Origin: an uncultured Mitsuokella sp. | GTDB taxonomy: Bacteria; Bacillota; Negativicutes; Selenomonadales; Selenomonadaceae | DNA: 64,000 bases | Direction of reading: 5' to 3' | NCBI GenBank assembly: GCA_945873115.1 | Contig: CAMCBT010000003.1 | Coordinates: 1-64,000, forward strand | Shown here: positions 1 through 64,000 of the stretch, piece by piece | How the letters are laid out: every line of letters begins with the position of its first letter | Position numbering within the stretch: the stretch's first letter is position 1 | Program-made: the position numbers and the translations under genes | Notes under the pieces: generated by a model | Database searches by the model: none | What the model saw: the letters and a program-made list of their open reading frames with translations, nothing else | Told to the model about the DNA's origin: nothing

Positions 1-47
1 CTGCTTGTGATATGCTAGTTAATCGCCTCCTCTATATCGTGGGTGAC

Positions 48-166
48 TTAGTGGTTTGTGATCCCCGTCTTCCCCTGGAGCTTTTTGAGCTCCCTCTGGG
101 TGGAGAGCACCCTCGGCATCTCCTCCGGGCTTGCCGCGTTGGTCTTTGTCTGGGAGATAATTTCAT
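48..166 (-). pseudogene. Short gene of unknown function, apparently frameshifted
   Basis: On the minus strand a protein-like stretch ends at the TAA at 50-48 and reads ...SPEEMPRVLSTQRELKKLQ..., with ordinary charged and amphipathic composition. Its frame has no usable start: the nearest ATG (166-164) is one base out of frame. Adding one A to the AAA after that ATG would give a clean protein of about 39 residues beginning MKIISQTKTN. It lies 45 bases after the MFS stop. Either it is a decayed or phase-shifted small gene, the sequence has an indel error, or an ATT codon (161-159) starts it. The function is not recognised. A good Shine-Dalgarno sequence (25-32) follows it, probably for the next gene outside the window. 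Confidence 0.3.
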
Positions 167-210
167 AAGGGACTCTTTCCCCCTCTCCCGCTATAGGAGA
201 GGCGAAGCCC

Positions 211-1371
211 TCAGCCCTTTCTGCTCAGCCACAGGAAGGAAAGACCCCAGCCCAGGAGGATGACAGCCGTGCAGACTGCTCCGTACATCAAGGGATACCC
301 CAGGTGCCTGGCCACCAGCCCTAGGAACACAGCCGCCAGGCCCACGGCGATATCGAGGGCCCAGAAATACGTAGCCGTCGCCGCGCCGCTCCGGGCGGCC
401 GGCACGCTGCGCACCGCCAGCGTCTGAAAGGCCGGACTAAGTGCCCCAAAGCCCAGCCCCAGGAGCGCCGCAGAGCCCAGGAGCCCCGCGAGCGTCGAAA
501 TGCTGCTGAAAAGGAGCATGCCCAGCGCGAAAACAAGAAAGCCCGGATACACCGTATAGGCCGGGCCCCTCCGGTCAAAGACCGTTCCCACCAGCGGCCG
601 GGAAAGGACGATGACCCCCGCAAAGACGGCGAAGAAAAGGCTCGTCTCCGCAGAGAGCCCCAAGCCCTTTGCGTAAAGGGGCAGAAACGTCAGCACGCCG
701 CCATAGGCGAAGAAGACAAGCCCTGCAAGAAACGACGGCACCAGAGCCTCCCGGGCGAGAAAGCCCGAGAGAGAAAAGCCGTGATGCCTCTCCCCCGGCT
801 TTGTGATGCTCTCCGGCAGGCGGCGTATATTGGCCAGCACGAAGGTCGAGAGGCCCAGCAAGATGCAAAAGGCAAAGAGTGCCGTGCTGCCGCACCTCCC
901 CATCAGCACGAGGCCAAGAAACGGGCCCACCACCATGGCAAGATTCGTGGATAGGGCGAAATACCCGATGCCTGTCCCCTTTTTCGAGGCCGGCAGTACC
1001 AGGGCTGCCAGCGTCGCCGCCGCCGTCGTCGCCAGGGCGAACACGATGCCATGGATAAGTCGCAGGCCATAAATGCCATGAAACGACTGGAATACGGAGA
1101 ACCCTGCCATGCAGAAAAAGAACACGCCCGTCACCAGGAGCATAAGCCGCCGCTTGTCCACCGAGTCGATGAGGAAGCCTGCGAAGGGACGGCAGGAAAT
1201 CGCGCCGATCTGAAAAAACGTCATGGCAAGGCCTGCCTCCACCTCGCCGCCCCCGAGACTATCCATAAAGAAAATGGGAAGCGCCGCCACCATGACATAC
1301 TGGGACATGAAGAGAAGAAAGTTCGCCCCGCTCATGGAAAGAAATTCCGGTGTCCAGAGCTTTTCGCCCAA
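211..1371 (-). CDS. MFS transporter
   Basis: This is a 386-residue integral membrane protein with about 12 hydrophobic segments, the usual size for a major facilitator. The loop between helices 2 and 3 carries a motif A relative (GFLIDSVDKRRL, residues 65-76), and a weaker copy (GTVFDRRGP) follows helix 8, as expected for the two MFS halves. The substrate cannot be read from the sequence; the family members it resembles are drug or sugar efflux permeases. The start is TTG at 1371, chosen because AGGAGG sits 8 bases upstream; there is no closer ATG. It lies 53 bases downstream of brnQ on the same strand, so co-transcription is possible. Confidence 0.88.
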   Translation of the reverse strand: MGEKLWTPEFLSMSGANFLLFMSQYVMVAALPIFFMDSLGGGEVEAGLAMTFFQIGAISCRPFAGFLIDSVDKRRLMLLVTGVFFFCMAGFSVFQSFHGIYGLRLIHGIVFALATTAAATLAALVLPASKKGTGIGYFALSTNLAMVVGPFLGLVLMGRCGSTALFAFCILLGLSTFVLANIRRLPESITKPGERHHGFSLSGFLAREALVPSFLAGLVFFAYGGVLTFLPLYAKGLGLSAETSLFFAVFAGVIVLSRPLVGTVFDRRGPAYTVYPGFLVFALGMLLFSSISTLAGLLGSAALLGLGFGALSPAFQTLAVRSVPAARSGAATATYFWALDIAVGLAAVFLGLVARHLGYPLMYGAVCTAVILLGWGLSFLWLSRKG

Positions 1372-1424
1372 GGAAAAGACCTCCTAAAAACCACTCGATA
1401 AAATAGAGGGAAACGGGATCCGCG

Positions 1425-2744
1425 TCACCGCTCCCCGCGCCAGATGGAATACCCGTAGCCCAGGAAGGCCGCAAGGGCAGCCGGAATAAGCCAGCCAAGC
1501 ATGACGCTGTAGAAAGGGACATAGTGGTTCAAGAAGGAATTGACCAGGGGTGTCGGCACTCCCGCCGCATTGAGCCCGTCCAAGAGGGAGAACACCAGCG
1601 TCACATACATGGGAAAGCGATAGGCCGCCCCGTGCCTCCCAATTTGTCCATCAAAGAGGGAGATCAGCACAAAAACGATGACAAGCGGGTAAATCGCCAC
1701 CAGAAAGGGCACTGCCAAGGCGATAATCTGGGTAAGGCCCACATTTGACACGAAGAAGGAAAAGATGACGAAGAGCAGGAGAAGCCGCTCGTAGGAAATC
1801 TGGTTTTTGAAGACCTTGTTAAAATACCAGGCCGTGCTGGAGGCCATGCCGCAGCTGGTGGTGAGGCAGGCCAGCATGATGATGAGGGCCAGGAGGCTGC
1901 TGCCCGCCTTGCCGAAGAATATCTCCACCGCCGCCGTCAGGAGCTGACCGCCATTCGCGCTATGGCCCAGCACCGAGGCGCTGGTGGCCCCCAGATAGGC
2001 CAGGGATCCATAGACGATAGCCATAAGGCTGACGGTGATGAGCCCCGCCGCAAGGCACACCCGCCCGATGGCCTTGTCATCCGTCACGCCCCGCATCCGT
2101 ACCGCATTGACCACCAAGGTGCCGATGGCAATGGTGGCCAATAAATCCATCGTCTGGTAGCCGTCCTGGAAGCCCTGGGCAAAGGGCGATGCCACATAGC
2201 TGCCCGTAGCTGCCCCAATGGGCCCCAGAGGCGCGGCGAAAGCCACCATAAAGAGAATGGCAAGCCCCACCAGGAGAATCGGCGTGAGCAGCTTCCCCAC
2301 CCGGTCAATGAGTTTGTTCGGATTGATGGCGAGATAATAGGTGGCAGCAAAGAACAGGAAGGTATAGATTCCCTCCCCCAGCTCCAGTTCCCCCTCGGGG
2401 ATGAAGGGACGGATGCCGATCTCAAAGGACACAGCCCCCGTGCGAGGGATGGCAAAGAGCGGCCCGATGCAGAGGTAGAGCACCGCCAGGAGCGCCCCGA
2501 CATAGAGGCGAGGAAGCCGCCTGCGCATGAGCGCGATGTAGCGTCCCCCCTGCAGCGCAATGGCGGAAATGCCAAGAAGCGGCAGCCCGACGCCCGTCAT
2601 GAGAAACCCAATCATCGCCAGGACACTGTGATCCCCCGCCGCCTGACCCAGCGCCGGCGGGAAAATCAGATTCCCCGCACCGAAGAATACAGAAAACATC
2701 ATAAACCCGATGGTCAAAAGCTCGCTTTTCTTGAATGCACCCAT
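1425..2744 (-). CDS. brnQ: Branched-chain amino acid transport carrier BrnQ
   Basis: This 439-residue multi-spanning protein belongs to the BrnQ/LIVCS family, sodium- or proton-coupled importers of leucine, isoleucine and valine in the cytoplasmic membrane. The N-terminal signature FFGAGNLIFPPALG (about residues 20-33) is diagnostic, and about 12 hydrophobic segments follow to the C-terminus. The reading frame is open to an ATG at 2786, but ATG 2744 is preferred: it has GGAG five bases upstream, and BrnQ proteins start directly with this region. No clear promoter was found in the 180 bases upstream. Confidence 0.95.
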   Translation of the reverse strand: MGAFKKSELLTIGFMMFSVFFGAGNLIFPPALGQAAGDHSVLAMIGFLMTGVGLPLLGISAIALQGGRYIALMRRRLPRLYVGALLAVLYLCIGPLFAIPRTGAVSFEIGIRPFIPEGELELGEGIYTFLFFAATYYLAINPNKLIDRVGKLLTPILLVGLAILFMVAFAAPLGPIGAATGSYVASPFAQGFQDGYQTMDLLATIAIGTLVVNAVRMRGVTDDKAIGRVCLAAGLITVSLMAIVYGSLAYLGATSASVLGHSANGGQLLTAAVEIFFGKAGSSLLALIIMLACLTTSCGMASSTAWYFNKVFKNQISYERLLLLFVIFSFFVSNVGLTQIIALAVPFLVAIYPLVIVFVLISLFDGQIGRHGAAYRFPMYVTLVFSLLDGLNAAGVPTPLVNSFLNHYVPFYSVMLGWLIPAALAAFLGYGYSIWRGER

Positions 2745-2925
2745 ATTTGCTCCACTACACATAAAACTACACGCACAAACGTCCACTTGCGGGTCTTGTG
2801 CGCCGCCCTTGCAAGAAACCAGCCAATCAGTCTGCGCCTACGGCTTGACTTCTTGGGCTTTCAGTAAAGGGGGATGGTATCCCTAGCATGCTCGCCCATA
2901 AAGCGCACGGCTATATCTGCCATTT

Positions 2926-3789
2926 TTACTTTTCCAGCTGCATTTCGCAGGCGGTTACGACGTTTTGCATGAGCATGGCGACGGTCAGGAGACCTACGCC
3001 GCCGGGGACGGGGGTTATGGCGCCTGCCACTTCCTTTACATTCTCAAAATCCACGTCGCCCACTAGCTTTTTCGGGGCGATGCGGTTGATGCCCACGTCA
3101 ATGACGGTGGCGCCTTCCTTTACCATGTCGGCGGTGACAAATTTCGGTCTGCCCACGGCGGCCACTAGGATATCCGCTTTCTTCGTGACCTCTTTCAGGT
3201 TCTTCGTGTGGCTATGGCAGATGGTGACGGTGGCGTTTTCCGCCAGCAGCAGGTGTGCCATGGGCTTTCCCACGATATTGGATCTGCCGATGATGACGGC
3301 GTTTGCCCCGTCGATGGGGATGCCTGCCAGCTGGAGCATCTTGAGGCAGCCGTGGGGGGTGCAGGGGATGAGGGCCTTCTGACCTGTCACGAGGCGGCCC
3401 ACATTGACAGGGTGGAAGCCGTCCACGTCTTTTTGGGGGTCGATGCGCTGGAGAATCTCCACCTCACAGGACGCAATCTGCTTCGGCAGTGGCAGCTGGA
3501 CGAGGATGCCGTGGATTTTGTCGCTGGCGTTCAGCCTATCTATCTCGGCGAGGAGCTTCTCCTTTGTGGCGGTCTCAGGCAGCTCGATGACTTCCGAGTA
3601 TATGCCTAAAGCCTCGCAGGAGTTATGCTTGTTGCGGACGTAGACCTTCGAGGCGGGGTTCTCCCCCACGATGATGACGGCAAGACCCGGGATTACGCCG
3701 TGCTTTTCCTGCAGGGCTCTGGCCCTCTTGCCGGCCTCCTCCCGGAAGGCGGCGGCGAAGGTTTTTCCTTCTAAAATGCGTGCGGACAT
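2926..3789 (-). CDS. folD: Bifunctional methylenetetrahydrofolate dehydrogenase / methenyltetrahydrofolate cyclohydrolase FolD
   Basis: This 287-residue cytosolic enzyme interconverts 5,10-methylene-THF, 5,10-methenyl-THF and 10-formyl-THF with NADP, supplying one-carbon units for purines and fMet-tRNA. The catalytic YxxxK motif is seen as Y50-V-R-N-K54. The family signature PVPGGVGLLT lies near the C-terminus, and the length is standard. The ATG at 3789 has GAGGTGAT upstream. It starts 9 bases after ubiA stops, so it is probably the last gene of the polyprenyl synthase-tat-ubiDA operon. Confidence 0.98.
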   Translation of the reverse strand: MSARILEGKTFAAAFREEAGKRARALQEKHGVIPGLAVIIVGENPASKVYVRNKHNSCEALGIYSEVIELPETATKEKLLAEIDRLNASDKIHGILVQLPLPKQIASCEVEILQRIDPQKDVDGFHPVNVGRLVTGQKALIPCTPHGCLKMLQLAGIPIDGANAVIIGRSNIVGKPMAHLLLAENATVTICHSHTKNLKEVTKKADILVAAVGRPKFVTADMVKEGATVIDVGINRIAPKKLVGDVDFENVKEVAGAITPVPGGVGLLTVAMLMQNVVTACEMQLEK

Positions 3790-3798
3790 AGTATCACC

Positions 3799-4647
3799 TC
3801 AAAAAAGATAGCTGGCCCAGGCGAAGAGGAAAATCGCCACGGAGACGATGCCGTTTCGCATGAAGTAGCGCTGGGTCACTCGGGAAAAATCCGTGGGGCT
3901 CACGATGCGGTGCTGGTAGACTAAGGTGACGGCAGCGACCCCCACCCCGACAAAGTAAAGGGGGGATAGGTGCAGCAGGAGGCCAACGGCGAAGAAGCAG
4001 ACGACGCAGATTACGTGGAGTACAGCGGAGATGCGAAAGGCCGTAGGGGCGCCGTACTCGGTGGCAAGGGAATGGAGATGCTGGCTCTTATCGAACGCCT
4101 CGTCCTGGGCTCCGTACATGGCATCAAAGGCACCAATCCAGAGGGCCACGGCGGTGCAGAGGAGCACCAGGGGGACCGTCACCTGCCCCGTCACTGCCAC
4201 CCAGCCGCCGGCGGGGGCCATGGCGATGGCGATGCCAAGGAAGATATGCACCCAGCCGGTGATGCGCTTCATGAAGGGGTAGATGATGAAGGGAATGGCC
4301 GCGATGGGCAACAGGTAAATACAGATGGGATGGAGCTGGAGCACCGCGACGACAGTGAGCAGCAGGCAGAGAAGGATGAAGATGAGGGCCTCCCTCTTCG
4401 AGATGCGGCCGGCGACCATGGCCCTGTAGGCCATGCGGGGCTGCTGCTTGTCGTACTTCAGATCCGCCAGATTGTCGATGGCCATGGCGGCTGCCCGGGC
4501 CGCCGTGAGGGCCACGGCAATCCATAGGAGGTCGATGGGACGCGGATGCCCCTCGGTAGCGAGCACCGCCCCGAGGAAAGCGAAGGGCAGGTCGAATATG
4601 GTATGATGAAGGGCGACGTTATTTATATGGGCCTTTATATCAATCAA
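3799..4647 (-). CDS. ubiA: UbiA-family polyprenyltransferase (quinone biosynthesis, probably MqnP-like)
   Basis: This 282-residue membrane protein of the UbiA superfamily transfers a polyprenyl chain onto an aromatic acid. Two Asp-rich motifs that bind Mg-diphosphate are seen: DNLADLKYD in the first half and DAMYGAQDEAFD in the second. About eight hydrophobic segments surround them. It is next to a UbiD decarboxylase and a polyprenyl diphosphate synthase, so it most likely prenylates the futalosine-pathway naphthoate for menaquinone; this assignment is inference from context. The start is TTG at 4647, with AAGGAG about 7 bases upstream inside the ubiD end, giving an 8-base overlap that suggests translational coupling. 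Confidence 0.9.
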   Translation of the reverse strand: MIDIKAHINNVALHHTIFDLPFAFLGAVLATEGHPRPIDLLWIAVALTAARAAAMAIDNLADLKYDKQQPRMAYRAMVAGRISKREALIFILLCLLLTVVAVLQLHPICIYLLPIAAIPFIIYPFMKRITGWVHIFLGIAIAMAPAGGWVAVTGQVTVPLVLLCTAVALWIGAFDAMYGAQDEAFDKSQHLHSLATEYGAPTAFRISAVLHVICVVCFFAVGLLLHLSPLYFVGVGVAAVTLVYQHRIVSPTDFSRVTQRYFMRNGIVSVAIFLFAWASYLF

Positions 4648-6100
4648 GTCCGAGCTCCTTCCACTTCGCGTCCACCCGGGCGCGGATTTCCTCTGTCATG
4701 CGAATTTCGTCGGGCCAGTCGCGGCTATGGCCCTCCTCGGGCCAGGTCTTCGTGGCGTCGATGCCGAGCTTCGCGCCCCACTTCGCCATGGGCGAGGAAT
4801 GGTCGAGGACATCGAGAGGCCCTTCGACGATCTCCAGGTCGTGCTTGGCGTCAATGTTGTTGAAGACACGCCAGGCCACCTCGGAGATGTCCTGCACGTT
4901 CACGTGCTCGTCCACCACCACAATCATCTTCACGTTCATCATCTGGCCCATGCCCCAGAGGGCGTGCATGACCTTCCTAGCCTGCATGGGGTATTGCTTT
5001 CGGATGGAGACGAGAATGCAGTCGTGGAAGACCCCCTCCAGGGGCATGTTGATATCCTTTATCTCTGGCTGCATCTGCTGGAGGAGCGGCAGGAAGATGC
5101 GCTCCGTGGCCTTCGCCAGGTAGCAGTCCTCCATGGGGGGCTTGCCCACCACGGTGGAGAAGTAGATGGGATCCTTCCGATGGGTAATGGCGGTGAGGTG
5201 GAAGACGGGATAGTCGTCAGCGAGGGAATAGTAGCCCGTGTGGTCGCCGAAGGGGCCCTCCCGGCGCAGCTCGTCCGTGCGCACGTAGCCCTCCAGGATG
5301 ATTTCCGCCGTGGCGGGCACCTCGATGTCCACGGTCTTGCACTTGACCATTTCCACGGACTTATGGCGCAGGAAGCCGGCGAAGACCATCTCGTCGATGT
5401 CCCGGGGAAGGGGTGCCGTGGCGGCGTAGGTGACCACGGGATCCGTGCCGATGGCGACGGCGGCCTCGATGCGCTCGCCCCCTGCCTTCTTCATGTCCCG
5501 GTAGTTCTCCGCACCGTTCTTGTGGATATGCCAGTGCATGCCTGTGGTTTTGCTGTCGTACTTCTGGAGGCGGTACATGCCCACGTTGCGCTTGCCGGTC
5601 TTCGGGTTCTTCGTGAAGACTAGGGGCAGCGTCACGAAGGGGCCGCCGTCCTGGGGCCAGCAGGTCAGGATGGGGATATCGTCCAGGCTCGCGTCCTCGA
5701 GATGGACCACCTCCTGGCAGGGGGCGTTCTTCACGTATTTCGGGAAGTTGATGGCCCTTTTAATCATGGGAATCATGGTGACGACGCTCATCTTGTTCTG
5801 CAGCGACACGTAGGGGAGCTTCATCATCTCCCGGAGCTCGTCCGCCACGTCGTCCAGCTTCTCCACCCCCAGGGCCATGGCCATGCGCTCGTAGCTGCCG
5901 AAGGCATTCATGAGGACAGGCATCTTGGAGCCCTTCACATTCTCAAAAAGCAGGGCTACGTTCTTGTCCCCTGTGCGCTTGGAGATGCGGTCGGTGATTT
6001 CCGTGATTTCAAGATTGGGATCCACCTCCTGCCGGATGCGGCGGAGCAGCCCCTTTTCCTCCAGAGCTGCAATGAATTCGCGTAAATCCTTGTATGCCAT
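4640..6100 (-). CDS. ubiD: UbiD-family decarboxylase (menaquinone biosynthesis decarboxylase)
   Basis: This 486-residue enzyme belongs to the prenylated-FMN-dependent UbiD family, which decarboxylates the prenylated aromatic acid in quinone synthesis. The REGPFGDHTGYYS segment (about residues 280-292) carries the conserved glutamate and fold signature. Other family blocks are present, such as the PDIT-like N-terminal region and the KDPIYF segment. A UbiX flavin prenyltransferase would be needed to make its cofactor and is not in this window. It overlaps ubiA by 8 bases and lies 7 bases after tatC, within one operon. The ATG start at 6100 follows GTGAGG. Confidence 0.93.
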   Translation of the reverse strand: MAYKDLREFIAALEEKGLLRRIRQEVDPNLEITEITDRISKRTGDKNVALLFENVKGSKMPVLMNAFGSYERMAMALGVEKLDDVADELREMMKLPYVSLQNKMSVVTMIPMIKRAINFPKYVKNAPCQEVVHLEDASLDDIPILTCWPQDGGPFVTLPLVFTKNPKTGKRNVGMYRLQKYDSKTTGMHWHIHKNGAENYRDMKKAGGERIEAAVAIGTDPVVTYAATAPLPRDIDEMVFAGFLRHKSVEMVKCKTVDIEVPATAEIILEGYVRTDELRREGPFGDHTGYYSLADDYPVFHLTAITHRKDPIYFSTVVGKPPMEDCYLAKATERIFLPLLQQMQPEIKDINMPLEGVFHDCILVSIRKQYPMQARKVMHALWGMGQMMNVKMIVVVDEHVNVQDISEVAWRVFNNIDAKHDLEIVEGPLDVLDHSSPMAKWGAKLGIDATKTWPEEGHSRDWPDEIRMTEEIRARVDAKWKELGLD

Positions 6101-6107
6101 ACATGCC

Positions 6108-6872
6108 TCACTTTCTCAAAATAAACCGCACGATGCCGTAGCCCACCTCGTAGAGGACAATCATGGGCAGGGCAATCATTGACTGGGTAAAGATGTCCGG
6201 GGTCGGGGTAATGATGGCCCCCAGGACAAAGGACAGGAATATGACGATGCGCTGGTACCTCCCCAGAAATTTGCTGGTGAGGATACCGAGCTTCCCGAGA
6301 ATCGTGATGATGAGGGGCAACTCGAAGACGAAGCCGAAGGGCAGCACGAAGGACAGGGTGAAGTCGAAGTACCGGTCCACGGAAAAGAGTGCCTCCAGCT
6401 CCGCATTGCCAAAGCCCATGAAGAACCGGATGCCCGCGGGCAACACCAGAAAGAAGGCAAAGGCGATGCCGGCGAAGAAGAGCAGCACGGAGACGGGCTC
6501 CACGATGCCAAGGGTCATCCGCTCCCGCCGGGTCAGTGCCGGCAGGAAGAACCGCCAGACCTGATAGAAGACCACGGGCAGTGCCAGGAGGAACCCTGCC
6601 ACCACCGCTACCTTGATATACGTAAAAAACGCTTCCGACGGCTGCATGTAGTAAAGCTTGCCCGCAGGAAGCGTCAAATAGTGCATGATGTCGTCGATGA
6701 AATAGTAGCCCACGCCACTGCCGACGGCCACGGCCAGAAGGCTCTTGATGAGGCGGGCACGAAGCTCCGTGAGATGGGCGATGAGGCTCATGCTGACATC
6801 GTCCAAGGGCTCCTTGACAGCGGCCGCCTCCGCAGGCAGACGCTCTGTCTCTTTACTTTGCTCCACGGTCAT
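6108..6872 (-). CDS. tatC: Twin-arginine translocase subunit TatC
   Basis: This 254-residue polytopic membrane protein has six hydrophobic segments. TatC is the core of the Tat receptor, which binds twin-arginine signal peptides of folded proteins. The cytoplasmic N-terminal HLTELRARLI motif and the first periplasmic loop with PSEAFFTYIKV are family hallmarks. The N-terminus before the first motif is about 30 residues and acidic, a little longer than average. It overlaps the upstream tatA gene by 20 bases, so the ATG at 6872 may be reached by coupled translation. Neighbours encode two TatA-like subunits. Confidence 0.97.
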   Translation of the reverse strand: MTVEQSKETERLPAEAAAVKEPLDDVSMSLIAHLTELRARLIKSLLAVAVGSGVGYYFIDDIMHYLTLPAGKLYYMQPSEAFFTYIKVAVVAGFLLALPVVFYQVWRFFLPALTRRERMTLGIVEPVSVLLFFAGIAFAFFLVLPAGIRFFMGFGNAELEALFSVDRYFDFTLSFVLPFGFVFELPLIITILGKLGILTSKFLGRYQRIVIFLSFVLGAIITPTPDIFTQSMIALPMIVLYEVGYGIVRFILRK

Positions 6873-7080
6873 CGTCCTTCGGCCCTTCCAGCTCCTTCGG
6901 TTTTTCCGTCACATCGATTTCCGGCTTCTTCTGCGTCTCCTCCGGCTCCTTGTTGGCCGACTTGAACTCCCGGATGCTCTTGCCGAGGGCCCGTCCCACG
7001 TCGGGGAGCTTGCCGGGGCCGAATATGATGAGCCCGAGAACGAGAATGATTAAAAGCTCTGGAACACCAAGACCAAACAC
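6853..7080 (-). CDS. tatA: Twin-arginine translocase subunit TatA/TatE
   Basis: This small protein of 75 residues has one N-terminal hydrophobic helix, then the FGPGKLP hinge and an amphipathic helix (VGRALGKSIREFKSA), followed by a charged tail. That is the canonical TatA layout; TatA oligomers form the transport pathway. The start is GTG at 7080, with GGAGGG upstream. It sits between a second, longer TatA-like gene and tatC. Confidence 0.95.
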   Translation of the reverse strand: MFGLGVPELLIILVLGLIIFGPGKLPDVGRALGKSIREFKSANKEPEETQKKPEIDVTEKPKELEGPKDDDRGAK

Positions 7081-7082
7081 GC

Positions 7083-7505
7083 TTATCCCTCCTGCTTCTG
7101 CTTTTCGCCCGCCGCCTTCTCTAGCGTTGCCCGCACGCTCTCCTGGGTGGGGGGCTCATAGGGCATATCCAAAAGCCTTTTCTCCGCCTTTGGAGCCACT
7201 TCTTTCGGGGGCTCCTCCCCCTTTGCCTTTTCTTCCCCAGACACGTTTTTCGATTTCGGCACCGGCTCCTCTTCGGACTCCGCCGCTTGCGCGGGCTCTT
7301 GCTTTGCCGTAGGCGCGGGGGCCACCGATCTAGCGGGAGGCGGATCTGGCGCATTCATGGCCTGGGTGAGCATATCCGAGGCCTTGCGGAACTCACGCAT
7401 CCCTTTCCCCAGCATCCGCCCCATTTCCGGGAGCTTGCCGGGGCCAAAGACGATGAGCCCGATGACGAGGATGAGGATGAGCTCCGGCATACCGATTCCG
7501 AACAT
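7083..7505 (-). CDS. Second TatA/TatB-like twin-arginine translocase subunit
   Basis: This 140-residue protein has the same architecture as its neighbour: hydrophobic helix, FGPGKLP hinge and amphipathic helix [15 protein letters not shown]. Its tail is much longer, about 95 residues and rich in Pro, Ala, Glu and Lys. By sequence it is TatA-like, but the extended tail is reminiscent of TatB, so it may act as the TatB-equivalent partner of TatC; that is inference. The first 40 residues are nearly identical to TatA, which suggests a local duplication with tail divergence. The ATG at 7505 follows GGAGG. It overlaps neither neighbour (2 and 12 bases apart). Confidence 0.88.
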
Positions 7506-7517
7506 AGACTGCCTCCG

Positions 7518-8489
7518 TCAAAACTCTCGGTCGCCGATGAAGTCCGCCACCATCTCGAAGGCCTCCCGCACGTCCTTTGGAAGGGACTGGGGGAGCACCT
7601 CCTTCGCATGGGCGAGGAATTCGTCGACCTTTCCCTTGGAATAGTCCACGGCATCCGTGGCCTTCACGATGGCAAGGGCCCGCTCCACATCCGCGTCCTC
7701 CATGTCCTGATCCACCAGGATGGTGCGAAGCGTCTCCGCCTCGGGGCTCGTCTCAAGGGCCCGGAGGACGGGGAGCGTCACGATGCCCTGGCGGATATCG
7801 TTACCCGCCGGTTTTCCGATTTTCTCCGCCGTCTGCTCGATGTCCAATAGGTCATCCGTTATCTGAAAGGCCATGCCGATACAGTGGCCGTAGTCCGCCA
7901 TCCGGGCGGCCTCCTCCGCGTCCATGCCGCCGACGATGCCGCCCAGCTCGCAGCAGATTTCCAGGAAGTCCGCCGTCTTCTTCTGGATGCGGTCGTAGTA
8001 CTCCTCCTGGGTGCGGGCGCCGGAGAAGGCCGCCTGGTCCTGGATGATTTCCCCCACGCTCAGGTTGCACACCAGCTCTGCCAGCCGCTTTGACACGTAG
8101 TCCCCATAGCCCTCTGCTGCAATGATGGAGAAGGCCCGGGCAAAGATATAATCCCCCGAAAGGATTGCCACCTGGTTGTCCCACTTAGCATTGGCCGTCT
8201 CCGCCCCGCGGCGGGTGTCCGCGTCGTCGATGACATCGTCATGGACGAGGGAGGCCATGTGGATGAGCTCCAGTGCCTCCGCCAGAGGCATGATGCGCTC
8301 GGAGCAAAACGCCTTGCCGCCCCGGGCAGAGAGCAGAGCGAGGGCCGGGCGGATGCGCTTGCCTCCGGAGGTCACAAGATGCTCGCCTACCTCCGTCACA
8401 AGCGCATCCGGTGCCTCCACCGCGCGCAAAAGTCCCTCCTCCAGCACCTCGAGGTCGCTCTTTATCACATCAAACATGGGGTTTGACAA
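7518..8489 (-). CDS. Polyprenyl diphosphate synthase (probably hepta/octaprenyl, quinone side chain)
   Basis: This 323-residue trans-prenyltransferase elongates allylic diphosphates with isopentenyl diphosphate. The first Asp-rich motif is DDVIDDADTRRG (about residues 80-91) and the second is DDLLD (about 210). Small residues (Ala, Ser) four and five positions before the first motif are typical of long-chain (C35-C40) enzymes rather than farnesyl synthases. Heading an operon with UbiA and UbiD, it should provide the menaquinone side chain. The TTG start at 8489 is preferred because AGGTGAT lies 4 bases upstream; GTG 8498, ATG 8495 and ATG 8477 are alternatives in the same frame. Confidence 0.93.
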   Translation of the reverse strand: MSNPMFDVIKSDLEVLEEGLLRAVEAPDALVTEVGEHLVTSGGKRIRPALALLSARGGKAFCSERIMPLAEALELIHMASLVHDDVIDDADTRRGAETANAKWDNQVAILSGDYIFARAFSIIAAEGYGDYVSKRLAELVCNLSVGEIIQDQAAFSGARTQEEYYDRIQKKTADFLEICCELGGIVGGMDAEEAARMADYGHCIGMAFQITDDLLDIEQTAEKIGKPAGNDIRQGIVTLPVLRALETSPEAETLRTILVDQDMEDADVERALAIVKATDAVDYSKGKVDEFLAHAKEVLPQSLPKDVREAFEMVADFIGDREF

Positions 8490-8542
8490 AATCATCACCT
8501 ACATCAATCTATTGCGGGTATTCATTGCATACGTATTTGTTT

Positions 8543-8571
8543 ATTCTACTACAAAATAGTTCGTTTGTCAT
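8543..8571 (-). promoter_or_regulatory. Sigma-A-type promoter of the polyprenyl synthase-tat-ubi operon
   Basis: On the minus strand ATGACA (8571-8566) and TAGAAT (8548-8543) are separated by 17 bases, each one mismatch from consensus. The -10 lies about 54 bases before the TTG start of the polyprenyl synthase. Confidence 0.6.
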
Positions 8572-8608
8572 GACCCTCCCACAAGAAATTGGCCCAAAGA
8601 ATGTCCAT

Positions 8609-8618
8609 CCCCCCCCCC
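8609..8618. repeat. Homopolymeric C10 tract upstream of nfo
   Basis: Ten consecutive C residues lie in the intergenic region 85 bases before the nfo start and 38 bases from the -35 of the divergent promoter. Such tracts can slip in length; no effect is shown here. Confidence 0.6.
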
Positions 8619-8672
8619 ACCTCCTCCGTGTATTTTCTCCTTGCTTTCTCCCTGCTTTCGCGGGACACTTTG

Positions 8673-8684
8673 GTGATATATCAC
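8673..8684. promoter_or_regulatory. Perfect 12-bp palindrome GTGATATATCAC before nfo
   Basis: The palindrome ends 18 bases before the nfo ATG, just ahead of the GAGG ribosome site, and contains a TATATC that could also act as a -10. It could be an operator; no regulator is assigned. Confidence 0.35.
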
Positions 8685-8702
8685 AAGAAACGAGGAACCA
8701 TC

Positions 8703-9548
8703 ATGAACCATAAAAACTTCCATATCGGTTGCCATCTCTCCTCTGCCAAGGGTTTCCTTGCCATGGGCAAGGAGGCCGTAGCCTTAGATGCGGATGTATT
8801 TGCCTTCTTCACCCGGAATCCCCGTGGGGGAAATGCCAAGGCCATCGATCCTGAGGACGTAGCGGCCTTTCTCGCCTATAAGGAGGAGCAGGGCATCGGC
8901 ACTCTCGTGGCCCATGCCCCCTACACCATGAATGCCTGTGCCGCGAAGGAGGATTTGCGCCGCTTTGCCCGGGAGGCCATGGCGGACGACCTTGTGCGCA
9001 TGGAGCAGGTGCCGGGAAATCTCTACAACTTCCACCCGGGCAGCCACGTGAAGCAGGGCGCAGATGTCGGCATCGAGCTCATCGCAGAGCAGCTCAACGC
9101 GGTTCTCTCGCCGGAGCAGAGCACCACGGTGCTTCTGGAGACCATGGCCGGAAAGGGCTCCGAGGTAGGCCGCTCCTTTGAGGAGCTCCAGCAAATCATC
9201 AAGCGAGTCGAACTGGATGAAAAGCTCGGCGTCTGCCTCGATACCTGCCATGTCTGGGATGCAGGCTACGATGTGCGGGACCACCTGGACGATGTGCTGG
9301 AGGAGTTTGACCGCATTATCGGCCTCAAGCGCCTTCGGGCCATCCACCTCAATGACAGCATGAACGAGAGGGGAAGCCATAAGGACCGCCATGCAAAAAT
9401 CGGCGAGGGCCATATCGGCCTCGAGGCCCTCACCCGGGTCATCAGCCACGAGGCGCTACGAGAGCTCCCCTTCATCCTGGAGACGCCAAACGATGCCGCG
9501 GGCTACGCAAAAGAAATCGCCCTGCTCAGGGAGCGGGCGATTCGCTAA
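8703..9548 (+). CDS. nfo: Endonuclease IV (AP endonuclease)
   Basis: This 281-residue zinc enzyme cuts the DNA backbone 5' of abasic sites in base excision repair. Metal-ligand and family motifs are visible in order: [23 protein letters not shown] and [11 protein letters not shown]. The length matches the family. The frame is open to an ATG at 8589, but ATG 8703 is chosen because CGAGGA lies about 7 bases upstream and the protein family begins with this FHIGCHLS region. It is the only plus-strand gene in the first 40 kb and is transcribed divergently from the quinone/Tat operon. Confidence 0.97.
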
Positions 9549-9559
9549 GAGTCTCTGGA

Positions 9560-9967
9560 TTACTTCACAAGCCGCAGTCCATAGCCATGGGCCTTTGGCT
9601 TTGTGGGGAGCGGCCTTGCCTCTCCCCCTTTTTTCGTGCCCTCCAGCACACAGGCACATACCTCCGGCTCCTCCCTCCGGCCCCGGGGTAATAAATCTTT
9701 CATATTGAGGCTTTGGAGGAAGTCTGGCAAAAATCCGCCGCGCCTTGCGTTGCGGATTTTTTTTGCCAAGAGGACTACGGCCCTCTCCTGGGTGGAGCTC
9801 TTCACATCACAGCGCTGTGCCACGCCGAGCTCCTCGGCAAAGCCGATGCGGCGCAGAAATTCAAAGAGATGGCCTCTAGCTAGGGCCCGTGTCATGCGAG
9901 TCTGGAAACGGACAGCGGCACGCACCATGATTTCATCCAGTCTCTCATCAAACTTTGCATGCTTCAT
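9560..9967 (-). CDS. Hypothetical basic protein, 135 aa
   Basis: The family is not recognised. The protein is basic, with an N-terminal helical half (DERLDEIMVRAAVRFQTRM) and a Lys/Arg-rich middle (LLAKKIRNARRGG), no membrane segment and no signal peptide. The start ATG 9967 is chosen because a strong GGAGG site lies 8 bases upstream; an in-frame upstream start at 10036 lacks one. It converges on nfo with only 11 bases between stops. An A+T-rich 250-base region separates it from the two-component system behind it. A nucleic-acid-related role would fit the charge but is only a guess. Confidence 0.6.
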   Translation of the reverse strand: MKHAKFDERLDEIMVRAAVRFQTRMTRALARGHLFEFLRRIGFAEELGVAQRCDVKSSTQERAVVLLAKKIRNARRGGFLPDFLQSLNMKDLLPRGRREEPEVCACVLEGTKKGGEARPLPTKPKAHGYGLRLVK

Positions 9968-10157
9968 AAAACATACCTCCGTATGATAGAACCACTGCCC
10001 CGTATGATGCCCCAGGGCAGATTTCTCAAATCCCATATCTTCTTTCTCTTACATCCTATCTCATGGCCTGGGCACCCATCGCTCCTTTCTCTTTCGCACC
10101 CGCAGCCTGTTATTCTTTATAATTACGATATATTCTATATTTCGACAGGGGCAAAAG

Positions 10158-10195
10158 AAAATCCTACTTTACTCCGATAAAATAAGCAGGATTTT
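10158..10195 (-). terminator. Rho-independent terminator of the two-component system
   Basis: On the minus strand AAAATCCT pairs with AGGATTTT around a 22-base loop, partly self-complementary, followed by CTTTT. It begins about 20 bases after the histidine kinase stop. The remaining A+T-rich stretch up to 9968 shows only possible weak promoter elements for the 135-aa gene. Confidence 0.6.
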
Positions 10196-10214
10196 GAAGT
10201 TTATTTTTTCTTGT

Positions 10215-11516
10215 CTACCGGAGCTTTGTCCGAAGGGTGACAAAGAAGGTCGTCCCCTTCCCCAGCTCGCTCTCGATGGAGATTTCGCCCTTGTGGAGCT
10301 CGACGATTTCCTGGGCGATGGCAAGGCCCAGGCCATTGCCGCCCATTTCTCGGGATCTGGCCTTATCCACCCGGTAGAACCGATCAAAGACCCGCTCCTG
10401 GTCCTCCTTTGCGATGCCGATGCCCGTATCCTTCACCGCAAAGCAGACCTTCCCCCGCTCTGCGGCCTTGAAGAATACGCTAACCTTCCCGCCCTCTGGC
10501 GTGTACTTCACCGCATTGTCCACGAGGATGAGCACAAGCTGGCGGATTTTCTGCTCGTCCGCCTGGATTTCCGTCTTCTTCGTCTCCTCGCAAGTGACTG
10601 TGATGTTCTTCTGCTCTGCCAGGGGGGAGATGAGGCGGGCCGTCTGCTGGATGATGGCAGCCAGGTCGATTTTCGCAGGCTTCAGCTTCAGGGCCTTGTT
10701 GTCGCTGCGCGCCACGATGAGGAGGTCCCCCACCAGCTTCGTCATCTTCTTGACCTCGTCGTGGACATCGTCGATGACCTGCTGGAGGAAGGGGGAGGTG
10801 ATGGACTTGTCGTTCCGAAGGAGCTCTGCCGAAGCCATGACGACGGCCAGGGGCGTGCGCAGCTCATGGGAGGCATCGGCGGCGAACTGGCGCTGCTTCT
10901 CGTAAGCCTCCTTGAGGGGCACCATGGCCCGGCCGGAGAGGATGTGGCCGATGACCGTGGCGATAATCATGGCGAGGAAGCCCAGGATAATGAGGGCATA
11001 GGTGGATTTCTCCAGCCCATTGTACATGGTGGTGACGTCCTTGCCCACGTACACCATCTGGGTGGGCTCCCCCGCCGAGGTCTTCACCCGCTGGGCCGTC
11101 ATCATGATGCGGGTGCTGGCCCCATTCTCATTGAGCTTCGTGAATACGGAGACCTCCTGATCCCGGAGGCTCCACTTCTGGACGATGTCCAGGATGAAGG
11201 GCTCAATGCGGAAGGAGGCCCGGGCAAAGTTCAAAAGGCGGCCGTCATCGTCGAATACGTAGAAGAACAGGCGGTCGTTCGTGCTCTTGTACATGAGGGT
11301 ATCATCCGTGAGGGTCCCCGGGTGCTGGTTCAGGTAGGACTGGGCATCGGAGATGCTGCCCGCCGTGTCGATGAGCTCCCGGGCCTGCTCGCTGGTGATG
11401 GACCACTCCATGGTCTCATGGACGACGAAGATGAACACAGCCAGAAAGGCCACCATGACCCCCGAGCAAATGAGGGTCAGCTGGCGCCGGCTGTTGCCGA
11501 AAAGGTTTTTCGCCAT
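10215..11516 (-). CDS. Two-component sensor histidine kinase
   Basis: This 433-residue membrane kinase has a first transmembrane helix near residues 14-35, an extracytoplasmic sensor region of about 135 residues, and a second helix near 172-195. The dimerisation/phosphoacceptor box SHELRTPL follows, with its His near residue 217. The ATPase domain has N box VDNAVKYTPEGG, G1 DTGIGIAKED and G2 GNGLGLAIA, all intact. No clear HAMP domain separates helix 2 from the H box. It resembles PhoR/CiaH-type kinases; the signal is unknown. It starts 2 bases after its response regulator, so the pair is one unit. Confidence 0.95.
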   Translation of the reverse strand: MAKNLFGNSRRQLTLICSGVMVAFLAVFIFVVHETMEWSITSEQARELIDTAGSISDAQSYLNQHPGTLTDDTLMYKSTNDRLFFYVFDDDGRLLNFARASFRIEPFILDIVQKWSLRDQEVSVFTKLNENGASTRIMMTAQRVKTSAGEPTQMVYVGKDVTTMYNGLEKSTYALIILGFLAMIIATVIGHILSGRAMVPLKEAYEKQRQFAADASHELRTPLAVVMASAELLRNDKSITSPFLQQVIDDVHDEVKKMTKLVGDLLIVARSDNKALKLKPAKIDLAAIIQQTARLISPLAEQKNITVTCEETKKTEIQADEQKIRQLVLILVDNAVKYTPEGGKVSVFFKAAERGKVCFAVKDTGIGIAKEDQERVFDRFYRVDKARSREMGGNGLGLAIAQEIVELHKGEISIESELGKGTTFFVTLRTKLR

Positions 11517-11518
11517 GC

Positions 11519-12196
11519 TCAGCCCTCGGCCTCCAGCTTGTAGCCGACACCGCGCACCGTCTTGATGACCGTCCCCCCATCGCCGAGATCCAGCTTCTTG
11601 CGGAGAATCTTCATGTAGGAATCGATGTTATTGGAGCTCACGTCCGACTCCAGGCCCCAGATGCGGTCGAGGATGATATCCCGGGGCACCACGATGCCCA
11701 TATTCTGTGCCAGGAGGTCAAAAATCTGGAACTCCCTCGGGGAGAGCTGGATGACCTGATCTCCTCGCTTCAGCACCTTTGCCGTGCGGTTCAGGCTGAA
11801 GGCCCCCACCTCCACGATATCCTGCTGGATTTTCTGGGTGCTGCGACGGCCAAGGGCCCGGAGGCGGGCCAGGAGCTCCGCAAACTCAAAGGGCTTCACG
11901 AGGTAGTCATCGGCCCCGGCGTCGAGGCCCGTCACCCGATCCTCCACCGAGTCCCGGGCCGTCAGCATGAGGATGGCCTTCTCATAGCCCTCCTTCCGCA
12001 GTCGGCTGCAGGCCTCGACCCCCGTCTCTCCCGGCATCATCCAGTCGAGAATCAAGATATCGTAGTCCGTATACATGGCATACTCATAGATATCGCTGCC
12101 ATTCGTCACCCACTCCACCTGGATGTCATTCTGCTCCAGCATATATTTGATAAGCTTCCCGAGGCGCTTGTCGTCCTCTGCTAATAGTACGCGCAT
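11519..12196 (-). CDS. Response regulator, OmpR/PhoB family
   Basis: This 225-residue protein is the partner of the kinase just downstream. The receiver domain shows the acidic pocket (AEDD near residues 6-9), phospho-acceptor D51 in LILDWMMPG, the LTARDS switch Thr and LVKPFEF Lys. The C-terminal winged-helix DNA-binding domain includes LSPREFQIFDLLAQN and ends with TVRGVGYKLE, typical of OmpR/PhoB. ATG 12196 is chosen over TTG 12199 for better spacing from the AGGGAGGGA ribosome site. Target genes cannot be deduced. Confidence 0.96.
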   Translation of the reverse strand: MRVLLAEDDKRLGKLIKYMLEQNDIQVEWVTNGSDIYEYAMYTDYDILILDWMMPGETGVEACSRLRKEGYEKAILMLTARDSVEDRVTGLDAGADDYLVKPFEFAELLARLRALGRRSTQKIQQDIVEVGAFSLNRTAKVLKRGDQVIQLSPREFQIFDLLAQNMGIVVPRDIILDRIWGLESDVSSNNIDSYMKILRKKLDLGDGGTVIKTVRGVGYKLEAEG

Positions 12197-12250
12197 CAAA
12201 ATCCCTCCCTAGTTTTCTCTATCCTACCCTGTGCGCGTGAAAAGACAATG

Positions 12251-12284
12251 AGAAAAGGCCGTAGCATAAAGCTACAGCCTTCTC
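12251..12284 (-). terminator. Terminator downstream of guaB
   Basis: AAGGC-T-GTAGC pairs with GCTAC-G-GCCTT around a 5-base loop and is followed by TTCTC. It lies 25 bases after the guaB stop and before the response regulator gene, whose promoter must be in the remaining short gap or within guaB. Confidence 0.7.
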
Positions 12285-12308
12285 GAATCCGTAAAGCAAT
12301 CGACACGC

Positions 12309-13814
12309 TTAGTCGCGGCCGAACTTGTCCTTCAAAATGACGTCGTGGGATCCGCCCTCCACGATGCTGGTGGAGGACACCAGGGTCAGACGAGCCTTCT
12401 CCCGGAGCTCCGGCAAGGTCAGGGCGCCACAGTTGCACATGGTGGAGCGAATCTTTGCCAGGGTCGTATTCATGTTGTCCTTCAGGGGGCCAGCGTAGGG
12501 CACGTAGGAATCCACGCCCTCCTCGAAGGAAAGCTTCCGGGCGCCGCCCAGATCGTAGCGCTGCCAGTTGCGGGCCCGGTTCGAGCCCTCGCCCCAGTAC
12601 TCCTTGTAGTAGGTGCCGTTGACCTTGACCTTGTCCGTGGGACTCTCGTCGAAGCGGGAGAAGTAGCGGCCCAGCATGAGGAAATCCGCCCCCATGGCAA
12701 GTGCCAATGTCATGTGGTAGTCATGGACGATGCCGCCGTCGGAGCAGACAGGGATGTAGATACCCGTCTCCTGATAGTAGCGATCCCGCTCGGCGCAGAC
12801 ATCGATGAGGGCCGTGGCTTGGCCGCGGCCGATGCCCTTCGTCTCCCGGGTGATGCAGATGGAGCCGCCGCCGATGCCCACCTTTATGAAGTCCGCCCCA
12901 GCCTCTGCCAGGAAGCGGAAGCCCTCCGCGTCCACAACATTGCCGGCGCCGACCTTCACATCCTCACCGAAGTGCTCATGGATGTACTTCAGCGTGATGC
13001 GCTGCCACTCGGAGAAGCCCTCCGAGGAGTCGATGCAGAGCACGTCTGCGCCCGCGTCCAGGAGAAGGGGCACGCGCTCGGCGTAGTCGCGGGTGTTGAT
13101 GCCCGCGCCCACGATATAGCGCTTCTTGTCGTCGATGAGCTCCAGGGCATTTTCCTTGTTGTCCGTATAATCCTTACGGAAGACCATGTAGCGGAGGCGC
13201 TGATTCTTGTCGATGAGGGGCAACATGTTGAGCTTGTGCTCCCAGATAAGGTCATTTGCCATGGGGAGCGTCGTGGTCTCTGCGTCCGCATGGATGAGCT
13301 TCTCGAAGGGGGTCATGAAGGTCCCCGCCTGGGTGTCGAGGCCCATGCGGGAAATGCGGTAGTCGCGGCTCGTGACGATGCCCAGGAGCTTGCCATTCGG
13401 CGTACCGTCCTCGGTGACAGCCATGGTGGAGTGGCCCGTATGCTTCAAGAGCTCCAGGATTTCCCCCAGGGTCGTCGTGGGCTTGATGTTCGAGTCACTG
13501 CTGACAAAGCCGGACTTGTAGTTCTTGACCCTCGACACCATCTCCGCCTCGGCCTCCGCACTCTGGGAGCCATAGATGAAGGAGATGCCGCCCTCCTTGG
13601 CAAGGGCAATGGCCATGGTGTCGTTTGACACCGCCTGCATGATGGCCGAGGTCATGGGGATGTTCATGGAAATCTTCGGCGCCTCGCCCTTCCTGTACTT
13701 GACAAGCGGCGTCAGGAGCGACACGTTGCTCGGGATGCACTGATCCGAGGAATATCCCGGGACAAGAAGATATTCACCAAACGTATGCGATGGTTCTTTG
13801 AAATAGTAAGCCAA
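12309..13814 (-). CDS. guaB: Inosine-5'-monophosphate dehydrogenase
   Basis: This enzyme oxidises IMP to XMP with NAD, the committed step to GMP. It has 501 residues from a TTG start at 13814, chosen because AAGGGG lies 5 bases upstream; the frame is open to 13880. The barrel's catalytic Cys loop is seen as [12 protein letters not shown] (Cys near residue 319), followed by GRGQATA. Two CBS repeats (such as [13 protein letters not shown]) sit between about residues 95 and 215. The mobile flap contains [13 protein letters not shown]. The N-terminus ([20 protein letters not shown]) is a variant of the usual one but aligns with the family. It stands alone with its own promoter and terminator. Confidence 0.95.
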
Positions 13815-13870
13815 CGAAACCCCTTCTTTCTGAAATACGTACCAATCCGTTTCCGAATATATTGCTAAAT

Positions 13871-13899
13871 AGGATAGCACTCCTTTCCTCTTTTGTCCA
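13871..13899 (-). promoter_or_regulatory. guaB promoter
   Basis: TGGACA (13899-13894) and TATCCT (13876-13871) on the minus strand are 17 bases apart. The distance from the -10 to the TTG start is about 57 bases. Confidence 0.5.
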
Positions 13900-13919
13900 T
13901 ATGTTGTGGCGGAAAATTT

Positions 13920-13938
13920 TTGCGTAAGAATTTCGCAA
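13920..13938. promoter_or_regulatory. Inverted repeat TTGCG-N9-CGCAA upstream of the guaB promoter
   Basis: The two five-base arms lie about 20 bases upstream of the guaB -35 and next to the preceding terminator. The position suits an operator for a dimeric regulator; no known site is matched. Confidence 0.3.
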
Positions 13939-13945
13939 GAAATAA

Positions 13946-13969
13946 AGAAAAACAGGGCTAAATGCCCTG
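13946..13969 (-). terminator. Terminator of the 242-aa hypothetical gene
   Basis: CAGGGC and GCCCTG form a 6-bp stem with a 5-base loop followed by TTTTTC on the minus strand, immediately after the stop codon at 13972. Confidence 0.85.
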
Positions 13970-13971
13970 CC

Positions 13972-14700
13972 TCACATGTCCTCCTCCGCCTTCATGAGTT
14001 CATAGAGCTCCACCGTCTCCCGGATCCGCTTCTTTTCCTCGGCCGTGAGCGTGTGGTAGCGCTCCTTCTCCCCCCGCTTGTAGTAGCGGATGTTCGCTTT
14101 TTTGGCATTTCCTGCCCGCTTCAGCAGGGCTACGATGGTCTTGTCTGCCGTCAGCACGTAGTTTTCCGAGAGGGACTCGGCATTGACCGCCATGAATTTA
14201 TGGAGCTTTTCCGGGTCGAAGGCCTCCGTCTCCGTCACGCCGTCCGCCGTGATATCGAGATGGTCGCCGAAAATCCAGTTGGTTCCAGCGGGGTCATTGA
14301 TAGTATAGTAGTAGTATACGTCGTGCTTCAGGAGCACCCCGCTGCCCGTCTCGATGATGAAGGGGCGCAGATATACACCGGGGGCGGGCTTATCGGAGTA
14401 GCCAAAGGTATAGTAGGTCATGTCCCCCTTCTGCCGCTCCTGCATGTGGCTCTTCAGCTCCTCGATGCGGTTTTCCCGAGCCGTGGCTGCCGCCTTTTTC
14501 TGCCGCTCCTCTTCCGTCTCCTTGGGCATCGTCTCTGGGGCCGCCGGCTTTTCCTCCTGCAGGGACTGCGCTGCCTTTACGCTCTCCCGGGCCTCCTGGA
14601 CGCTTTTCTCCCCCTTCAGCAGGAAATACGCCCCGAGGCCCCCTGCTATCAAAAGAACATAGCAAAGCACTGCTATGAGAACAATACGTGATGTCTTCAT
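13972..14700 (-). CDS. Membrane-anchored hypothetical protein, 242 aa
   Basis: The family is not recognised. One N-terminal transmembrane helix (residues about 6-29) is followed by an acidic coiled-coil-prone linker rich in Glu, Lys and Ala (30-85). A folded, Tyr-rich domain comes next ([28 protein letters not shown]). The orientation suggests an outside domain tethered by a long linker. The basic-acidic C-terminal helix ([16 protein letters not shown]) closes the protein. It is a single gene with its own terminator, between the glutaredoxin-like gene and guaB. Confidence 0.75.
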
Positions 14701-14742
14701 AGCAGTGCCTCCATTCCTCGCGCTTTTCTGTATTCTATTGTC

Positions 14743-14973
14743 TCACAGACCAAGGAGTGCGTCAAGCTTTGCTTTGTCGAAGCTCACCACATAGTCCTTG
14801 CCGTTCACCGTTGTGACGGGGACGATGGTGTCGCCGGAGATGCGCTTGCACTCCGCAAGGTCCTCCTCGCTGTTCTCGATATTGTGCTCCTCGTACTCCA
14901 CGCCCTTGGATTTCAGATACTTCTTGACCTTGTCGCACCAGGGGCACTGGGTGATGGAATAAACCTTTACCAT
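14743..14973 (-). CDS. Glutaredoxin-like thiol-disulfide protein
   Basis: This 76-residue protein has the minimal thioredoxin fold: a beta strand, then redox motif C10-P-W-C13, KKYLKSKGVEYEEHN, and the cis-proline segment TIVPVTTVNG. It resembles NrdH and clostridial glutaredoxin-like proteins, which are usually reduced by thioredoxin reductase rather than glutathione. That fits its position directly behind trxB, with a single base between them. The ATG at 14973 is chosen from AAGGAG 10 bases upstream inside trxB; a longer in-frame extension overlaps trxB and looks non-coding. Confidence 0.92.
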   Translation of the reverse strand: MVKVYSITQCPWCDKVKKYLKSKGVEYEEHNIENSEEDLAECKRISGDTIVPVTTVNGKDYVVSFDKAKLDALLGL

Positions 14974-14974
14974 A

Positions 14975-15919
14975 TCAAACACTCTCCTTACGTGATAGGC
15001 TCTGTATGAACTCGTCGGCGTGGATGCCTGCCGTCGTGCCGTCCGAGGCCGCCGTCGTGAGCTGGCGAATCTCCTTTTCCCGGATATCCCCTGCTGCAAA
15101 GACGCCGGGGATATTCGTGCGGCAGTCTTCGCCGCTCTCGATACGGCCCGTGGGACCCAGGGTAATCTGATTCTTGAAAAGCTCCGTATTGGGAATGACG
15201 CCGATATTGACGAAGATGCCGTCCACGGGAATCGTCCTGTCCTCCCCCGTCGCCTTGTCGTGAATCCGGACGCGCTCTAGGTGGCCTTCTCCCTCGAGGC
15301 CTACGATGTCCGTCTCCAGGAGGATTTCCACATTCGGCTTTTCCAGGAGCCTATCGACGCTTGTCTTGTCGGCGCGAAGCTGGGAGCGATGGATGACATA
15401 GAGCTTCTTGGCATACTTCGTCAGGTAGTAGGCCGCATCGATGGCCGCATTGCCGCCACCGGCCACGGCGATAATCTTATTCTGATAGAGGTGGCCGTCG
15501 CAGAGCTCGCAGTAGTGGATGCCCTTGTCGTCGTAGCGGGGCGCCTCTGGGAGCGGCAGCTTCCTGCGGTTCATGCCGGAGGCCAGGATGACGGCCTTTG
15601 CCTCATAGATGGCGGACTCTGTCTCCACCAGCTTCGGCTGAGAGGTGAGCTCCAGGCGCTCGATATTGTCGAACTCATCCACGGTAGCTCCGTACTTTTC
15701 CGCCTGCTGCTGGACGACCCCCATGAGGTCGCCGCCTGCCACACTCAGAAAGCCCGGATAATTCTCGATGCCCGCAGTGTTGGCAATCTGGCCGCCTACA
15801 AGGCTGTTTTCCAGGACGAGCACCTTGCGGTTTGCCCGGCCGGCGTAGATGGCAGCGGTGAGGCCCGCCATCCCGGCACCGACGATGACCACGTCCTTCT
15901 GTATCCTTTTCTTATCCAT
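14975..15919 (-). CDS. trxB: Thioredoxin reductase
   Basis: This NADPH-dependent flavoprotein of 314 residues has the FAD-binding GAGMAGLTAAIYAGRA at the N-terminus and NADPH-binding AGGGNAAIDAA in the middle. The redox-active pair is CELC (about residues 139-142), a variant of the common CATC. It reduces thioredoxin or the adjacent glutaredoxin-like protein. ATG 15919 is chosen, with AGGA nine bases upstream; ATG 15925 and an upstream in-frame start are less likely. Confidence 0.96.
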   Translation of the reverse strand: MDKKRIQKDVVIVGAGMAGLTAAIYAGRANRKVLVLENSLVGGQIANTAGIENYPGFLSVAGGDLMGVVQQQAEKYGATVDEFDNIERLELTSQPKLVETESAIYEAKAVILASGMNRRKLPLPEAPRYDDKGIHYCELCDGHLYQNKIIAVAGGGNAAIDAAYYLTKYAKKLYVIHRSQLRADKTSVDRLLEKPNVEILLETDIVGLEGEGHLERVRIHDKATGEDRTIPVDGIFVNIGVIPNTELFKNQITLGPTGRIESGEDCRTNIPGVFAAGDIREKEIRQLTTAASDGTTAGIHADEFIQSLSRKESV

Positions 15920-15950
15920 ACGCATCCGTCCTTTCGCTTGGTATGGCCCC

Positions 15951-15979
15951 ATTATAAGGACTTCTGCCGTCTCCGTCCG
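15951..15979 (-). promoter_or_regulatory. Promoter of trxB and the glutaredoxin-like gene
   Basis: There is a perfect TATAAT (15956-15951) on the minus strand 31 bases before the ATG. The hexamer 17 bases upstream (CGGACG) is a poor -35. Confidence 0.4.
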
Positions 15980-16006
15980 TTACCCGGTTACAAATAAGAA
16001 AAGGGC

Positions 16007-17299
16007 TCAATAGGAAAAGATATGTGATAGAGCGAAGACAAGGCAGGCAATAATCGTCCCCAGCAGGACGCCGTTGATACGAATCCAGATGAGGTCCGGT
16101 GCCACCTTGTCATAGACGAGACGGTTGAGCTCCGCATCCGTCAGGCGGGAGAGGACTCGCTCCACGATGATGCCGATGAGAGTCTGGGCGTGGAGGGCCG
16201 ACCGGGCGATAAGCTCATAGAGGAAATGGCCCACCCGCCCCCTAAGAGCCTCATCCTCCTTCAGGAGCACGAGAGCGCGGGCATACTCCTGCTCCAATAT
16301 TTCCGTCAGGCGGCTACGAAGCATGGGAAGCGCCGCGTCCAACTCCCCGCCCCCGGGTTGCTCCGAAAGGCGAGACCGAAGGATGCTCCAGGCCTCCTGC
16401 AGAGCCTTTTCCAGGGGCAGGTCCGCCACGAGATTTTCGTAGAGCTCCTGCACCAGCCCCGAAAAGGCAGCGTCCTCCCCAAGGGTCCGCGCCCGCTCGT
16501 AGAAGATGGCCAGCACCTCCTGCTGGAGAGGCGAGTCCTCCTCGGCGAGCCGCTTCAGGAGGCTTACGAGCTGCTTTTGCAGCAGCGCGGCCGCCTCCTC
16601 CATATTGACGATGTTCGTCGCCTTCGCAATCCAGTTCAGGAGCCAGGCCCCGTCGCTTTCTGTGCGCTCCTCCTCATACTTCGTGAGCCAGGCCTCGATG
16701 GCCTTATGCATGGCGGGGGTCTCCACCCGCTCCCGGAAGGCGGTGGCAAGGGCCGCCAGGAGGACCTTGTCCCGACCGCTTCGCTGGAGCCAGCCCCCGA
16801 GGGCGACGAAGAATTGCTCCGGCGGCAGCTTCAGGAGCGTCCTGCGGATGTTCTGTGCCATAGCCCCCGCATCGAGGGCAGAGTGCTCCGAGAGCACGTG
16901 GTGCTCGATATACCTGCGGGCACCCTGGGTCAGGCGGCTCCTCGTCTCCTCCTTCTCCAGCCAGCCCAGGAGCATGGGGAGGAAGTGGATCCGCTCCAGA
17001 TGGTGGAAAATCTTGCGGCGGGAGAAAATCTCCTTCTGCACCATGCGGATGGAGGCATTGATAAAGGCCAGGCGCCGCCTCGGGAGAATCGCCGTATGAT
17101 AGGGAAAGCCCAGGGGCTTCCGGAAAAGGGCCGTCACCGCAAACCAGTCGGCCACGCCGCCCACGAGCGCCCCCTCGGCGGCGAAGAGCAAGCCGTCTGC
17201 CCAAAGGGCGTGGGGGGCATGAAGGTGGATTGCAAGGGCCAGGAGGAAGGCCAGGAAGGCGAGAAGGAGCGTCCCGTCGGCCCGATTCCACTCTTTCAT
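16007..17299 (-). CDS. DUF445 family membrane protein (second of the pair)
   Basis: This 430-residue protein of the DUF445 family (YjiN/YheB-like, unknown function) has two hydrophobic segments near the N-terminus. The conserved block GGVADWFAVTALFRKPLG lies between them and the long helical region, and one hydrophobic segment ends the protein after PDLIWIRINGVLLGTIIA. The middle (about 330 residues) is charged and mostly helical. ATG 17299 overlaps the stop of the upstream DUF445 gene in ATGA; GTG 17308 is an alternative. The two proteins share the same layout and conserved block, so they are paralogues by tandem duplication. Confidence 0.93.
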   Translation of the reverse strand: MKEWNRADGTLLLAFLAFLLALAIHLHAPHALWADGLLFAAEGALVGGVADWFAVTALFRKPLGFPYHTAILPRRRLAFINASIRMVQKEIFSRRKIFHHLERIHFLPMLLGWLEKEETRSRLTQGARRYIEHHVLSEHSALDAGAMAQNIRRTLLKLPPEQFFVALGGWLQRSGRDKVLLAALATAFRERVETPAMHKAIEAWLTKYEEERTESDGAWLLNWIAKATNIVNMEEAAALLQKQLVSLLKRLAEEDSPLQQEVLAIFYERARTLGEDAAFSGLVQELYENLVADLPLEKALQEAWSILRSRLSEQPGGGELDAALPMLRSRLTEILEQEYARALVLLKEDEALRGRVGHFLYELIARSALHAQTLIGIIVERVLSRLTDAELNRLVYDKVAPDLIWIRINGVLLGTIIACLVFALSHIFSY

Positions 17300-18528
17300 G
17301 CGCCCCACATCCCTTCCACAAGCCTCACAAGAAGATAGAGCCCCATGCCCACGAGAGAACCCACGACGGCACCATTGATGCGAATCATCTGGAGGTCCTC
17401 CTCCACCCGGGACTCCACGAAGTGGATGAGATTCTCATCGGAAAACTCCGCCAGCCGCTCCCGGATGATTCCCTCTATGGATTCATGGTGCTTGCGAAGC
17501 TCCTGCTCCAGGAAGTCCTTCAGTGCCGTATCCAGTCGCCTCTGCAGAGCTTCGGAGGCGCAGAAGGCATCGATTTGTCTCCCCAGGAACGCCTCAAAGG
17601 GCTCGAGCCAAAAGGGTTTTTCCGCCTTGACGCTGTGCTCCAGCCAGTAGACGAGGAGTCCCTCGATATCCACCCTAGCTACCAGCTGGGCGGCCCAGCG
17701 GCGCATGGCCGCCCGGAAGGCCTCCTCCCGGGACAGCCCCGTGAGAAGCGCCTCCAGCCCCACCTTCGCCCGGACGTAGTCCTCCCCCTTCTCCCCCAGG
17801 AGTGCCTCCAGCGTCCTTTGCATCCGGTCATTGAAGAGATGGAGGAGCTCCGAGTCATCGATTCCCGCTAAGGAGAGAGCAAAGGCCCTGCCAAAGGAGT
17901 CCCCCTCGTAGGCCTTTCGGAAGGCCCGGATATTCTCCAGGAGAAGCTTCTGTGCCTGGGGGCTGTTGAGGCCCTCCCGCAGAAAGAGGAAGAGGCTCCT
18001 AAGAATCCTACGGGAGTGGGCCTCCTCCGTGAGGATACGGCACATGCTCTGGGCAAGATTCTGCAGGGCGAGAGCTGAGATCCCCTCCCGAAGGGCCGGC
18101 GAGAGCTCCCGGGCGATGAGGGCACTATCCATATCGGAGACCACCCGAAGCATCGAGGCCCGTACCACGGCGATGACCTCCTCCCGGCCGCCCCGATGCT
18201 CCAGGTAGCTGACGAGAAGTCCCGCCGTATCCTGGGAGCGGATAATCTCCATGATGTTCTCCGTGCTCAGAAGATCCTCGCTGGTGAAGGCGACGATGGC
18301 CTCTGTGAGACGCCCCCTATTGCGCCGGAGGATATCCGTCCGGTAGGAGATGCCAAGAGGCTTCCGGAAAAGGGCTGTCACAGCGAACCAGTCGGCCAGG
18401 CCGCCGATGGTGGCGGCGAGGAAGCCGTGGTGCAGCATCCCGCCCAGAAAGCCTGCCGCCGAGGACGTGCCGAGAAACCCCAGCGCACTGACGGCCAGGG
18501 CCAGATTCGCCTTCTGCCGCTTCTTCAC
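17296..18528 (-). CDS. DUF445 family membrane protein (first of the pair)
   Basis: This 410-residue protein has the same architecture as the next gene: N-terminal hydrophobic segments, the motif GGLADWFAVTALFRKPLG, a long amphipathic helical region, and a C-terminal hydrophobic segment after LQMIRINGAVVGSLVG. The family has no proven function. The topology, membrane-anchored at both ends with a long helical domain between, would suit an envelope scaffold or lipid-related role (inference). GTG 18528 has GGAGGG upstream. It starts 12 bases after galU ends. Confidence 0.93.
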   Translation of the reverse strand: MKKRQKANLALAVSALGFLGTSSAAGFLGGMLHHGFLAATIGGLADWFAVTALFRKPLGISYRTDILRRNRGRLTEAIVAFTSEDLLSTENIMEIIRSQDTAGLLVSYLEHRGGREEVIAVVRASMLRVVSDMDSALIARELSPALREGISALALQNLAQSMCRILTEEAHSRRILRSLFLFLREGLNSPQAQKLLLENIRAFRKAYEGDSFGRAFALSLAGIDDSELLHLFNDRMQRTLEALLGEKGEDYVRAKVGLEALLTGLSREEAFRAAMRRWAAQLVARVDIEGLLVYWLEHSVKAEKPFWLEPFEAFLGRQIDAFCASEALQRRLDTALKDFLEQELRKHHESIEGIIRERLAEFSDENLIHFVESRVEEDLQMIRINGAVVGSLVGMGLYLLVRLVEGMWGA

Positions 18529-18540
18529 GCCGCTCCCTCC

Positions 18541-19413
18541 TTAAATCTGATGGGCAATCTCCTTGATATAGGTACGAAAGGCTGCGCCGATATCCTCCCG
18601 ACGCAGGGCGAACTCTATGGTCGCCTGCAAAAAGCCCAGCTTGTCCCCCAGGTCGTAGCGGCGCCCCTCGAAGTCGTAGGCATAGATGAACTGCTTCATC
18701 GCCAACATCTTCAGAGCGTCCGTCAGCTGGATTTCCCCGCCCTTTCCAGGCTTCGTCTGCTCCAGAAGCTCGAATATCTCCGGGGTGATGACGTAGCGGC
18801 CCAGCACAGCCAGGCGACTCGGGGCCTCCTCCTTCGCCGGCTTTTCCACCATATCCGTGACCCGCACGAGCCGCTCGCCCACGGACTCTCCCGCCACGAT
18901 GCCATAAGAGGATACCTGATCCTCTGCCACCATCTGGCAGCCCAGCACGCTGCTGCCCGTTTTTTCATAGACGTCGATGAGCTGCTGAAGCGCCGGCTTC
19001 TTCGGATTGTAGACCACATCGTCGCCCAGGAGCACAGCGAAGGGCTCATCCCCCATAAAGGCCTTGGCGCAGAGGATGGCATCTCCCAGGCCCCGCATAT
19101 ACCGCTGGCGGATGTAGTGGATGCGGATGTTTGCCGTCTCCTCCACCATGGCGAGAAGGTCGAGCTTTCCCTTCTTCCGAAGCTCCGCCTCCAGCGTGGG
19201 GGCCGAGTCGAAGTGATCCTCGATGGCCCTTTTCCCGTGGCCGCTGACGATGAGGATATCCTCGATGCCGCTATTTAGTGCCTCCTCCACGATGAACTGG
19301 ATGGTGGGCGTGTCCACGATCGGGAGCATCTCCTTCGGCGTGGCCTTCGTAGCCGGGAGGAAGCGGGTCCCATAGCCTGCGGCGGGGATGACAGCCTTGC
19401 GAATTTTTTTCAT
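18541..19413 (-). CDS. galU: UTP-glucose-1-phosphate uridylyltransferase
   Basis: This 290-residue nucleotidyltransferase makes UDP-glucose from UTP and glucose-1-phosphate for polysaccharide and lipopolysaccharide synthesis. The N-terminal signature AVIPAAGYGTRFLPATKA and KEMLP are intact, as are the VEEA and LGDD(V) blocks. ATG 19413 is chosen: GAGGAG lies about 8 bases upstream and the protein then starts MKKIRKAVIP; the in-frame ATG at 19428 contains that ribosome site. It is 11 bases after the helicase gene. Confidence 0.96.
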   Translation of the reverse strand: MKKIRKAVIPAAGYGTRFLPATKATPKEMLPIVDTPTIQFIVEEALNSGIEDILIVSGHGKRAIEDHFDSAPTLEAELRKKGKLDLLAMVEETANIRIHYIRQRYMRGLGDAILCAKAFMGDEPFAVLLGDDVVYNPKKPALQQLIDVYEKTGSSVLGCQMVAEDQVSSYGIVAGESVGERLVRVTDMVEKPAKEEAPSRLAVLGRYVITPEIFELLEQTKPGKGGEIQLTDALKMLAMKQFIYAYDFEGRRYDLGDKLGFLQATIEFALRREDIGAAFRTYIKEIAHQI

Positions 19414-19424
19414 GATATTTCTCC

Positions 19425-22040
19425 TCATTTCTCATTCGTGATATATTCCTTCGGGATGGAAGAAATAAGCCGGCTCATGGTCTGCTCTCGCCCATAGCTC
19501 GTCTGGCTCCAGGAGAGGTACAGTTCCCTGCGGGGCCGAGTGATGGCCACATAGAAGAGACGCTTCTCCTCTGCCAGGCGCCGCCCCTCGCTGGACCGAA
19601 AGGAGGGAAAGGTCCCCTCCTGAAGTCCCGCCAGAAAGACGTAGTCAAACTCCGCCCCCTTCGCCTGGTGGATGGTGATGATGGGAATCTCCTGCCGCCG
19701 GCTGGAGGTGTCGAGCTCCGTATTCGACAGGGCCGTGTACTGGAGAAAGCGCGTGAGGCTGTCCTGGGCCGAGATGCTCACATCATCCAGCTCCTGGGCC
19801 TGCACGTAGAGGCTCCGAAGGTTCTCCACCCTCTGCTCCTCCCGCTGCTTGTGGTAGTAGGCATCGATGCCCAAGTCCACCACGATTTTTGCGATGAGCT
19901 GATGGGGCCTGAGCGTCGTGGCCTCTGCCCGGAGGCTCTCCAGCCTTTCCGCCAGGGGCGAAAATTTCGCCGACCACTCCCGGATAAAGCCCCGACGCTC
20001 CTCCGCCCGGGGGAGGATGTTCTTCTCCACCGCAAAGTGCAAAATGTCCGCCGTGGCCCGGATATCGTCCAGGGCATCGTGGCTGGATCGGTTCTCCGTC
20101 TCGCAGAACTTTCCGAGGTATTCCAGCTGATGATTGGGAAGATTCGGATAAAACCGACGAAAGATATCGAGGGTATCGTAATACCGGGGGTAGCGAAGCT
20201 GGGGAAGCCCCAGCCGATTCAAGTGACTCGCGAGAATGCCCAGGTCATAGGTGACATTGTGCCCCACGATGACGCTGCCTTCGGCAAAGGCGCAGAAAGC
20301 CTTCAGCACCTCCCACGCCTTCTCCCCGTGGGCAGCGAGCCAGTCGTCCGTCATGTGGTGAACCCGCACGCTATCCCCCACAGACCGGGCAGGCCGCAGC
20401 ACCCGGTTGAAGGTGGCGAGGACCTTTCCCTCCCAGTCCACCCGGATGCCTGCAATCTGGATGATTTCATCCCGGGTGATATCCACCCCCGTGGACTCCA
20501 CATCAAAGACCACCACATTCCCTTCGTCCAGCGCCTCCAGGAGCCCGGCGAAGGGGTCGCCGCTCACAAGCGTCTCCCGGTCGGCAAAGTCCGTGATGCG
20601 CACCCCCGCCCGCCGGTAGGGCTTGGAGGAAATCCTCTGGATGGCCGCGGGGCCGATGCCTTCTCCGAAGCGGTTCACGAGGCGGATAAAGCTCGCCCCA
20701 TCGTGTCGGTTCTCCAGGAGCTTCAGGACGGCCAGCACATCCTTCACCTCCTGCCGCCGGTAGAACTTCTGCTCCTCCGCCAGGAGAAAGGGGATGCGCT
20801 CTGCCACCGGCACCCGCAGGGAAAGCCCCCGGAAGTAGGAGGTGAGCTGCCTGTTGTAATAATTGCTCCGGGTCAGCACACAGATGCGGGAGTACTCCCT
20901 GGTGCCCAGCTGCTGGATTTTATAGTAAATCCACTGGGCCTCGTCGGCGATATCCGACGCACCGCGAAGCACGATATTTTTTCCCACTTCCCGGCTCATG
21001 GACCTAAGTCCATCGGGATAGATGGAGCGCACCCGGTCGGGAAAGAGCTTCGAGAGGCAAGCAAAGGAAGCCTGCAGGAGCTTTGTGGTAGATCGATAAT
21101 TCTCCCGAAGGGCGATGCGCTTCGGCCTGTGGGTCTTTTCGAAGGCCTCCAGGATGCGCTCCGGGCTGGATCCTCGCCACTCGTATATGGTCTGGAAGAA
21201 ATCTCCCGCCAGCAGAATGCGGCTCGTGCCAAAAATGCGTGAGAGAATGTGATACTCCAGAAGGCTCGTGTCCTGAACCTCATCGATATGGATGTAGGAA
21301 AAGCGACGGGTCCACCGGATGGCTACGGCAGGATTCGCCAGCAGCCTGTCCGCCTCCACGATGAGATCCGTGAAGTCCAGGGCGTGCATTTCCCTCAGGC
21401 GCCCATCGTACTGGGCCGCGACCCGGGGCCCCCAGGAGAGCCAGCCCTCATAGAGGGGGCGGCTGAAGCCATAGCTCCCATCGGAGGCCAGAGCCTGCAC
21501 CGCCTGCTCCTTTTTTGCCAGAAGCCTTTGGAGGACGGAGGCATAGACCACCTGGGCCTCCTCCGGCTTCCCCTCTCCGTACTCCCCATACTCTGCCCGG
21601 GCTTCCTTCAGCTGCATGACGAGGGCATAGACGGCCGGGAGAGGCCAGGCCTCCCCCAGGAGCTCTCCCAGCACCTCCCGGCTGTCCGACTCATCGAAGA
21701 TGGTGAAGTCCGCAAAGAGATCGCTGTGGCGCTTCGCCTCCGCCTTGATGAGGTCATAGCAGAAGGCATGGAAGGTTCTGACCACCACATGCTTTGCCTG
21801 CTCCCCTGCCCGGAGCAGGATGCGGGCCTCCATCTCCCGACAGGCCTTGTTCGTGAAAGTCAGGCAGAGGATTTCCTCCGGCTTCACCCGCCCCTCCGCG
21901 AGGAGCAGCGCGATGCGGCAGGCCAGGGTATTCGTCTTGCCCGTGCCCGCCGGTGCCAAAAGGAGGATGTGGTCCTTATAGTCCGTCGCGGCGAGACGCT
22001 GCTGCTCATTCAGCTCCGCCAAGACCGCCCCCGCTCCCAT
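19425..22040 (-). CDS. UvrD/Rep-type helicase with an inserted DEDDh 3'-5' exonuclease domain
   Basis: This is an 871-residue superfamily 1A helicase. Walker A (APAGTGKTN) is near residues 29-37, motif Ia is LTFTNKACREME, motif II is HIDEVQDT near 255, motif IV is ENYRST, motif V is TIHQAKGAEFDYVFL, and motif VI is YVAITRPRREL near 833. Between motifs IV and V lies a complete DnaQ-like exonuclease domain at about residues 505-670. It has DVES (D, E), HNVTYDL (D) and HDALDD (H, D), so all catalytic residues are present. Most UvrD/PcrA proteins carry a 2B domain there and no nuclease. It probably unwinds and trims DNA in repair or replication restart. The small gene upstream ends 7 bases before its ATG. 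Confidence 0.93.
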   Translation of the reverse strand: MGAGAVLAELNEQQRLAATDYKDHILLLAPAGTGKTNTLACRIALLLAEGRVKPEEILCLTFTNKACREMEARILLRAGEQAKHVVVRTFHAFCYDLIKAEAKRHSDLFADFTIFDESDSREVLGELLGEAWPLPAVYALVMQLKEARAEYGEYGEGKPEEAQVVYASVLQRLLAKKEQAVQALASDGSYGFSRPLYEGWLSWGPRVAAQYDGRLREMHALDFTDLIVEADRLLANPAVAIRWTRRFSYIHIDEVQDTSLLEYHILSRIFGTSRILLAGDFFQTIYEWRGSSPERILEAFEKTHRPKRIALRENYRSTTKLLQASFACLSKLFPDRVRSIYPDGLRSMSREVGKNIVLRGASDIADEAQWIYYKIQQLGTREYSRICVLTRSNYYNRQLTSYFRGLSLRVPVAERIPFLLAEEQKFYRRQEVKDVLAVLKLLENRHDGASFIRLVNRFGEGIGPAAIQRISSKPYRRAGVRITDFADRETLVSGDPFAGLLEALDEGNVVVFDVESTGVDITRDEIIQIAGIRVDWEGKVLATFNRVLRPARSVGDSVRVHHMTDDWLAAHGEKAWEVLKAFCAFAEGSVIVGHNVTYDLGILASHLNRLGLPQLRYPRYYDTLDIFRRFYPNLPNHQLEYLGKFCETENRSSHDALDDIRATADILHFAVEKNILPRAEERRGFIREWSAKFSPLAERLESLRAEATTLRPHQLIAKIVVDLGIDAYYHKQREEQRVENLRSLYVQAQELDDVSISAQDSLTRFLQYTALSNTELDTSSRRQEIPIITIHQAKGAEFDYVFLAGLQEGTFPSFRSSEGRRLAEEKRLFYVAITRPRRELYLSWSQTSYGREQTMSRLISSIPKEYITNEK

Positions 22041-22047
22041 AGCTGCC

Positions 22048-22236
22048 TCAGTGGCCCAGCGCCGACTCGAAGGCCTCCAGGCAGGAGCCCTTGTCGTGGG
22101 CGGCCAGAATATCCTCGAAGGACGTGGGCTTCAGCCCCAGCGCCATGAATTTCTTATAGACAGCAATCTGCTTCTCGATGGCGGGCTGGCTGATGCCCCG
22201 GGCCGCCGCCTGCTTTGCAAACTCTTCCGATGTCAT
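22048..22236 (-). CDS. Small conserved-looking protein, 62 aa, upstream of the helicase
   Basis: This soluble 62-residue helical protein (MTSEEFAKQAAARGISQPAIEKQ...) is not recognised. ATG 22236 has an excellent GGAGG about 7 bases upstream; an in-frame extension to 22308 crosses non-coding sequence. It ends only 7 bases before the helicase start and so should be co-expressed. The pattern SEEFAKQAAARGISQPAIEKQIAVYKKFM could be a short helix-turn-helix-like bundle, but this is speculative. Confidence 0.7.
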   Translation of the reverse strand: MTSEEFAKQAAARGISQPAIEKQIAVYKKFMALGLKPTSFEDILAAHDKGSCLEAFESALGH

Positions 22237-22308
22237 AAAGCCCCTCCTTATATGGGATGACAAAAAGGCATAGGTTATCTTCTTTCTTGCATTTCGCCGA
22301 AAAATCAA

Positions 22309-22354
22309 AAAATCCTCTTTCCTCCGCAGAAAGAACGGGCAGAAAGAGGATTTT
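22309..22354 (-). terminator. Terminator of the MetE-like gene
   Basis: This is a perfect 13-bp stem (AAAATCCTCTTTC with GAAAGAGGATTTT) around a 20-base loop, followed by TTGATTTTT on the minus strand. It lies 20 bases after the MetE-like stop. Confidence 0.9.
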
Positions 22355-22374
22355 CTGGAACGAGGTCCGGGGGC

Positions 22375-23505
22375 TCAGGCATCCGCCCAGACGGACTCGG
22401 CAATGCGGCGAATGAGGCGGATCTTTTCCCACTGCTCCTCCTCCGTCAGGATATTGCCCTCCTCCGTGGAGGAAAAGCCGCACTGGGGGCTGAGGGCCAG
22501 CTGCTCCTTCGGCACGTAGGCCTCCGCCTCCTCAATGCGGCGGATGACATCCGCCTCCTTCTCCAGTTCCGGCGTCTTCGAGGTCACGAGGCCCAGAACC
22601 ACCGTCTGGTTCTTGATGTGCTTCAGCGGCGTGAAGTCACCGGAGCGATCCGAGTCGTACTCCAGGAAGAAGCCATCCACCCGCGCATGGGGGAAGAGAA
22701 TGGGGGCGATGGGGTCATAGCCGCCGGAGGAGAACCAGGTGGAGCGGAAATTACCCCGGCAGATGTGCATGGTCACCACGAGATCCTCCGGCTTGTCCTC
22801 CAGGGCCTCGTTGATGACCTCCACATAGCGGCGGCCGATGGCATCCAGGTCAAAACCGCGTTTTTCATAAGCTGCCCGCTTCCCCGCGTCGCAGAACTCG
22901 CCCCAAGAGGTGTCATCCAGCTGGAGATAGCGGCAGCCGGCCTCGTAAAAGGCGCGAATAGCCTTTTTGTAGGCCTGTGCAATGGCGTGATAGAGAGCCG
23001 CCTCGTCCTGGTACTGGGGGATGGGAGTATAGCTCTCCGCCCGGACGCAGGTGATGAGGTGCAGCATGGAGGGAGAGGGAATCGTGAGCTTCGCAAGCGT
23101 GTCCCCCGCCACCTCCTTCAGGAAGCGGAAATGCGCGAGGAAGGGATGATCTGCGGGGAAGCCGATGTCCCCCGCAATCTGGATGGTGGCTGCCTTCGGC
23201 TGGGCTCCCTTGAAGGCCACCGACCACTTCTCCGCCTTTACCTCCTCGATGCCATCAAGGGCCGCCAGGAAGTCCAGGTGCCAGTAGCGGCGGCGAAGCT
23301 CCCCGTCCGTCACGGCGTGGAGGCCCACCTCCTTCTGCTTCGCCACCAGGACGCGGATGGCCTTGTCCTCCTCGGCCTTAAGAGCCTCGGCCGTGATTGA
23401 CCCGCGGGCAAAGGCCTCCCGCTTCTCCTTTAAGGCTTCCGGCCGGAGGAAGCTGCCGACGATATCATAACGAAAGGGTGCCCGTGCTTTTCTTGCCTGT
23501 GCCAT
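22375..23505 (-). CDS. Cobalamin-independent methionine synthase (MetE C-terminal domain) family protein
   Basis: At 376 residues it corresponds to the catalytic C-terminal barrel of MetE only, as in the YxjG/YxjH group. The zinc-binding pattern is present: MHICRGN (H-x-C) and a C-terminal SPQCGFSS Cys, with EYDSDRSGDF carrying the acidic ligand. The N-terminal IVGSFLRPEALK block is typical. Such short MetE-like enzymes transfer methyl groups to homocysteine or related thiols; the donor is not known here. It follows its own promoter and a LysR gene on the same strand with a Met-box-like site between, supporting a sulfur amino acid role. Confidence 0.9.
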   Translation of the reverse strand: MAQARKARAPFRYDIVGSFLRPEALKEKREAFARGSITAEALKAEEDKAIRVLVAKQKEVGLHAVTDGELRRRYWHLDFLAALDGIEEVKAEKWSVAFKGAQPKAATIQIAGDIGFPADHPFLAHFRFLKEVAGDTLAKLTIPSPSMLHLITCVRAESYTPIPQYQDEAALYHAIAQAYKKAIRAFYEAGCRYLQLDDTSWGEFCDAGKRAAYEKRGFDLDAIGRRYVEVINEALEDKPEDLVVTMHICRGNFRSTWFSSGGYDPIAPILFPHARVDGFFLEYDSDRSGDFTPLKHIKNQTVVLGLVTSKTPELEKEADVIRRIEEAEAYVPKEQLALSPQCGFSSTEEGNILTEEEQWEKIRLIRRIAESVWADA

Positions 23506-23560
23506 ATTTTCTATCTCCTTTTTCTTTAGGTGGAATGATATGTTTTCTGTTGATGGGTTT

Positions 23561-23589
23561 ATTCTAGCAAAGGCAGGCTGCTCTGTAAA
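23561..23589 (-). promoter_or_regulatory. Promoter of the MetE-like gene
   Basis: TTTACA (23589-23584) and TAGAAT (23566-23561) on the minus strand, with a 17-base spacer, are each one mismatch from consensus. The -10 is 55 bases before the ATG. Confidence 0.65.
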
Positions 23590-23611
23590 ATATGGGAAAA
23601 TATCTCTTGAC

Positions 23612-23628
23612 TATAGGCACAGACTATA
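23612..23628. promoter_or_regulatory. Met-box-like operator TATAG-N7-CTATA
   Basis: This perfect inverted repeat lies 23 bases upstream of the -35 of the MetE-like gene and directly after the LysR gene. The outer halves and spacing equal those of the streptococcal MtaR/MetR box (TATAG-TTTSAAA-CTATA), although the inner seven bases differ. It is the likely binding site of the adjacent LysR regulator. Confidence 0.45.
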
Positions 23629-23633
23629 CCAAA

Positions 23634-24542
23634 TCAGCTGCGGGCGATGGCATATCGCTTGAGCGACTCGATATAGGCCTCTGCAAGGCGGCTCGGGACA
23701 ATTCTCTTTTGGAGGATATAGCCGATATCCATATAGTCCTCCACCTGAAGAGGCACCGCGCGGATATTCGGCCCATTGAGGTCCTCGCTGATGACGCCGG
23801 AGGAAATCGTGTAGCCATTGAGACCGATGAGGAGATTGAAGAGGGTCGCCCTGTCGCTCACCATGATGTTCTTCGGCGCGTCGAGGGTGCTGAGTATCTC
23901 CTCGGAAAAGTAAAAGGAATTGTGCTCCCCCTGCTCGTAGGAAAGCCGTGGATAGGGCAAGAGATCTGCTAGCTCCACAAAATCCTTTTTCGCCAGGGGA
24001 TTTTCCTTTCCCACGAAGACATGGGGCCGGGCCCGGAAGAGGGGATAGAAGGAAAGCTCCCGCTCCCGAAGGGCCTTCTTTATGACCGTCTCATTGAAGG
24101 GATTCAGATAGAACACCCCTACCTCGCTTCGTAGGTGGGCCACATCCTCCAATATCTCATAGGTCTTCGTCTCCCGGATGCGAAAGTCATAGGCATCCCC
24201 GCCCTGCTCCTGCAATAGAGCCACGAAGGCCTCCACCGCAAAGGAGTAATGCTGGGTGGAGACGCAGAAGGCATGGCGCACAGGCGCCGCCCCGAAGTAC
24301 CGCTCCTCGATGAGCCGGGTCTGCTCCATCACCTGCCGGGCATAGCCTAGGAACTCCTCCCCCTCCGGCGACACCAGGATTCCCTTGTTCGTCCGGGTAA
24401 AGAGCACGATGCCGAGCTCCTTTTCCAGCTCCTTTATGGCCGCCGTCAGACTGGGCTGCGCAATAAAAAGCCGCTTCGCCGCCCCGCTTATCGTCCCCGC
24501 CTCCGCCACCGTCACCACATATTTCAGCTGCAAGAGCGTCAT
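23634..24542 (-). CDS. LysR family transcriptional regulator
   Basis: This 302-residue regulator has an N-terminal winged helix-turn-helix (MTLLQLKYVVTVAEAGTIS ... AAKRLFIAQPSLTAAIKELE, residues about 1-60) and a periplasmic-binding-protein-like effector domain. It lies upstream of the MetE-like gene on the same strand, with 128 bases between. Together with the Met-box-like site this suggests a MetR/CmbR-type regulator of sulfur amino acid metabolism sensing a pathway intermediate (inference). The ATG at 24542 has GGAGGAGG upstream. Confidence 0.93.
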   Translation of the reverse strand: MTLLQLKYVVTVAEAGTISGAAKRLFIAQPSLTAAIKELEKELGIVLFTRTNKGILVSPEGEEFLGYARQVMEQTRLIEERYFGAAPVRHAFCVSTQHYSFAVEAFVALLQEQGGDAYDFRIRETKTYEILEDVAHLRSEVGVFYLNPFNETVIKKALRERELSFYPLFRARPHVFVGKENPLAKKDFVELADLLPYPRLSYEQGEHNSFYFSEEILSTLDAPKNIMVSDRATLFNLLIGLNGYTISSGVISEDLNGPNIRAVPLQVEDYMDIGYILQKRIVPSRLAEAYIESLKRYAIARS

Positions 24543-24576
24543 AGAATCCCTCCTCCCATCCAGGATAGCAAGGCTT

Positions 24577-24616
24577 CATGAAAAACAGGGCAGATTGCTC
24601 TGCCCTGTTTTTCATG
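24577..24616. terminator. Strong bidirectional-type hairpin terminator
   Basis: An 18-bp perfect inverted repeat with a 4-base loop has a core ACAGGGCAGA-TTGC-TCTGCCCTGT flanked by AAAAA/TTTTT and CATG. It ends transcription from the radical SAM gene before lysR and overlaps the stop of the small frameshifted gene. Confidence 0.9.
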
Positions 24617-24723
24617 GGTTTTCAAAAAATGCCTGATGAAGCCCCTCCGTGAGCTTGCCTTCCTTGGCGAGCTCCAGGGTATCCAGGCGGATGATACGTC
24701 GTATGACGTACAGCGGCCCTCAT
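24612..24723 (-). pseudogene. Very short frameshifted gene after the radical SAM gene
   Basis: Between the radical SAM stop and the terminator, one frame reads a protein-like peptide (YVIRRIIRLDTLELAKEGKL ... HQAFFENP) ending at TGA 24614-24612. The frame has no standard start: a TGA lies just upstream and the only ATG (24723-24721) is out of frame by one. Removing one G from the GGG after that ATG (ATGAGGG) restores a clean 37-residue protein. It may be a decayed small gene, an error in a homopolymer, or a CTG-started peptide (713). Its position before the terminator suggests it was transcribed with the radical SAM gene. Confidence 0.35.
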
Positions 24724-24727
24724 TTCT

Positions 24728-25963
24728 TTAATCTTCCACGTAATGGCTAAAGCTGCCGATGGTCATGTGGGGGAAATCCCTTTCCAGGGTCGCTATGAAT
24801 CTGCGGGTGCCCAGCATTTTGCCCTCCTGCTTTGGCATGATGGCCAGGAAGGCATCGGGATCCAGGTTCAGATTCCGCAGCTGCACCATCTGGACGGGGA
24901 GCTCCCGGAAGAAGTCTTTCCAGGCCTTTAGCTCCTCCTCCCGGTCGTTGAAGCCGGGGAAGTAGAGGAGGTTCAGAGAAACGTAGAGGCCTTTGTCCAG
25001 GGCATAGCGGATGGAGTTCTTCACATCCTCCAGCTTGTAGCTGGCCCGGTAGTAGGTGTCGTAGCTCTCCTCTCTGGCGCTGATGATGGAGACCCGGATG
25101 GTATCGAGGCCGGCGTCGATGATTTTCTTGACGCCCTCGGTGTAGCCGGCGTTGCTGTTCATATTGAGCTGGCCCTTTTTTGTCCGAGCCCGCGTCATCT
25201 GGATGGCCTCGGCTATCCGGTCGGCGGCGAGGCTAGGCTCGCCCTCGCAACCCTGGCCGAAGCTTGCGATGCCGTCGGGGGCCACGGAGAGGTGGTAGGT
25301 GCAGACATCGGCGATTTCCTCCGGCGTGGGGGCGAAGGTGATGCGCTCCTGGGGAGACGGGCAGCACTCGGACTCCTGGAGGGAGATGCAGCCAAAGCAG
25401 CGGGCATTGCAGACGGGCGACGTGGGGACGCCACACTCCCAGCGGCGGTAGAAGAGATTTTCTGCCGTAAGGCAGTGCCACTCGAGAGAGCAGTTTGCCA
25501 CCTGCTCCACAATACGGTTGCCGGGGAGATCCTTCTTCGTGCGCTTCACCAGCTTCTTCAGCTCGTGTGTGTTGTAGTTGGCCGGGTCCCACTTCTCATT
25601 TTCGTCCGTGTAGATGGCGGTGCAGCAGAGCTCGTCCCGGTAGAGCACAACGGCGGTGTAGCCGTAGAGGGGCAACTCCTCCGCCCCCTCCTCCGCCTCA
25701 TAGGCGGGGAGATGGGTGCGCGTATAGCCGGCGGGGAGAATGGCCGCCACGGCCAGGCCGCCGATGGGGAGCACCTCCCCCTCCTTCGTCTGGCCGATTG
25801 CTTTTCTATCCGGCATAAGAAAGAGGTCGGCACTCTCCGGCAGTGGGATGAGGTCCTCGGGGGTGAGGAGACGATTTTCCGCGCCGATGCGCCCCATGCC
25901 GAGGAGCGGCGCGTCGAGGATACTCCCCTCCTCGTCGGCGTAGACGGCTGTAATCTTATCCAT
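24728..25963 (-). CDS. Radical SAM protein of unknown function
   Basis: This 411-residue protein has the radical SAM iron-sulfur motif CNARCFGC (near residues 184-191, CxxxCxxC) following about 180 residues of unknown N-terminal domain. After the motif come the glycine-rich and ESYDTYYRASYKLEDVKNSI segments of the TIM barrel. Further Cys residues follow (ESECC), but no clear SPASM domain is seen. The substrate is unknown. It overlaps pth by 8 bases, so the two are co-transcribed. The start is ATG 25963. Confidence 0.85.
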   Translation of the reverse strand: MDKITAVYADEEGSILDAPLLGMGRIGAENRLLTPEDLIPLPESADLFLMPDRKAIGQTKEGEVLPIGGLAVAAILPAGYTRTHLPAYEAEEGAEELPLYGYTAVVLYRDELCCTAIYTDENEKWDPANYNTHELKKLVKRTKKDLPGNRIVEQVANCSLEWHCLTAENLFYRRWECGVPTSPVCNARCFGCISLQESECCPSPQERITFAPTPEEIADVCTYHLSVAPDGIASFGQGCEGEPSLAADRIAEAIQMTRARTKKGQLNMNSNAGYTEGVKKIIDAGLDTIRVSIISAREESYDTYYRASYKLEDVKNSIRYALDKGLYVSLNLLYFPGFNDREEELKAWKDFFRELPVQMVQLRNLNLDPDAFLAIMPKQEGKMLGTRRFIATLERDFPHMTIGSFSHYVED

Positions 25964-26558
25964 TCGTCTCCCCCTCCTCCTTCTTTTTCTTTGCCTTCTT
26001 GGGATTGTACCTGTTCATGGCGTAGTCGATGTCCTCTGTCACGATGGCTTCCACGGCGGGCAGCAGGTAGTCAATGGCTTCGCCGATTTTCTTTGCGTCC
26101 TCCTCGCTGAAGGGAGCCAGGACGTGATGGATGACGGTCCAGCCGGCGGGGGGCCGTCCGATGCCGATGCGGATCCGGGGGAAGTTCTCATCTCCCACGT
26201 GGGCAAGGATGGACTTGATGCCATTGTGGCCGCCGGAGCTCCCCTTTCGCCGGATACGGATGGTGCCGGCGGGAATGTCCATGTCGTCGTGGGCCACGAT
26301 GAGGTCCTCCGGGGCCAGCTTATAGTAGGAGAGAAGCGGGCCCAGGCTCCTGCCGCTGTCGTTCATGTAGGTCTGGGGCTTCACGAGGAGCACCTTCTCT
26401 GTGCCGATACGGGCCTCGGCGATTTCCGCCTCAAAGTCCTTCTTCCAGTTTTCTGTCCCCAGCCTATCCGCCAGGGCATCGATGAGCATAAAGCCCACAT
26501 TGTGCTTCGTGGCGGCGTATTCTCCCCCGGGATTGCCGAGGCCTGCGATAATCTTCAT
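25956..26558 (-). CDS. pth: Peptidyl-tRNA hydrolase
   Basis: This 200-residue esterase releases peptides from peptidyl-tRNA dropped from ribosomes. The signatures are present: GLGNPGGEYAATKHNVGFM with the active Asn/His, and HDDMDIPAGTIR followed by GSSGGHNG. ATG 26558 is chosen because GAGG lies about 7 bases upstream; the in-frame ATG at 26570 is earlier and lies in the uppP end. The C-terminal tail after about 190 is basic (NPKKAKKKKEEGE). Confidence 0.97.
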   Translation of the reverse strand: MKIIAGLGNPGGEYAATKHNVGFMLIDALADRLGTENWKKDFEAEIAEARIGTEKVLLVKPQTYMNDSGRSLGPLLSYYKLAPEDLIVAHDDMDIPAGTIRIRRKGSSGGHNGIKSILAHVGDENFPRIRIGIGRPPAGWTVIHHVLAPFSEEDAKKIGEAIDYLLPAVEAIVTEDIDYAMNRYNPKKAKKKKEEGETNG

Positions 26559-26566
26559 GGCGGGCC

Positions 26567-27415
26567 TCAATTATCCGCCGTGGGATCGCCGACGGCAAAG
26601 AGATAGACGAGGACGAGGATGCCAAGTACGATGCGGTACCAGCCGAAGGCCTTGAAATCGTTCGTCTTGATGTAGCGCATGAGGAACTTGATGGAAAGCA
26701 CGGAGACGATGAAGGCGGTCACCATGCCCACCAGCATGATGATGATTTCCGCCCCCGTGTAGTGGAGGCCGAACTTCACCATCTTCAGGGCGCTGGCGCC
26801 GAACATGACGGGGATGGCCAGGAAGAAGGTGAATTCCGCCGCCACGGTGCGGCTGGCGCCGAAGAGGATGCCACCCAGGATGGTGGCACCGCTGCGGCTG
26901 GTACCGGGCACCAGGGAGAGCACCTGGAAAATGCCGATGATGAGGGCCGTCTTATAGTCGAGGGTATCGATATCCGTAACCCTAGGCTTCCTATGCTTGT
27001 TGTAGTTCTCTACGACGATGAAGAGGATGCCGTAGAAGATAAGGGTCGTGGCCACCACGGGAGCTGTCATGAAGTGCTCCTCCATGTATTTGTTGAAGGC
27101 AAGGCCGATGACGGCGGCGGGCAGGCAGGCCACGATGACCTTTGCCCAGAGAGAGTAGGTGGCGCGTTTTTCAGTGGGGGATTTCCGGCTCGACCAGGGA
27201 TTGAGCTTTTCGAAGCTCAGCCAGACGACAGCCAGGATGGCTCCCAGCTGGATGACCACCAGGAACATGTCCATGAAGGACTTCGATACATCGAGCTTTA
27301 TGAACTCATCCACGAGGATCATGTGGCCTGTGGAGGAGACGGGAAGCCACTCCGTCAGGCCCTCGACGATGCCGAGTATGATTGTCTTTACAAGCTCTAT
27401 GAGGGTAATATCCAT
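26567..27415 (-). CDS. uppP: Undecaprenyl-diphosphatase
   Basis: This 282-residue polytopic membrane phosphatase recycles undecaprenyl pyrophosphate for peptidoglycan and O-antigen synthesis; it also underlies bacitracin tolerance (BacA). The two active-site motifs are visible: EGLTEWLPVSSTGHMIL at residues about 18-34 and PGTSRSGATI in the middle. Eight hydrophobic segments are evident. A 6-bp GC-rich hairpin (27435-27452) lies in the leader just ahead of the AGGAGAG ribosome site. Confidence 0.97.
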   Translation of the reverse strand: MDITLIELVKTIILGIVEGLTEWLPVSSTGHMILVDEFIKLDVSKSFMDMFLVVIQLGAILAVVWLSFEKLNPWSSRKSPTEKRATYSLWAKVIVACLPAAVIGLAFNKYMEEHFMTAPVVATTLIFYGILFIVVENYNKHRKPRVTDIDTLDYKTALIIGIFQVLSLVPGTSRSGATILGGILFGASRTVAAEFTFFLAIPVMFGASALKMVKFGLHYTGAEIIIMLVGMVTAFIVSVLSIKFLMRYIKTNDFKAFGWYRIVLGILVLVYLFAVGDPTADN

Positions 27416-27524
27416 TCTTCTCTCCTAACATAGCTGCGGGAAAGGGCCCGCACATTTTATCGGACACCCTGATTCTACTCGGAAAGCAGGGCATTTTCCT
27501 GAAGAAAGCGTTGAATTTGCCGAA

Positions 27525-28655
27525 TCAAAGCATCCAGCCGAATATGCTCACTAGGAGCGATCCGAAACTGAAGCCCTTATCTACCTTCTCCGCCTTCATG
27601 TCGATGGCGCCGATAGGCTTGCCGTCGTAATGGATGATGAGCTTCCCCACCGGCGCATCTCCTATGGGAGCTGCCATCAGGCGGGGCACCTCGTAGGACA
27701 GGCTATAGTGGGAAGGGTCCTCTCCCCCAACCAATGGGTATTCCACATCCGTCACCGGGTAGGCGGTGGTGGTGCCGGACCTTCCCCCGGCCACGTAGAC
27801 GAGGCGGCCCGCATCCTTTGCGGCAAGCCCACGGACCATCTTGACGTTCTCGAAGCCATAGTCGAGGATCTTTCGGGCGTCGCTGAAGCGATCCTTGCCC
27901 GTGGTGCTGTGCATGACGACGGCGATGAGCTTCACGCCCTTCCGCTCGGCGGAGGCAGCCAGGCACCCACCCGCGTCGTTCGTCCAGCCTGTCTTGATGC
28001 CGGTGATACCGTCGTAGACCCCCAGGAGCTCGTTCGTGTTCTTTACGGCAAGATACTGGCCCCTGGGATAACGCCAGTAGATGGTACCGTAGGGCTCATC
28101 CACCATGGTCTGGAAGCGCTTGTTCTCCATGGCATACTGGGCAAGACGGGCCATGTCGTGGGCGGTTGAGTAGTGATTCTTGTTCGGCAGGCCATTGGGA
28201 TTCATGAAGTGGGTATCCTTCATGCCGATTTCCGCCGCCTTGGCATTCATCTTTTCGACAAAGGACTTGACGGAGCCATCCATCTCCTCGGCGAGGGCCA
28301 CGGCGGCCCCATTGTCGGAGACCATCATCATGCCGTAGGTGAGCTGCTCCGCCGTGAGCCGCTCCCCCGCCTTGATGCCGAGGGGCGTATCCTCCGTGGC
28401 GGCGGCCTCCGGCGATATCATGATTTCCCGGTTCGGCCCAAGCCGCTCCAGGGAGAGGATGGCCGTCATCATCTTCGTCATGCTGGCGGGATAGCGGTGC
28501 TCCTCCGCGTTTTTCTCCCAGATGACACGGCCGGTGGTGGCCTCGATGAGGATGGCTGCCTCCGCTGTGACGACAGGCTCCTCCCGCGCCAGAGCAAGCT
28601 CGGTCCAGGAGCAAATACAAAGAACTGCGACAAAAAGGATACGATAGAGCCGCAA
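27525..28655 (-). CDS. D-alanyl-D-alanine carboxypeptidase (penicillin-binding protein, DacA/DacF type)
   Basis: This 376-residue secreted enzyme trims the terminal D-Ala of peptidoglycan stem peptides. It has an N-terminal signal peptide (cleavage near residue 23, ELALA-REEP). The serine active-site motif S58-M-T-K61, SDNGAA near 115 and KTGWT near 222 are in order, so it is catalytically complete. The C-terminal beta domain ends in an amphipathic membrane-binding helix. The start is TTG 28655, with AGGAGG 8 bases upstream. Stop and start lie in single-gene context between uppP and the pseudopilin-like gene. Confidence 0.95.
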   Translation of the reverse strand: MRLYRILFVAVLCICSWTELALAREEPVVTAEAAILIEATTGRVIWEKNAEEHRYPASMTKMMTAILSLERLGPNREIMISPEAAATEDTPLGIKAGERLTAEQLTYGMMMVSDNGAAVALAEEMDGSVKSFVEKMNAKAAEIGMKDTHFMNPNGLPNKNHYSTAHDMARLAQYAMENKRFQTMVDEPYGTIYWRYPRGQYLAVKNTNELLGVYDGITGIKTGWTNDAGGCLAASAERKGVKLIAVVMHSTTGKDRFSDARKILDYGFENVKMVRGLAAKDAGRLVYVAGGRSGTTTAYPVTDVEYPLVGGEDPSHYSLSYEVPRLMAAPIGDAPVGKLIIHYDGKPIGAIDMKAEKVDKGFSFGSLLVSIFGWML

Positions 28656-28715
28656 GGCTACAGCCTCCTAAAAAGGTCATACAAACATACAAAAGAATAC
28701 GGCCGGGCAGAGCCG

Positions 28716-29288
28716 CTACGTCTTTGGGGAATCGGTGCGCTCCACACGGATACGGCCCGCCCGGTCGATGATGACATAGGAGCCCTCCTCGGGATAATCC
28801 TCCAGGAAGATATGAAAGGTATAGCCCGGCTGGGAGGAGGTGAGGCGTTCCCAGTTTTCCTGATTCACCAGACCATTGGAGGTAAACCGGACGCTGACGG
28901 GGAGGCCCTGTTTTTTCTGGGCAGAGATGAGCTGCAGACGGACTCCCTTCGCGAGCCTATAGACCTTGTGGTAGCGCAAAACCGCTGTACCGCCGATAGA
29001 GACACGGACGTATCTATTCTCCGCCTCCAGCACATGGAGCTCCGGTACACCAGAGGCCCCAAGCATCCAACCATTTTCATCCCGATCCTCTGTGGTGCGG
29101 GATAGGCGCTGCACGTAGCGGACCTCGCTGACGAAGCGCTGGGTCTCATACTCCACAAGGGCGCTGCGGTAGAGTCTCCCGGCGGCTGGCAGGGCGACAG
29201 CCATAAGGGTCGCCAGAATGGCAAGGACAAAGGCGATGCCCACTAGGGAGCTGCCCTGCTCCTGTCCCTCTCTAGCGTGTATGGACAT
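28716..29288 (-). CDS. Type IV pilin/pseudopilin-like protein
   Basis: This 190-residue protein has a short basic N-terminus (MSIHAREGQEQG), then a prepilin-type hydrophobic helix (SSLVGIAFVLAILATLMAV, from about residue 13). Charged residues and a beta-rich domain follow, as in GspH/PulG-like pseudopilins. The residue at position +5 after the Gly would be Gly rather than the usual Glu, so processing and assembly are uncertain. A prepilin peptidase is encoded at 43.2 kb. ATG 29288 is chosen because GGAG lies 7-11 bases upstream; a TTG at 29306 is in frame. No other pilus gene is nearby. Confidence 0.65.
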   Translation of the reverse strand: MSIHAREGQEQGSSLVGIAFVLAILATLMAVALPAAGRLYRSALVEYETQRFVSEVRYVQRLSRTTEDRDENGWMLGASGVPELHVLEAENRYVRVSIGGTAVLRYHKVYRLAKGVRLQLISAQKKQGLPVSVRFTSNGLVNQENWERLTSSQPGYTFHIFLEDYPEEGSYVIIDRAGRIRVERTDSPKT

Positions 29289-29330
29289 GGCAGTCTCCCC
29301 TCCCAACAGCCTTCTAGTGCAAGCACGACG

Positions 29331-29375
29331 AAAAAAGATAGCTGCTCTCGGAAGGATTTCCTCCGGAAAGCAGCT
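29331..29375 (-). terminator. Terminator of pnp
   Basis: AGCTGCT pairs with AGCAGCT and the inner arms pair further with two mismatches. ATCTTTTTTC follows on the minus strand, about 65 bases after the pnp stop. Confidence 0.75.
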
Positions 29376-29441
29376 TCTCCTCCCCTGCTTCCGCAGACGA
29401 GCAAGGCCCGTGAAAGCGGGGACTATCCTGGGCGCTCCGAA

Positions 29442-31511
29442 TCAGAGCAGCACCTTGTGGCTTACGTTGATCCTTCCCTTTTCGTCAATCTCGATGACCT
29501 TGACCTGGAGCTGGTCGCCCACCTTCACCACGTCCTCCACGGACTCGACCCGATGCTTGGCCAGCTGGGAGATGTGGCAGAGGCCTTCCTTGCCCGGCAG
29601 AAGCTCCACGAAGGCACCGAACTTCAACAGGCGGGTGACACGGCCCGTGTAGACCTCGCCGACCTCCACCTCGCGGACAATGTCCTCAATCATCTGCTTG
29701 GCCTTCTTCATGCCCTCTCCATCGGTGGAGAAGATGAAGATGTTGCCATCCTCATGGATGTCAATCTGGACGCCGGTGGCATCGATGATGCCCTTGACCA
29801 CCTTGCCGCCGGTGCCGATGACATCGCGAATCTTATCGACCTTAATCTTGATGGTCTCCACGCGAGGTGCGTAGGGAGAGAGGTCTGCGGCCGGCTTATC
29901 GATGCACTCGAGCATCTTGCCCAGGATGAAGGCGCGGCCCCGCTTTGCCTGCTGGAGGGCGGAGGAGAGGATGTCCCGGGAAAGGCCGTCCACCTTGATG
30001 TCCATCTGGATGGCGGTGATGCCCTTCTCCGTACCGGCCACCTTGAAGTCCATGTCCCCGAGGGCATCCTCCATGCCCTGGATATCCGTCAGGATGGTGT
30101 AGGCATCTCCCTCCTTCACGAGGCCCATGGCCACGCCGGAGACGGGACGCTTGATGGGGACGCCCGCCTGCATGAGGGAGAGGGTGCTGCCGCAGACAGA
30201 GCCCATGGAGCTGGAGCCATTGGACTCAAGAATCTCGGAGACAAGGCGGATTGTATAGGGGAAGTCCTCCGTGGAGGGGATGACGGGGACGAGGGCCCTT
30301 TCGGCAAGGGCCCCGTGGCCGATTTCCCGGCGGCCCGGACTGCGCATGGGACGCGCCTCACCTACGCTATAGCCGGGGAAGTTGTAGTGATGGATGTAGT
30401 GCTTCGACCACTCTGGTGCCAGGCCGTCGATAATCTGCTCATCGCTCAGGGGGCCAAGGGTCGTCACCGTGAGCACCTGGGTCTGTCCGCGGGTAAAGAG
30501 GCCGGAGCCATGGGTGCGCGGCAGGAGCCCCACCTCGCAGGAGACGGGGCGGACCTCCTCCACGCCGCGGCCATCGGGGCGAATCTTCTCGTGGGTAATC
30601 ATGTGGCGCACCACGGACTTCTCCAGGTCGTGGAAGGCCATGGCGATTTCCTTGTCCATCTCGGGATAGGTCTCCAGGAAATGCTCCATGGTGTCGGTGG
30701 AGATATCTGCCACATCCGCATCGCGAGAGAGCTTGTCCGGATTGCGCACGGCCGCATCGAGGCGTTCCTTGGCATATTCCTCGATGGCCTTTTCCAGGTT
30801 CTCGGGGACGGTGAAGAGCTTCGTGATGCGTTTTTCCTTGCCCACCTTCTCCTGGATATCCTGCTGGAACTCCACAAGGCGCTGAATCTCCTTATGGCCG
30901 AAGAGTATGGCGTCGAGGATCACGTCCTCGGAGAGCTCGTTTGCCCCGGCCTCCACCATCATGACGGCATCGTGGGAGCCGGCCACCGTGAGGTTCAGGG
31001 TAGAGACCTCCCTCTGCTCCTCCGTGGGGTTGATGACGAACGCATCATCCACGCGGCCGACCCGGACGCCGGCGATGGGTCCCTCGAAGGGGATATCGGA
31101 GACAGAGAGGGCACAGGAGGCACCGATCATGGCCGCAATCTCCGGGGCATTGTCCTGCTCTACGGAGAGGACGGTGGCGACAATCTGCACATCGTTGCGG
31201 TAGCCCTTCGGGAAGAGGGGGCGGATGGGCCGATCGATGAGGCGGGCGCAGAGCACCGCATCACTGGAGGGGCGCCCCTCCCGCTTGATGAAGCCGCCGG
31301 GAATCTTGCCTGCGGCATACATCTTCTCCTCGTAGTCCACGGTGAGCGGGAAGAAGTCGATGCCCTCCCGTGGCTCCTTCGAGGCGGTCGCGGTGACGAG
31401 CACCACGGTGTCGCCGTAGCGGACGAGCACGGCACCATTGGCCTGCTTTGCCATCTTGCCATGCTCGATGACGAGCTTCCGGCCGCCCAGTTCCATCTCA
31501 AAACTATCCAT
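29442..31511 (-). CDS. pnp: Polynucleotide phosphorylase (polyribonucleotide nucleotidyltransferase)
   Basis: This 689-residue 3'-5' phosphorolytic exoribonuclease acts in mRNA decay and RNA processing. There are two RNase PH-like domains (N-terminal and from about 310) linked by an alpha-helical region. A KH domain (about 550-610, [12 protein letters not shown]) and a C-terminal S1 domain (about 618-689, [21 protein letters not shown]) complete it. The start is ATG 31511 after GAGG. It follows rpsO, the usual rpsO-pnp order, but has a terminator between and a 290-base leader. Confidence 0.98.
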
Positions 31512-31603
31512 TTGTGCCTCCTAAATCCTCTGCACTTGTATACGCCTTGTCATATCGTGTTTTATATTCGACGGAGCGGATGAATTTCCTGTTTGTTCCC
31601 CCA

Positions 31604-31640
31604 TAAAAAAATTGTCCTACTAAGCTGTAGGACAATTTTT
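31604..31640 (-). terminator. Terminator of rpsO
   Basis: This is a perfect 14-bp stem (AAAAATTGTCCTAC) around a 6-base loop with seven T residues following on the minus strand. It lies in the pnp leader between rpsO and pnp. Confidence 0.92.
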
Positions 31641-31662
31641 AAGGACACTGCGTGCATCAAGA

Positions 31663-31703
31663 CTCCCTCCGCCTCTGCGGGGCGCCTCCCTCTAAAGGGA
31701 GGC
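31663..31703. repeat. Palindromic CCTCCC/GGGAGG intergenic element
   Basis: Two adjacent hairpins occur: a small one (CCGC-CTCT-GCGG) and a 7-bp one (GCCTCCC-N6-GGGAGGC). Similar 'ACTCCCTCCG...CCTCCCT..GGGAGG' elements recur in many Firmicutes genomes by my recollection; only one clear copy occurs in this window. It sits between the rpsO stop and the rpsO terminator on the transcribed strand. Confidence 0.4.
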
Positions 31704-31803
31704 AAGCATACGAACTGGCCAAAAGGATGGCAAGCTGAATGCGTGGAATCAAGCGGGGTCCTTTATGCTCCTGCAATATTCCCGAGCCTTTCCGCAAAGA
31801 GAC

Positions 31804-32082
31804 TTAGCGCTCAACCGTGGAACGAAGACCGAGCTTGCTGATGATGGCGCGATAGCGCTCGACATCCGTCTTGTAGAGGTATGCGAGGAACTGGCGGCGA
31901 CGGCCGACCATCTTCAGAAGGCCACGGCGGGAGTGGTGATCCTTCTTGTGCTCCTTCAGATGCTCCGTGAGGTACTGGATTCGGGCCGTAAGGACAGCAA
32001 TCTGCACCTCCGGGGATCCCGTGTCGCCCTCATGGACGGCATACTTCTTCATGATTTCCTGCTTTGCTTCCTGTGTCAGCAT
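31804..32082 (-). CDS. rpsO: 30S ribosomal protein S15
   Basis: This 92-residue protein is a primary 16S rRNA binder of the small subunit. The [33 protein letters not shown] and YLYKTD(V/I)ERY blocks are canonical. The ATG at 32082 follows AGGAGG. It has its own promoter and terminator. The 70-base leader is a candidate for S15 autoregulation. Confidence 0.99.
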
Positions 32083-32165
32083 TTCATTTCCTCCTAGAAA
32101 TTCTTGATACGCCGGCGGCTAAGAATACGTCGGAGTGTCGCAATCCGAGCCGAGGCACCTCTGGT

Positions 32166-32195
32166 AGTATAGCATAGGGGCTTTGCCCTTGTAAA
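32166..32195 (-). promoter_or_regulatory. rpsO promoter
   Basis: TTTACA (32195-32190) and TATACT (32171-32166) are separated by 18 bases, 3 bases after ribF ends. Confidence 0.65.
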
Positions 32196-32198
32196 GGC

Positions 32199-33119
32199 TT
32201 AGCGCCAGTATTTTTTCGCGGTCTCCTTATCCCGGTGCATCTGGTGGACCAGGTCCTCCACGGAGGCAAATTTTTTCTCCTCCCGGAGCTGGGCCAGGAA
32301 GCGCACCTCCAGGAGCTTGTCGTAGAGGTCGCCCTCAAAGTCCTGGATATTGACCTCCAGACGGTGGTTGCAGCCGGGGAATGTGGGATTCGTGCCGATA
32401 TTGGCAAGGGCCCGGTAGGTCCTCCCCTCTGCCACCGCCACCGCCGCATAGACGCCGTTCGGCAGCATGACGCGAGCGTCTGGAATGGCGAGGTTTGCCG
32501 TGGGAAAGCCAAGGGTCCTGCCCCGCCTGTCCCCATGGATGACGAAGCCCAGGAAGGTGAATGGATAGCCCAGGAAGAGATTTGCCTCCGTGAGTCTCCC
32601 CCCCGCCAGGAGCCGCCGGATGCGGGTGCTGCTCACGGGACTCCCCTCCTCCTGGATGGCGGGGCAGATCTCCGCCTCAAAGCCAAAGTCCCGGCCGCAG
32701 CGAAGGAGCATTCTCTGGGTGCCCTTTCCCTTGCTGCCAAAGGTGAAGTTCGGCCCCGTCACCACATGGCGCGGTGCCAGGTATTTTTGAAGGGTGGTGA
32801 GGAAGTCCTCCGGCTTTTCCCGGGAGAGCTCCCGCGTAAAGGGCAGGCAGAGGAGGATATCCACCCCCAGGCGCTCGATGAGAAGCTCCTTCAGGCGAGT
32901 ATCGCCAATCTGCGGGGGCATGGACTCCGGGGCCAAGACAGACAGGGGATGGTTGCGAAAGGTGAGGACGGCACTCTGTCCTCCGGTCTGGGCCGCCAGC
33001 TCCACCGCCCGGCCTATGATGCTCTGGTGGCCTCGATGGACCCCGTCGAACATGCCGAGGGCAACGGATAGGTTCGATGCGCTTTCCCGAAGATCCGTCC
33101 ACTTCGTATAGACCTTCAT
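32199..33119 (-). CDS. ribF: Bifunctional riboflavin kinase / FAD synthetase
   Basis: This 306-residue enzyme makes FMN and then FAD from riboflavin. The N-terminal nucleotidyltransferase (GMFDGVHRGHQSII) and C-terminal kinase domain (GRTLGFPTANLAI) are both seen. ATG 33119 overlaps the truB stop in ATGA; AGGAGG lies 7 bases upstream. A longer frame to 33440 is overlapping truB sequence and not used. Confidence 0.97.
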   Translation of the reverse strand: MKVYTKWTDLRESASNLSVALGMFDGVHRGHQSIIGRAVELAAQTGGQSAVLTFRNHPLSVLAPESMPPQIGDTRLKELLIERLGVDILLCLPFTRELSREKPEDFLTTLQKYLAPRHVVTGPNFTFGSKGKGTQRMLLRCGRDFGFEAEICPAIQEEGSPVSSTRIRRLLAGGRLTEANLFLGYPFTFLGFVIHGDRRGRTLGFPTANLAIPDARVMLPNGVYAAVAVAEGRTYRALANIGTNPTFPGCNHRLEVNIQDFEGDLYDKLLEVRFLAQLREEKKFASVEDLVHQMHRDKETAKKYWR

Positions 33120-33991
33120 GCTCCTGCCTCCTGCTGTATGACCTTGACGGGAGTGATTTCTCCCGATGCCTGCGTGAATCGTCCAATGCCGAGGAAGGCT
33201 CCCTCGGAGAAGACGCAGTAGTCCCCCTCCTCCGATAGAGTCCTGACCCCCGTCGAGAGGCCGTTTCGGAAAGCTCTCCTGCGGCTGGGGGAAAGCTCGT
33301 AGCGCCTCATGTGGCCGAGCATGGTCTCGGGAGCCAAAAGGGCCGCTCCCCCGCTTTCCGCCAGCTCCTCCAATGTCATGGCCTCCGCCAGGCGAAAGTC
33401 GCCGACCCGGGTGCGCAATAGAAAGCCCATGGTGGCGCACCGTCCGAGCCCCTCGCCGATGGACTCGATGAGGCTCCTGATATACGTCCCCTTGGAGCAG
33501 TCCACGTCGATGAGAGCAGAGTGCTCCCTCCTGCAGACAAGCTCCATGGCCTTTATATGCACCCGGCGGGAGGGAATATCCACCTTCTCCCCGCTGCGCA
33601 CCAGGTCGTAGGCCCTCCGGCCGTTTATCTTCACGGCGGAGTGGGCCGGCGGTGTCTGCCGGATTTTTCCTGTCAGAGAGGCGAGGGCTGCGCGTAGCTC
33701 TGCCTCCTCCGGGGCGCTGTCCTCCCCACGGGCGAGGATAGTCCCCGTGTCGTCACCGCTATCCGTCGTGACACCGAAGAGGATTTCCGCCCGATAGGAC
33801 TTGTCCGCCAGCTCCAGATACTCCAGGAGCCTGGCCGACTGGCCCACGGCCACGGGAAGCACCCCCGCTGCCGCCGGATCCAGCGTCCCCGCATGGCCGA
33901 TGCGTTTCACGCCGAGGATCCTGCGCGCCGCGCTAATCATATCATGGGAGCTCATGCCGGGGGGCTTCAGTAGATTCAAAAAGCCCGTCAT
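33116..33991 (-). CDS. truB: tRNA pseudouridine(55) synthase
   Basis: This 291-residue enzyme makes pseudouridine 55 in the TPsiC loop of tRNAs. The catalytic Asp lies in GHAGTLDPAAAGVLPVAVG near residue 38; the N-terminus NLLKPPGMSSHD is typical. It overlaps nrnA and ribF by 4 bases each, consistent with translational coupling. Confidence 0.98.
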   Translation of the reverse strand: MTGFLNLLKPPGMSSHDMISAARRILGVKRIGHAGTLDPAAAGVLPVAVGQSARLLEYLELADKSYRAEILFGVTTDSGDDTGTILARGEDSAPEEAELRAALASLTGKIRQTPPAHSAVKINGRRAYDLVRSGEKVDIPSRRVHIKAMELVCRREHSALIDVDCSKGTYIRSLIESIGEGLGRCATMGFLLRTRVGDFRLAEAMTLEELAESGGAALLAPETMLGHMRRYELSPSRRRAFRNGLSTGVRTLSEEGDYCVFSEGAFLGIGRFTQASGEITPVKVIQQEAGA

Positions 33992-34938
33992 GCCTGCGCC
34001 TCCAGAGCGCGGGTGATGGCCTCCATAATCGTCTTCTTTGCGTCCTCATAGCCCATGTGGAGGGTGCAACCTGCCGCATGCTCGTGGCCGCCCCCCCCGA
34101 ACTGGGTGGCGAGGGCACTGACATTCGCCCGCTTGGAGCGCATGCTGACGCGGCAGAGCTTTTCCTCCTTCATTTTCAGAACGACGGCGATATCGACACC
34201 CTCGATGATGCGGATGCTGTCGATGAACCCCTCTGTCGTCTCCATCTTCGCCACGGTGGGCGCATCCAGGAAGATGCCGCAGGCCCTGCCGCCAGCGAAG
34301 CACTCCATGCGATCGAGCGCCGCAGAGAGATCTACCACCGTCTGGTAGGGACGCTCGTCCACCGCCTCAGAGACAATGTAGGGCACGGCTCCCGCCTCAA
34401 TGAGATCGGCACCCGCCCGCATGGTGAAGGGGGTGGTATTTGCATAGCGGAAGTACCCCGTATCCGTGGCAAGGCCCGTGTAGAGGCACATGGCCGCCTC
34501 CTTCGTGAAGGGGACTCCCAGGGTCTTCACCAGCTTGTAGATGACCTCCGCCGTGGCGGCAGCCTGGGACTCGATGTGATGGTCCATGTGGCTGCCGTCG
34601 TTCGTCTCGTGATGGTCGATGTTGATGGCTTTCTTCACCTTGACCTGCTCCAGCACCCGGCCTATGCGGGTGGGCACCGTGTCGAGGACGAGGAGCACAT
34701 CCGCCTCCACCGGCTCATCAGCCCGGCGGATCTCCACTGCCCCGGGGAGAAAGCTCAGGAAGCGGGGCAGCTTGTCATCGATGATGACCGTGGCCTGCTT
34801 CCCCAGGCTGCGAAGGATATGGGCAAGGCCCAGGGTGCTTCCCGTGCAGTCCCCGTCGGGATTCTCGTGGCCCGTCAGGATGAAGCTCTTTTCCTCCCTG
34901 AGGACGCCCGCGATTTCCTCCAGCGTATACTCACGCAT
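33988..34938 (-). CDS. nrnA: DHH/DHHA1 nanoRNase / pAp phosphatase
   Basis: This 316-residue bifunctional oligoribonuclease and 3'-phosphoadenosine-5'-phosphate phosphatase degrades 2-5 nt RNAs and recycles pAp. Metal-binding GHENPDGDCTGS and DHHETND motifs occur in the DHH domain, and GGGGHEHAAG in the DHHA1 domain. The latter is coded by an uninterrupted G8 run. ATG 34938 is preferred (AGGAGG 9 bases upstream) over an in-frame extension to 35067. It overlaps rbfA by 8 bases. Confidence 0.94.
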   Translation of the reverse strand: MREYTLEEIAGVLREEKSFILTGHENPDGDCTGSTLGLAHILRSLGKQATVIIDDKLPRFLSFLPGAVEIRRADEPVEADVLLVLDTVPTRIGRVLEQVKVKKAINIDHHETNDGSHMDHHIESQAAATAEVIYKLVKTLGVPFTKEAAMCLYTGLATDTGYFRYANTTPFTMRAGADLIEAGAVPYIVSEAVDERPYQTVVDLSAALDRMECFAGGRACGIFLDAPTVAKMETTEGFIDSIRIIEGVDIAVVLKMKEEKLCRVSMRSKRANVSALATQFGGGGHEHAAGCTLHMGYEDAKKTIMEAITRALEAQA

Positions 34939-35299
34939 CGCTTCTCGCCTCCTTTTTCTCCCGCTCCACCTGCAGCAGGAGCTCTTGGATATGGGCACTA
35001 TAGTCCAGGGACTTGTCCAGGGCAAAGTGGAGCTCCGGCGTAAAGCGCAGGCGGATGCGCTTTCCAACCTCCCGGCGGATGAAGCCCAGGGAACTCATGA
35101 GTCCGTCCCAGGATGCTTTGATTTGCTCATCATTTCCCATGATGCTGACGTAGACCTTCGCCTCCCGGAGATCTCCCGTGCAGGCGACGGATGTTACCGT
35201 CACAAAGCCGATACGGGGGTCCTTGAGCTCCCGCAGGATGATTTCCGAAATCTCCTGCTTCATGAGCTCCTGCACCTTTTCCACACGCATCTGGCTCAT
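34931..35299 (-). CDS. rbfA: 30S ribosome-binding factor A
   Basis: This 122-residue KH-fold factor is needed for 16S rRNA 5'-end maturation. The pattern RVEKVQELMKQEISEIILREL, DPRIGFVTVT, TPELHF(A)LDKSLDY is typical. ATG 35299 is chosen because AGGAGG lies 8 bases upstream, not the GTG nine bases earlier (35308). Confidence 0.97.
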   Translation of the reverse strand: MSQMRVEKVQELMKQEISEIILRELKDPRIGFVTVTSVACTGDLREAKVYVSIMGNDEQIKASWDGLMSSLGFIRREVGKRIRLRFTPELHFALDKSLDYSAHIQELLLQVEREKKEARSDA

Positions 35300-35332
35300 A
35301 GCATACACCTCCTAAATTTTCCGATACAGAAA

Positions 35333-35359
35333 GGAAACGCCCCCAATGGCGGCGTTTCC
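35333..35359 (-). terminator. Possible weak terminator after infB
   Basis: GGAAACGCC and GGCGTTTCC form a 9-bp stem after the infB stop, but only TTTC follows, so termination may be partial before rbfA. Confidence 0.45.
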
Positions 35360-35366
35360 CATAAGC

Positions 35367-37985
35367 TTATTCCTGCTCAGCCTCGGCTTTTTCCATCGCC
35401 TGCTTGGCGGCGGCTTCTGCCTTTGCCTTTGCTTCTTCCTCATGACGCTTCGCCGCAGCCTTGTTGGCCTCGGTGATATCCGTCGCGATTTCCTCCATGA
35501 CGTAGGGCTCGATGATATCCCCTTCCTGGAACTCGGTGAAGTCCACGATGGAGATGCCGCACTCGTAGCCAGCGGCCACTTCCTTGACCTCGTCCTTGAA
35601 GCGGCGCAGGGAGTCGATCTCGCCGTCGAAGATTTCCTTGTCGTCCCGGAGGATGCGGATCTTCGCGTTGTTCGTGATCTTGCCGTCCAGCACGTAGGAG
35701 CCGGCGACGAGGGCCTTGGAGAATTTCATGACCTGACGAATCTCCACATGGCCGATGACGACCTCCTTGTACTTCGGCGCCAGAAGCCCACTCATGGCGT
35801 CCTTCACATCGTTCAGCGCATCGTAAATGACGCTGTAGGTGCGGATGTCGATATTTTCCGTGTCCGCGAGACGGCGGGCATTGGCATCGGGGCGCACGTT
35901 GAAGGCGATGATGAGGGCGTTGGAAGCGGAGGCCAGCATGACATCCGACTCGGAGACGTTGCCGACGCCGGAGTGGACGATGGCCACCCGGACCTCGTCG
36001 TTCTTGTTGAGGGCGAGGAGCGCACTGGTGAGCGCCTCTACGGAGCCCTGCATATCGGCCTTGACAACGATGTTGAGGTCCTTGATATCCCCCTCCTGGA
36101 TCTGCTGGAAGAGAGCGTCCAGGGAGACCTTCTTCGACTTGATGAGCTGGTTGCGCTGGCGCTCGACGCGGGCCTCGGCGATGGAGCGGGCCTGCTTCTC
36201 GTCGAGGGCGGCGAGGATGTCGCCGGCCTCCGGCACGTCGTTGAGACCGAGAATTTCCACTGGCATGGCGGGGTCGGCCTTCTTGACGTTGTCGCCCCGG
36301 TCGTTTATCATGGCGCGGACCTTGCCATAGGTGGTCCCCACCACGATGGAGTCTCCGATACGCAGCGTGCCGTTCTGGACAAGGACGGTGGCCACAGGGC
36401 CGCGGCCCTTATCCAGCTTTGCCTCGATGATGACGCCTCGGGCATCCCTGTTCGGATTGGCCTTGAGCTCCTTGACCTCGGCGACGAGGAGGACCATCTC
36501 CAGGAGGTCCTCGATGCCCAGCTGCTTCTTCGCCGAGACGGGCACCATGATGGTATCTCCGCCGTATTCCTCGGGGACAAGGCCATGCTCCATGAGCTCC
36601 TGCTTCACCCGATCCGGATTGGCGCCGGGCTTGTCGATCTTGTTGATGGCCACGATGATAGGCACATCCGCGTTCTTCGCGTGGTGGATGGCCTCGATGG
36701 TCTGGGGCATGACGCCGTCGTCTGCCGCCACCACCAGGATGGCGATATCCGTTATCTGGGCACCACGGGCACGCATGGCGGTAAAGGCCTCATGACCCGG
36801 CGTATCGAGGAATACAATCTTCTTGCCGTTTGCCATGACCTGATAGGCGCCGATGTGCTGGGTGATACCGCCAGCCTCGTGGGCGGAGACGGCCGTGTTG
36901 CGGATGCAGTCCAGGAGGCTCGTCTTGCCGTGGTCGACATGGCCCATGACGGTAACGACAGGCGGACGGAGCTTCAGGCTCTTCGGATCGTCCTCCTCCT
37001 CGGGGATCTCCGTGGGATCCACTTCCGGCGGCAGCTCCTCGCAGGTGACACCGAACTCGGAGGCCACGAGAGCCGCCGTATCGTAGTCGATTTCCTGGTT
37101 GATGGTGGCCATGACCCCCATCATGAAGAGCTTCTTGATGACCTCTGCCGCCGTGTAGCTCATCTTGGAGGCGAGATCCTTGACGGCGATGGATTCCGGC
37201 AACTTGATGTGCTTTGGCCGGGCGATTTCCACCTTCGGTGCCGGCTGGGCGGCGCGCTTTGCCCCACGCTTATCCCGCTTGCCTGCCTTCTCCTGCTTCA
37301 TGCGGCCACGCGCCTCCTGGCGGCCGCCCCGGTCTGCGCCCTTGCGGCCCTCCCGGTCGCCATTTGCCTTCTTCCGATCCCCCCGCTCTGCGCGGCGGAC
37401 GCCGCCACTGCGATCCGGCTGGGGCATGGCCGGCACCTCGGGAGCGACCTTTGCGCCGCCACGGTTCCTGCCGCCCCGGGACTCCTGGGAGGAGCCCGCC
37501 TCCCGCTTCGGCTCGCTCTTTGGCGCCTGGCGGACGATGACGAGGCGCGGGGCATCGCTTGCCCGGAGCACCTTGTGCTCCTGCTTCTCTTCCTTCTCAG
37601 CAGGTGCTGCCTTCGGGGCCTCTTCCACCGGCTTTTCGGTCTTTTCCGGCTCCGAAGCGGCCTTCTGGGCTACTGCCTCCTGCTTCACGGGCTCCTCCTT
37701 GGGAGATGCTGCCTTTTTCGGCTTAGCCTTATGGGGTACCCGCTCGTGGGGTGCCCGGCCGTCTGCCACGGCGAAGCGCATGGGATCGTCCGCCTCGGAT
37801 TTACCCGATTTCTTTTCCCGGGCCTTTTTCGCAAAGGCCTCCTTTACCACCTGGTATTCGGCATCCCCGACGGGCGAGAAGTTATTCTTCACATCGAAGC
37901 CTGCCTTTGTCAGGATTGCGATGACCTCCTTGCCGTCCGCCTTGAATTCCTTTACCAGCTCCAGCACTCTATGTTGTTTGGACAT
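35367..37985 (-). CDS. infB: Translation initiation factor IF-2
   Basis: This 872-residue GTPase brings fMet-tRNA to the 30S subunit. A long N-terminal region of charged Lys/Glu/Ala- and Arg/Gly-rich sequence occupies about residues 50-290. The G domain has GHVDHGKTS near 348, DTPGH and NKIDKP, followed by domains II, III and IV. The low-complexity N-terminal part is typical but differs between species. The start is ATG 37985. Confidence 0.99.
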
Positions 37986-37999
37986 GAATCCACCCCCGA

Positions 38000-38326
38000 T
38001 TATTCCATCCGACGTTCCTCCATGATTTTCTTCAAGCTCTTTGCAAAACCTTCATCAAGGATGCCTGCCACCGCCCGGTACTCCTTGCCCAGAATGTGGC
38101 CCAGTACCTCGCGGCTCATGCATTGCTCACAGGGAACATGGTTCTTCTCTGCTATTTCTTTATATTTCCGTTTTGTCTCTGCCTCGGCGTCCTCTGCTAT
38201 CAGCAGGAAAAATATCCGCCCCTCGGCAAAGGCCTTGTCCACTGCAAAGGCACCAGAGGCCATGAAGCCTGCCCGCTGTGCCATGCTGATGGTGTTTTTG
38301 ACGCGCGTTTCCAGGTCCCTTCTCAT
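38000..38326 (-). CDS. L7Ae-family ribosome-associated protein (YlxQ type)
   Basis: This 108-residue protein belongs to the L7Ae/L30e/Gadd45 fold, which binds kink-turn RNA. The typical sequences [22 protein letters not shown] and FLLIAEDA are seen. The position between rnpM and infB is the standard nusA-ylxR-ylxQ-infB order. It overlaps rnpM by 4 bases. Confidence 0.9.
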
Positions 38327-38595
38327 GCCTTTGCTTCCTTTAGGGCCTGCTCCAGTGCCTCATAGACGCTAGGTTCGATCTGCTGCTTGAAGGAACGCTC
38401 CAGGGCGCGTCCCTTCCGGGCCTTTTCCAGACACTCAGGGCTGGGGCAGATATAGGCGCCGCGCCCGGGCTTCTTTCCCGTGACATCCACGGAAAACTCC
38501 CCCTCGGGGCTCCTGACGATGCGCACCAGCGCCTTCTTCGGCTTGCTTTCCTGGCAGCCGAGGCAGAGGCGCATTGGGATTTTTCGCGGCTTCAT
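38323..38595 (-). CDS. rnpM: YlxR-family RNase P modulator RnpM
   Basis: This 90-residue protein has the YlxR fold with RLCLGCQESKPKKALVRIVR and GRGAYICPSPECLEKARK. The family binds RNase P RNA and modulates its activity. It overlaps nusA (38592-38595) and the L7Ae-like gene by 4 bases each, so the three are translationally coupled. Confidence 0.93.
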   Translation of the reverse strand: MKPRKIPMRLCLGCQESKPKKALVRIVRSPEGEFSVDVTGKKPGRGAYICPSPECLEKARKGRALERSFKQQIEPSVYEALEQALKEAKA

Positions 38596-39737
38596 GCTTC
38601 TTCCTCAGCGGTGAAGGCGGCGTCTGTGGTGACCTCCACCTCCTGCATGGAGTCATCCAGCACATCCTCTGCCGCCTGGGATTCGCTCTTTATGTCGATC
38701 TTCCAGCCCGTGAGCTTTGCGGCCAGGCGGGCGTTCTGCCCCTCCTTGCCGATGGCCAGCGAGAGCTGATAGTCCGGCACCACGACCCGGGAGACCTTCT
38801 CCTCCTCGTTGATGGCCACGGAGACCACCTTCGCCGGGGAGAGGGCGTTGGCGATGAACTTTGCCGGGTTCTCATTCCACTTGACGATGTCGACTTTTTC
38901 GTCGCACAGCTCGTCCACGACGGCCTGGACCCGCATGCCGTGATGGCCGACGCAGGAGCCCACGGGATCCACATTCTCATCGTTGGAGTAGACGGCAATC
39001 TTCGAGCGGCTGCCGGGCTCCCGGGCCACGGAGCGAATCTCCACCGTACCGTCCTGGATTTCCGGCACCTCCAGCTCAAAGAGGCGCTTCAGGAGCCCCA
39101 GATGGGTGCGGGATACGACAATCTGGGGGCCCTTGCTGGTCTTTCTTACCTCCACCACGTAGGCCTTGACCCGCTGGCCGAAGTGGTAGGTCTCCCCAGG
39201 AATCTGCTCCGAGGGGGAGAGCACCGCCTCGGTCTTGCCGAGATCCAATATGACGTTCCGTCCCTCGGCCCGCTGGACCTCGCCGGTGATGATGTCGCTC
39301 TCGCGGCTCATGTATTCCTCGTAGATGATGCCCCGCTCCGCCTCGCGGATGCGCTGGACGACCACCTGCTTCGCGGTCTGGGCAGCGATGCGGCCGAAGT
39401 TCGCCGGCGTCACCTCGATTTCCACCGTGTCGCCGATGGCGTAGTCGGGATGAATCGTCTTTGCCTGGGCCAGCGAAATCTCCGTGATGTCATCCACTAC
39501 ATCATCGTCCGGGACGACGGTCTTGATGGCGTAGACATGATAGCTGCCCGTCTCCCGGGAGAGGGTGACCCGCACGTTCTGTGCCGCCGCAAAATTGCGT
39601 TTGTAGGCAGATATGAGGGCCGCCTCGATGGCCTCAAAGAGCACTTCCTCCTCGATGCCTTTCTCGCGTCCAAGCTCTCTCAGAGTTGTCAGGAATTCCT
39701 GCCCGCTGTCCACCGCTTTCGTCTTTTTCTTTGCCAA
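38592..39737 (-). CDS. nusA: Transcription termination/antitermination factor NusA
   Basis: This 381-residue RNA polymerase-associated protein has an N-terminal domain, an S1 domain (about 135-200, GEVQRAEGRNVILDLG) and two KH domains (about 200-345, CVGHHGMRVQAVVDEL and GQNARLAAKLTGWKI). It lacks the C-terminal acidic repeats of the E. coli protein, as usual in Firmicutes. The start is TTG 39737, with GAGGAGC about 9 bases upstream. Confidence 0.98.
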   Translation of the reverse strand: MAKKKTKAVDSGQEFLTTLRELGREKGIEEEVLFEAIEAALISAYKRNFAAAQNVRVTLSRETGSYHVYAIKTVVPDDDVVDDITEISLAQAKTIHPDYAIGDTVEIEVTPANFGRIAAQTAKQVVVQRIREAERGIIYEEYMSRESDIITGEVQRAEGRNVILDLGKTEAVLSPSEQIPGETYHFGQRVKAYVVEVRKTSKGPQIVVSRTHLGLLKRLFELEVPEIQDGTVEIRSVAREPGSRSKIAVYSNDENVDPVGSCVGHHGMRVQAVVDELCDEKVDIVKWNENPAKFIANALSPAKVVSVAINEEEKVSRVVVPDYQLSLAIGKEGQNARLAAKLTGWKIDIKSESQAAEDVLDDSMQEVEVTTDAAFTAEEEA

Positions 39738-39789
39738 CGTCCTGCTCCTCTCAAATGCAGGCGACTTGCCGCCTGAACCTATTATTGAA

Positions 39790-40242
39790 TCAAAAATCGA
39801 TATGAAGGCGAATCTGGGCAGCCTCCTTCAGGGGGAGGCTCGTGGTCTCATCCAGGAGAATCGCCTCGCCGTCAAAGCCCGTGAGGATTCCCGTGTACTC
39901 CTTCTTGCCGTCCTTCGGCGCATAGAGGGTCACGTCGACGGCCTTCCCCTGCTCCCGGGTGAAATCCCGGGGCTTCCGGAGCACCCGGTCAATGCCGGGC
40001 GACGACACCTCGAGGATGTAGCTCTCCCCGATGAAGTCCTGGGCATCGAGTTCCTGCTCCAGCCGCTCGCTGAGGGCCTGGCAATCCTCGATGTCGATGC
40101 CGCCTTCCTTGTCGATGAAAACCCTTAGATACCAGTCATGCTCCTTGACGAACTCCACGTCCACCAGCTCGATATCCGTCTGGCCTTCCATGAGCCCGCG
40201 GGCGATGGCCTCTACCCGCTCTTCTACCTCTTGCCTTCCCAT
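39790..40242 (-). CDS. rimP: Ribosome maturation factor RimP
   Basis: This 150-residue two-domain protein is needed for 30S assembly. The pattern VDVEFVKEHDWYLRVFIDKEGG and DIEDCQALSERLEQELD is canonical, with EVSSPGIDRVLRKPRDF in the second domain. The ATG at 40242 follows GAGGAGG. It is the first gene of the rimP-nusA-rnpM-L7Ae-infB operon. Confidence 0.98.
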   Translation of the reverse strand: MGRQEVEERVEAIARGLMEGQTDIELVDVEFVKEHDWYLRVFIDKEGGIDIEDCQALSERLEQELDAQDFIGESYILEVSSPGIDRVLRKPRDFTREQGKAVDVTLYAPKDGKKEYTGILTGFDGEAILLDETTSLPLKEAAQIRLHIDF

Positions 40243-40285
40243 GAAGCCTCCTCATGTATGGCAAATTCTTGCCACAGCATAATAC

Positions 40286-40313
40286 GAAAGAGTGGGCGAC
40301 GGCCCACTCTTTC
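40286..40313 (-). promoter_or_regulatory. 12-bp perfect hairpin in the rimP-nusA leader
   Basis: GAAAGAGTGGGC pairs with GCCCACTCTTTC around a 4-base loop, in the leader RNA between the promoter and rimP. No T-run follows, so it is not an obvious terminator. A second small hairpin (TGGCAA-GAAT-TTGCCA) lies at 40258-40273. Both could take part in NusA-dependent or RNA-processing control of the operon. Confidence 0.5.
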
Positions 40314-40341
40314 AGATTACTACCATAAATTTTTCTCTAAC

Positions 40342-40370
40342 ATCATACCACGAATCATTTCTCTTGTAAA
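40342..40370 (-). promoter_or_regulatory. Promoter of the rimP-nusA-infB operon
   Basis: TTTACA (40370-40365) and TATGAT (40347-40342) have a 17-base spacer, one mismatch each from consensus. They lie 100 bases upstream of rimP. Confidence 0.75.
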
Positions 40371-40461
40371 TGGTTCTTTCCTAAATTCCATAGGAACAAG
40401 GCAAATCGGGCCCACGGGCCTGTCGCTGGGCGAAGGTGGAGCCCTTTGTATTCTTGCAATT

Positions 40462-40653
40462 GAAAAGACGCAGAAACATTCCACTGGCTCCGCGTCTTCT
40501 CAAAAAGATGTAAGGAAATGGGATCTCTGGAAACGGGGATTGGACGTCTCCAGGGAAGAGGACGATAGGTTCCGTTGCCTCGGGCAGGATGAACCCTCAG
40601 CGCCTATCGACACTGTTATTATGTCACAAAGCGTCCCCGTTGTCCAGTCTTTT
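40462..40653 (-). ncRNA. Candidate structured non-coding RNA, possibly 6S-like
   Basis: The closing helix pairs 40527-40539 with 40634-40647 (13 bp with one bulged base, CTGGA/TCCAG and AACGGGGA/TCCCCGTT). Inside, a 7-bp helix (CGATAGG with CCTATCG, 40563-40569 and 40603-40609) closes an apical region. A small hairpin (40546-40562) sits in the internal loop. A GC-rich hairpin resembling a terminator lies at 40462-40501 in the minus direction. Upstream (minus) is an A+T-rich possible promoter (TTGTTC-N16-TATAGG, 40673-40657). This rod with a large central bubble, about 190 nt, resembles 6S RNA, but I cannot match a sequence signature. The plus strand is not excluded. Confidence 0.4.
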
Positions 40654-40761
40654 CTCCTATATTCTTAAATTTTTTTCGAACAAATTCCATTGGATAGGAC
40701 AAAGCCCTTCTGCGCAAGGCTTATGCCCCCCCTTGTGCCCCATCAGCTTTTTCCCTGCCAA

Positions 40762-40790
40762 TTGAAAGTATTCTCAAAACAGCATATAAT
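40762..40790 (+). promoter_or_regulatory. hypF promoter
   Basis: TTGAAA (40762-40767) and a perfect TATAAT (40785-40790) are 17 bases apart. Transcription would start about 88 bases before the ATG, so the structured RNA upstream is not part of the hypF message. Confidence 0.75.
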
Positions 40791-40884
40791 AGGAATGCTG
40801 TCACACAAAGAAAATCTCCTCTTGCCGCGCCGGCTTCCAGTATTGGGGCTGTGCCGGGGAGGAAACTATATCCATGAGGAACCC

Positions 40885-43185
40885 ATGAAAACGCTACACC
40901 TACAAATCTTCGGTCTGGTGCAGGGGGTCGGCTTTCGGCCCTACGTGAGCCGCCTCGCCGCGGGGCATCGAATCCTAGGCACCGTCGCCAATCTCGGCGC
41001 CCGGGTCGAAATCTTTGCCCAGGGGGAGGAGGAGGCCCTGTCGGCCTTTCGCCAGGCTCTTCCCCGCCAAGCCCCTCCTCGCGCCTCCATCCTCCGCATG
41101 ACAGCAGAGGAGACAGAGCGTCCTCCCTTCCCGGACTTTTCCATCATTGAGAGCGGCAGGGAGTATGGCGACATATTCGTCTCGCCGGATCTCGCCACCT
41201 GTGAGGACTGCCGGCGGGAGCTCTTCGCCCCGGCAAACCGCCGCTACCTCCATCCCTTCATCAACTGCACCAACTGCGGCCCCAGGCTCACCATCCTGGA
41301 GGCCATGCCCTACGATCGGGAACGCACCAGCATGAAGGCCTTCCCCATGTGTGGCGAGTGCCGAAGGGAGTATGCGTCCCCGGAGAATCGCCGCTACGAT
41401 GCCCAGCCGGTCTGCTGCAACGACTGCGGCCCGGAGGTCTTCCTGCTGGGAAGACCGGAGGTGCGCGGGAGCGCGGCCATCACCGAGACCCGTCGCAGGA
41501 TAGCCGCGGGCGGCATCGCCGCCATCAAGGGCATCGGAGGCTTCCATCTCTGCTGTGACGCAGGGAATGAAGAAGCCGTCCAGCGCCTCCGCCAGCGAAA
41601 GCACCGTCCCGAAAAGCCCCTGGCCGTGATGGTGCGGGATGAAAGCGTCCTGGCGCGGGAGTGCCTGCTGACAGAGAAAGCCCGCCCCATGGTGACGGGC
41701 CCCCAAAGGCCTATCCTGCTCCTCCCAAGGAACCCCCACAGCACCCTAGCCCCCAGCGTCGCCCCGGGCAATCCCAAGGTGGGGGTTCTGCTGCCCTACG
41801 CCCCCATCCAGATGCTGCTCTTTGACTATCCAGACGGCGTCAACATGCCTGACATGCTGGTGATGACGAGCGGCAATCCCTCCGGGGCGCCCATATGTCA
41901 CACGGACGAGGAAGCTGAGGAGGCTCTCGCAGGGATTGCCGACATCATTCTCACCCACGACCGGCGCATACGGCTCCGGGCCGATGACTCCGTCCTGGAC
42001 TGGGCGGAGGAGGGCCCCTATATGATCCGCCGCAGCCGGGGCTTTGCACCGCTGCCGCTGATGCTATCCGGGGACTACAAGGGAGAGGTGCTGGCCCTGG
42101 GTGGAGAGCTCAAGAACACCTTTGCTCTGGCAAAGGGGAACCTCATCTATCCCTCCCCCTATATCGGCGATATGACAGATCTCAGGGCGCTTCTCGCCCT
42201 GGAGGACTCCATCCCCCTCCTTTCGTCCCTGCTGGAAGTGAATCCCCGCCTCGTCGCCCTCGATATGCACCCCCGGTACAATACGAGGCGTGTGGCGGAA
42301 AAGCTGGGGCTTCCCCTGCTGCCCGTCCAGCATCACTACGCCCACATTCTCTCCTGCCTGGCGGAAAATGATGTGCTCGCCCCTGTCCTGGGGGTCGCCC
42401 TCGACGGCACAGGCTATGGGACGGATGGGACTATATGGGGCGGGGAAATCCTCGAGGCCTCTCCCACGGGCTTTCAACGCCTCGCCTCCCTCGCGCCCTT
42501 TCCCCAGCCTGGAGGAGACAAATCCTCCCGGGAGGGCTGGCGCATCGCCTATTCTCTCCTCCATCAATGCTACGGCCCCAAAGAGGCGCAGCAGCTTGCC
42601 CGTCGCCTGGAGCTCTGCAGGGAGGAGGAAGGCCGCCTCGTCGCCTTCCAGCTGAAGGAAGACGTGGGCTGCCTCCTCTCCACCAGTGCCGGACGCCTCT
42701 TTGATGCGGTCAGCGCCCTGCTGGGCCTGCGGAATCGCTCCTCCTTCGAGGGGGAGGCCGCCATGATGCTCCAGTTCGCCGCCGAGAGGGCGGAGGTAAT
42801 GCCTCCTCGAAAGCATGGGGAGCTTGCCCGTGCGCCGGAGGATGGTCGGCTCCTTCTGCCCACGCTGGATATTTTCCGATCTATTGTGGAGGGTCTGGCG
42901 CGGGGCGAGAGCAGAGAGGATCTTGCCCTTTCCTTCCATCAGCAGCTGGCCGACTCTATCGTTACCGGCTGCATTGCTTCTCGGGAGCGCACGGGGCTCA
43001 CTACCGTGGCACTGAGCGGGGGCGTCTTCCAAAATACGCTCCTGCTGCATCTCACAAAAGAGCGCCTCCTAGAGGAGGGCTTCACCGTCCTCACCCATCA
43101 CCTCATCCCGCCGAACGATGGGGGCATCGCCGTGGGGCAGGCCCTCGCCGCCCTTCAGCACCTAAAGGAAAATCCATCTCTCTGA
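40885..43185 (+). CDS. hypF: Carbamoyltransferase HypF ([NiFe]-hydrogenase maturation)
   Basis: This 766-residue protein converts carbamoyl phosphate to a carbamoyl adenylate and passes it to HypE for synthesis of the CN ligands of the NiFe centre. All domains are seen: acylphosphatase (GLVQGVGFRPYVSRL, 1-90), two zinc fingers with C106/C109 to about 181 (CEDC, CTNC, CGEC, CCNDC), a YrdC-like domain (about 195-380), and a Kae1-like domain from about 400. ATG 40885 is chosen with GAGGAACC upstream. Other hyp genes are not in this window. The Ni/Co transporter downstream suits its role. Confidence 0.97.
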   Translation: MKTLHLQIFGLVQGVGFRPYVSRLAAGHRILGTVANLGARVEIFAQGEEEALSAFRQALPRQAPPRASILRMTAEETERPPFPDFSIIESGREYGDIFVSPDLATCEDCRRELFAPANRRYLHPFINCTNCGPRLTILEAMPYDRERTSMKAFPMCGECRREYASPENRRYDAQPVCCNDCGPEVFLLGRPEVRGSAAITETRRRIAAGGIAAIKGIGGFHLCCDAGNEEAVQRLRQRKHRPEKPLAVMVRDESVLARECLLTEKARPMVTGPQRPILLLPRNPHSTLAPSVAPGNPKVGVLLPYAPIQMLLFDYPDGVNMPDMLVMTSGNPSGAPICHTDEEAEEALAGIADIILTHDRRIRLRADDSVLDWAEEGPYMIRRSRGFAPLPLMLSGDYKGEVLALGGELKNTFALAKGNLIYPSPYIGDMTDLRALLALEDSIPLLSSLLEVNPRLVALDMHPRYNTRRVAEKLGLPLLPVQHHYAHILSCLAENDVLAPVLGVALDGTGYGTDGTIWGGEILEASPTGFQRLASLAPFPQPGGDKSSREGWRIAYSLLHQCYGPKEAQQLARRLELCREEEGRLVAFQLKEDVGCLLSTSAGRLFDAVSALLGLRNRSSFEGEAAMMLQFAAERAEVMPPRKHGELARAPEDGRLLLPTLDIFRSIVEGLARGESREDLALSFHQQLADSIVTGCIASRERTGLTTVALSGGVFQNTLLLHLTKERLLEEGFTVLTHHLIPPNDGGIAVGQALAALQHLKENPSL

Positions 43186-43224
43186 TTCTCCCCCTTTCAC
43201 ACAACATGCATAGGAGTCAAACGC

Positions 43225-43887
43225 ATGCTTACCTATCTATATTTCATCCCCTCCTTTCTGGGAGGCCTCCTCTTCGCCCATTTTGCCTCCCGTCTCGTGG
43301 ACGTCTTTTACAAGCGGCGCGCAGAGCACCTCACATTTCCTGAGGATATCAAAGAGCGCAGCAAGCGCCGCAGGATTTATCTGACGGTAGGGGCCACCCT
43401 CATCTTCTACTTCGCCTCCATCCTCACCCTCGGAGTCCCCGCCTTCCTCCTTCATGTCCTCCCCTGCCTGCTGCTCCTGCTGGTGGTCATCACCGACAGC
43501 GAGCAGCACCTGATATTTGATGAAATCAATGGCGGCCTCGTCATCCTCGGCATTCTATCCGTCCTTCTATCCCACCTGGGCCAAAAAAGTAGCATCCCTG
43601 CCGGTGCCCTAGACGCACCAATTCCCACCGCTCTGGTGGCCGGCCTTGCCTTTGCGGGGCTCGCCATCCTCACCCGGGGCGGCATCGGCGGCGGCGACGT
43701 GAAGCTGCTCTTTGCCCTGGGTCTTCTCCTGGGGGCGGACCGCACCATGGCCTGCGTCTTCATTGGAGCCCTCGCCGGGGGCATCGGTGCCCTCCTCCAT
43801 CTCCTCCGAAAGGGCAGCAAGAAGGATCTCATCGCCTATGGCCCCTACTACGCCATCCCGGGGATGCTCCTCCTGCTCCTGCCCTGA
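43225..43887 (+). CDS. Prepilin peptidase (A24 family), lacking the methylase-type N-terminal domain
   Basis: This 220-residue polytopic membrane aspartyl protease has two active-site aspartates in DSEQHLIFDEIN (about residue 92) and the GGGDVKL motif (about 157). The zinc-finger methylase domain seen in classical GspO/PilD is absent, so it may only cleave. Its substrate could be the pseudopilin-like protein at 28.7 kb. It lies 39 bases after hypF. Confidence 0.85.
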   Translation: MLTYLYFIPSFLGGLLFAHFASRLVDVFYKRRAEHLTFPEDIKERSKRRRIYLTVGATLIFYFASILTLGVPAFLLHVLPCLLLLLVVITDSEQHLIFDEINGGLVILGILSVLLSHLGQKSSIPAGALDAPIPTALVAGLAFAGLAILTRGGIGGGDVKLLFALGLLLGADRTMACVFIGALAGGIGALLHLLRKGSKKDLIAYGPYYAIPGMLLLLLP

Positions 43888-43927
43888 GGACATGACCCCC
43901 ATAGGGGCTTCTCCTTTCCCTCCAGCT

Positions 43928-43951
43928 TTGCTAAAATATTTTGGAAAGCAA
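43928..43951. promoter_or_regulatory. Inverted repeat TTGCT-N14-AGCAA before cbiM
   Basis: The repeat lies 25 bases before the cbiM ATG. TAAAAT (43932-43937), which begins on the last base of the left arm, is a possible -10 for the transporter operon; the -35 is poor (TTCTCC). It could be an operator for a metal-responsive repressor, but does not match the known NikR box. Confidence 0.35.
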
Positions 43952-43976
43952 GTCTGTGTAAAAAGAAGGGAGCCCT

Positions 43977-44975
43977 ATGCATATTCCGGAAAATTATCTC
44001 AGTCCCTCCACCTGCGCCGTATTCGGTGCGGCGATGATGCCCGTCTGGTGGATGGCGGTGAAGAAGGTCAAGGAAGAGCTGCCTCGGGAGAAAATCTCCC
44101 TTCTGGGGGCCTTTGCCTCCTTCTCCTTCCTCGCCATGATGTTCAACCTGCCTCTGCCGGGGGGCACCACGGGCCACGCGGTGGGGTCGGTGCTCCTCTC
44201 TATACTCTTCGGCCCCTGGGCGGCCTGCCTCGCCGTGAGCCTAGCCCTCTTCGTCCAGGCCCTCTTCTTCGGGGACGGCGGCCTCCTGGCCTTTGGGGCG
44301 AATGCCTTCAATATGGCCTTTCTCATGCCCTTCGGCGGGGCGCTCCTCTACCGGGCGCTCCGCTCCCTGCTGCCCCCTATGGCGGCGGCGGGCATTGCCG
44401 CCTACGTTGGGCTGAATCTCGCCGCCCTCATGGCGGCCATCGAATTCGGCCTCCAGCCGCTGCTCTTTACGGACGGGGTCGGCCATGCCCTCTATGCCCC
44501 CTACCCCCTTTCCATTTCCATCCCCGCCATGATGGTGGGCCACCTGACTCTCTTCGGCCTGGCGGAGGCCCTCTTCACCTGCGGCGTCCTCGCCTTCCTG
44601 GCCCGGGTCCAGCCGGAGCTCTCGGAGAAGGGAACGGCATCCTCCCGCGGGGTCTGGCCCCTCATCGGTGCCCTCATCGCCCTGTCGCCCCTGGGGCTCC
44701 TCGCCGCCGGGACAGCCTGGGGCGAGTGGTCCCCGGAGGAGATTGCAGAGCAGACCTTCTCGGGAGCCCCATTGGGCTACACACCCACGGGAATGGAGGC
44801 GGGCTTCTCCCTCGAGGCCCTTTTCCCGGACTACGCCCTGGAGGGACTCTCGGAGCCCACGGGCTATGTGCTCTCCGCCTGCATCGGCACGGCCCTGCTC
44901 GTGCTGCTCTTCAAGGTTCTCTCGTCCCTCCAGCCAAAGCGGGCGGACTACGGTACCCATCGGAGCGAGGCATGA
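43977..44975 (+). CDS. cbiM: ECF transporter CbiM-type substrate-binding component (Co/Ni), with fused CbiN-like domain
   Basis: This 332-residue protein begins with M-H-I-P, whose N-terminal Met-His is part of the metal site in NikM/CbiM; H2 and the GGTTGHAVG motif (about residue 60) are present. About seven transmembrane segments are followed by a CbiN/PDGLE-like domain (ALSPLGLLAAGTAWGEW and FPDYALEGL). It is the S component that recognises Co2+ or Ni2+. Nickel is favoured because hypF precedes it, but the sequence does not decide. ATG 43977 follows AAGGGAG. Confidence 0.92.
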   Translation: MHIPENYLSPSTCAVFGAAMMPVWWMAVKKVKEELPREKISLLGAFASFSFLAMMFNLPLPGGTTGHAVGSVLLSILFGPWAACLAVSLALFVQALFFGDGGLLAFGANAFNMAFLMPFGGALLYRALRSLLPPMAAAGIAAYVGLNLAALMAAIEFGLQPLLFTDGVGHALYAPYPLSISIPAMMVGHLTLFGLAEALFTCGVLAFLARVQPELSEKGTASSRGVWPLIGALIALSPLGLLAAGTAWGEWSPEEIAEQTFSGAPLGYTPTGMEAGFSLEALFPDYALEGLSEPTGYVLSACIGTALLVLLFKVLSSLQPKRADYGTHRSEA

Positions 44976-45769
44976 CTAATCTGCCCGACTGGGCCATGCG
45001 TCCGGAAAACTATAAAGCAACAGCAAAAAGGGAGCGGTATCTCTTCCGCTCCCTTTTGCATATCACGTCGCTACTTCGCACCTTTTCCGCCTTGCGGGAG
45101 GCCCGCAGGTGTCCCATCTCCCCTTTGGCAGGGCTTATCTCCTTGCTGGCCTTCACCCTGCTCTGCTGCCTGACCCATCGCGCCCTCTTTCTCCTGGCCC
45201 TCTACGCCCCGCTGCTCCTTGCCCTGTGCTTTCTCCCCGCTGAGGCACTGGGGCGCATATTCCTCTCCGCCTTTCTCGTGGCGGCCGCCTCCTTTCTCCT
45301 CGTGGCCCCCGCCGTCTTTCTAGGAGGTGCAGGCCTCTCTCTCCTCATCCCCCTCAAGACCCTCTGGACGCTGCTGGTCCTGCGTCTCTACGGCAGCCTC
45401 TTTTCCTGGAACGCCATCACGGGAGCCCTCGCCCGCCTTCGCATCCCCGGCCTCCTCATCTTCCTCTTGGACACGATGCTACGGAATCTCGACATACTGG
45501 CGCGGCAAGCGGGGAATCAGCTAAGTGCCCTTCGCCTGCGCTCCATCGGAGCGGACAGGGGGGGGCGGAGCCTATTTTCACTCCTAGGCACTCTTTTCCT
45601 GCGGACCCAGGCCACCCAGGAAGCGACCCAGGAAGCCATGGTATGCCGGGGCTTCTCCGGCACGTATCCCAGGCCCCTTGGCAGCAGCTGGAAGCGGGGA
45701 GACGTCCTCCTGCTCCTGGCCACGCTCTTTTATGTGTTTCTGTTCTTCCAAAAGGAGATGCCCCTTTGA
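44972..45769 (+). CDS. cbiQ: ECF transporter transmembrane component CbiQ
   Basis: This 265-residue membrane protein is the T component that couples the S subunit to the ATPase. Several hydrophobic segments (LISLLAFTLLCCLTHRALF and others) are followed by the coupling-helix region containing the ARxRG/RSIGADRGG-like motif. ATG 44972 overlaps the cbiM stop in ATGA, indicating translational coupling. Confidence 0.9.
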   Translation: MTNLPDWAMRPENYKATAKRERYLFRSLLHITSLLRTFSALREARRCPISPLAGLISLLAFTLLCCLTHRALFLLALYAPLLLALCFLPAEALGRIFLSAFLVAAASFLLVAPAVFLGGAGLSLLIPLKTLWTLLVLRLYGSLFSWNAITGALARLRIPGLLIFLLDTMLRNLDILARQAGNQLSALRLRSIGADRGGRSLFSLLGTLFLRTQATQEATQEAMVCRGFSGTYPRPLGSSWKRGDVLLLLATLFYVFLFFQKEMPL

Positions 45770-46449
45770 TTCGCCTCGACGACATCTGCTGTGCCTACGA
45801 TGGGAAGCCCGTCCTCTCCCACGTCTCCTTCCACCTGCGGGGTGGAAGCTGCACGGCCCTCCTGGGGCCAAACGGCGCGGGAAAATCCACCCTCCTTCGC
45901 CTCTTGAATGGCCTCGTCTTCCCGGAAATCGGCACCTACAACTTCGCCGGTACTCCCATCACGGAAAAGGCCCTTAAGGATGCAGTCTTTGAAAAGACCT
46001 TCCACCAGCGCATCGGCTTTGTCTGGCAGAGCCCCGATATCCAGCTCTTCTGCAGCAGCGTTGAGGAGGAGCTCTCCTTCGGCCCACGCCAAATGGGGCT
46101 GGCGCCCGAGGCTATCCAGCAGAGGGTGGAGGATGCCCTCGCTCTCTTCCATATTGAGGAGCTCCGTAGCCGCGCCCCCTACACCCTCTCCGGGGGCGAG
46201 AAGCAGCGGGTGGCCCTCGCCTCCATCCTCACCATGAATCCAGAGGTCTGGACGCTGGATGAGCCCTTCTCCGCCCTGGATGCAGAGGGACAGGCAGAGC
46301 TCCTTTCCTTCCTTGAGGCTCTGAAGGCGGCGGGAAAGACGCTTCTCATCGCCACCCACGACGCCGGGAGCCTAGGCCCTCTCCTCGATGGTGCTCTGAC
46401 CCTCCGTCGCGACCATACCCTGCTGGCAGAGGGGGCTGCGATTCCCTGA
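45766..46449 (+). CDS. cbiO: ECF transporter ATP-binding protein CbiO
   Basis: This 227-residue ABC ATPase has Walker A (LLGPNGAGKSTL), Q-loop (WQSPDIQLF), signature LSGGEKQRVALA, Walker B (VWTLDEPFSALD) and an H-loop (ATHD). A single copy suggests a homodimer of ATPases. The start is TTG 45766, which overlaps the cbiQ stop in TTGA, with AAGGAG 7 bases upstream. This is the last gene of the cbiMQO unit. Confidence 0.93.
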   Translation: MIRLDDICCAYDGKPVLSHVSFHLRGGSCTALLGPNGAGKSTLLRLLNGLVFPEIGTYNFAGTPITEKALKDAVFEKTFHQRIGFVWQSPDIQLFCSSVEEELSFGPRQMGLAPEAIQQRVEDALALFHIEELRSRAPYTLSGGEKQRVALASILTMNPEVWTLDEPFSALDAEGQAELLSFLEALKAAGKTLLIATHDAGSLGPLLDGALTLRRDHTLLAEGAAIP

Positions 46450-46486
46450 AAAATGCATTTTCTTCCAGAAAAGTCCCCTTGAGCAC

Positions 46487-46515
46487 TTGCATTTTTTGAT
46501 AAGGCATGATAAAGT
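46487..46515 (+). promoter_or_regulatory. rpsT promoter
   Basis: TTGCAT (46487-46492) and TAAAGT (46510-46515) are 17 bases apart, 35 bases before the TTG start. Confidence 0.6.
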
Positions 46516-46549
46516 TATTTAGAAATGATACCGCAAGGGGGTGAAATAC

Positions 46550-46816
46550 TTGCCTAACATCAAAGCATCTATCCTGAGTGTGAAATCCGACGCTAAGCGC
46601 CATGCAAAGAACGCTGCTGAGAAGTCCCGTGTCCGCACGGCTGCCCGCCGCGTCCTCGAGGCTATCGAGTCTGGCGATGTCGACGAAGCGAAGTCCTGCC
46701 TGCGTCTTGCCTGCAAGACGATTGATCAGGCTGCTGCCAACAAGGTCTTCCACAAGAACTGCGCAGCTCGTAAGAAGTCTCGCCTCGCCCGCAAGGTCAA
46801 CGCACTGGCGAAGTAA
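46550..46816 (+). CDS. rpsT: 30S ribosomal protein S20
   Basis: This 88-residue basic protein binds 16S rRNA at the base of the body. The start is TTG 46550, giving PNIKASILSVKSDAKRHAKNA, the canonical N-terminus; GGGGGTGA lies 6 bases upstream, and the GTG at 46541 is an unlikely alternative. The family is of standard length. TTG starts are common in S20 genes and are linked to autoregulation in E. coli. Confidence 0.97.
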   Translation: MPNIKASILSVKSDAKRHAKNAAEKSRVRTAARRVLEAIESGDVDEAKSCLRLACKTIDQAAANKVFHKNCAARKKSRLARKVNALAK

Positions 46817-46828
46817 GAGTCGCTCCAT

Positions 46829-46879
46829 AGAAAACGGGAGTATTCCAGGAATCTGATTCCAGGAATACTCCCGTTTTCT
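46829..46879. terminator. Very long hairpin terminator after rpsT, acting in both directions
   Basis: This is an 18-bp perfect stem, from AGAAAACGGGAG at the outer end, with an additional palindromic inner part (GGAATC/GATTCC), and TTTTCT on both outer sides. It separates rpsT from the convergent pyr operon end. Confidence 0.9.
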
Positions 46880-46984
46880 GTTGCAATGCTTTTGTAAAAG
46901 GATACTATTCGCACCCTAGAATACTATTTCCATGAAGCGTTGGGAGGGCATCTTCGCTACTCGCAAGGGGCTGGACATTAAAAA

Positions 46985-47560
46985 TTATTTTCCTGTGCTT
47001 CCCCGCTTTGTCATGGGGATGCCCTGCTTGCAGAGGGGGCAGTCCTCGGGCTTATAGGTCTCCACGTCCATTGTGAGGAGGGCATACTTCTCCACGCCCT
47101 CGAACTGGGCCTTGCCGGCGCTGCGATCCACCAGCATGGAGACGGCCACGGGGATGCCGCCGTGGCTACGGACCACATCGATGACCTCCTGGATGGAGCC
47201 GCCCGTGGTCACGATGTCCTCGACGATGAGACAGCGCTCCCCCTCGTGGAGGGTGAAGCCCCGGCGGAAAGTCATCTTGCCGTCCACCCGCTCCGTGAAG
47301 ATGGCCCGGGTCCCCAGGGCCTTGCCCGTCTCATGGGCCAGCAGGATGCCGCCCGTCACAGGGCCCACGACGGTCTCAATCCTTGCGTCCTTGAAGTGCT
47401 CCGCCATGGCCTTGCAGAGCTTCTCCGTATACTCGGGATGCTGGAGAACATTGAACTTCTCCACATAGTGGGGGCTGTGGAGCCCCGAGGTCAGGAGGAA
47501 ATGGCCATCCATGATGGCATTTGTCTTGATGAGAAGCTCCTTTACTTCTTCCTGGGTCAT
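46985..47560 (-). CDS. pyrE: Orotate phosphoribosyltransferase
   Basis: This 191-residue enzyme joins PRPP and orotate to give OMP. The PRPP-binding loop ERCLIVEDIVTTGGSIQE is seen near residue 115. It is the last gene of the pyr operon, overlapping pyrF by 4 bases. The C-terminal tail (CPLCKQGIP) carries a CxxC pair. Confidence 0.97.
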   Translation of the reverse strand: MTQEEVKELLIKTNAIMDGHFLLTSGLHSPHYVEKFNVLQHPEYTEKLCKAMAEHFKDARIETVVGPVTGGILLAHETGKALGTRAIFTERVDGKMTFRRGFTLHEGERCLIVEDIVTTGGSIQEVIDVVRSHGGIPVAVSMLVDRSAGKAQFEGVEKYALLTMDVETYKPEDCPLCKQGIPMTKRGSTGK

Positions 47561-48276
47561 AGTGCTTTCTCCATTTCTTGTAGAATCTTTTCTGCCGCTT
47601 CCTTGGGCTTTGCCGCGGCCCGGATGGGACGGCCCACCACCAGATGGGAGGCCCCAGCCTGGAGGGCTGCAGAGGGCGTCGCCACCCGGCTCTGGTCGTC
47701 AATGGCGGCATCGGCCGGGCGCACCCCTGGGGTCACGATGAGGAAATCTTCCCCGCAGGCCTTTCGTATCGCCTCCGCCTCCTGGGGAGAGGCCACGACG
47801 CCGTCGAGGCCCGCTTCCTTCGCGAGGGTCGCATAGCGGAGCACCGCGTCCCGGACAGAGCGCTCATTGCCCATGGCATGCCAGTCCATCTCCCCGATGC
47901 TGGTGAGCACGGTGATGGCGATGAGCTTCGGAGCCGGGACGCCCTTTTCCGCCGCCGCCTCCCGGAGGCGCTCCGCCCCCGTCCGCATCATGAGGAGCCC
48001 GCCGGAGGCGTGGACATTCAGAATATCGGCCCCGAGGGCACTCAGGGAGCAGAGGCCCCCCGCCACCGTATTGGGAATGTCGTGGAGCTTCAGATCCAGG
48101 AAGACCTGCTTCCCCTCCCCCTTCAGCCATCGGACGATATCGCCCCCCACGCCGTAGAAAAGCTCCATGCCCACCTTATAGAAGGAGACGGCCTCTCCCA
48201 GCTCCTTCACGAGAGCCTTGGCCGCTTCTTCCTCAGAATAGTCCAGTGCGACGATGAGTCGATCCTTTGCTGTCAT
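47557..48276 (-). CDS. pyrF: Orotidine-5'-phosphate decarboxylase
   Basis: This 239-residue enzyme converts OMP to UMP. The active-site [11 protein letters not shown] segment is intact (residues about 60-70). ATG 48276 overlaps pyrD in ATGA; an extension to 48375 is inside pyrD. It overlaps pyrE by 4 bases, so pyrD-pyrF-pyrE are coupled. Confidence 0.97.
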
Positions 48277-49205
48277 ACGAGATCCCCCCGCAAAAATCCA
48301 TCGTTTGCCTTGCCGATAAGCTCCCGATAGGAGCGAAGCTTCTGCCGGCGCACGTAGGCTGCTATCCCATCGCATATCTTCATGGTGACCTCCGGATCCG
48401 TGAAGTTCGCCGTGCCCACGGCGACGACCTCCGCCCCCGCCAGGAGGAACTCCAGGGCGTCCTCGGTGCTTGCGATGCCTCCCATGCCGATGATGGGAAT
48501 CTTCACGGCCCGGGCCACCTGGTAGACCATCCGCAGGGCCACGGGCTTTACCGCGGGGCCCGAAAGGCCCCCCGTCACATTGCCGAGGACTGGCCGGCGC
48601 CTCTCGATGTCAATCTCCATACCGATGAGCGTATTGATGAGGGAGACAGCGTCGGCCCCCGCCTCCTCCACGGCCCTTGCCATGAGGCAGATATCCGTGA
48701 CATTCGGCGAGAGCTTCAAGATGACGGGCTTTTTCGTGTTCGCCTTGGCGGCGTGGACGACGGCAGAGGCCGCCGCAGGATCCGTGCCAAAGACGATGCC
48801 CCCCTCCTTCACATTGGGACAGGAGACATTGAGCTCGATGGCAGCGACCCCGGGCACGTCCAGCATTGCCGCCAGCTCCCCGTACTCCTCCACGGAGCTG
48901 CCGGAGATGTTGACGATGACATTCATCTCATCCTTAATACGGGGAAGGATATCCGAGAGGAAGTACTCCACCCCCGGGTTCTCCAAGCCGATGCAGTTCA
49001 GCATGCCCATGGGGGTCTCGGTGATGCGCACCCCATCGTTTCCCCGACGGGGCTGACGGGTGGTCCCCTTCACCATGATGCCCCCCAGGCGGGATAGATC
49101 CACGAAGTCACGAAACTCCTCCCCGAAGCCGAAGGTCCCCGAGGCCGTCAGCACCGGCGAGGCCATCTTTATGCCGAGAAAGGTCGTTTCCAAAGTCGAA
49201 TCCAT
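48273..49205 (-). CDS. pyrD: Dihydroorotate dehydrogenase B, catalytic subunit PyrDB
   Basis: This 310-residue FMN enzyme oxidises dihydroorotate to orotate using NAD through PyrK. The motif [11 protein letters not shown] includes the catalytic Cys expected for class 1B, and [17 protein letters not shown] the phosphate-binding loop. Its pairing with pyrK confirms type B. ATG 49205 overlaps the pyrK stop by one base. Confidence 0.97.
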
Positions 49206-49975
49206 CAGAAGAACACCTCCTCAGCGGGAAAGACGGGGCCGTCCTTGCAGACCTTCCTGCGGCCATGGGCTGTATCGATGGAGCAGGAAAGGCAGGCCCC
49301 GAGGCCGCAGCCCATGCGACGCTCCAGGGAAACCTGGCAGGGAGTCCCCTTTTCCTTCGCGATAGCCGCCACGGCCTTCATCATGGGGTCAGGGCCGCAG
49401 ACGACGACGGCATCGTAGCTACCCTCCGAGAGGAGCTTTGGCAAAAGCTCCGTGACGAAGCCTTTCGTGCCGACGGAGCCGTCGTCCGTGGTGATATGGA
49501 TATTCTTCGCGATGCCGGCGAAGAGGGAGCGCCAGAAGACCTCCTCCTCGCTGCGGCCGCCCATGAGCACATCCGCCTTCCCCTTCATGCCGGCGGCATA
49601 GAAGAAGAGTGGAGAGAGCCCCATGCCGCCGCCGACGATGAGGGGGTGCTTATGCTCCATGGAAAAGCCATTGCCCAGGGGCCCCAGGAGGTTGACCGTA
49701 TCCCCCGCCTTGAGCTTGGCCATTGCCCGGGTGCCGCGGCCTATGACCCGGTAGATAAAGGCCACGATGCCATTTTCCCGGTCTGCCGCCACGACGCCCA
49801 CGGGGCGCCGGAGGATAAAGGCGCCCGTCAGGATACGAATATCCACGAACTGGCCCGGCCTTGCGGCAGCTGCGATTTTCGGCGCGTGGACGGCAAGGTA
49901 GTAGACCCCCTCCGCCAGACGCTGCTGCCCCTTGACCTTTGCATCCTCCAGGAGCTTCTGTGTCGAATCAGGCAA
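49205..49975 (-). CDS. pyrK: Dihydroorotate dehydrogenase B electron transfer subunit PyrK
   Basis: This 256-residue iron-sulfur flavoprotein passes electrons from PyrD to NAD. It has an FAD-binding domain ([12 protein letters not shown]) and an NAD-binding domain. The C-terminal [2Fe-2S] cluster cysteines are in [12 protein letters not shown] plus a later Cys in KVCKDG. TTG 49975 is preferred, with GGAGG about 8 bases upstream within carB and an 8-base overlap with it; ATG 49996 is an alternative start giving a slightly longer N-terminus. Confidence 0.94.
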
Positions 49976-52900
49976 GGTCGTCACCTCCGCCCACATAGTC
50001 CTGGATGGCGAGAGAATACACGAGGCGGCGTTCCTTCATGAAGGAGAGCACCCGCAGCACCTCCCAGGCCGTATCGAGGGAGGTCAGGCAGGCGATGCCG
50101 TGCTCCACCGTGGCCCGGCGGATCTTGAAGCCGTCCTTTGCGGAGTGACGGCCCTGGGTCAAGGTGTTGATGACCATGTTGATCTTGCCGCTCTTGATGC
50201 GCTCGATGATATCGGAGCTGCGCTCGTGAACCTTGCCCACCACCTCTGCGTCGATGCCCACGGACTCGATGGCGGCGGCTGTGCCCTCCGTGGCGGCAAT
50301 CTTGAAGCCCAGCTCCGAGAAGGCGCGGGCCAGCTGCTTGAGCTCGTCCTTATCCTTATCGGCCACGGTGAAGAGGATGCAGCCCTCCGTGGGCACCTTT
50401 ATCCCGGAGCCCACGATGGCCTTGTAGAGGGCCCGGGCATAGTGATAGTCGATGCCCATGACCTCGCCGGTGGACTTCATCTCAGGCCCGAGGGCGATGT
50501 CCACGTCCGTCATCTTCGCAAAGGAGAAGACAGGTGCCTTCACCGCCACGTATGGCTTCGGCGGGACGATGCCGGGATGGAGGCCCAGCTCACGGATAGT
50601 ACTTCCCAGGGCGATGCGGGTGGCGATATCCACCATGTCCACATTTGTGACCTTCGACAGGAAGGGCACCGTGCGGGAGGATCGGGGGTTCACCTCGATG
50701 ATGTAGACCTCCCCCTCCACCACCACGAACTGGATGTTCAAGAGGCCCTTGACGTGGAGTGCCACCGCCAGCCGCTTCGTGTAGTCGATGATGGTGTAGA
50801 TGACCTTCGCCGGGAGTGTCTGCGGAGGATAGACGGCGATGGAATCGCCGGAGTGGACGCCCGCCCGCTCCACATGCTCCATGATGCCCGGGATGATGAC
50901 ATCCACCCCATCGGAGATGCCGTCCACCTCCACCTCGGTGCCCTGCATGTAGCAATCCACCAGGACGGGATGATCCGGCGTCACCTTCACGGCCCGGCTC
51001 ATGTAGTCCCGGAGCTCTGCCTCGTTGTAGACGATTTCCATGGCCCGGCCCCCCAGCACGTAGGAGGGGCGCACCATGACGGGATAGCCAATCTTGGCAG
51101 CGCCATTTACTGCGTCCTGGAGATTCGTCACGCTGATGCCCTGGGGACGGGGAATCTTCGTCTGGGTAAGCACCTCATCGAAGCGCTCCCGATCCTCTGC
51201 CCGGTCGATATCATCCACAGAGGTGCCGAAGACCTTGACCCCCGCCTTCTGGAGGGAGGCGGCGAGATTGATGGCCGTCTGACCGCCGAACTGGACGATG
51301 ACGCCCTCCGGCTTCTCCTTGTCGATGATATTTAAGACATCCTCCGGCGTCAGGGGCTCGAAATAGAGCCGGTCGGAGATATCGAAGTCCGTGGAGACGG
51401 TCTCCGGGTTGTTGTTGATGATAATGGCCTCGATGCCCATTTCCCGAAGGGCCCAGACGGAGTGGACGGAGCAATAGTCGAACTCCACACCCTGGCCGAT
51501 GCGGATGGGGCCGGAGCCCAGCACGACAACCTTCCGGGCATTGGAGGTGCGCACCTCGTCCTCCTGAGCGCTGAAGGTGGAGTAGTAGTAGGGCGTTGCT
51601 GCCTCAAACTCTGCGGCGCAGGTATCCACCATCTTGTAGCAGGGGAGGATGCCCTCCATCTTGCGCATGGAGCGGATCTCGTCGGCGGATTTGCCTGTGA
51701 TTTCCGCGATGGAGCGGTCCGCGAGGCCCACGTCCTTTGCGGCCCGAAGAAGCTTCGGGGTGAGGCTCCCCTCCTTCAGCCGATTCTCCACGTCGGCGAT
51801 ATTCTTGAGCTTCTCGATGAACCAGTTGTCGATCTTCGTGACCTGGTGGATTTCCTCCACGGAGAGGAGCCGACGGCGGAGAATCTCGCTGATGACGAAG
51901 ATGCGCTCGTCGTTGATGCGGGAGAGGTTCTTCTTGAGCCGCTCGTCGTCCCAATCATCCATCTTGTCCATATGGAGGCGATGGACACCGATTTCGAGAG
52001 ACCGGACGGCCTTCAGGATGGCTCCCTCGAAGTGGCGGTCGATGCTCATGACCTCGCCCGTGGCCTTCATCTGGGTGCCCAGGGTCTTGTCCGCATAGAC
52101 GAACTTGTCGAAGGGCCACCGGGGGAACTTCACGACGCAGTAGTCGAGGGCGGGCTCGAAGCAGGCCTTCGTCTTCTGTGTCACGGCATTCGTGATTTCA
52201 TCAAGCGTATAGCCGATGGCGATTTTCGCCGATACCTTGGCTATTGGGTAGCCCGTCGCCTTCGAGGCCAGGGCCGAGGAGCGGCTCACGCGTGGATTCA
52301 CCTCGATGACATAGTAGCGGTTGCTCTTGGGGTCCAGCGCATACTGGGCGTTGCAGCCGCCCTCGATGCCCAGCTCCCGAATGATGCGAAGGGACGCGGA
52401 GCGGAGCATCTGGTACTCGTGATCCGTCAGGGTCTGGGAGGGGGCCACCACGATGGAGTCGCCGGTGTGGACGCCCACCGGGTCGAAGTTCTCCATGTTG
52501 CAGACGGTGATGCAGTTATCGGCACCATCGCGCATGACCTCGTACTCGATTTCCTTCCAGCCCGCCACGCTGCGCTCGATGAGCACCTGGCCGATCATCG
52601 AGTAGGCGAGACCCTTGATGACGATCTCGATGAGCTCCTCCTCATTTTCGGCGATGCCGCCGCCGGTGCCGCCCATGGTGTAGGCGGGGCGCACGATGAC
52701 CGGGTAGCCGATGTCATTGGCGAACTCCACGGCGGAGGGCACATCCTCCACAATGGTGCTCTCCGGGATGGGCTCCCCGAGCTTTTCCATGGTCTCCTTG
52801 AAGAGCTCCCGATCCTCCGCCCGCTTGATGGCAGAGAGCGGCGTGCCGAGAAGCTCCACGTTGAACTTCTCGAGAACTCCCGCCTCCGAGAGCTGCACGG

Positions 52901-53195
52901 CAAGATTCAGGCCCGCCTGGCCGCCGAGGGTGGCCAGCAACCCGTCCGGCCGCTCCTTCTCGATGATGGTAGTGAGAAAATCCACCGTCAAGGGCTCAAT
53001 GTAGACCCGGTCGGCGATATGTGTATCCGTCATGATGGTGGCCGGGTTGGAGTTCACGAGGACCACCTCCAGGCCCTCCTCCTTCAGAGCGCGACAGGCC
53101 TGGGTGCCCGCGTAGTCGAACTCCGCCGCCTGGCCGATGATGATGGGGCCAGAGCCGATGACCATGACCTTCTTGAGATTTTCCTTTTTCGGCAT
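49968..53195 (-). CDS. carB: Carbamoyl-phosphate synthase large subunit
   Basis: This 1075-residue enzyme makes carbamoyl phosphate from ammonia, bicarbonate and two ATP. It has two homologous halves, each with an ATP-grasp domain ([17 protein letters not shown] and [17 protein letters not shown]), and a C-terminal allosteric MGS-like domain (about residues 930-1075). It lies 2 bases after carA. It serves both pyrimidine and arginine synthesis, but its place in the pyr operon indicates mainly UMP synthesis. Confidence 0.99.
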
Positions 53196-53197
53196 CC

Positions 53198-54268
53198 TTA
53201 TTCCCCCTTCATCAGCTTGAAGAATTCATCAAAGAGATACATATTGTCGTCCGGCCCCGGCGCTGCCTCCGGATGGTACTGGACGGAGAAGATGGGCAAC
53301 TCCTTGTGGCGCATACCCTCCACAGTGCCGTCGTTCACGTTGATATGGGTGACTTCGAGGGGCAGGTCTTTGAGAGAGTCCCCATCCACCGCGTAGCCGT
53401 GGTTCTGGGAGGAGATATAGACCCGCCCCGTCCGGAGGTCCTTCACCGGCTGGTTCGTGCCCCGGTGGCCGAACTTCAGCTTGTAGGTCTTCGCCCCGAA
53501 GGCGATGGAGAGGAGCTGGTGTCCGAGGCAGATGCCAAAGATAGGCTTCTTGCCAAAGAGCTTCTTGAGCTCCTCCACGATTTCCGGCACATCGGCAGGG
53601 TCTCCTGGCCCATTGGAGAGGAAGATGCCGTCGGGATTCAGTGCGAGGATGTCCTCTGCCTTCGTATGGGCCGGCAGCACCGTGACGCGGCAACCCATGT
53701 CGTTCATGGACTTCAGGATATTCTGCTTCACGCCGAAGTCCAGGGCCGCCACGAAGGGCGCATCCTTTGCCTCTGTCTCCAGGGTATAGGCCTCTGGCGT
53801 GGAGACCTCCATGACCACCTCCTTCTTGATGGGCACGGCAAGGAGGCGATCGATCTCCGCCTGAGGGGCGTCCTCTGCCACGAGGATGCCCTTCATGGTA
53901 CCGGCGGAGCGGATTTTCCGGGTCACGGCTCGGGTGTCCACATTGTAGAGGCAGGTAATGCCCTGCTCCGTCAAGAATTCCGTCAGGCTCTTCTCATAAT
54001 GCCAGTTGCTCCCCTTCTCGCAGAGCTCCCCAATGATGAAGCCCCCCACGAAGGATTTCCGGGACTGCATAAAGACGTTGGCGATGCCGTAGTTGCCCAC
54101 CATGGGGTAGGTCAGCGTCAGAAGCTGGCTGCAGTAGGAGGGGTCCGTCAGGCTCTCCTGATAACCCACCATGCCCGTATTGAAGACGACCTCTCCTGTC
54201 GCTGTGCCGGGATTTAATAGGTCGCCTGTGAATATGGTTCCGTCCTCTAAGATAAGTTTTCCCTTCAT
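53198..54268 (-). CDS. carA: Carbamoyl-phosphate synthase small subunit
   Basis: This 356-residue glutaminase provides ammonia to CarB. The class I amidotransferase nucleophile is in [15 protein letters not shown] (about residue 243), with His in YHPEAAPGP near the end. ATG 54268 is 15 bases after pyrC. Confidence 0.98.
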
Positions 54269-54283
54269 AGTCGCACCTTTCTC

Positions 54284-55573
54284 TTACAGCACGCGCCCAT
54301 AGCGCATGACAATCTCGCCGTCCACCACCGTCAGCACAGGCTTGCCCTTGAGCTCCCGCCCGATAAAGGGAGAGTGCACGCCCTTCGTGTAGAACTTCTT
54401 GGCGTCCACCGTCCAGACAAGCTCCGGGTCGATGACCGTGATATCGGCCGCCGCCCCCTCGTCGAGGGTGCCAGCGTCGAGCTTGAAGGCCCGGGCCGGC
54501 CCCGTCGTCATGCGCTCGATGAGAAGCGGAAGATCGACCTTCCCCTTGTGGACGAGATCCGTGAAGAGCACCCCCACCGCCGTCTCAAGACCGGGAAAGC
54601 CCGAGGGCGCATACATGTACTCCCGATCCTTCTCCTCCGGCGCATGGGGCGAGTGATCCGTGACGATGGCGTCGATGGTGCCATCCAGAAGGCCTGCCAA
54701 CACCGCGTCAACATCCTTCTGCTCCCGCAGCGGCGGATTGATTTTCGTGGAGCTATCGGATAGCTCTACGGCATCATCTGTCATGGTCAGGTGCTGGACA
54801 GTGACCTCCGCCGTTACCCGCACGCCCCGCTTCTTGGCCTGGCGCACGATGTCCACGGCGCCTGCGGAGCTGATATGGGCCACGTGGACCCGGGCCCCGG
54901 CGTACTCCGCCAGGAGCACATCCCGGGCCGTGGCGATATCCTCCGCCACGGTGGGCCGTCCCTTCATGCCCAGCATGGCGCTCCGAGCCCCCTCGTTCAT
55001 GACGCCCGCCTCCACGAGGCTCGTCTCCTCCTCGTGGTTGATGATGACCTTGTCAAAGGGGATGAGATAGTCGTAGGCATTCAGCAGCACCTTCGCGGAG
55101 GGGTCGAAGTGACCGTCGTCGGAAAAGGCCACGGCTCCGGCCTCTGCCATGTCCCCGAGCTCGGCGAGCTCCTGGCCCTTCTGGCCCTTCGTCACGGCGC
55201 CGATGATGCGGATGTGGACCTTCCCCACCTCCTGGGCACGAGCCTCCATGCTGCGCACGAGGGCTGCCGTATCCACCACAGGGGAGGTGTTCGGCATGGT
55301 GGCAACGGTGGTGAAGCCACCGGCCGCCGCAGCGCTGGAGCCGGAGAGGAAATCCTCCTTTGCCTCCTGTCCAGGCTCCCGGAAGTGCACGTGCATGTCG
55401 ATGAGCCCCGGCGTGACGAGCTTCCCCGCTGCGTCATAGATCTCATCGACCCCCTCTGCCGGCAGATTCTTTCCGACCCTCTCGATGCGGCCTTCGGCAA
55501 CCAGGACATCGGCGATTTCATCGAAGGACTGGGACGGGTTGATGACCCGGCCCCCTTTTATCAATAGCCTCAC
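54284..55573 (-). CDS. pyrC: Dihydroorotase (class I type)
   Basis: This 429-residue zinc amidohydrolase closes carbamoyl aspartate to dihydroorotate. The motif DMHVHFREPGQEAKEDF (about residues 58-74) holds the metal-binding HxH, and later DDGH, NHEEE, HISSAG and TDHSPHAP hold further ligands. The start is GTG 55573, overlapping the pyrB stop in GTGA. Confidence 0.97.
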   Translation of the reverse strand: MRLLIKGGRVINPSQSFDEIADVLVAEGRIERVGKNLPAEGVDEIYDAAGKLVTPGLIDMHVHFREPGQEAKEDFLSGSSAAAAGGFTTVATMPNTSPVVDTAALVRSMEARAQEVGKVHIRIIGAVTKGQKGQELAELGDMAEAGAVAFSDDGHFDPSAKVLLNAYDYLIPFDKVIINHEEETSLVEAGVMNEGARSAMLGMKGRPTVAEDIATARDVLLAEYAGARVHVAHISSAGAVDIVRQAKKRGVRVTAEVTVQHLTMTDDAVELSDSSTKINPPLREQKDVDAVLAGLLDGTIDAIVTDHSPHAPEEKDREYMYAPSGFPGLETAVGVLFTDLVHKGKVDLPLLIERMTTGPARAFKLDAGTLDEGAAADITVIDPELVWTVDAKKFYTKGVHSPFIGRELKGKPVLTVVDGEIVMRYGRVL

Positions 55574-56517
55574 TCGGATTTCCCTCCCATCAATACGAGA
55601 ACAAAGAGCGCCATGCGGACGGCGACACCGTTCTGGACCTCCTCCTGAATGGCGGAGGAGCTGCTGTAGGCCACAGGGGTCGCTATCTCCCAGCCCTTGT
55701 TCATGGGGCCGGGGTGGAGCACCAGCACATCCTCCTTTGCAAGGCGCAGCCGCTCGTCATTCAGCCCGAAGATGCGAGCGTACTCCCTCGTCGTCGGGAA
55801 GAGGCCTCCCTTCATGCGCTCCAGCTGGATGCGCAGCACCTCGATGACATCCGCCCCGACGATGGCCTCCTCGATGCGGTCATGGACGAAGACGCCAGGG
55901 ATGTCCCGGAGGAACCGGGGCAGAAGCGTCCGGGGACCTGCAATATGAACCTCCATGCCCATTTTCGTCATGCCGTGAATATCCGACCGGGCCACGCGGC
56001 TGTGGAGCACATCCCCGAGAATAGCCACCTTCAGCCCCTCCAGCCGTCCCTTCTTTTCCTGGATGGTGAAGAGATTCAGGAGGCCCTGAGAGGGATGCGC
56101 ATGGGCCCCGTCACCCGCGTTCAATATGACTGGGCTCACGATGCGAGAGGCATACTCCGCCGCTCCCTCCGCCTTGTGGCGCATGACGATGGCATCGAAG
56201 CCCATGGCCTCCACCGTATAGAGGGTATCCCGGAGGCTCTCCCCCTTCACGATGCTCGAGGAGCTGGCCGCGATATTCACCACGTCGGCTCCCAGGTATT
56301 TGCCCGCCAGCTCGAAGGAGGTGCGAGTGCGGGTCGAGGGCTCATAGAAGAGCGTCACGATGGCCTTGCCCCGCAGTGTCGGCACCTTCTTGATGTCCCG
56401 ATGGATGATGGACTTCATCTCCTTCGCCGTCTCCAGCACCAAGAGGATTTCCTCCTTCGAGAAATCCTCCAGCCCGAGGATGTTCTTTCCCCGCAGGGAT
56501 ATGGTGTTTTTCCCCAA
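55570..56517 (-). CDS. pyrB: Aspartate carbamoyltransferase catalytic subunit
   Basis: This 315-residue enzyme commits carbamoyl phosphate to pyrimidines. The carbamoyl phosphate-binding motif STRTRTSFELAG lies near residue 60 and HPSQGLLNL near 140. It is TTG-started (56517), with AAAGGAG 9 bases upstream. A pyrI regulatory subunit gene is not in the cluster. First gene of the operon. Confidence 0.97.
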   Translation of the reverse strand: MGKNTISLRGKNILGLEDFSKEEILLVLETAKEMKSIIHRDIKKVPTLRGKAIVTLFYEPSTRTRTSFELAGKYLGADVVNIAASSSSIVKGESLRDTLYTVEAMGFDAIVMRHKAEGAAEYASRIVSPVILNAGDGAHAHPSQGLLNLFTIQEKKGRLEGLKVAILGDVLHSRVARSDIHGMTKMGMEVHIAGPRTLLPRFLRDIPGVFVHDRIEEAIVGADVIEVLRIQLERMKGGLFPTTREYARIFGLNDERLRLAKEDVLVLHPGPMNKGWEIATPVAYSSSSAIQEEVQNGVAVRMALFVLVLMGGKSE

Positions 56518-56552
56518 ACCACTCAGCTCCTTTGATACGTCCCGCCTTGCCT

Positions 56553-56657
56553 ATAAAAAAGAGCTTCCTCATGCGATAAAAAGGCATAAGAAAGCTCCTT
56601 GCATATTTTATTCGTAAGGCTCCCTTTATGCGCATCGCAGTACGCATCTTAAAAAGG
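56553..56657 (-). promoter_or_regulatory. pyr operon leader attenuator with mutually exclusive hairpins
   Basis: Minus-strand leader. A 14-bp terminator hairpin (56584-56597 with 56561-56574, two G-U pairs, 9-base loop) is followed by TTTTTT. Its 5' arm can instead pair with 56619-56631 (12 bp with one bulged A), a plausible antiterminator. That arm is in turn sequestered by a hairpin at 56623-56657 (two 5-bp segments, 5-base bulge), a plausible anti-antiterminator. A ribosome site (AAGGAG, 56600-56595) and ATG (56587) lie inside the terminator arm and open an 81-codon frame ending at 56342. The sensor is unknown; no PyrR consensus was seen. Confidence 0.7.
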
Positions 56658-56688
56658 CGTTTTCAATCGGATCTCGTCCGTTTCGTGT

Positions 56689-56717
56689 ATTATACCCTAC
56701 TTCCTGGAGAAAAGCAA
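56689..56717 (-). promoter_or_regulatory. pyr operon promoter
   Basis: TTGCTT (56717-56712) and a perfect TATAAT (56694-56689) are separated by 17 bases. The leader is about 165 bases to the pyrB start. Confidence 0.8.
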
Positions 56718-56756
56718 TAGCGAGGACGGAGAATCACGCCACCTTCGGAGCGTCTC

Positions 56757-58370
56757 TCAGATATTGAAAGGAGCAAAGAGGCGGCGGATATAGTTGCGTC
56801 CCTTCGTCATGACCCGGATAACCGGCTCCATGGCCTTCGGCTGGCGCACCACCAGCTGTAGCACCTTCCGGCGGAGCTGGCGATAGTCCGCATCGAAGTC
56901 CCGCAGCACCTCCTCCATCTCCATCTCCACGGAGACCTCCGGGATATTCGAGGGGATGATTTCCGCCGTGCGCCCGGTGATGCGGGCCACATCTCCCCGG
57001 AAGGGGATATAACACTCCAGGCCGAAGTCCTTCTGGAGCCGGTCCTTCAGGGCCTCCTGGGCGTGGCCCTCGCCATGGACGATGAAGACCTTCGCGGGCT
57101 TTGGATCCCGGATGGCCTCTATCCACTCTGCCAGCTGATTCTGGTCCGCATGGGCAGAGAAGCCATCCAGCATCTTAATCTGGGCCTTCACCGCCACCTC
57201 TTCGCCGAGGATACGCACCCTTTTTATGCCGTCCACCAGGCGGCGGCCCAGGCTCCCCTCCGCCTGGTAGCCCACGAAGAGTATGGTGGACTCCGGCCGC
57301 CAGAGGTTGTGCTTCAGATGGTGGAGGATACGGCCCGCATCTGCCATCCCGGAGGCGGAAAGAATGATGGCGGATCCCTCCTCGCTGTTGAGATTCCTAG
57401 ACTCGGCCGCCGTCTCGGAAATCTTCAGCTGGGGGAACCGGATTGTGGAATGCTCCTTCGCGAAGAGCGCGATGGTTTCCTCGTCGAAATCCTGGAAGTT
57501 CTTCAGAAAGACACGAGTCGCCTTTATAGCCAAGGGGCTATCCAGGATGATGGGGATATCCCCATCGAGACGTCCTGCCTTCCATAGCGTATAGAAATAG
57601 TAGAGGAGCGTCTGGGTGCGACCCACGGCAAAGGAGGGGATAATCACATTGCCTCCCCGATCCATGGTGTCGTTGATGATTTTGAGAAGTGCCGACTCCT
57701 TGTCGTAGATCTGGTGGAGCCGGTCCCCGTAGGTGGATTCGATGAAGACAAAGTCCGCTCCCTTCACATGGGAGGGATCCTTGATGATGGGCTGGTCCGG
57801 CTGGCCGATATCCCCGGAGAAGACGAGCTTCATCTCCTTATCTCCCTCTTTGACGGCGACATCTAGGATGGCCGAGCCAAGGATATGGCCTGCATCGTGA
57901 TAGGTGATGGAGAGGCTATCCGAGACCTTCAAGGACTCCTCATAGGAAACGAGAGAGAAATACTTCAGTGCCTCCAATGCATCATCCAGGCTATAAAGTG
58001 CCTTTGTGGGCTCATCGCCACGACGGCGCCCCTTTCGGGTCAGAAGCTCTGCATCCGACTCCTGGATATGGGCGGAGTCCGGCAGCATGATGGAGGCGAG
58101 ATCACAGGTGGACTTCGTGGCGTAGATCCTCCCCCGGAAGCCCTCCCGCACCAGGCGCGGCAGAAGCCCGCAGTGATCCACATGGGCATGGGTCAGAAAG
58201 ACCGCCTGGATATCCGAGGGATGAAAGGGAAACTCCTCATTGTTCAGCTCCCGGATCCGCTTCGCCCCCTGGAACATGCCGCAGTCGATGAGGTACGACT
58301 CATCCCCCGTCTGCAGCAAATAGCAGGAGCCCGTGACCGTATGGGCCGCCCCCACAAACTTGATTTTCAT
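56757..58370 (-). CDS. Metallo-beta-lactamase/beta-CASP family ribonuclease-like protein
   Basis: This 537-residue protein has the metallo-beta-lactamase active site HAHVDHCG near residue 61 and the beta-CASP domain. Further motifs include GSAILDV, ESTYGDR, SASGMADAGRILHHL, VGYQAEGSLGRRL and SAHADQNQL. The layout matches the YSH1/CPSF73-related RNA-processing group rather than RNase J. It is probably an endo- or exoribonuclease. ATG 58370 is chosen with AAGGAG 7 bases upstream; a longer frame extends to 58535 through the rplQ terminator. Confidence 0.93.
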   Translation of the reverse strand: MKIKFVGAAHTVTGSCYLLQTGDESYLIDCGMFQGAKRIRELNNEEFPFHPSDIQAVFLTHAHVDHCGLLPRLVREGFRGRIYATKSTCDLASIMLPDSAHIQESDAELLTRKGRRRGDEPTKALYSLDDALEALKYFSLVSYEESLKVSDSLSITYHDAGHILGSAILDVAVKEGDKEMKLVFSGDIGQPDQPIIKDPSHVKGADFVFIESTYGDRLHQIYDKESALLKIINDTMDRGGNVIIPSFAVGRTQTLLYYFYTLWKAGRLDGDIPIILDSPLAIKATRVFLKNFQDFDEETIALFAKEHSTIRFPQLKISETAAESRNLNSEEGSAIILSASGMADAGRILHHLKHNLWRPESTILFVGYQAEGSLGRRLVDGIKRVRILGEEVAVKAQIKMLDGFSAHADQNQLAEWIEAIRDPKPAKVFIVHGEGHAQEALKDRLQKDFGLECYIPFRGDVARITGRTAEIIPSNIPEVSVEMEMEEVLRDFDADYRQLRRKVLQLVVRQPKAMEPVIRVMTKGRNYIRRLFAPFNI

Positions 58371-58478
58371 GATACCACTCCTTCCTCCTGTGGACTCAAT
58401 AGAAGAGCCCCGCCTCATTTCCTTTTCCTGCTTGTAATATTCTGACTTTATTTCCAAAATCCTGCAAAATCGGACAAC

Positions 58479-58523
58479 AAAAAAGCCTCCAGCCCTGCAA
58501 AAGCAGAGGCTGAAGGCCTTTTT
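58479..58523 (-). terminator. Terminator at the end of the ribosomal protein operon (after rplQ)
   Basis: A 16-bp stem with two G-U pairs and an inner CTGC/GCAG is followed by TTTTTTG on the minus strand, 5 bases after the rplQ stop. Confidence 0.92.
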
Positions 58524-58527
58524 ACGA

Positions 58528-58866
58528 TTAGACAAGCTCGATGATGACCATCGGAGCTGCGTCGCCGCGGCGGTTGCCGAGCTTCAGGATGCGTGTGAAT
58601 CCACCCTGGCGCTCCTTGTACTTTGCTGCGACCTCGTCAAAGATCTTACGCACTACGTCTTCTTCAGAAAGCTGCGCGATGACCTGACGGCGAGCGGAAA
58701 GGTCGCCACGCTTTGCCAGCGTGATGATCTTCTCGGCGAACTTGCGGAGCTCTTTCGCCTTTGCTTCCGTCGTCTCGATGCGGCCATATTTGAAGAAGGA
58801 AGTGAGGATGCTCGCAAACAGAGCCTTGCGGGCTGCTGAGTTGCGTCCTAGTTTCCTATAGCTCAT
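58528..58866 (-). CDS. rplQ: 50S ribosomal protein L17
   Basis: This 112-residue protein begins [20 protein letters not shown], then [20 protein letters not shown], the standard L17 pattern. Last gene of the rpmJ-rpsM-rpsK-rpsD-rpoA-rplQ block. Confidence 0.99.
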
Positions 58867-58884
58867 GGGTTTCCCTCTTTCCTG

Positions 58885-59844
58885 TCATTCGTTAGTCTCT
58901 TTGAGCGCAAGACCGAGCTCTTCCAGCTTCTTCTTGACTTCCTCAAGGGATTTGCGCCCAAGGTTGCGAACCTTCATCATGTCGTCCTCTGTCTTGTCTG
59001 CGAGATCCGCCACCGTGTTGATGTTGGCGCGCTTGAGACAGTTGAAGGAACGCACGGAAAGGTCGAGGTCCTCAATCGTCATGTCGAGAACCTTCTGCGA
59101 AGCATCTTCTTCCTCTTCCGGGAAGGCTGCCTCAACCTCTTCCTCCTCCTCTGCGAGCCCGTCCATGTTCTGGAAGAGCTTCAGATGCATGACGAGAATG
59201 CCAGCCGCCTTGCTGACGGCCTCCTCCGGACGGAGGGAGCCATCCGTCCAGACCTCGAGGATCAGACGGTCATAGTCCGTGACATTGCCGACACGCGTGT
59301 CCTGCACGGTGTAGTTGACGCGCTGGACCGGGGAGAAAATCGAATCGATAGGAATGATACCGATGGTGTCATCGGGCTTCTTGTTCTTGTCCGCAGGGAC
59401 ATAGCCGCGCCCGCGCTCGACGGTCATCTCGATTTTGAGCTTGCCGTCTGCGTTGAGGGTGGCGATATGCAGATCCGGATTGAGGACCTCAATATCCGTG
59501 TCGCAGAGGATGTCTGCCGCCGTGACCTCGCGCTCACCCTCCGCATCGATGCGGATGATGCGGGGCTCGGTGCCTGCCATCTTGAGGCAAAGCTGCTTGA
59601 GGTTCAGGACGATGTTCGTCACATCGTCACGGACACCCGGGATGGTGGAGAACTCGTGAAGCACCCCATCGATTCGTATGGAGGTAATCGCAGCACCTTC
59701 CAGCGAGGAGAGAAGCATGCGGCGGAGGCTGTTGCCGAAGGTCGTGCCGTAGCCCCGTTCCAGAGGCTCGCAGACGAATTTGCCGTAGCGGTTATCCTCG
59801 CTGATTTCCGCAATTTCAATTTTCGGTTTCTCGATGTCTATCAT
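58885..59844 (-). CDS. rpoA: DNA-directed RNA polymerase alpha subunit
   Basis: This 319-residue protein has an N-terminal dimerisation domain ([17 protein letters not shown]) and a C-terminal DNA-binding domain ([19 protein letters not shown]) joined by an acidic linker. It has the usual position between rpsD and rplQ. Confidence 0.99.
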
Positions 59845-59893
59845 CTTGACTGGACCTCCTCAATACTACTATGCACAAAGGCACAATTCGTCA

Positions 59894-60487
59894 TTATTTG
59901 GAGTACAGCTCGACGATAGCCTGCTCATTGACAGGGACATCGATTTCCTCGCGGTGGGGGAAACGGGTCACCTTGCCCGTGAGGTTCGCCTGATCTGCTT
60001 CAAGCCAGGCCGGAGCGGAAAGGGCATTCTTGCCTTCCTTGAGCTCCTTGAAGAACGCATTCGCACTGCTCTTCTCTGACACGGCGATGACATCTCCCTC
60101 GGAGACGAGTGCGGAGGGGATATCCACGCGCTTGCCGTTGACCGTGAAGTGGCCGTGACGGACAAGCTGGCGTGCCTGGCGACGCGTGTTGGCGAGGCCG
60201 AGACGGAAGACGACGTTGTCGAGACGACGCTCGAGGAGGCCCAGGAGGTTCTCACCCGTGACGCCCTGCATCTTCTTTGCTTTATCATAGTATCCACGGA
60301 ACTGGCGCTCCAGCACACCGTAGATGAACTTTGCTTTCTGCTTTTCTTTCAGCTGTGTGCCGTACTCGGAAACCTTGCGGTTCGTGCGGCGAAGCTGCCT
60401 CTTCGACTCCTTGCTGCGACCGATGACCGCCGGCTCCAGGCCGAGCGCACGGCAGCGCTTGAGTGCGGGGACTCTATCAATTGCCAT
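59894..60487 (-). CDS. rpsD: 30S ribosomal protein S4
   Basis: This 197-residue 16S rRNA-binding protein has an S4 RNA-binding domain ([21 protein letters not shown]). It lacks the N-terminal zinc-ligand cysteine set, with only one Cys. Confidence 0.99.
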
Positions 60488-60506
60488 CTTTTACATGCAC
60501 CTCCCA

Positions 60507-60899
60507 TTAAACCCTTCTACGCTTCGGCGGACGACATCCGTTGTGCGGAATCGGGGTAACGTCTTTGATCATGTTGACCTCGAGCCCCGTAGCCTGCAGG
60601 CTACGGATAGCGGCCTCGCGCCCGGCGCCAGGTCCCTTGACGTATACTTCTACCTGCTTGAGGCCATGTTCCATGGCTGCCTTTGCAGCCGTCTCTGCTG
60701 CCATCTGTGCAGCAAAGGGCGTCGACTTGCGGGATCCGCGGAAGCCGAGTCCGCCAGCGCTGGCCCAGGAAAGTGCATTGCCGCTCTTATCGGTGAGCGT
60801 AACAATCGTGTTGTTGAACGTCGAGCTGATATGCGCGACGCCGTATTCAACGTTCTTACGAACTTTTTTCTTCGTGCGAACTGCTTTCTTAACTGCCAC
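60507..60899 (-). CDS. rpsK: 30S ribosomal protein S11
   Basis: This 130-residue protein has [21 protein letters not shown] and [20 protein letters not shown]. The start is GTG 60899. Standard order with rpsM and rpsD. Confidence 0.99.
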
Positions 60900-60916
60900 C
60901 AGTCAAACCTCCTTCA

Positions 60917-61288
60917 TTAGTCCTTCTTCTTGCCTGCTACGACCTTTTTCGGGCCCTTGCGCGTGCGGGCATTGTTCTTCGTGTTCTGTCCACGGACAGG
61001 AAGGCCAAGACGGTGACGACGTCCACGGTAGCAGCCGATATCAACGAGTCTTTTGATGTTCATCTGGCGTTCACGACGAAGATCGCCTTCGACGATGACG
61101 TTCTTATCGATGACATCACGAAGCTTTACAACTTCGTCCTCCGTGAGGTCTCGCGTACGGGTATCGGGATTGATGCCAGTCTTAGCCAAAAGATCCTGGC
61201 TCGTCTTGAGACCAATGCCGAAAATGTACGTCAAAGCAATTTCAATTCTCTTGTCACGGGGCAAATCTACACCGGCAATACGTGCCAT
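60917..61288 (-). CDS. rpsM: 30S ribosomal protein S13
   Basis: This 123-residue protein begins [20 protein letters not shown] and ends in the basic [14 protein letters not shown] tail that contacts tRNA. Located 24 bases after rpmJ. Confidence 0.99.
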
Positions 61289-61312
61289 TAAAAAAGCACC
61301 TCCATTTCTCTT

Positions 61313-61426
61313 TTAACCTTGTCTCTGCTTGTGTTTCGGGTTTTCACAAATGATCATGACGCGACCCTTGCGCTTGATGACCTTGCACTTCTCGCAGATT
61401 CGCTTTACTGACGGTTTCACCTTCAT
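61313..61426 (-). CDS. rpmJ: 50S ribosomal protein L36
   Basis: This 37-residue protein begins [15 protein letters not shown] and carries the zinc set C11, C14, C27 and H32. It lies between infA and rpsM as in most Firmicutes, with ATG 61426 following GGGGGAAT. Confidence 0.98.
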
Positions 61427-61468
61427 TCGGATTCCCCCTTTCTCTTTTTTGTCAGTCGTCATTACGCT

Positions 61469-61497
61469 AGTATATCATGTTTAGAGTCCTCTGCCTA
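61469..61497 (-). promoter_or_regulatory. Promoter of the rpmJ-rpsM-rpsK-rpsD-rpoA-rplQ operon
   Basis: TATACT (61474-61469) is a good -10; the hexamer 17 bases upstream (TAGGCA, 61497-61492) is a poor -35. Confidence 0.45.
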
Positions 61498-61509
61498 GAG
61501 GAAAATATG

Positions 61510-61528
61510 AAAAAAGCGGGCAACCGGC
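61510..61528 (-). terminator. Weak terminator after infA
   Basis: GCCGG and CCCGC form a short stem with one mismatch around TTG, followed by TTTTTTC. Confidence 0.4.
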
Positions 61529-61533
61529 AAAAT

Positions 61534-61752
61534 TTATTTGAAACGATACGTGATACGGCCTCGCGTGAGGTCGTAGGGCGTGAGCTCTATCGTCACCCTG
61601 TCCCCCGGAAGGATCCGGATGAAGTTCATCCGGATCTTCCCGGAAACATGGGCGAGAACCACGTGACCGTTTTCCAGCTCGACCTGGAACATTGCGTTCG
61701 GCAGTGCCTCCAGGACCTTGCCTTCTACTTCAATGACATCCTGCTTCGACAT
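61534..61752 (-). CDS. infA: Translation initiation factor IF-1
   Basis: This 72-residue OB-fold protein blocks the A site during initiation. [20 protein letters not shown] and [20 protein letters not shown] are canonical. ATG 61752 has AAAGGAG 8 bases upstream. The usual map and KOW-domain genes are missing between adk and infA. Confidence 0.99.
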
Positions 61753-61790
61753 ATTTGTGGCTCCTTTGCTAGGCCTTATCCAATTCAAGT

Positions 61791-61806
61791 GGCTGCACGT
61801 GCAGCC
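61791..61806. repeat. Perfect 16-bp palindrome upstream of infA
   Basis: GGCTGCACGTGCAGCC, 39 bases before the infA start, with a second small inverted repeat TTGGG-ATG-CCCAA at 61837-61849. These are the only structured elements between the adk terminator and infA. Confidence 0.5.
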
Positions 61807-61867
61807 GTTGGCGTTGGGCAGAGCACAAGACTTCGATTGGGATGCCCAACAGCAAGTGGTTTTCCAT

Positions 61868-61890
61868 AGAAAAAGCGGCTTATAGCCGCT
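61868..61890 (-). terminator. Terminator after adk
   Basis: AGCGGCT-ATA-AGCCGCT with TTTTTC following on the minus strand; it separates secY-adk from infA. Confidence 0.8.
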
Positions 61891-61911
61891 CTTTCTGTAT
61901 ACGATGCTTCT

Positions 61912-62565
<654 letters not shown>

Positions 62566-63822
62566 TCATTTCATAAACCCTTCGTAGTGGCGCATGACCA
62601 CCATTGCCTCGATCTGCTTCATGGTCTGAAGCGCAACGCCGACGACGATGAGAAGTGCCGTACCACCGAAGTAGATGCCCTGGATATGGGTCGCTCCTGC
62701 GATGAGATTTGGCAGGACGGCGATGAAGGCCAGAAACACGGATCCCGCAAGGGTAATGCGGGTGAGCACGTGATCGAGGTAATCTGCCGTCGGCTGGCCC
62801 GGACGGATGCCCGGGATGAAGCCGCCGTACTTCTTCAGGTTGTCCGCCATGTCAGGAATCTTGACGGTGACGGCCGTGTAGAAATAGGTGAAGAAGATGA
62901 TGAGGAGGACGTAGAGGGTCGTCTGCAGGGGAGTGCCCCACTGGAGATAGGAGGCGATGAGCTTCACCGTGTCATTCTGGACGAACTGCGCGATGGTCGG
63001 CGGGAACATCAGAAGGGACGAGGCGAAGATGATTGGGATGACGCCTGCCTGATTGACCTTCAGGGGGATATGGCTGGAATGGCCGCCGAAGGCCCGCTGG
63101 CCCACGACACGCTTCGCATAGGATATCGGGATCCGGCGGAAGCCGGTCTCGATATGGATGACGAAGACGACCATTGCAATGGCGATGACAGCGAAGAGGA
63201 AGACCTGGAAGTAGCTGATGGTACCAGCCTGCACATAGTGATAAATCGTGCCAAGATTCTTCGGGAGCGCTGCGACAATGCCGGCGAAGATGATGAGCGA
63301 GATGCCGTTTCCGACACCCTGCGCCGTAATCTGCTCGCCGATCCACATGAGTAGGATCGTGCCGGCCGTCAGCGTGATTGCGATAATCAATATGTTCACG
63401 GGGTTCGGGTTCAGTATCGCGGACTTGAGTCCGATGGACATCCCCAGAGCCTGCAGGAAGGCGAGGATCACGGTCAGATAGCGCGTGACCTGGGTCGTCT
63501 TCTTGTGGCCCTCCGCCCCCTCCTTCGACCATTGCTCCAGGGTCGGGATGACCACATTCAGGAGCTGGATGATAATCGCCGCATTGATGTAGGGCGTTAT
63601 GCTCATGGCGAAGATGGAGAACTTGGAGAACGCGCCGCCCGAGAAGAGGTCCAGGAGGCCGAACAAGCTGCCGTTGGCAAAGAGCTGCTCGATGGCCCGT
63701 GGATCCACTCCCGGGACGGGGATATGCGTCCCCATGCGAAAAATCGCGAACATGACGAGGGTGAAGATAATCTTCTGTCGAAGCTCCGGAATCTTGAAGA
63801 TGTTACCAAGGGCTCCGAGCAC
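62566..63822 (-). CDS. secY: Preprotein translocase subunit SecY
   Basis: This 418-residue channel protein of the Sec translocon has ten hydrophobic segments. The plug/N-terminal pattern LRQKIIFTLVMFAIFRMGTHIPVPG and the GGIITA-like loops of the family are seen. The start is GTG 63822, one base after the rplO stop. Confidence 0.99.
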   Translation of the reverse strand: MLGALGNIFKIPELRQKIIFTLVMFAIFRMGTHIPVPGVDPRAIEQLFANGSLFGLLDLFSGGAFSKFSIFAMSITPYINAAIIIQLLNVVIPTLEQWSKEGAEGHKKTTQVTRYLTVILAFLQALGMSIGLKSAILNPNPVNILIIAITLTAGTILLMWIGEQITAQGVGNGISLIIFAGIVAALPKNLGTIYHYVQAGTISYFQVFLFAVIAIAMVVFVIHIETGFRRIPISYAKRVVGQRAFGGHSSHIPLKVNQAGVIPIIFASSLLMFPPTIAQFVQNDTVKLIASYLQWGTPLQTTLYVLLIIFFTYFYTAVTVKIPDMADNLKKYGGFIPGIRPGQPTADYLDHVLTRITLAGSVFLAFIAVLPNLIAGATHIQGIYFGGTALLIVVGVALQTMKQIEAMVVMRHYEGFMK

Positions 63823-63823
63823 C

Positions 63824-64000
63824 TCAGATCACCTCGACTTTTCCACCTGCTGCCGTAATCTTTTCTTCTGCGGACTTCGTGAAGCCGTTGGCGCGGACCG
63901 TAAGCTTCTTCTTGAGCTCACCGTTTCCGAGGATACGGATGCCGTCGCAGACGTTCTTCAGGATGCCAGACTCCACGAGGAGGACCGGATCGACCGTGGT
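63824..64000 (-). CDS. rplO: 50S ribosomal protein L15 (C-terminal part; continues beyond the window)
   Basis: The last 58 codons are present, ending ...[26 protein letters not shown] and TGA (63826-63824). The position directly upstream of secY is typical. The N-terminus lies outside the window. Confidence 0.93.

Follow-up and report, generated by a model that had tools for sequence, protein, structure and literature searches.

The enteric pyrBI operon has a genuine leader peptide, pyrL, and the ribosome translating it has to keep up with RNA polymerase (PMC5021804). For the PyrR attenuator, the other closely related system, Bacillus subtilis work summarised in PMC7430163 reports that the top of the upper stem of the hairpin matters for PyrR binding. 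We analyzed the leader of a pyr operon in a 64,000-nt stretch of DNA from an uncultured Mitsuokella sp. (hereafter, the window), and the element found there is very probably a Bacillus-type transcription attenuator under PyrR control, in which the upper stem has been rewritten. This reading is based on mutually exclusive folds, conservation and covariation, homology to canonical leaders and the presence of pyrR in the genome. The gene order of the operon is pyrBC-carAB-pyrKDFE with pyrB first; the names beyond pyrB were given by reading the translations. The features ahead of and around the start of pyrB are as follows.

56689..56717, minus strand: probable sigma-70-type promoter, TTGCTT at 56717-56712, a 17-nt spacer and TATAAT at 56694-56689, read from the sequence.
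56668..56680, minus strand: small 5' hairpin, CGGACGAGATCCG, seen in the leader folds.
56623..56657, minus strand: anti-antiterminator, the putative PyrR hairpin, assigned from an RF00515 local match, a canonical-only model, covariation and a homologous position in relatives.
56619..56631, minus strand: 5' strand of the antiterminator, shared with the 3' strand of the PyrR hairpin and pairing with 56595-56584.
56584..56595, minus strand: 3' strand of the antiterminator, shared with the 5' arm of the terminator.
56555..56598, minus strand: intrinsic terminator, with arms 56598-56584 and 56574-56560 and a U tract at 56560-56555 (U6).
56342..56587, minus strand: 81-codon frame opened by an AUG in the arm of the terminator, unconserved in relatives and not considered a gene.
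55570..56517, minus strand: pyrB (aspartate carbamoyltransferase), with the SD AAAGGAG at 56533-56527 and a TTG start, assigned from the ORF list, gene order and relatives.

The TATAAT promoter and three overlapping helices that the initial annotation had placed here were all confirmed on the minus strand. The -35 element TTGCTT is weak, and a consensus promoter scan did not list this promoter; the whole TTGCTT-17-TATAAT arrangement is identical in the upstream region of the nearest relative, L031. Downstream of it, the 145-nt leader folded at -46.5 kcal/mol against a mean of -33.1 for shuffled sequences (z -4.0; none of 200 shuffles was as good). The antiterminator consists of 12 bp with one bulged A, and the computed folds showed that it and the intrinsic terminator are mutually exclusive. 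In the minimum-energy folds of growing transcripts, the hairpin formed first, followed by the antiterminator (RNA ends from about 56583 to 56568) and then by the terminator (from about 56562), and a leader fragment from which the 3' arm of the terminator was removed adopted the antiterminator fold. The terminator had been described as perfect; a terminator with U6 is indeed present, and the adjective is slightly too strong because the stem contains several G-U pairs.

A small hairpin near the 5' end of the transcript with the loop sequence GACGAGA, which lies at 56680-56668 in the window, recurred in leaders L033-L049, L060 and L062, and the S. ruminantium leaders are similar. In addition, loci L033-L049, L042, L058-L061, L105 and L109 have a second promoter-like sequence (TTGAAA...TATAAT) between the attenuator and pyrB, which is absent from the window. 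This site overlaps an inverted repeat, for example TTATACA-TTAATAT-TGTATAA; such a promoter would bypass the attenuator, and the site might serve as an operator.

The hairpin at 56657-56623 has a lower stem (CCUUU/AAAGG), a purine-rich internal bulge, an upper stem (AUGCGUA/UGCGCAU) and a CNGNGA hexaloop, CUGCGA at 56640-56635, closed by the pair A56641-U56634, and it lies between a promoter and the start of a pyr gene. A search of the whole 64-kb window with Rfam at gathering scores gave no match. The initial annotation had stated that the leader matches neither the pyrBI nor the PyrR systems; in a permissive local scan, however, RF00515 (PyrR binding site) aligned end to end with the hairpin at 41.3 bits (E 1.2e-4 for 261 bases), below the curated cutoff of 54. 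The window hairpin departs from the strict consensus ARUCCNGNGAGGYU in the uppermost part of the upper stem, the part reported to be important for PyrR binding (PMC7430163). Whereas a canonical hairpin of the same family reads AUUGGUC[CUGUGA]GGCUGAU, that of the window genome reads AUGCGUA[CUGCGA]UGCGCAU: the CNGNGA loop pattern is retained, as are the U-G and R-Y pairs, the closing C-G is replaced by A-U, and the adjoining pairs are exchanged with compensation. Since both the strict consensus and the curated Rfam cutoff were missed, we classed the element as a divergent variant instead of a standard member, and the same deviation from the textbook consensus explains why its PyrR identity was overlooked initially. 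The annotation had added that a conserved PyrR site elsewhere would reassign the element; such a site is provided by the anti-antiterminator itself.

With filters off, the 64-kb window was scanned with a covariance model, R2, built from canonical hairpins only, mostly of other families in the phylum. Its top match was the window hairpin, at a modest score (17.5 bits, E 0.08), the runner-up scoring 12.3 bits. In A-U leaders of other species R2 picked the homologous position with E values of 4e-4 to 0.24, and its matches to the A-G form of S. bovis type and to the L070 form were weaker (E 2-5). RF00515 matched only L060 and L063 in the multi-locus set, and gave no match in L044 or L047, two other A-U leaders with a longer spacer. 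Model R1 found a single site in the window's genome.

The upstream regions of pyrB were then compared among 80 related loci and some whole-genome loci, and a hairpin was present at the homologous place in nearly all of them. The hairpins form a graded series, with the canonical form at one end (Anaerovibrio, Schwartzia, Pectinatus, Megamonas and oral Selenomonas), the A-U form at the other (Mitsuokella and Selenomonas ruminantium), and as intermediates L063, with a C-G closing pair and a U-A second pair, and Selenomonas bovis, with A-G closing and U-A. The hexaloop CNGNGA and the U-G pair stay fixed. Both the upper stem and the terminator stem showed the covariation in pyrB leaders that had been proposed as a check, at levels above those of shuffled and slid alignments. 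Among 36 distinct hairpins, upper-stem covariation was 0.599 against 0.197 for shuffled and at most 0.083 for slid alignments, and both sides had changed in six of the seven pairs; for 21 distinct terminator stems the value was 0.308 against 0.198, with 6 pairs changed on both sides. The antiterminator duplex was retained in 61 distinct leaders (mean -12.1 kcal/mol, -6.0 for shuffled sequences), and it was stronger in the A type (-14.2 kcal/mol) than in the canonical type (-10.8). Judged by the graded series, the covariation and the canonical-only model, the window element is homologous to the canonical PyrR leaders of its relatives.

Pattern searches of 398 genomes of the phylum found the canonical pattern in 279 and the A-U pattern in 15. 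Five of the latter (G000, G012, G018, G089 and G183) look like real sites, and all five belong to the Mitsuokella/Selenomonas family. The other ten look like chance matches and were discounted, because the CCUUU...AAAGG frame is missing from them and a reversed-pattern control matched several genomes too. On a pyrB tree the A-U label required 5 changes by parsimony, and the supported branches are compatible with one origin. The A-U hairpin is a family-restricted variant of a known attenuator. Among the papers searched, nothing useful was found about Selenomonas PyrR or variant hexaloops.

PyrR is encoded in the window's genome (G000:C1:80442-80963), with a score of 255 bits against a cutoff of 138, and the protein was aligned with solved PyrR proteins. 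The motifs [TV]RI[AS]HE and RGHRELPIRAD[YF]VGK[ND]VPT, which hold RNA-contact residues known for B. subtilis PyrR, showed nothing that distinguishes A-U from C-G genomes among 20 PyrR proteins from both RNA types. Among the sampled genomes, G003, G014, G019, G032 and G056 had neither a PyrR match over the cutoff nor an RF00515 site, and those with PyrR and without an Rfam site were mostly variant-hairpin genomes.

The initial annotation had also pointed to AAGGAG and an ATG in the 5' arm of the terminator, opening an 81-codon frame into pyrB, and had proposed that a ribosome loading there would block the terminator. Both elements are present (AAGGAG at 56600-56595 and ATG at 56587, with 7-nt spacing), and U-rich stretches lie nearby, as would suit a coupling like that of enteric pyrBI, in which a ribosome at this site would trail a UTP-starved polymerase and prevent the terminator from forming. 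In the relatives, however, neither frame, start codon nor ribosome site is conserved. In L031 the frame carries a one-base shift; elsewhere its length ranges from 4 to 183 codons, and its end falls between 266 nt ahead of the pyrB start and about 400 nt or more into the gene; no constant purine run precedes the AUG, which in Anaerovibrio is replaced by GUG with the pairing kept. Because the frame is not conserved and the letters that are conserved around the AUG are those that the two competing helices require, the translation hypothesis is unsupported, and a leader ORF or ribosome site in the terminator was rejected on this comparison. As the PyrR-type hairpin accounts for the rest, we consider translation coupling extremely unlikely.

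It is likewise very unlikely, if marginally less so, that the leader descends from a PyrR attenuator and now senses something else, such as a small molecule or a small RNA. The closing pair is altered, even to an A-G mismatch in S. bovis-type leaders, and no matching change in PyrR was seen; yet the loop and the U-G pair have stayed fixed, as continued binding by PyrR would predict, the protein is retained in the genomes with variant hairpins, and the sampled genomes lacking PyrR also lack RF00515 sites. The departure from the consensus and the sub-threshold Rfam score could also be expected of a decaying, non-functional relic, to which we give next to no chance: the changes are compensated and not random, the A-type antiterminator is the stronger one, and many species within the group share the variant form. 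It is well supported that the pyr operon has a three-state attenuator, presumably one that responds to pyrimidines, and this much of the earlier proposal stands; its suggestion of an unusual kind, a small RNA- or translation-based switch, does not, given the homology to PyrR sites, the PyrR gene and the unconserved leader frame.

Other arrangements were seen at the pyrB leaders of relatives. In all 14 oral Selenomonas genomes examined (the genus of G010; L194-L207, also L072, L074, L076, L086, L093, L101, L104 and L106), the PyrR attenuator contains a leader ORF of 23-33 codons. Its AUG is preceded at 6-7 nt by AAGGGAG or AAGGAG, supplied by the 3' strand of the hairpin itself, in 13 of the 14; the distance is greater in L203. 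The ORF crosses into the terminator and mostly ends just before pyrB, and its stop and the pyrB start overlap (AUGA) in L194 and L203. A block SVYPILE varied at third codon positions only among the 10 alignable ORFs, a small sample. These features suggest that a translated leader, apparently under selection, may operate under PyrR control in oral Selenomonas; a PyrR switch with a translated leader would be an unusual combination. The window's genome lacks a counterpart of this ORF. In L107 and L110, some 100 nt ahead of pyrB, AAGGAG is followed by a comparable leader ORF (MKEITIELAHNF...); the hairpin there is ATTGCC[CCGTGA]GGCTAA, and C-G replaces the U-G pair. In L064, pyrB is separated from the expected place of the attenuator by a 414-aa transposase-like ORF (169-1413; judged IS110-like by eye), and the genome of this locus (G028) has an RF00515 match some 1.6 kb upstream of pyrB. 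Ahead of pyrB in L059, the PyrR hairpin is partially duplicated in tandem in its 5' half (CACAAGAGAATATCGCCCTTTAAATGCGT twice).

By analogy with the PyrR paradigm, on which the following steps are modelled (PMC7430163, PMC4347634), we infer that UMP/UTP acts as the signal and that PyrR binds the altered hairpin. With UMP/UTP in good supply, UMP-bound PyrR would hold the hairpin 56657-56623, so that its 3' strand could not pair with the 5' arm of the terminator; the free arm would allow the terminator (56598-56560) to form, and transcription would stop ahead of pyrB. When pyrimidines are scarce, PyrR would release the RNA, the antiterminator (56631-56619 with 56595-56584) would form, and RNA polymerase would continue into pyrBC-carAB-pyrKDFE. 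It is also possible, although we lean slightly against it, that in Mitsuokella and Selenomonas the core of the PyrR hairpin was rewritten (C-G to A-U, even A-G) with PyrR visibly unchanged and the antiterminator strengthened; PyrR would then read the loop and the shape and not the closing pair, or would have shifted its specificity.

The drifted form would explain an apparent gap, namely genomes that have PyrR and seem to lack an Rfam site, where the standard model misses it. Since these hairpins vary naturally, and with compensation, at an RNA contact surface, they could be used to test which bases PyrR really needs, and the practical gain would be better annotation of pyr regulation in the Mitsuokella/Selenomonas family.

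Compared with the known systems, the locus resembles enteric pyrBI (pyrL) in having a terminator before pyrB and a frame across it; unlike there, the frame in the window is unconserved and a PyrR-type anti-antiterminator is present. It differs from the PyrR attenuator (RF00515; B. subtilis pyr operon) in its A-U closing pair, in the compensated exchanges of the neighbouring pairs, in a score below the Rfam cutoff, in an antiterminator extended by GCAU/AUGC pairing, and in the location of pyrR away from the operon start with one site in the genome. With that system it shares the position before a pyr gene, the three mutually exclusive helices and a pyrR gene in the genome, as well as the lower stem CCUUU/AAAGG with its A-rich internal bulge, the hexaloop CNGNGA and the U-G pair.
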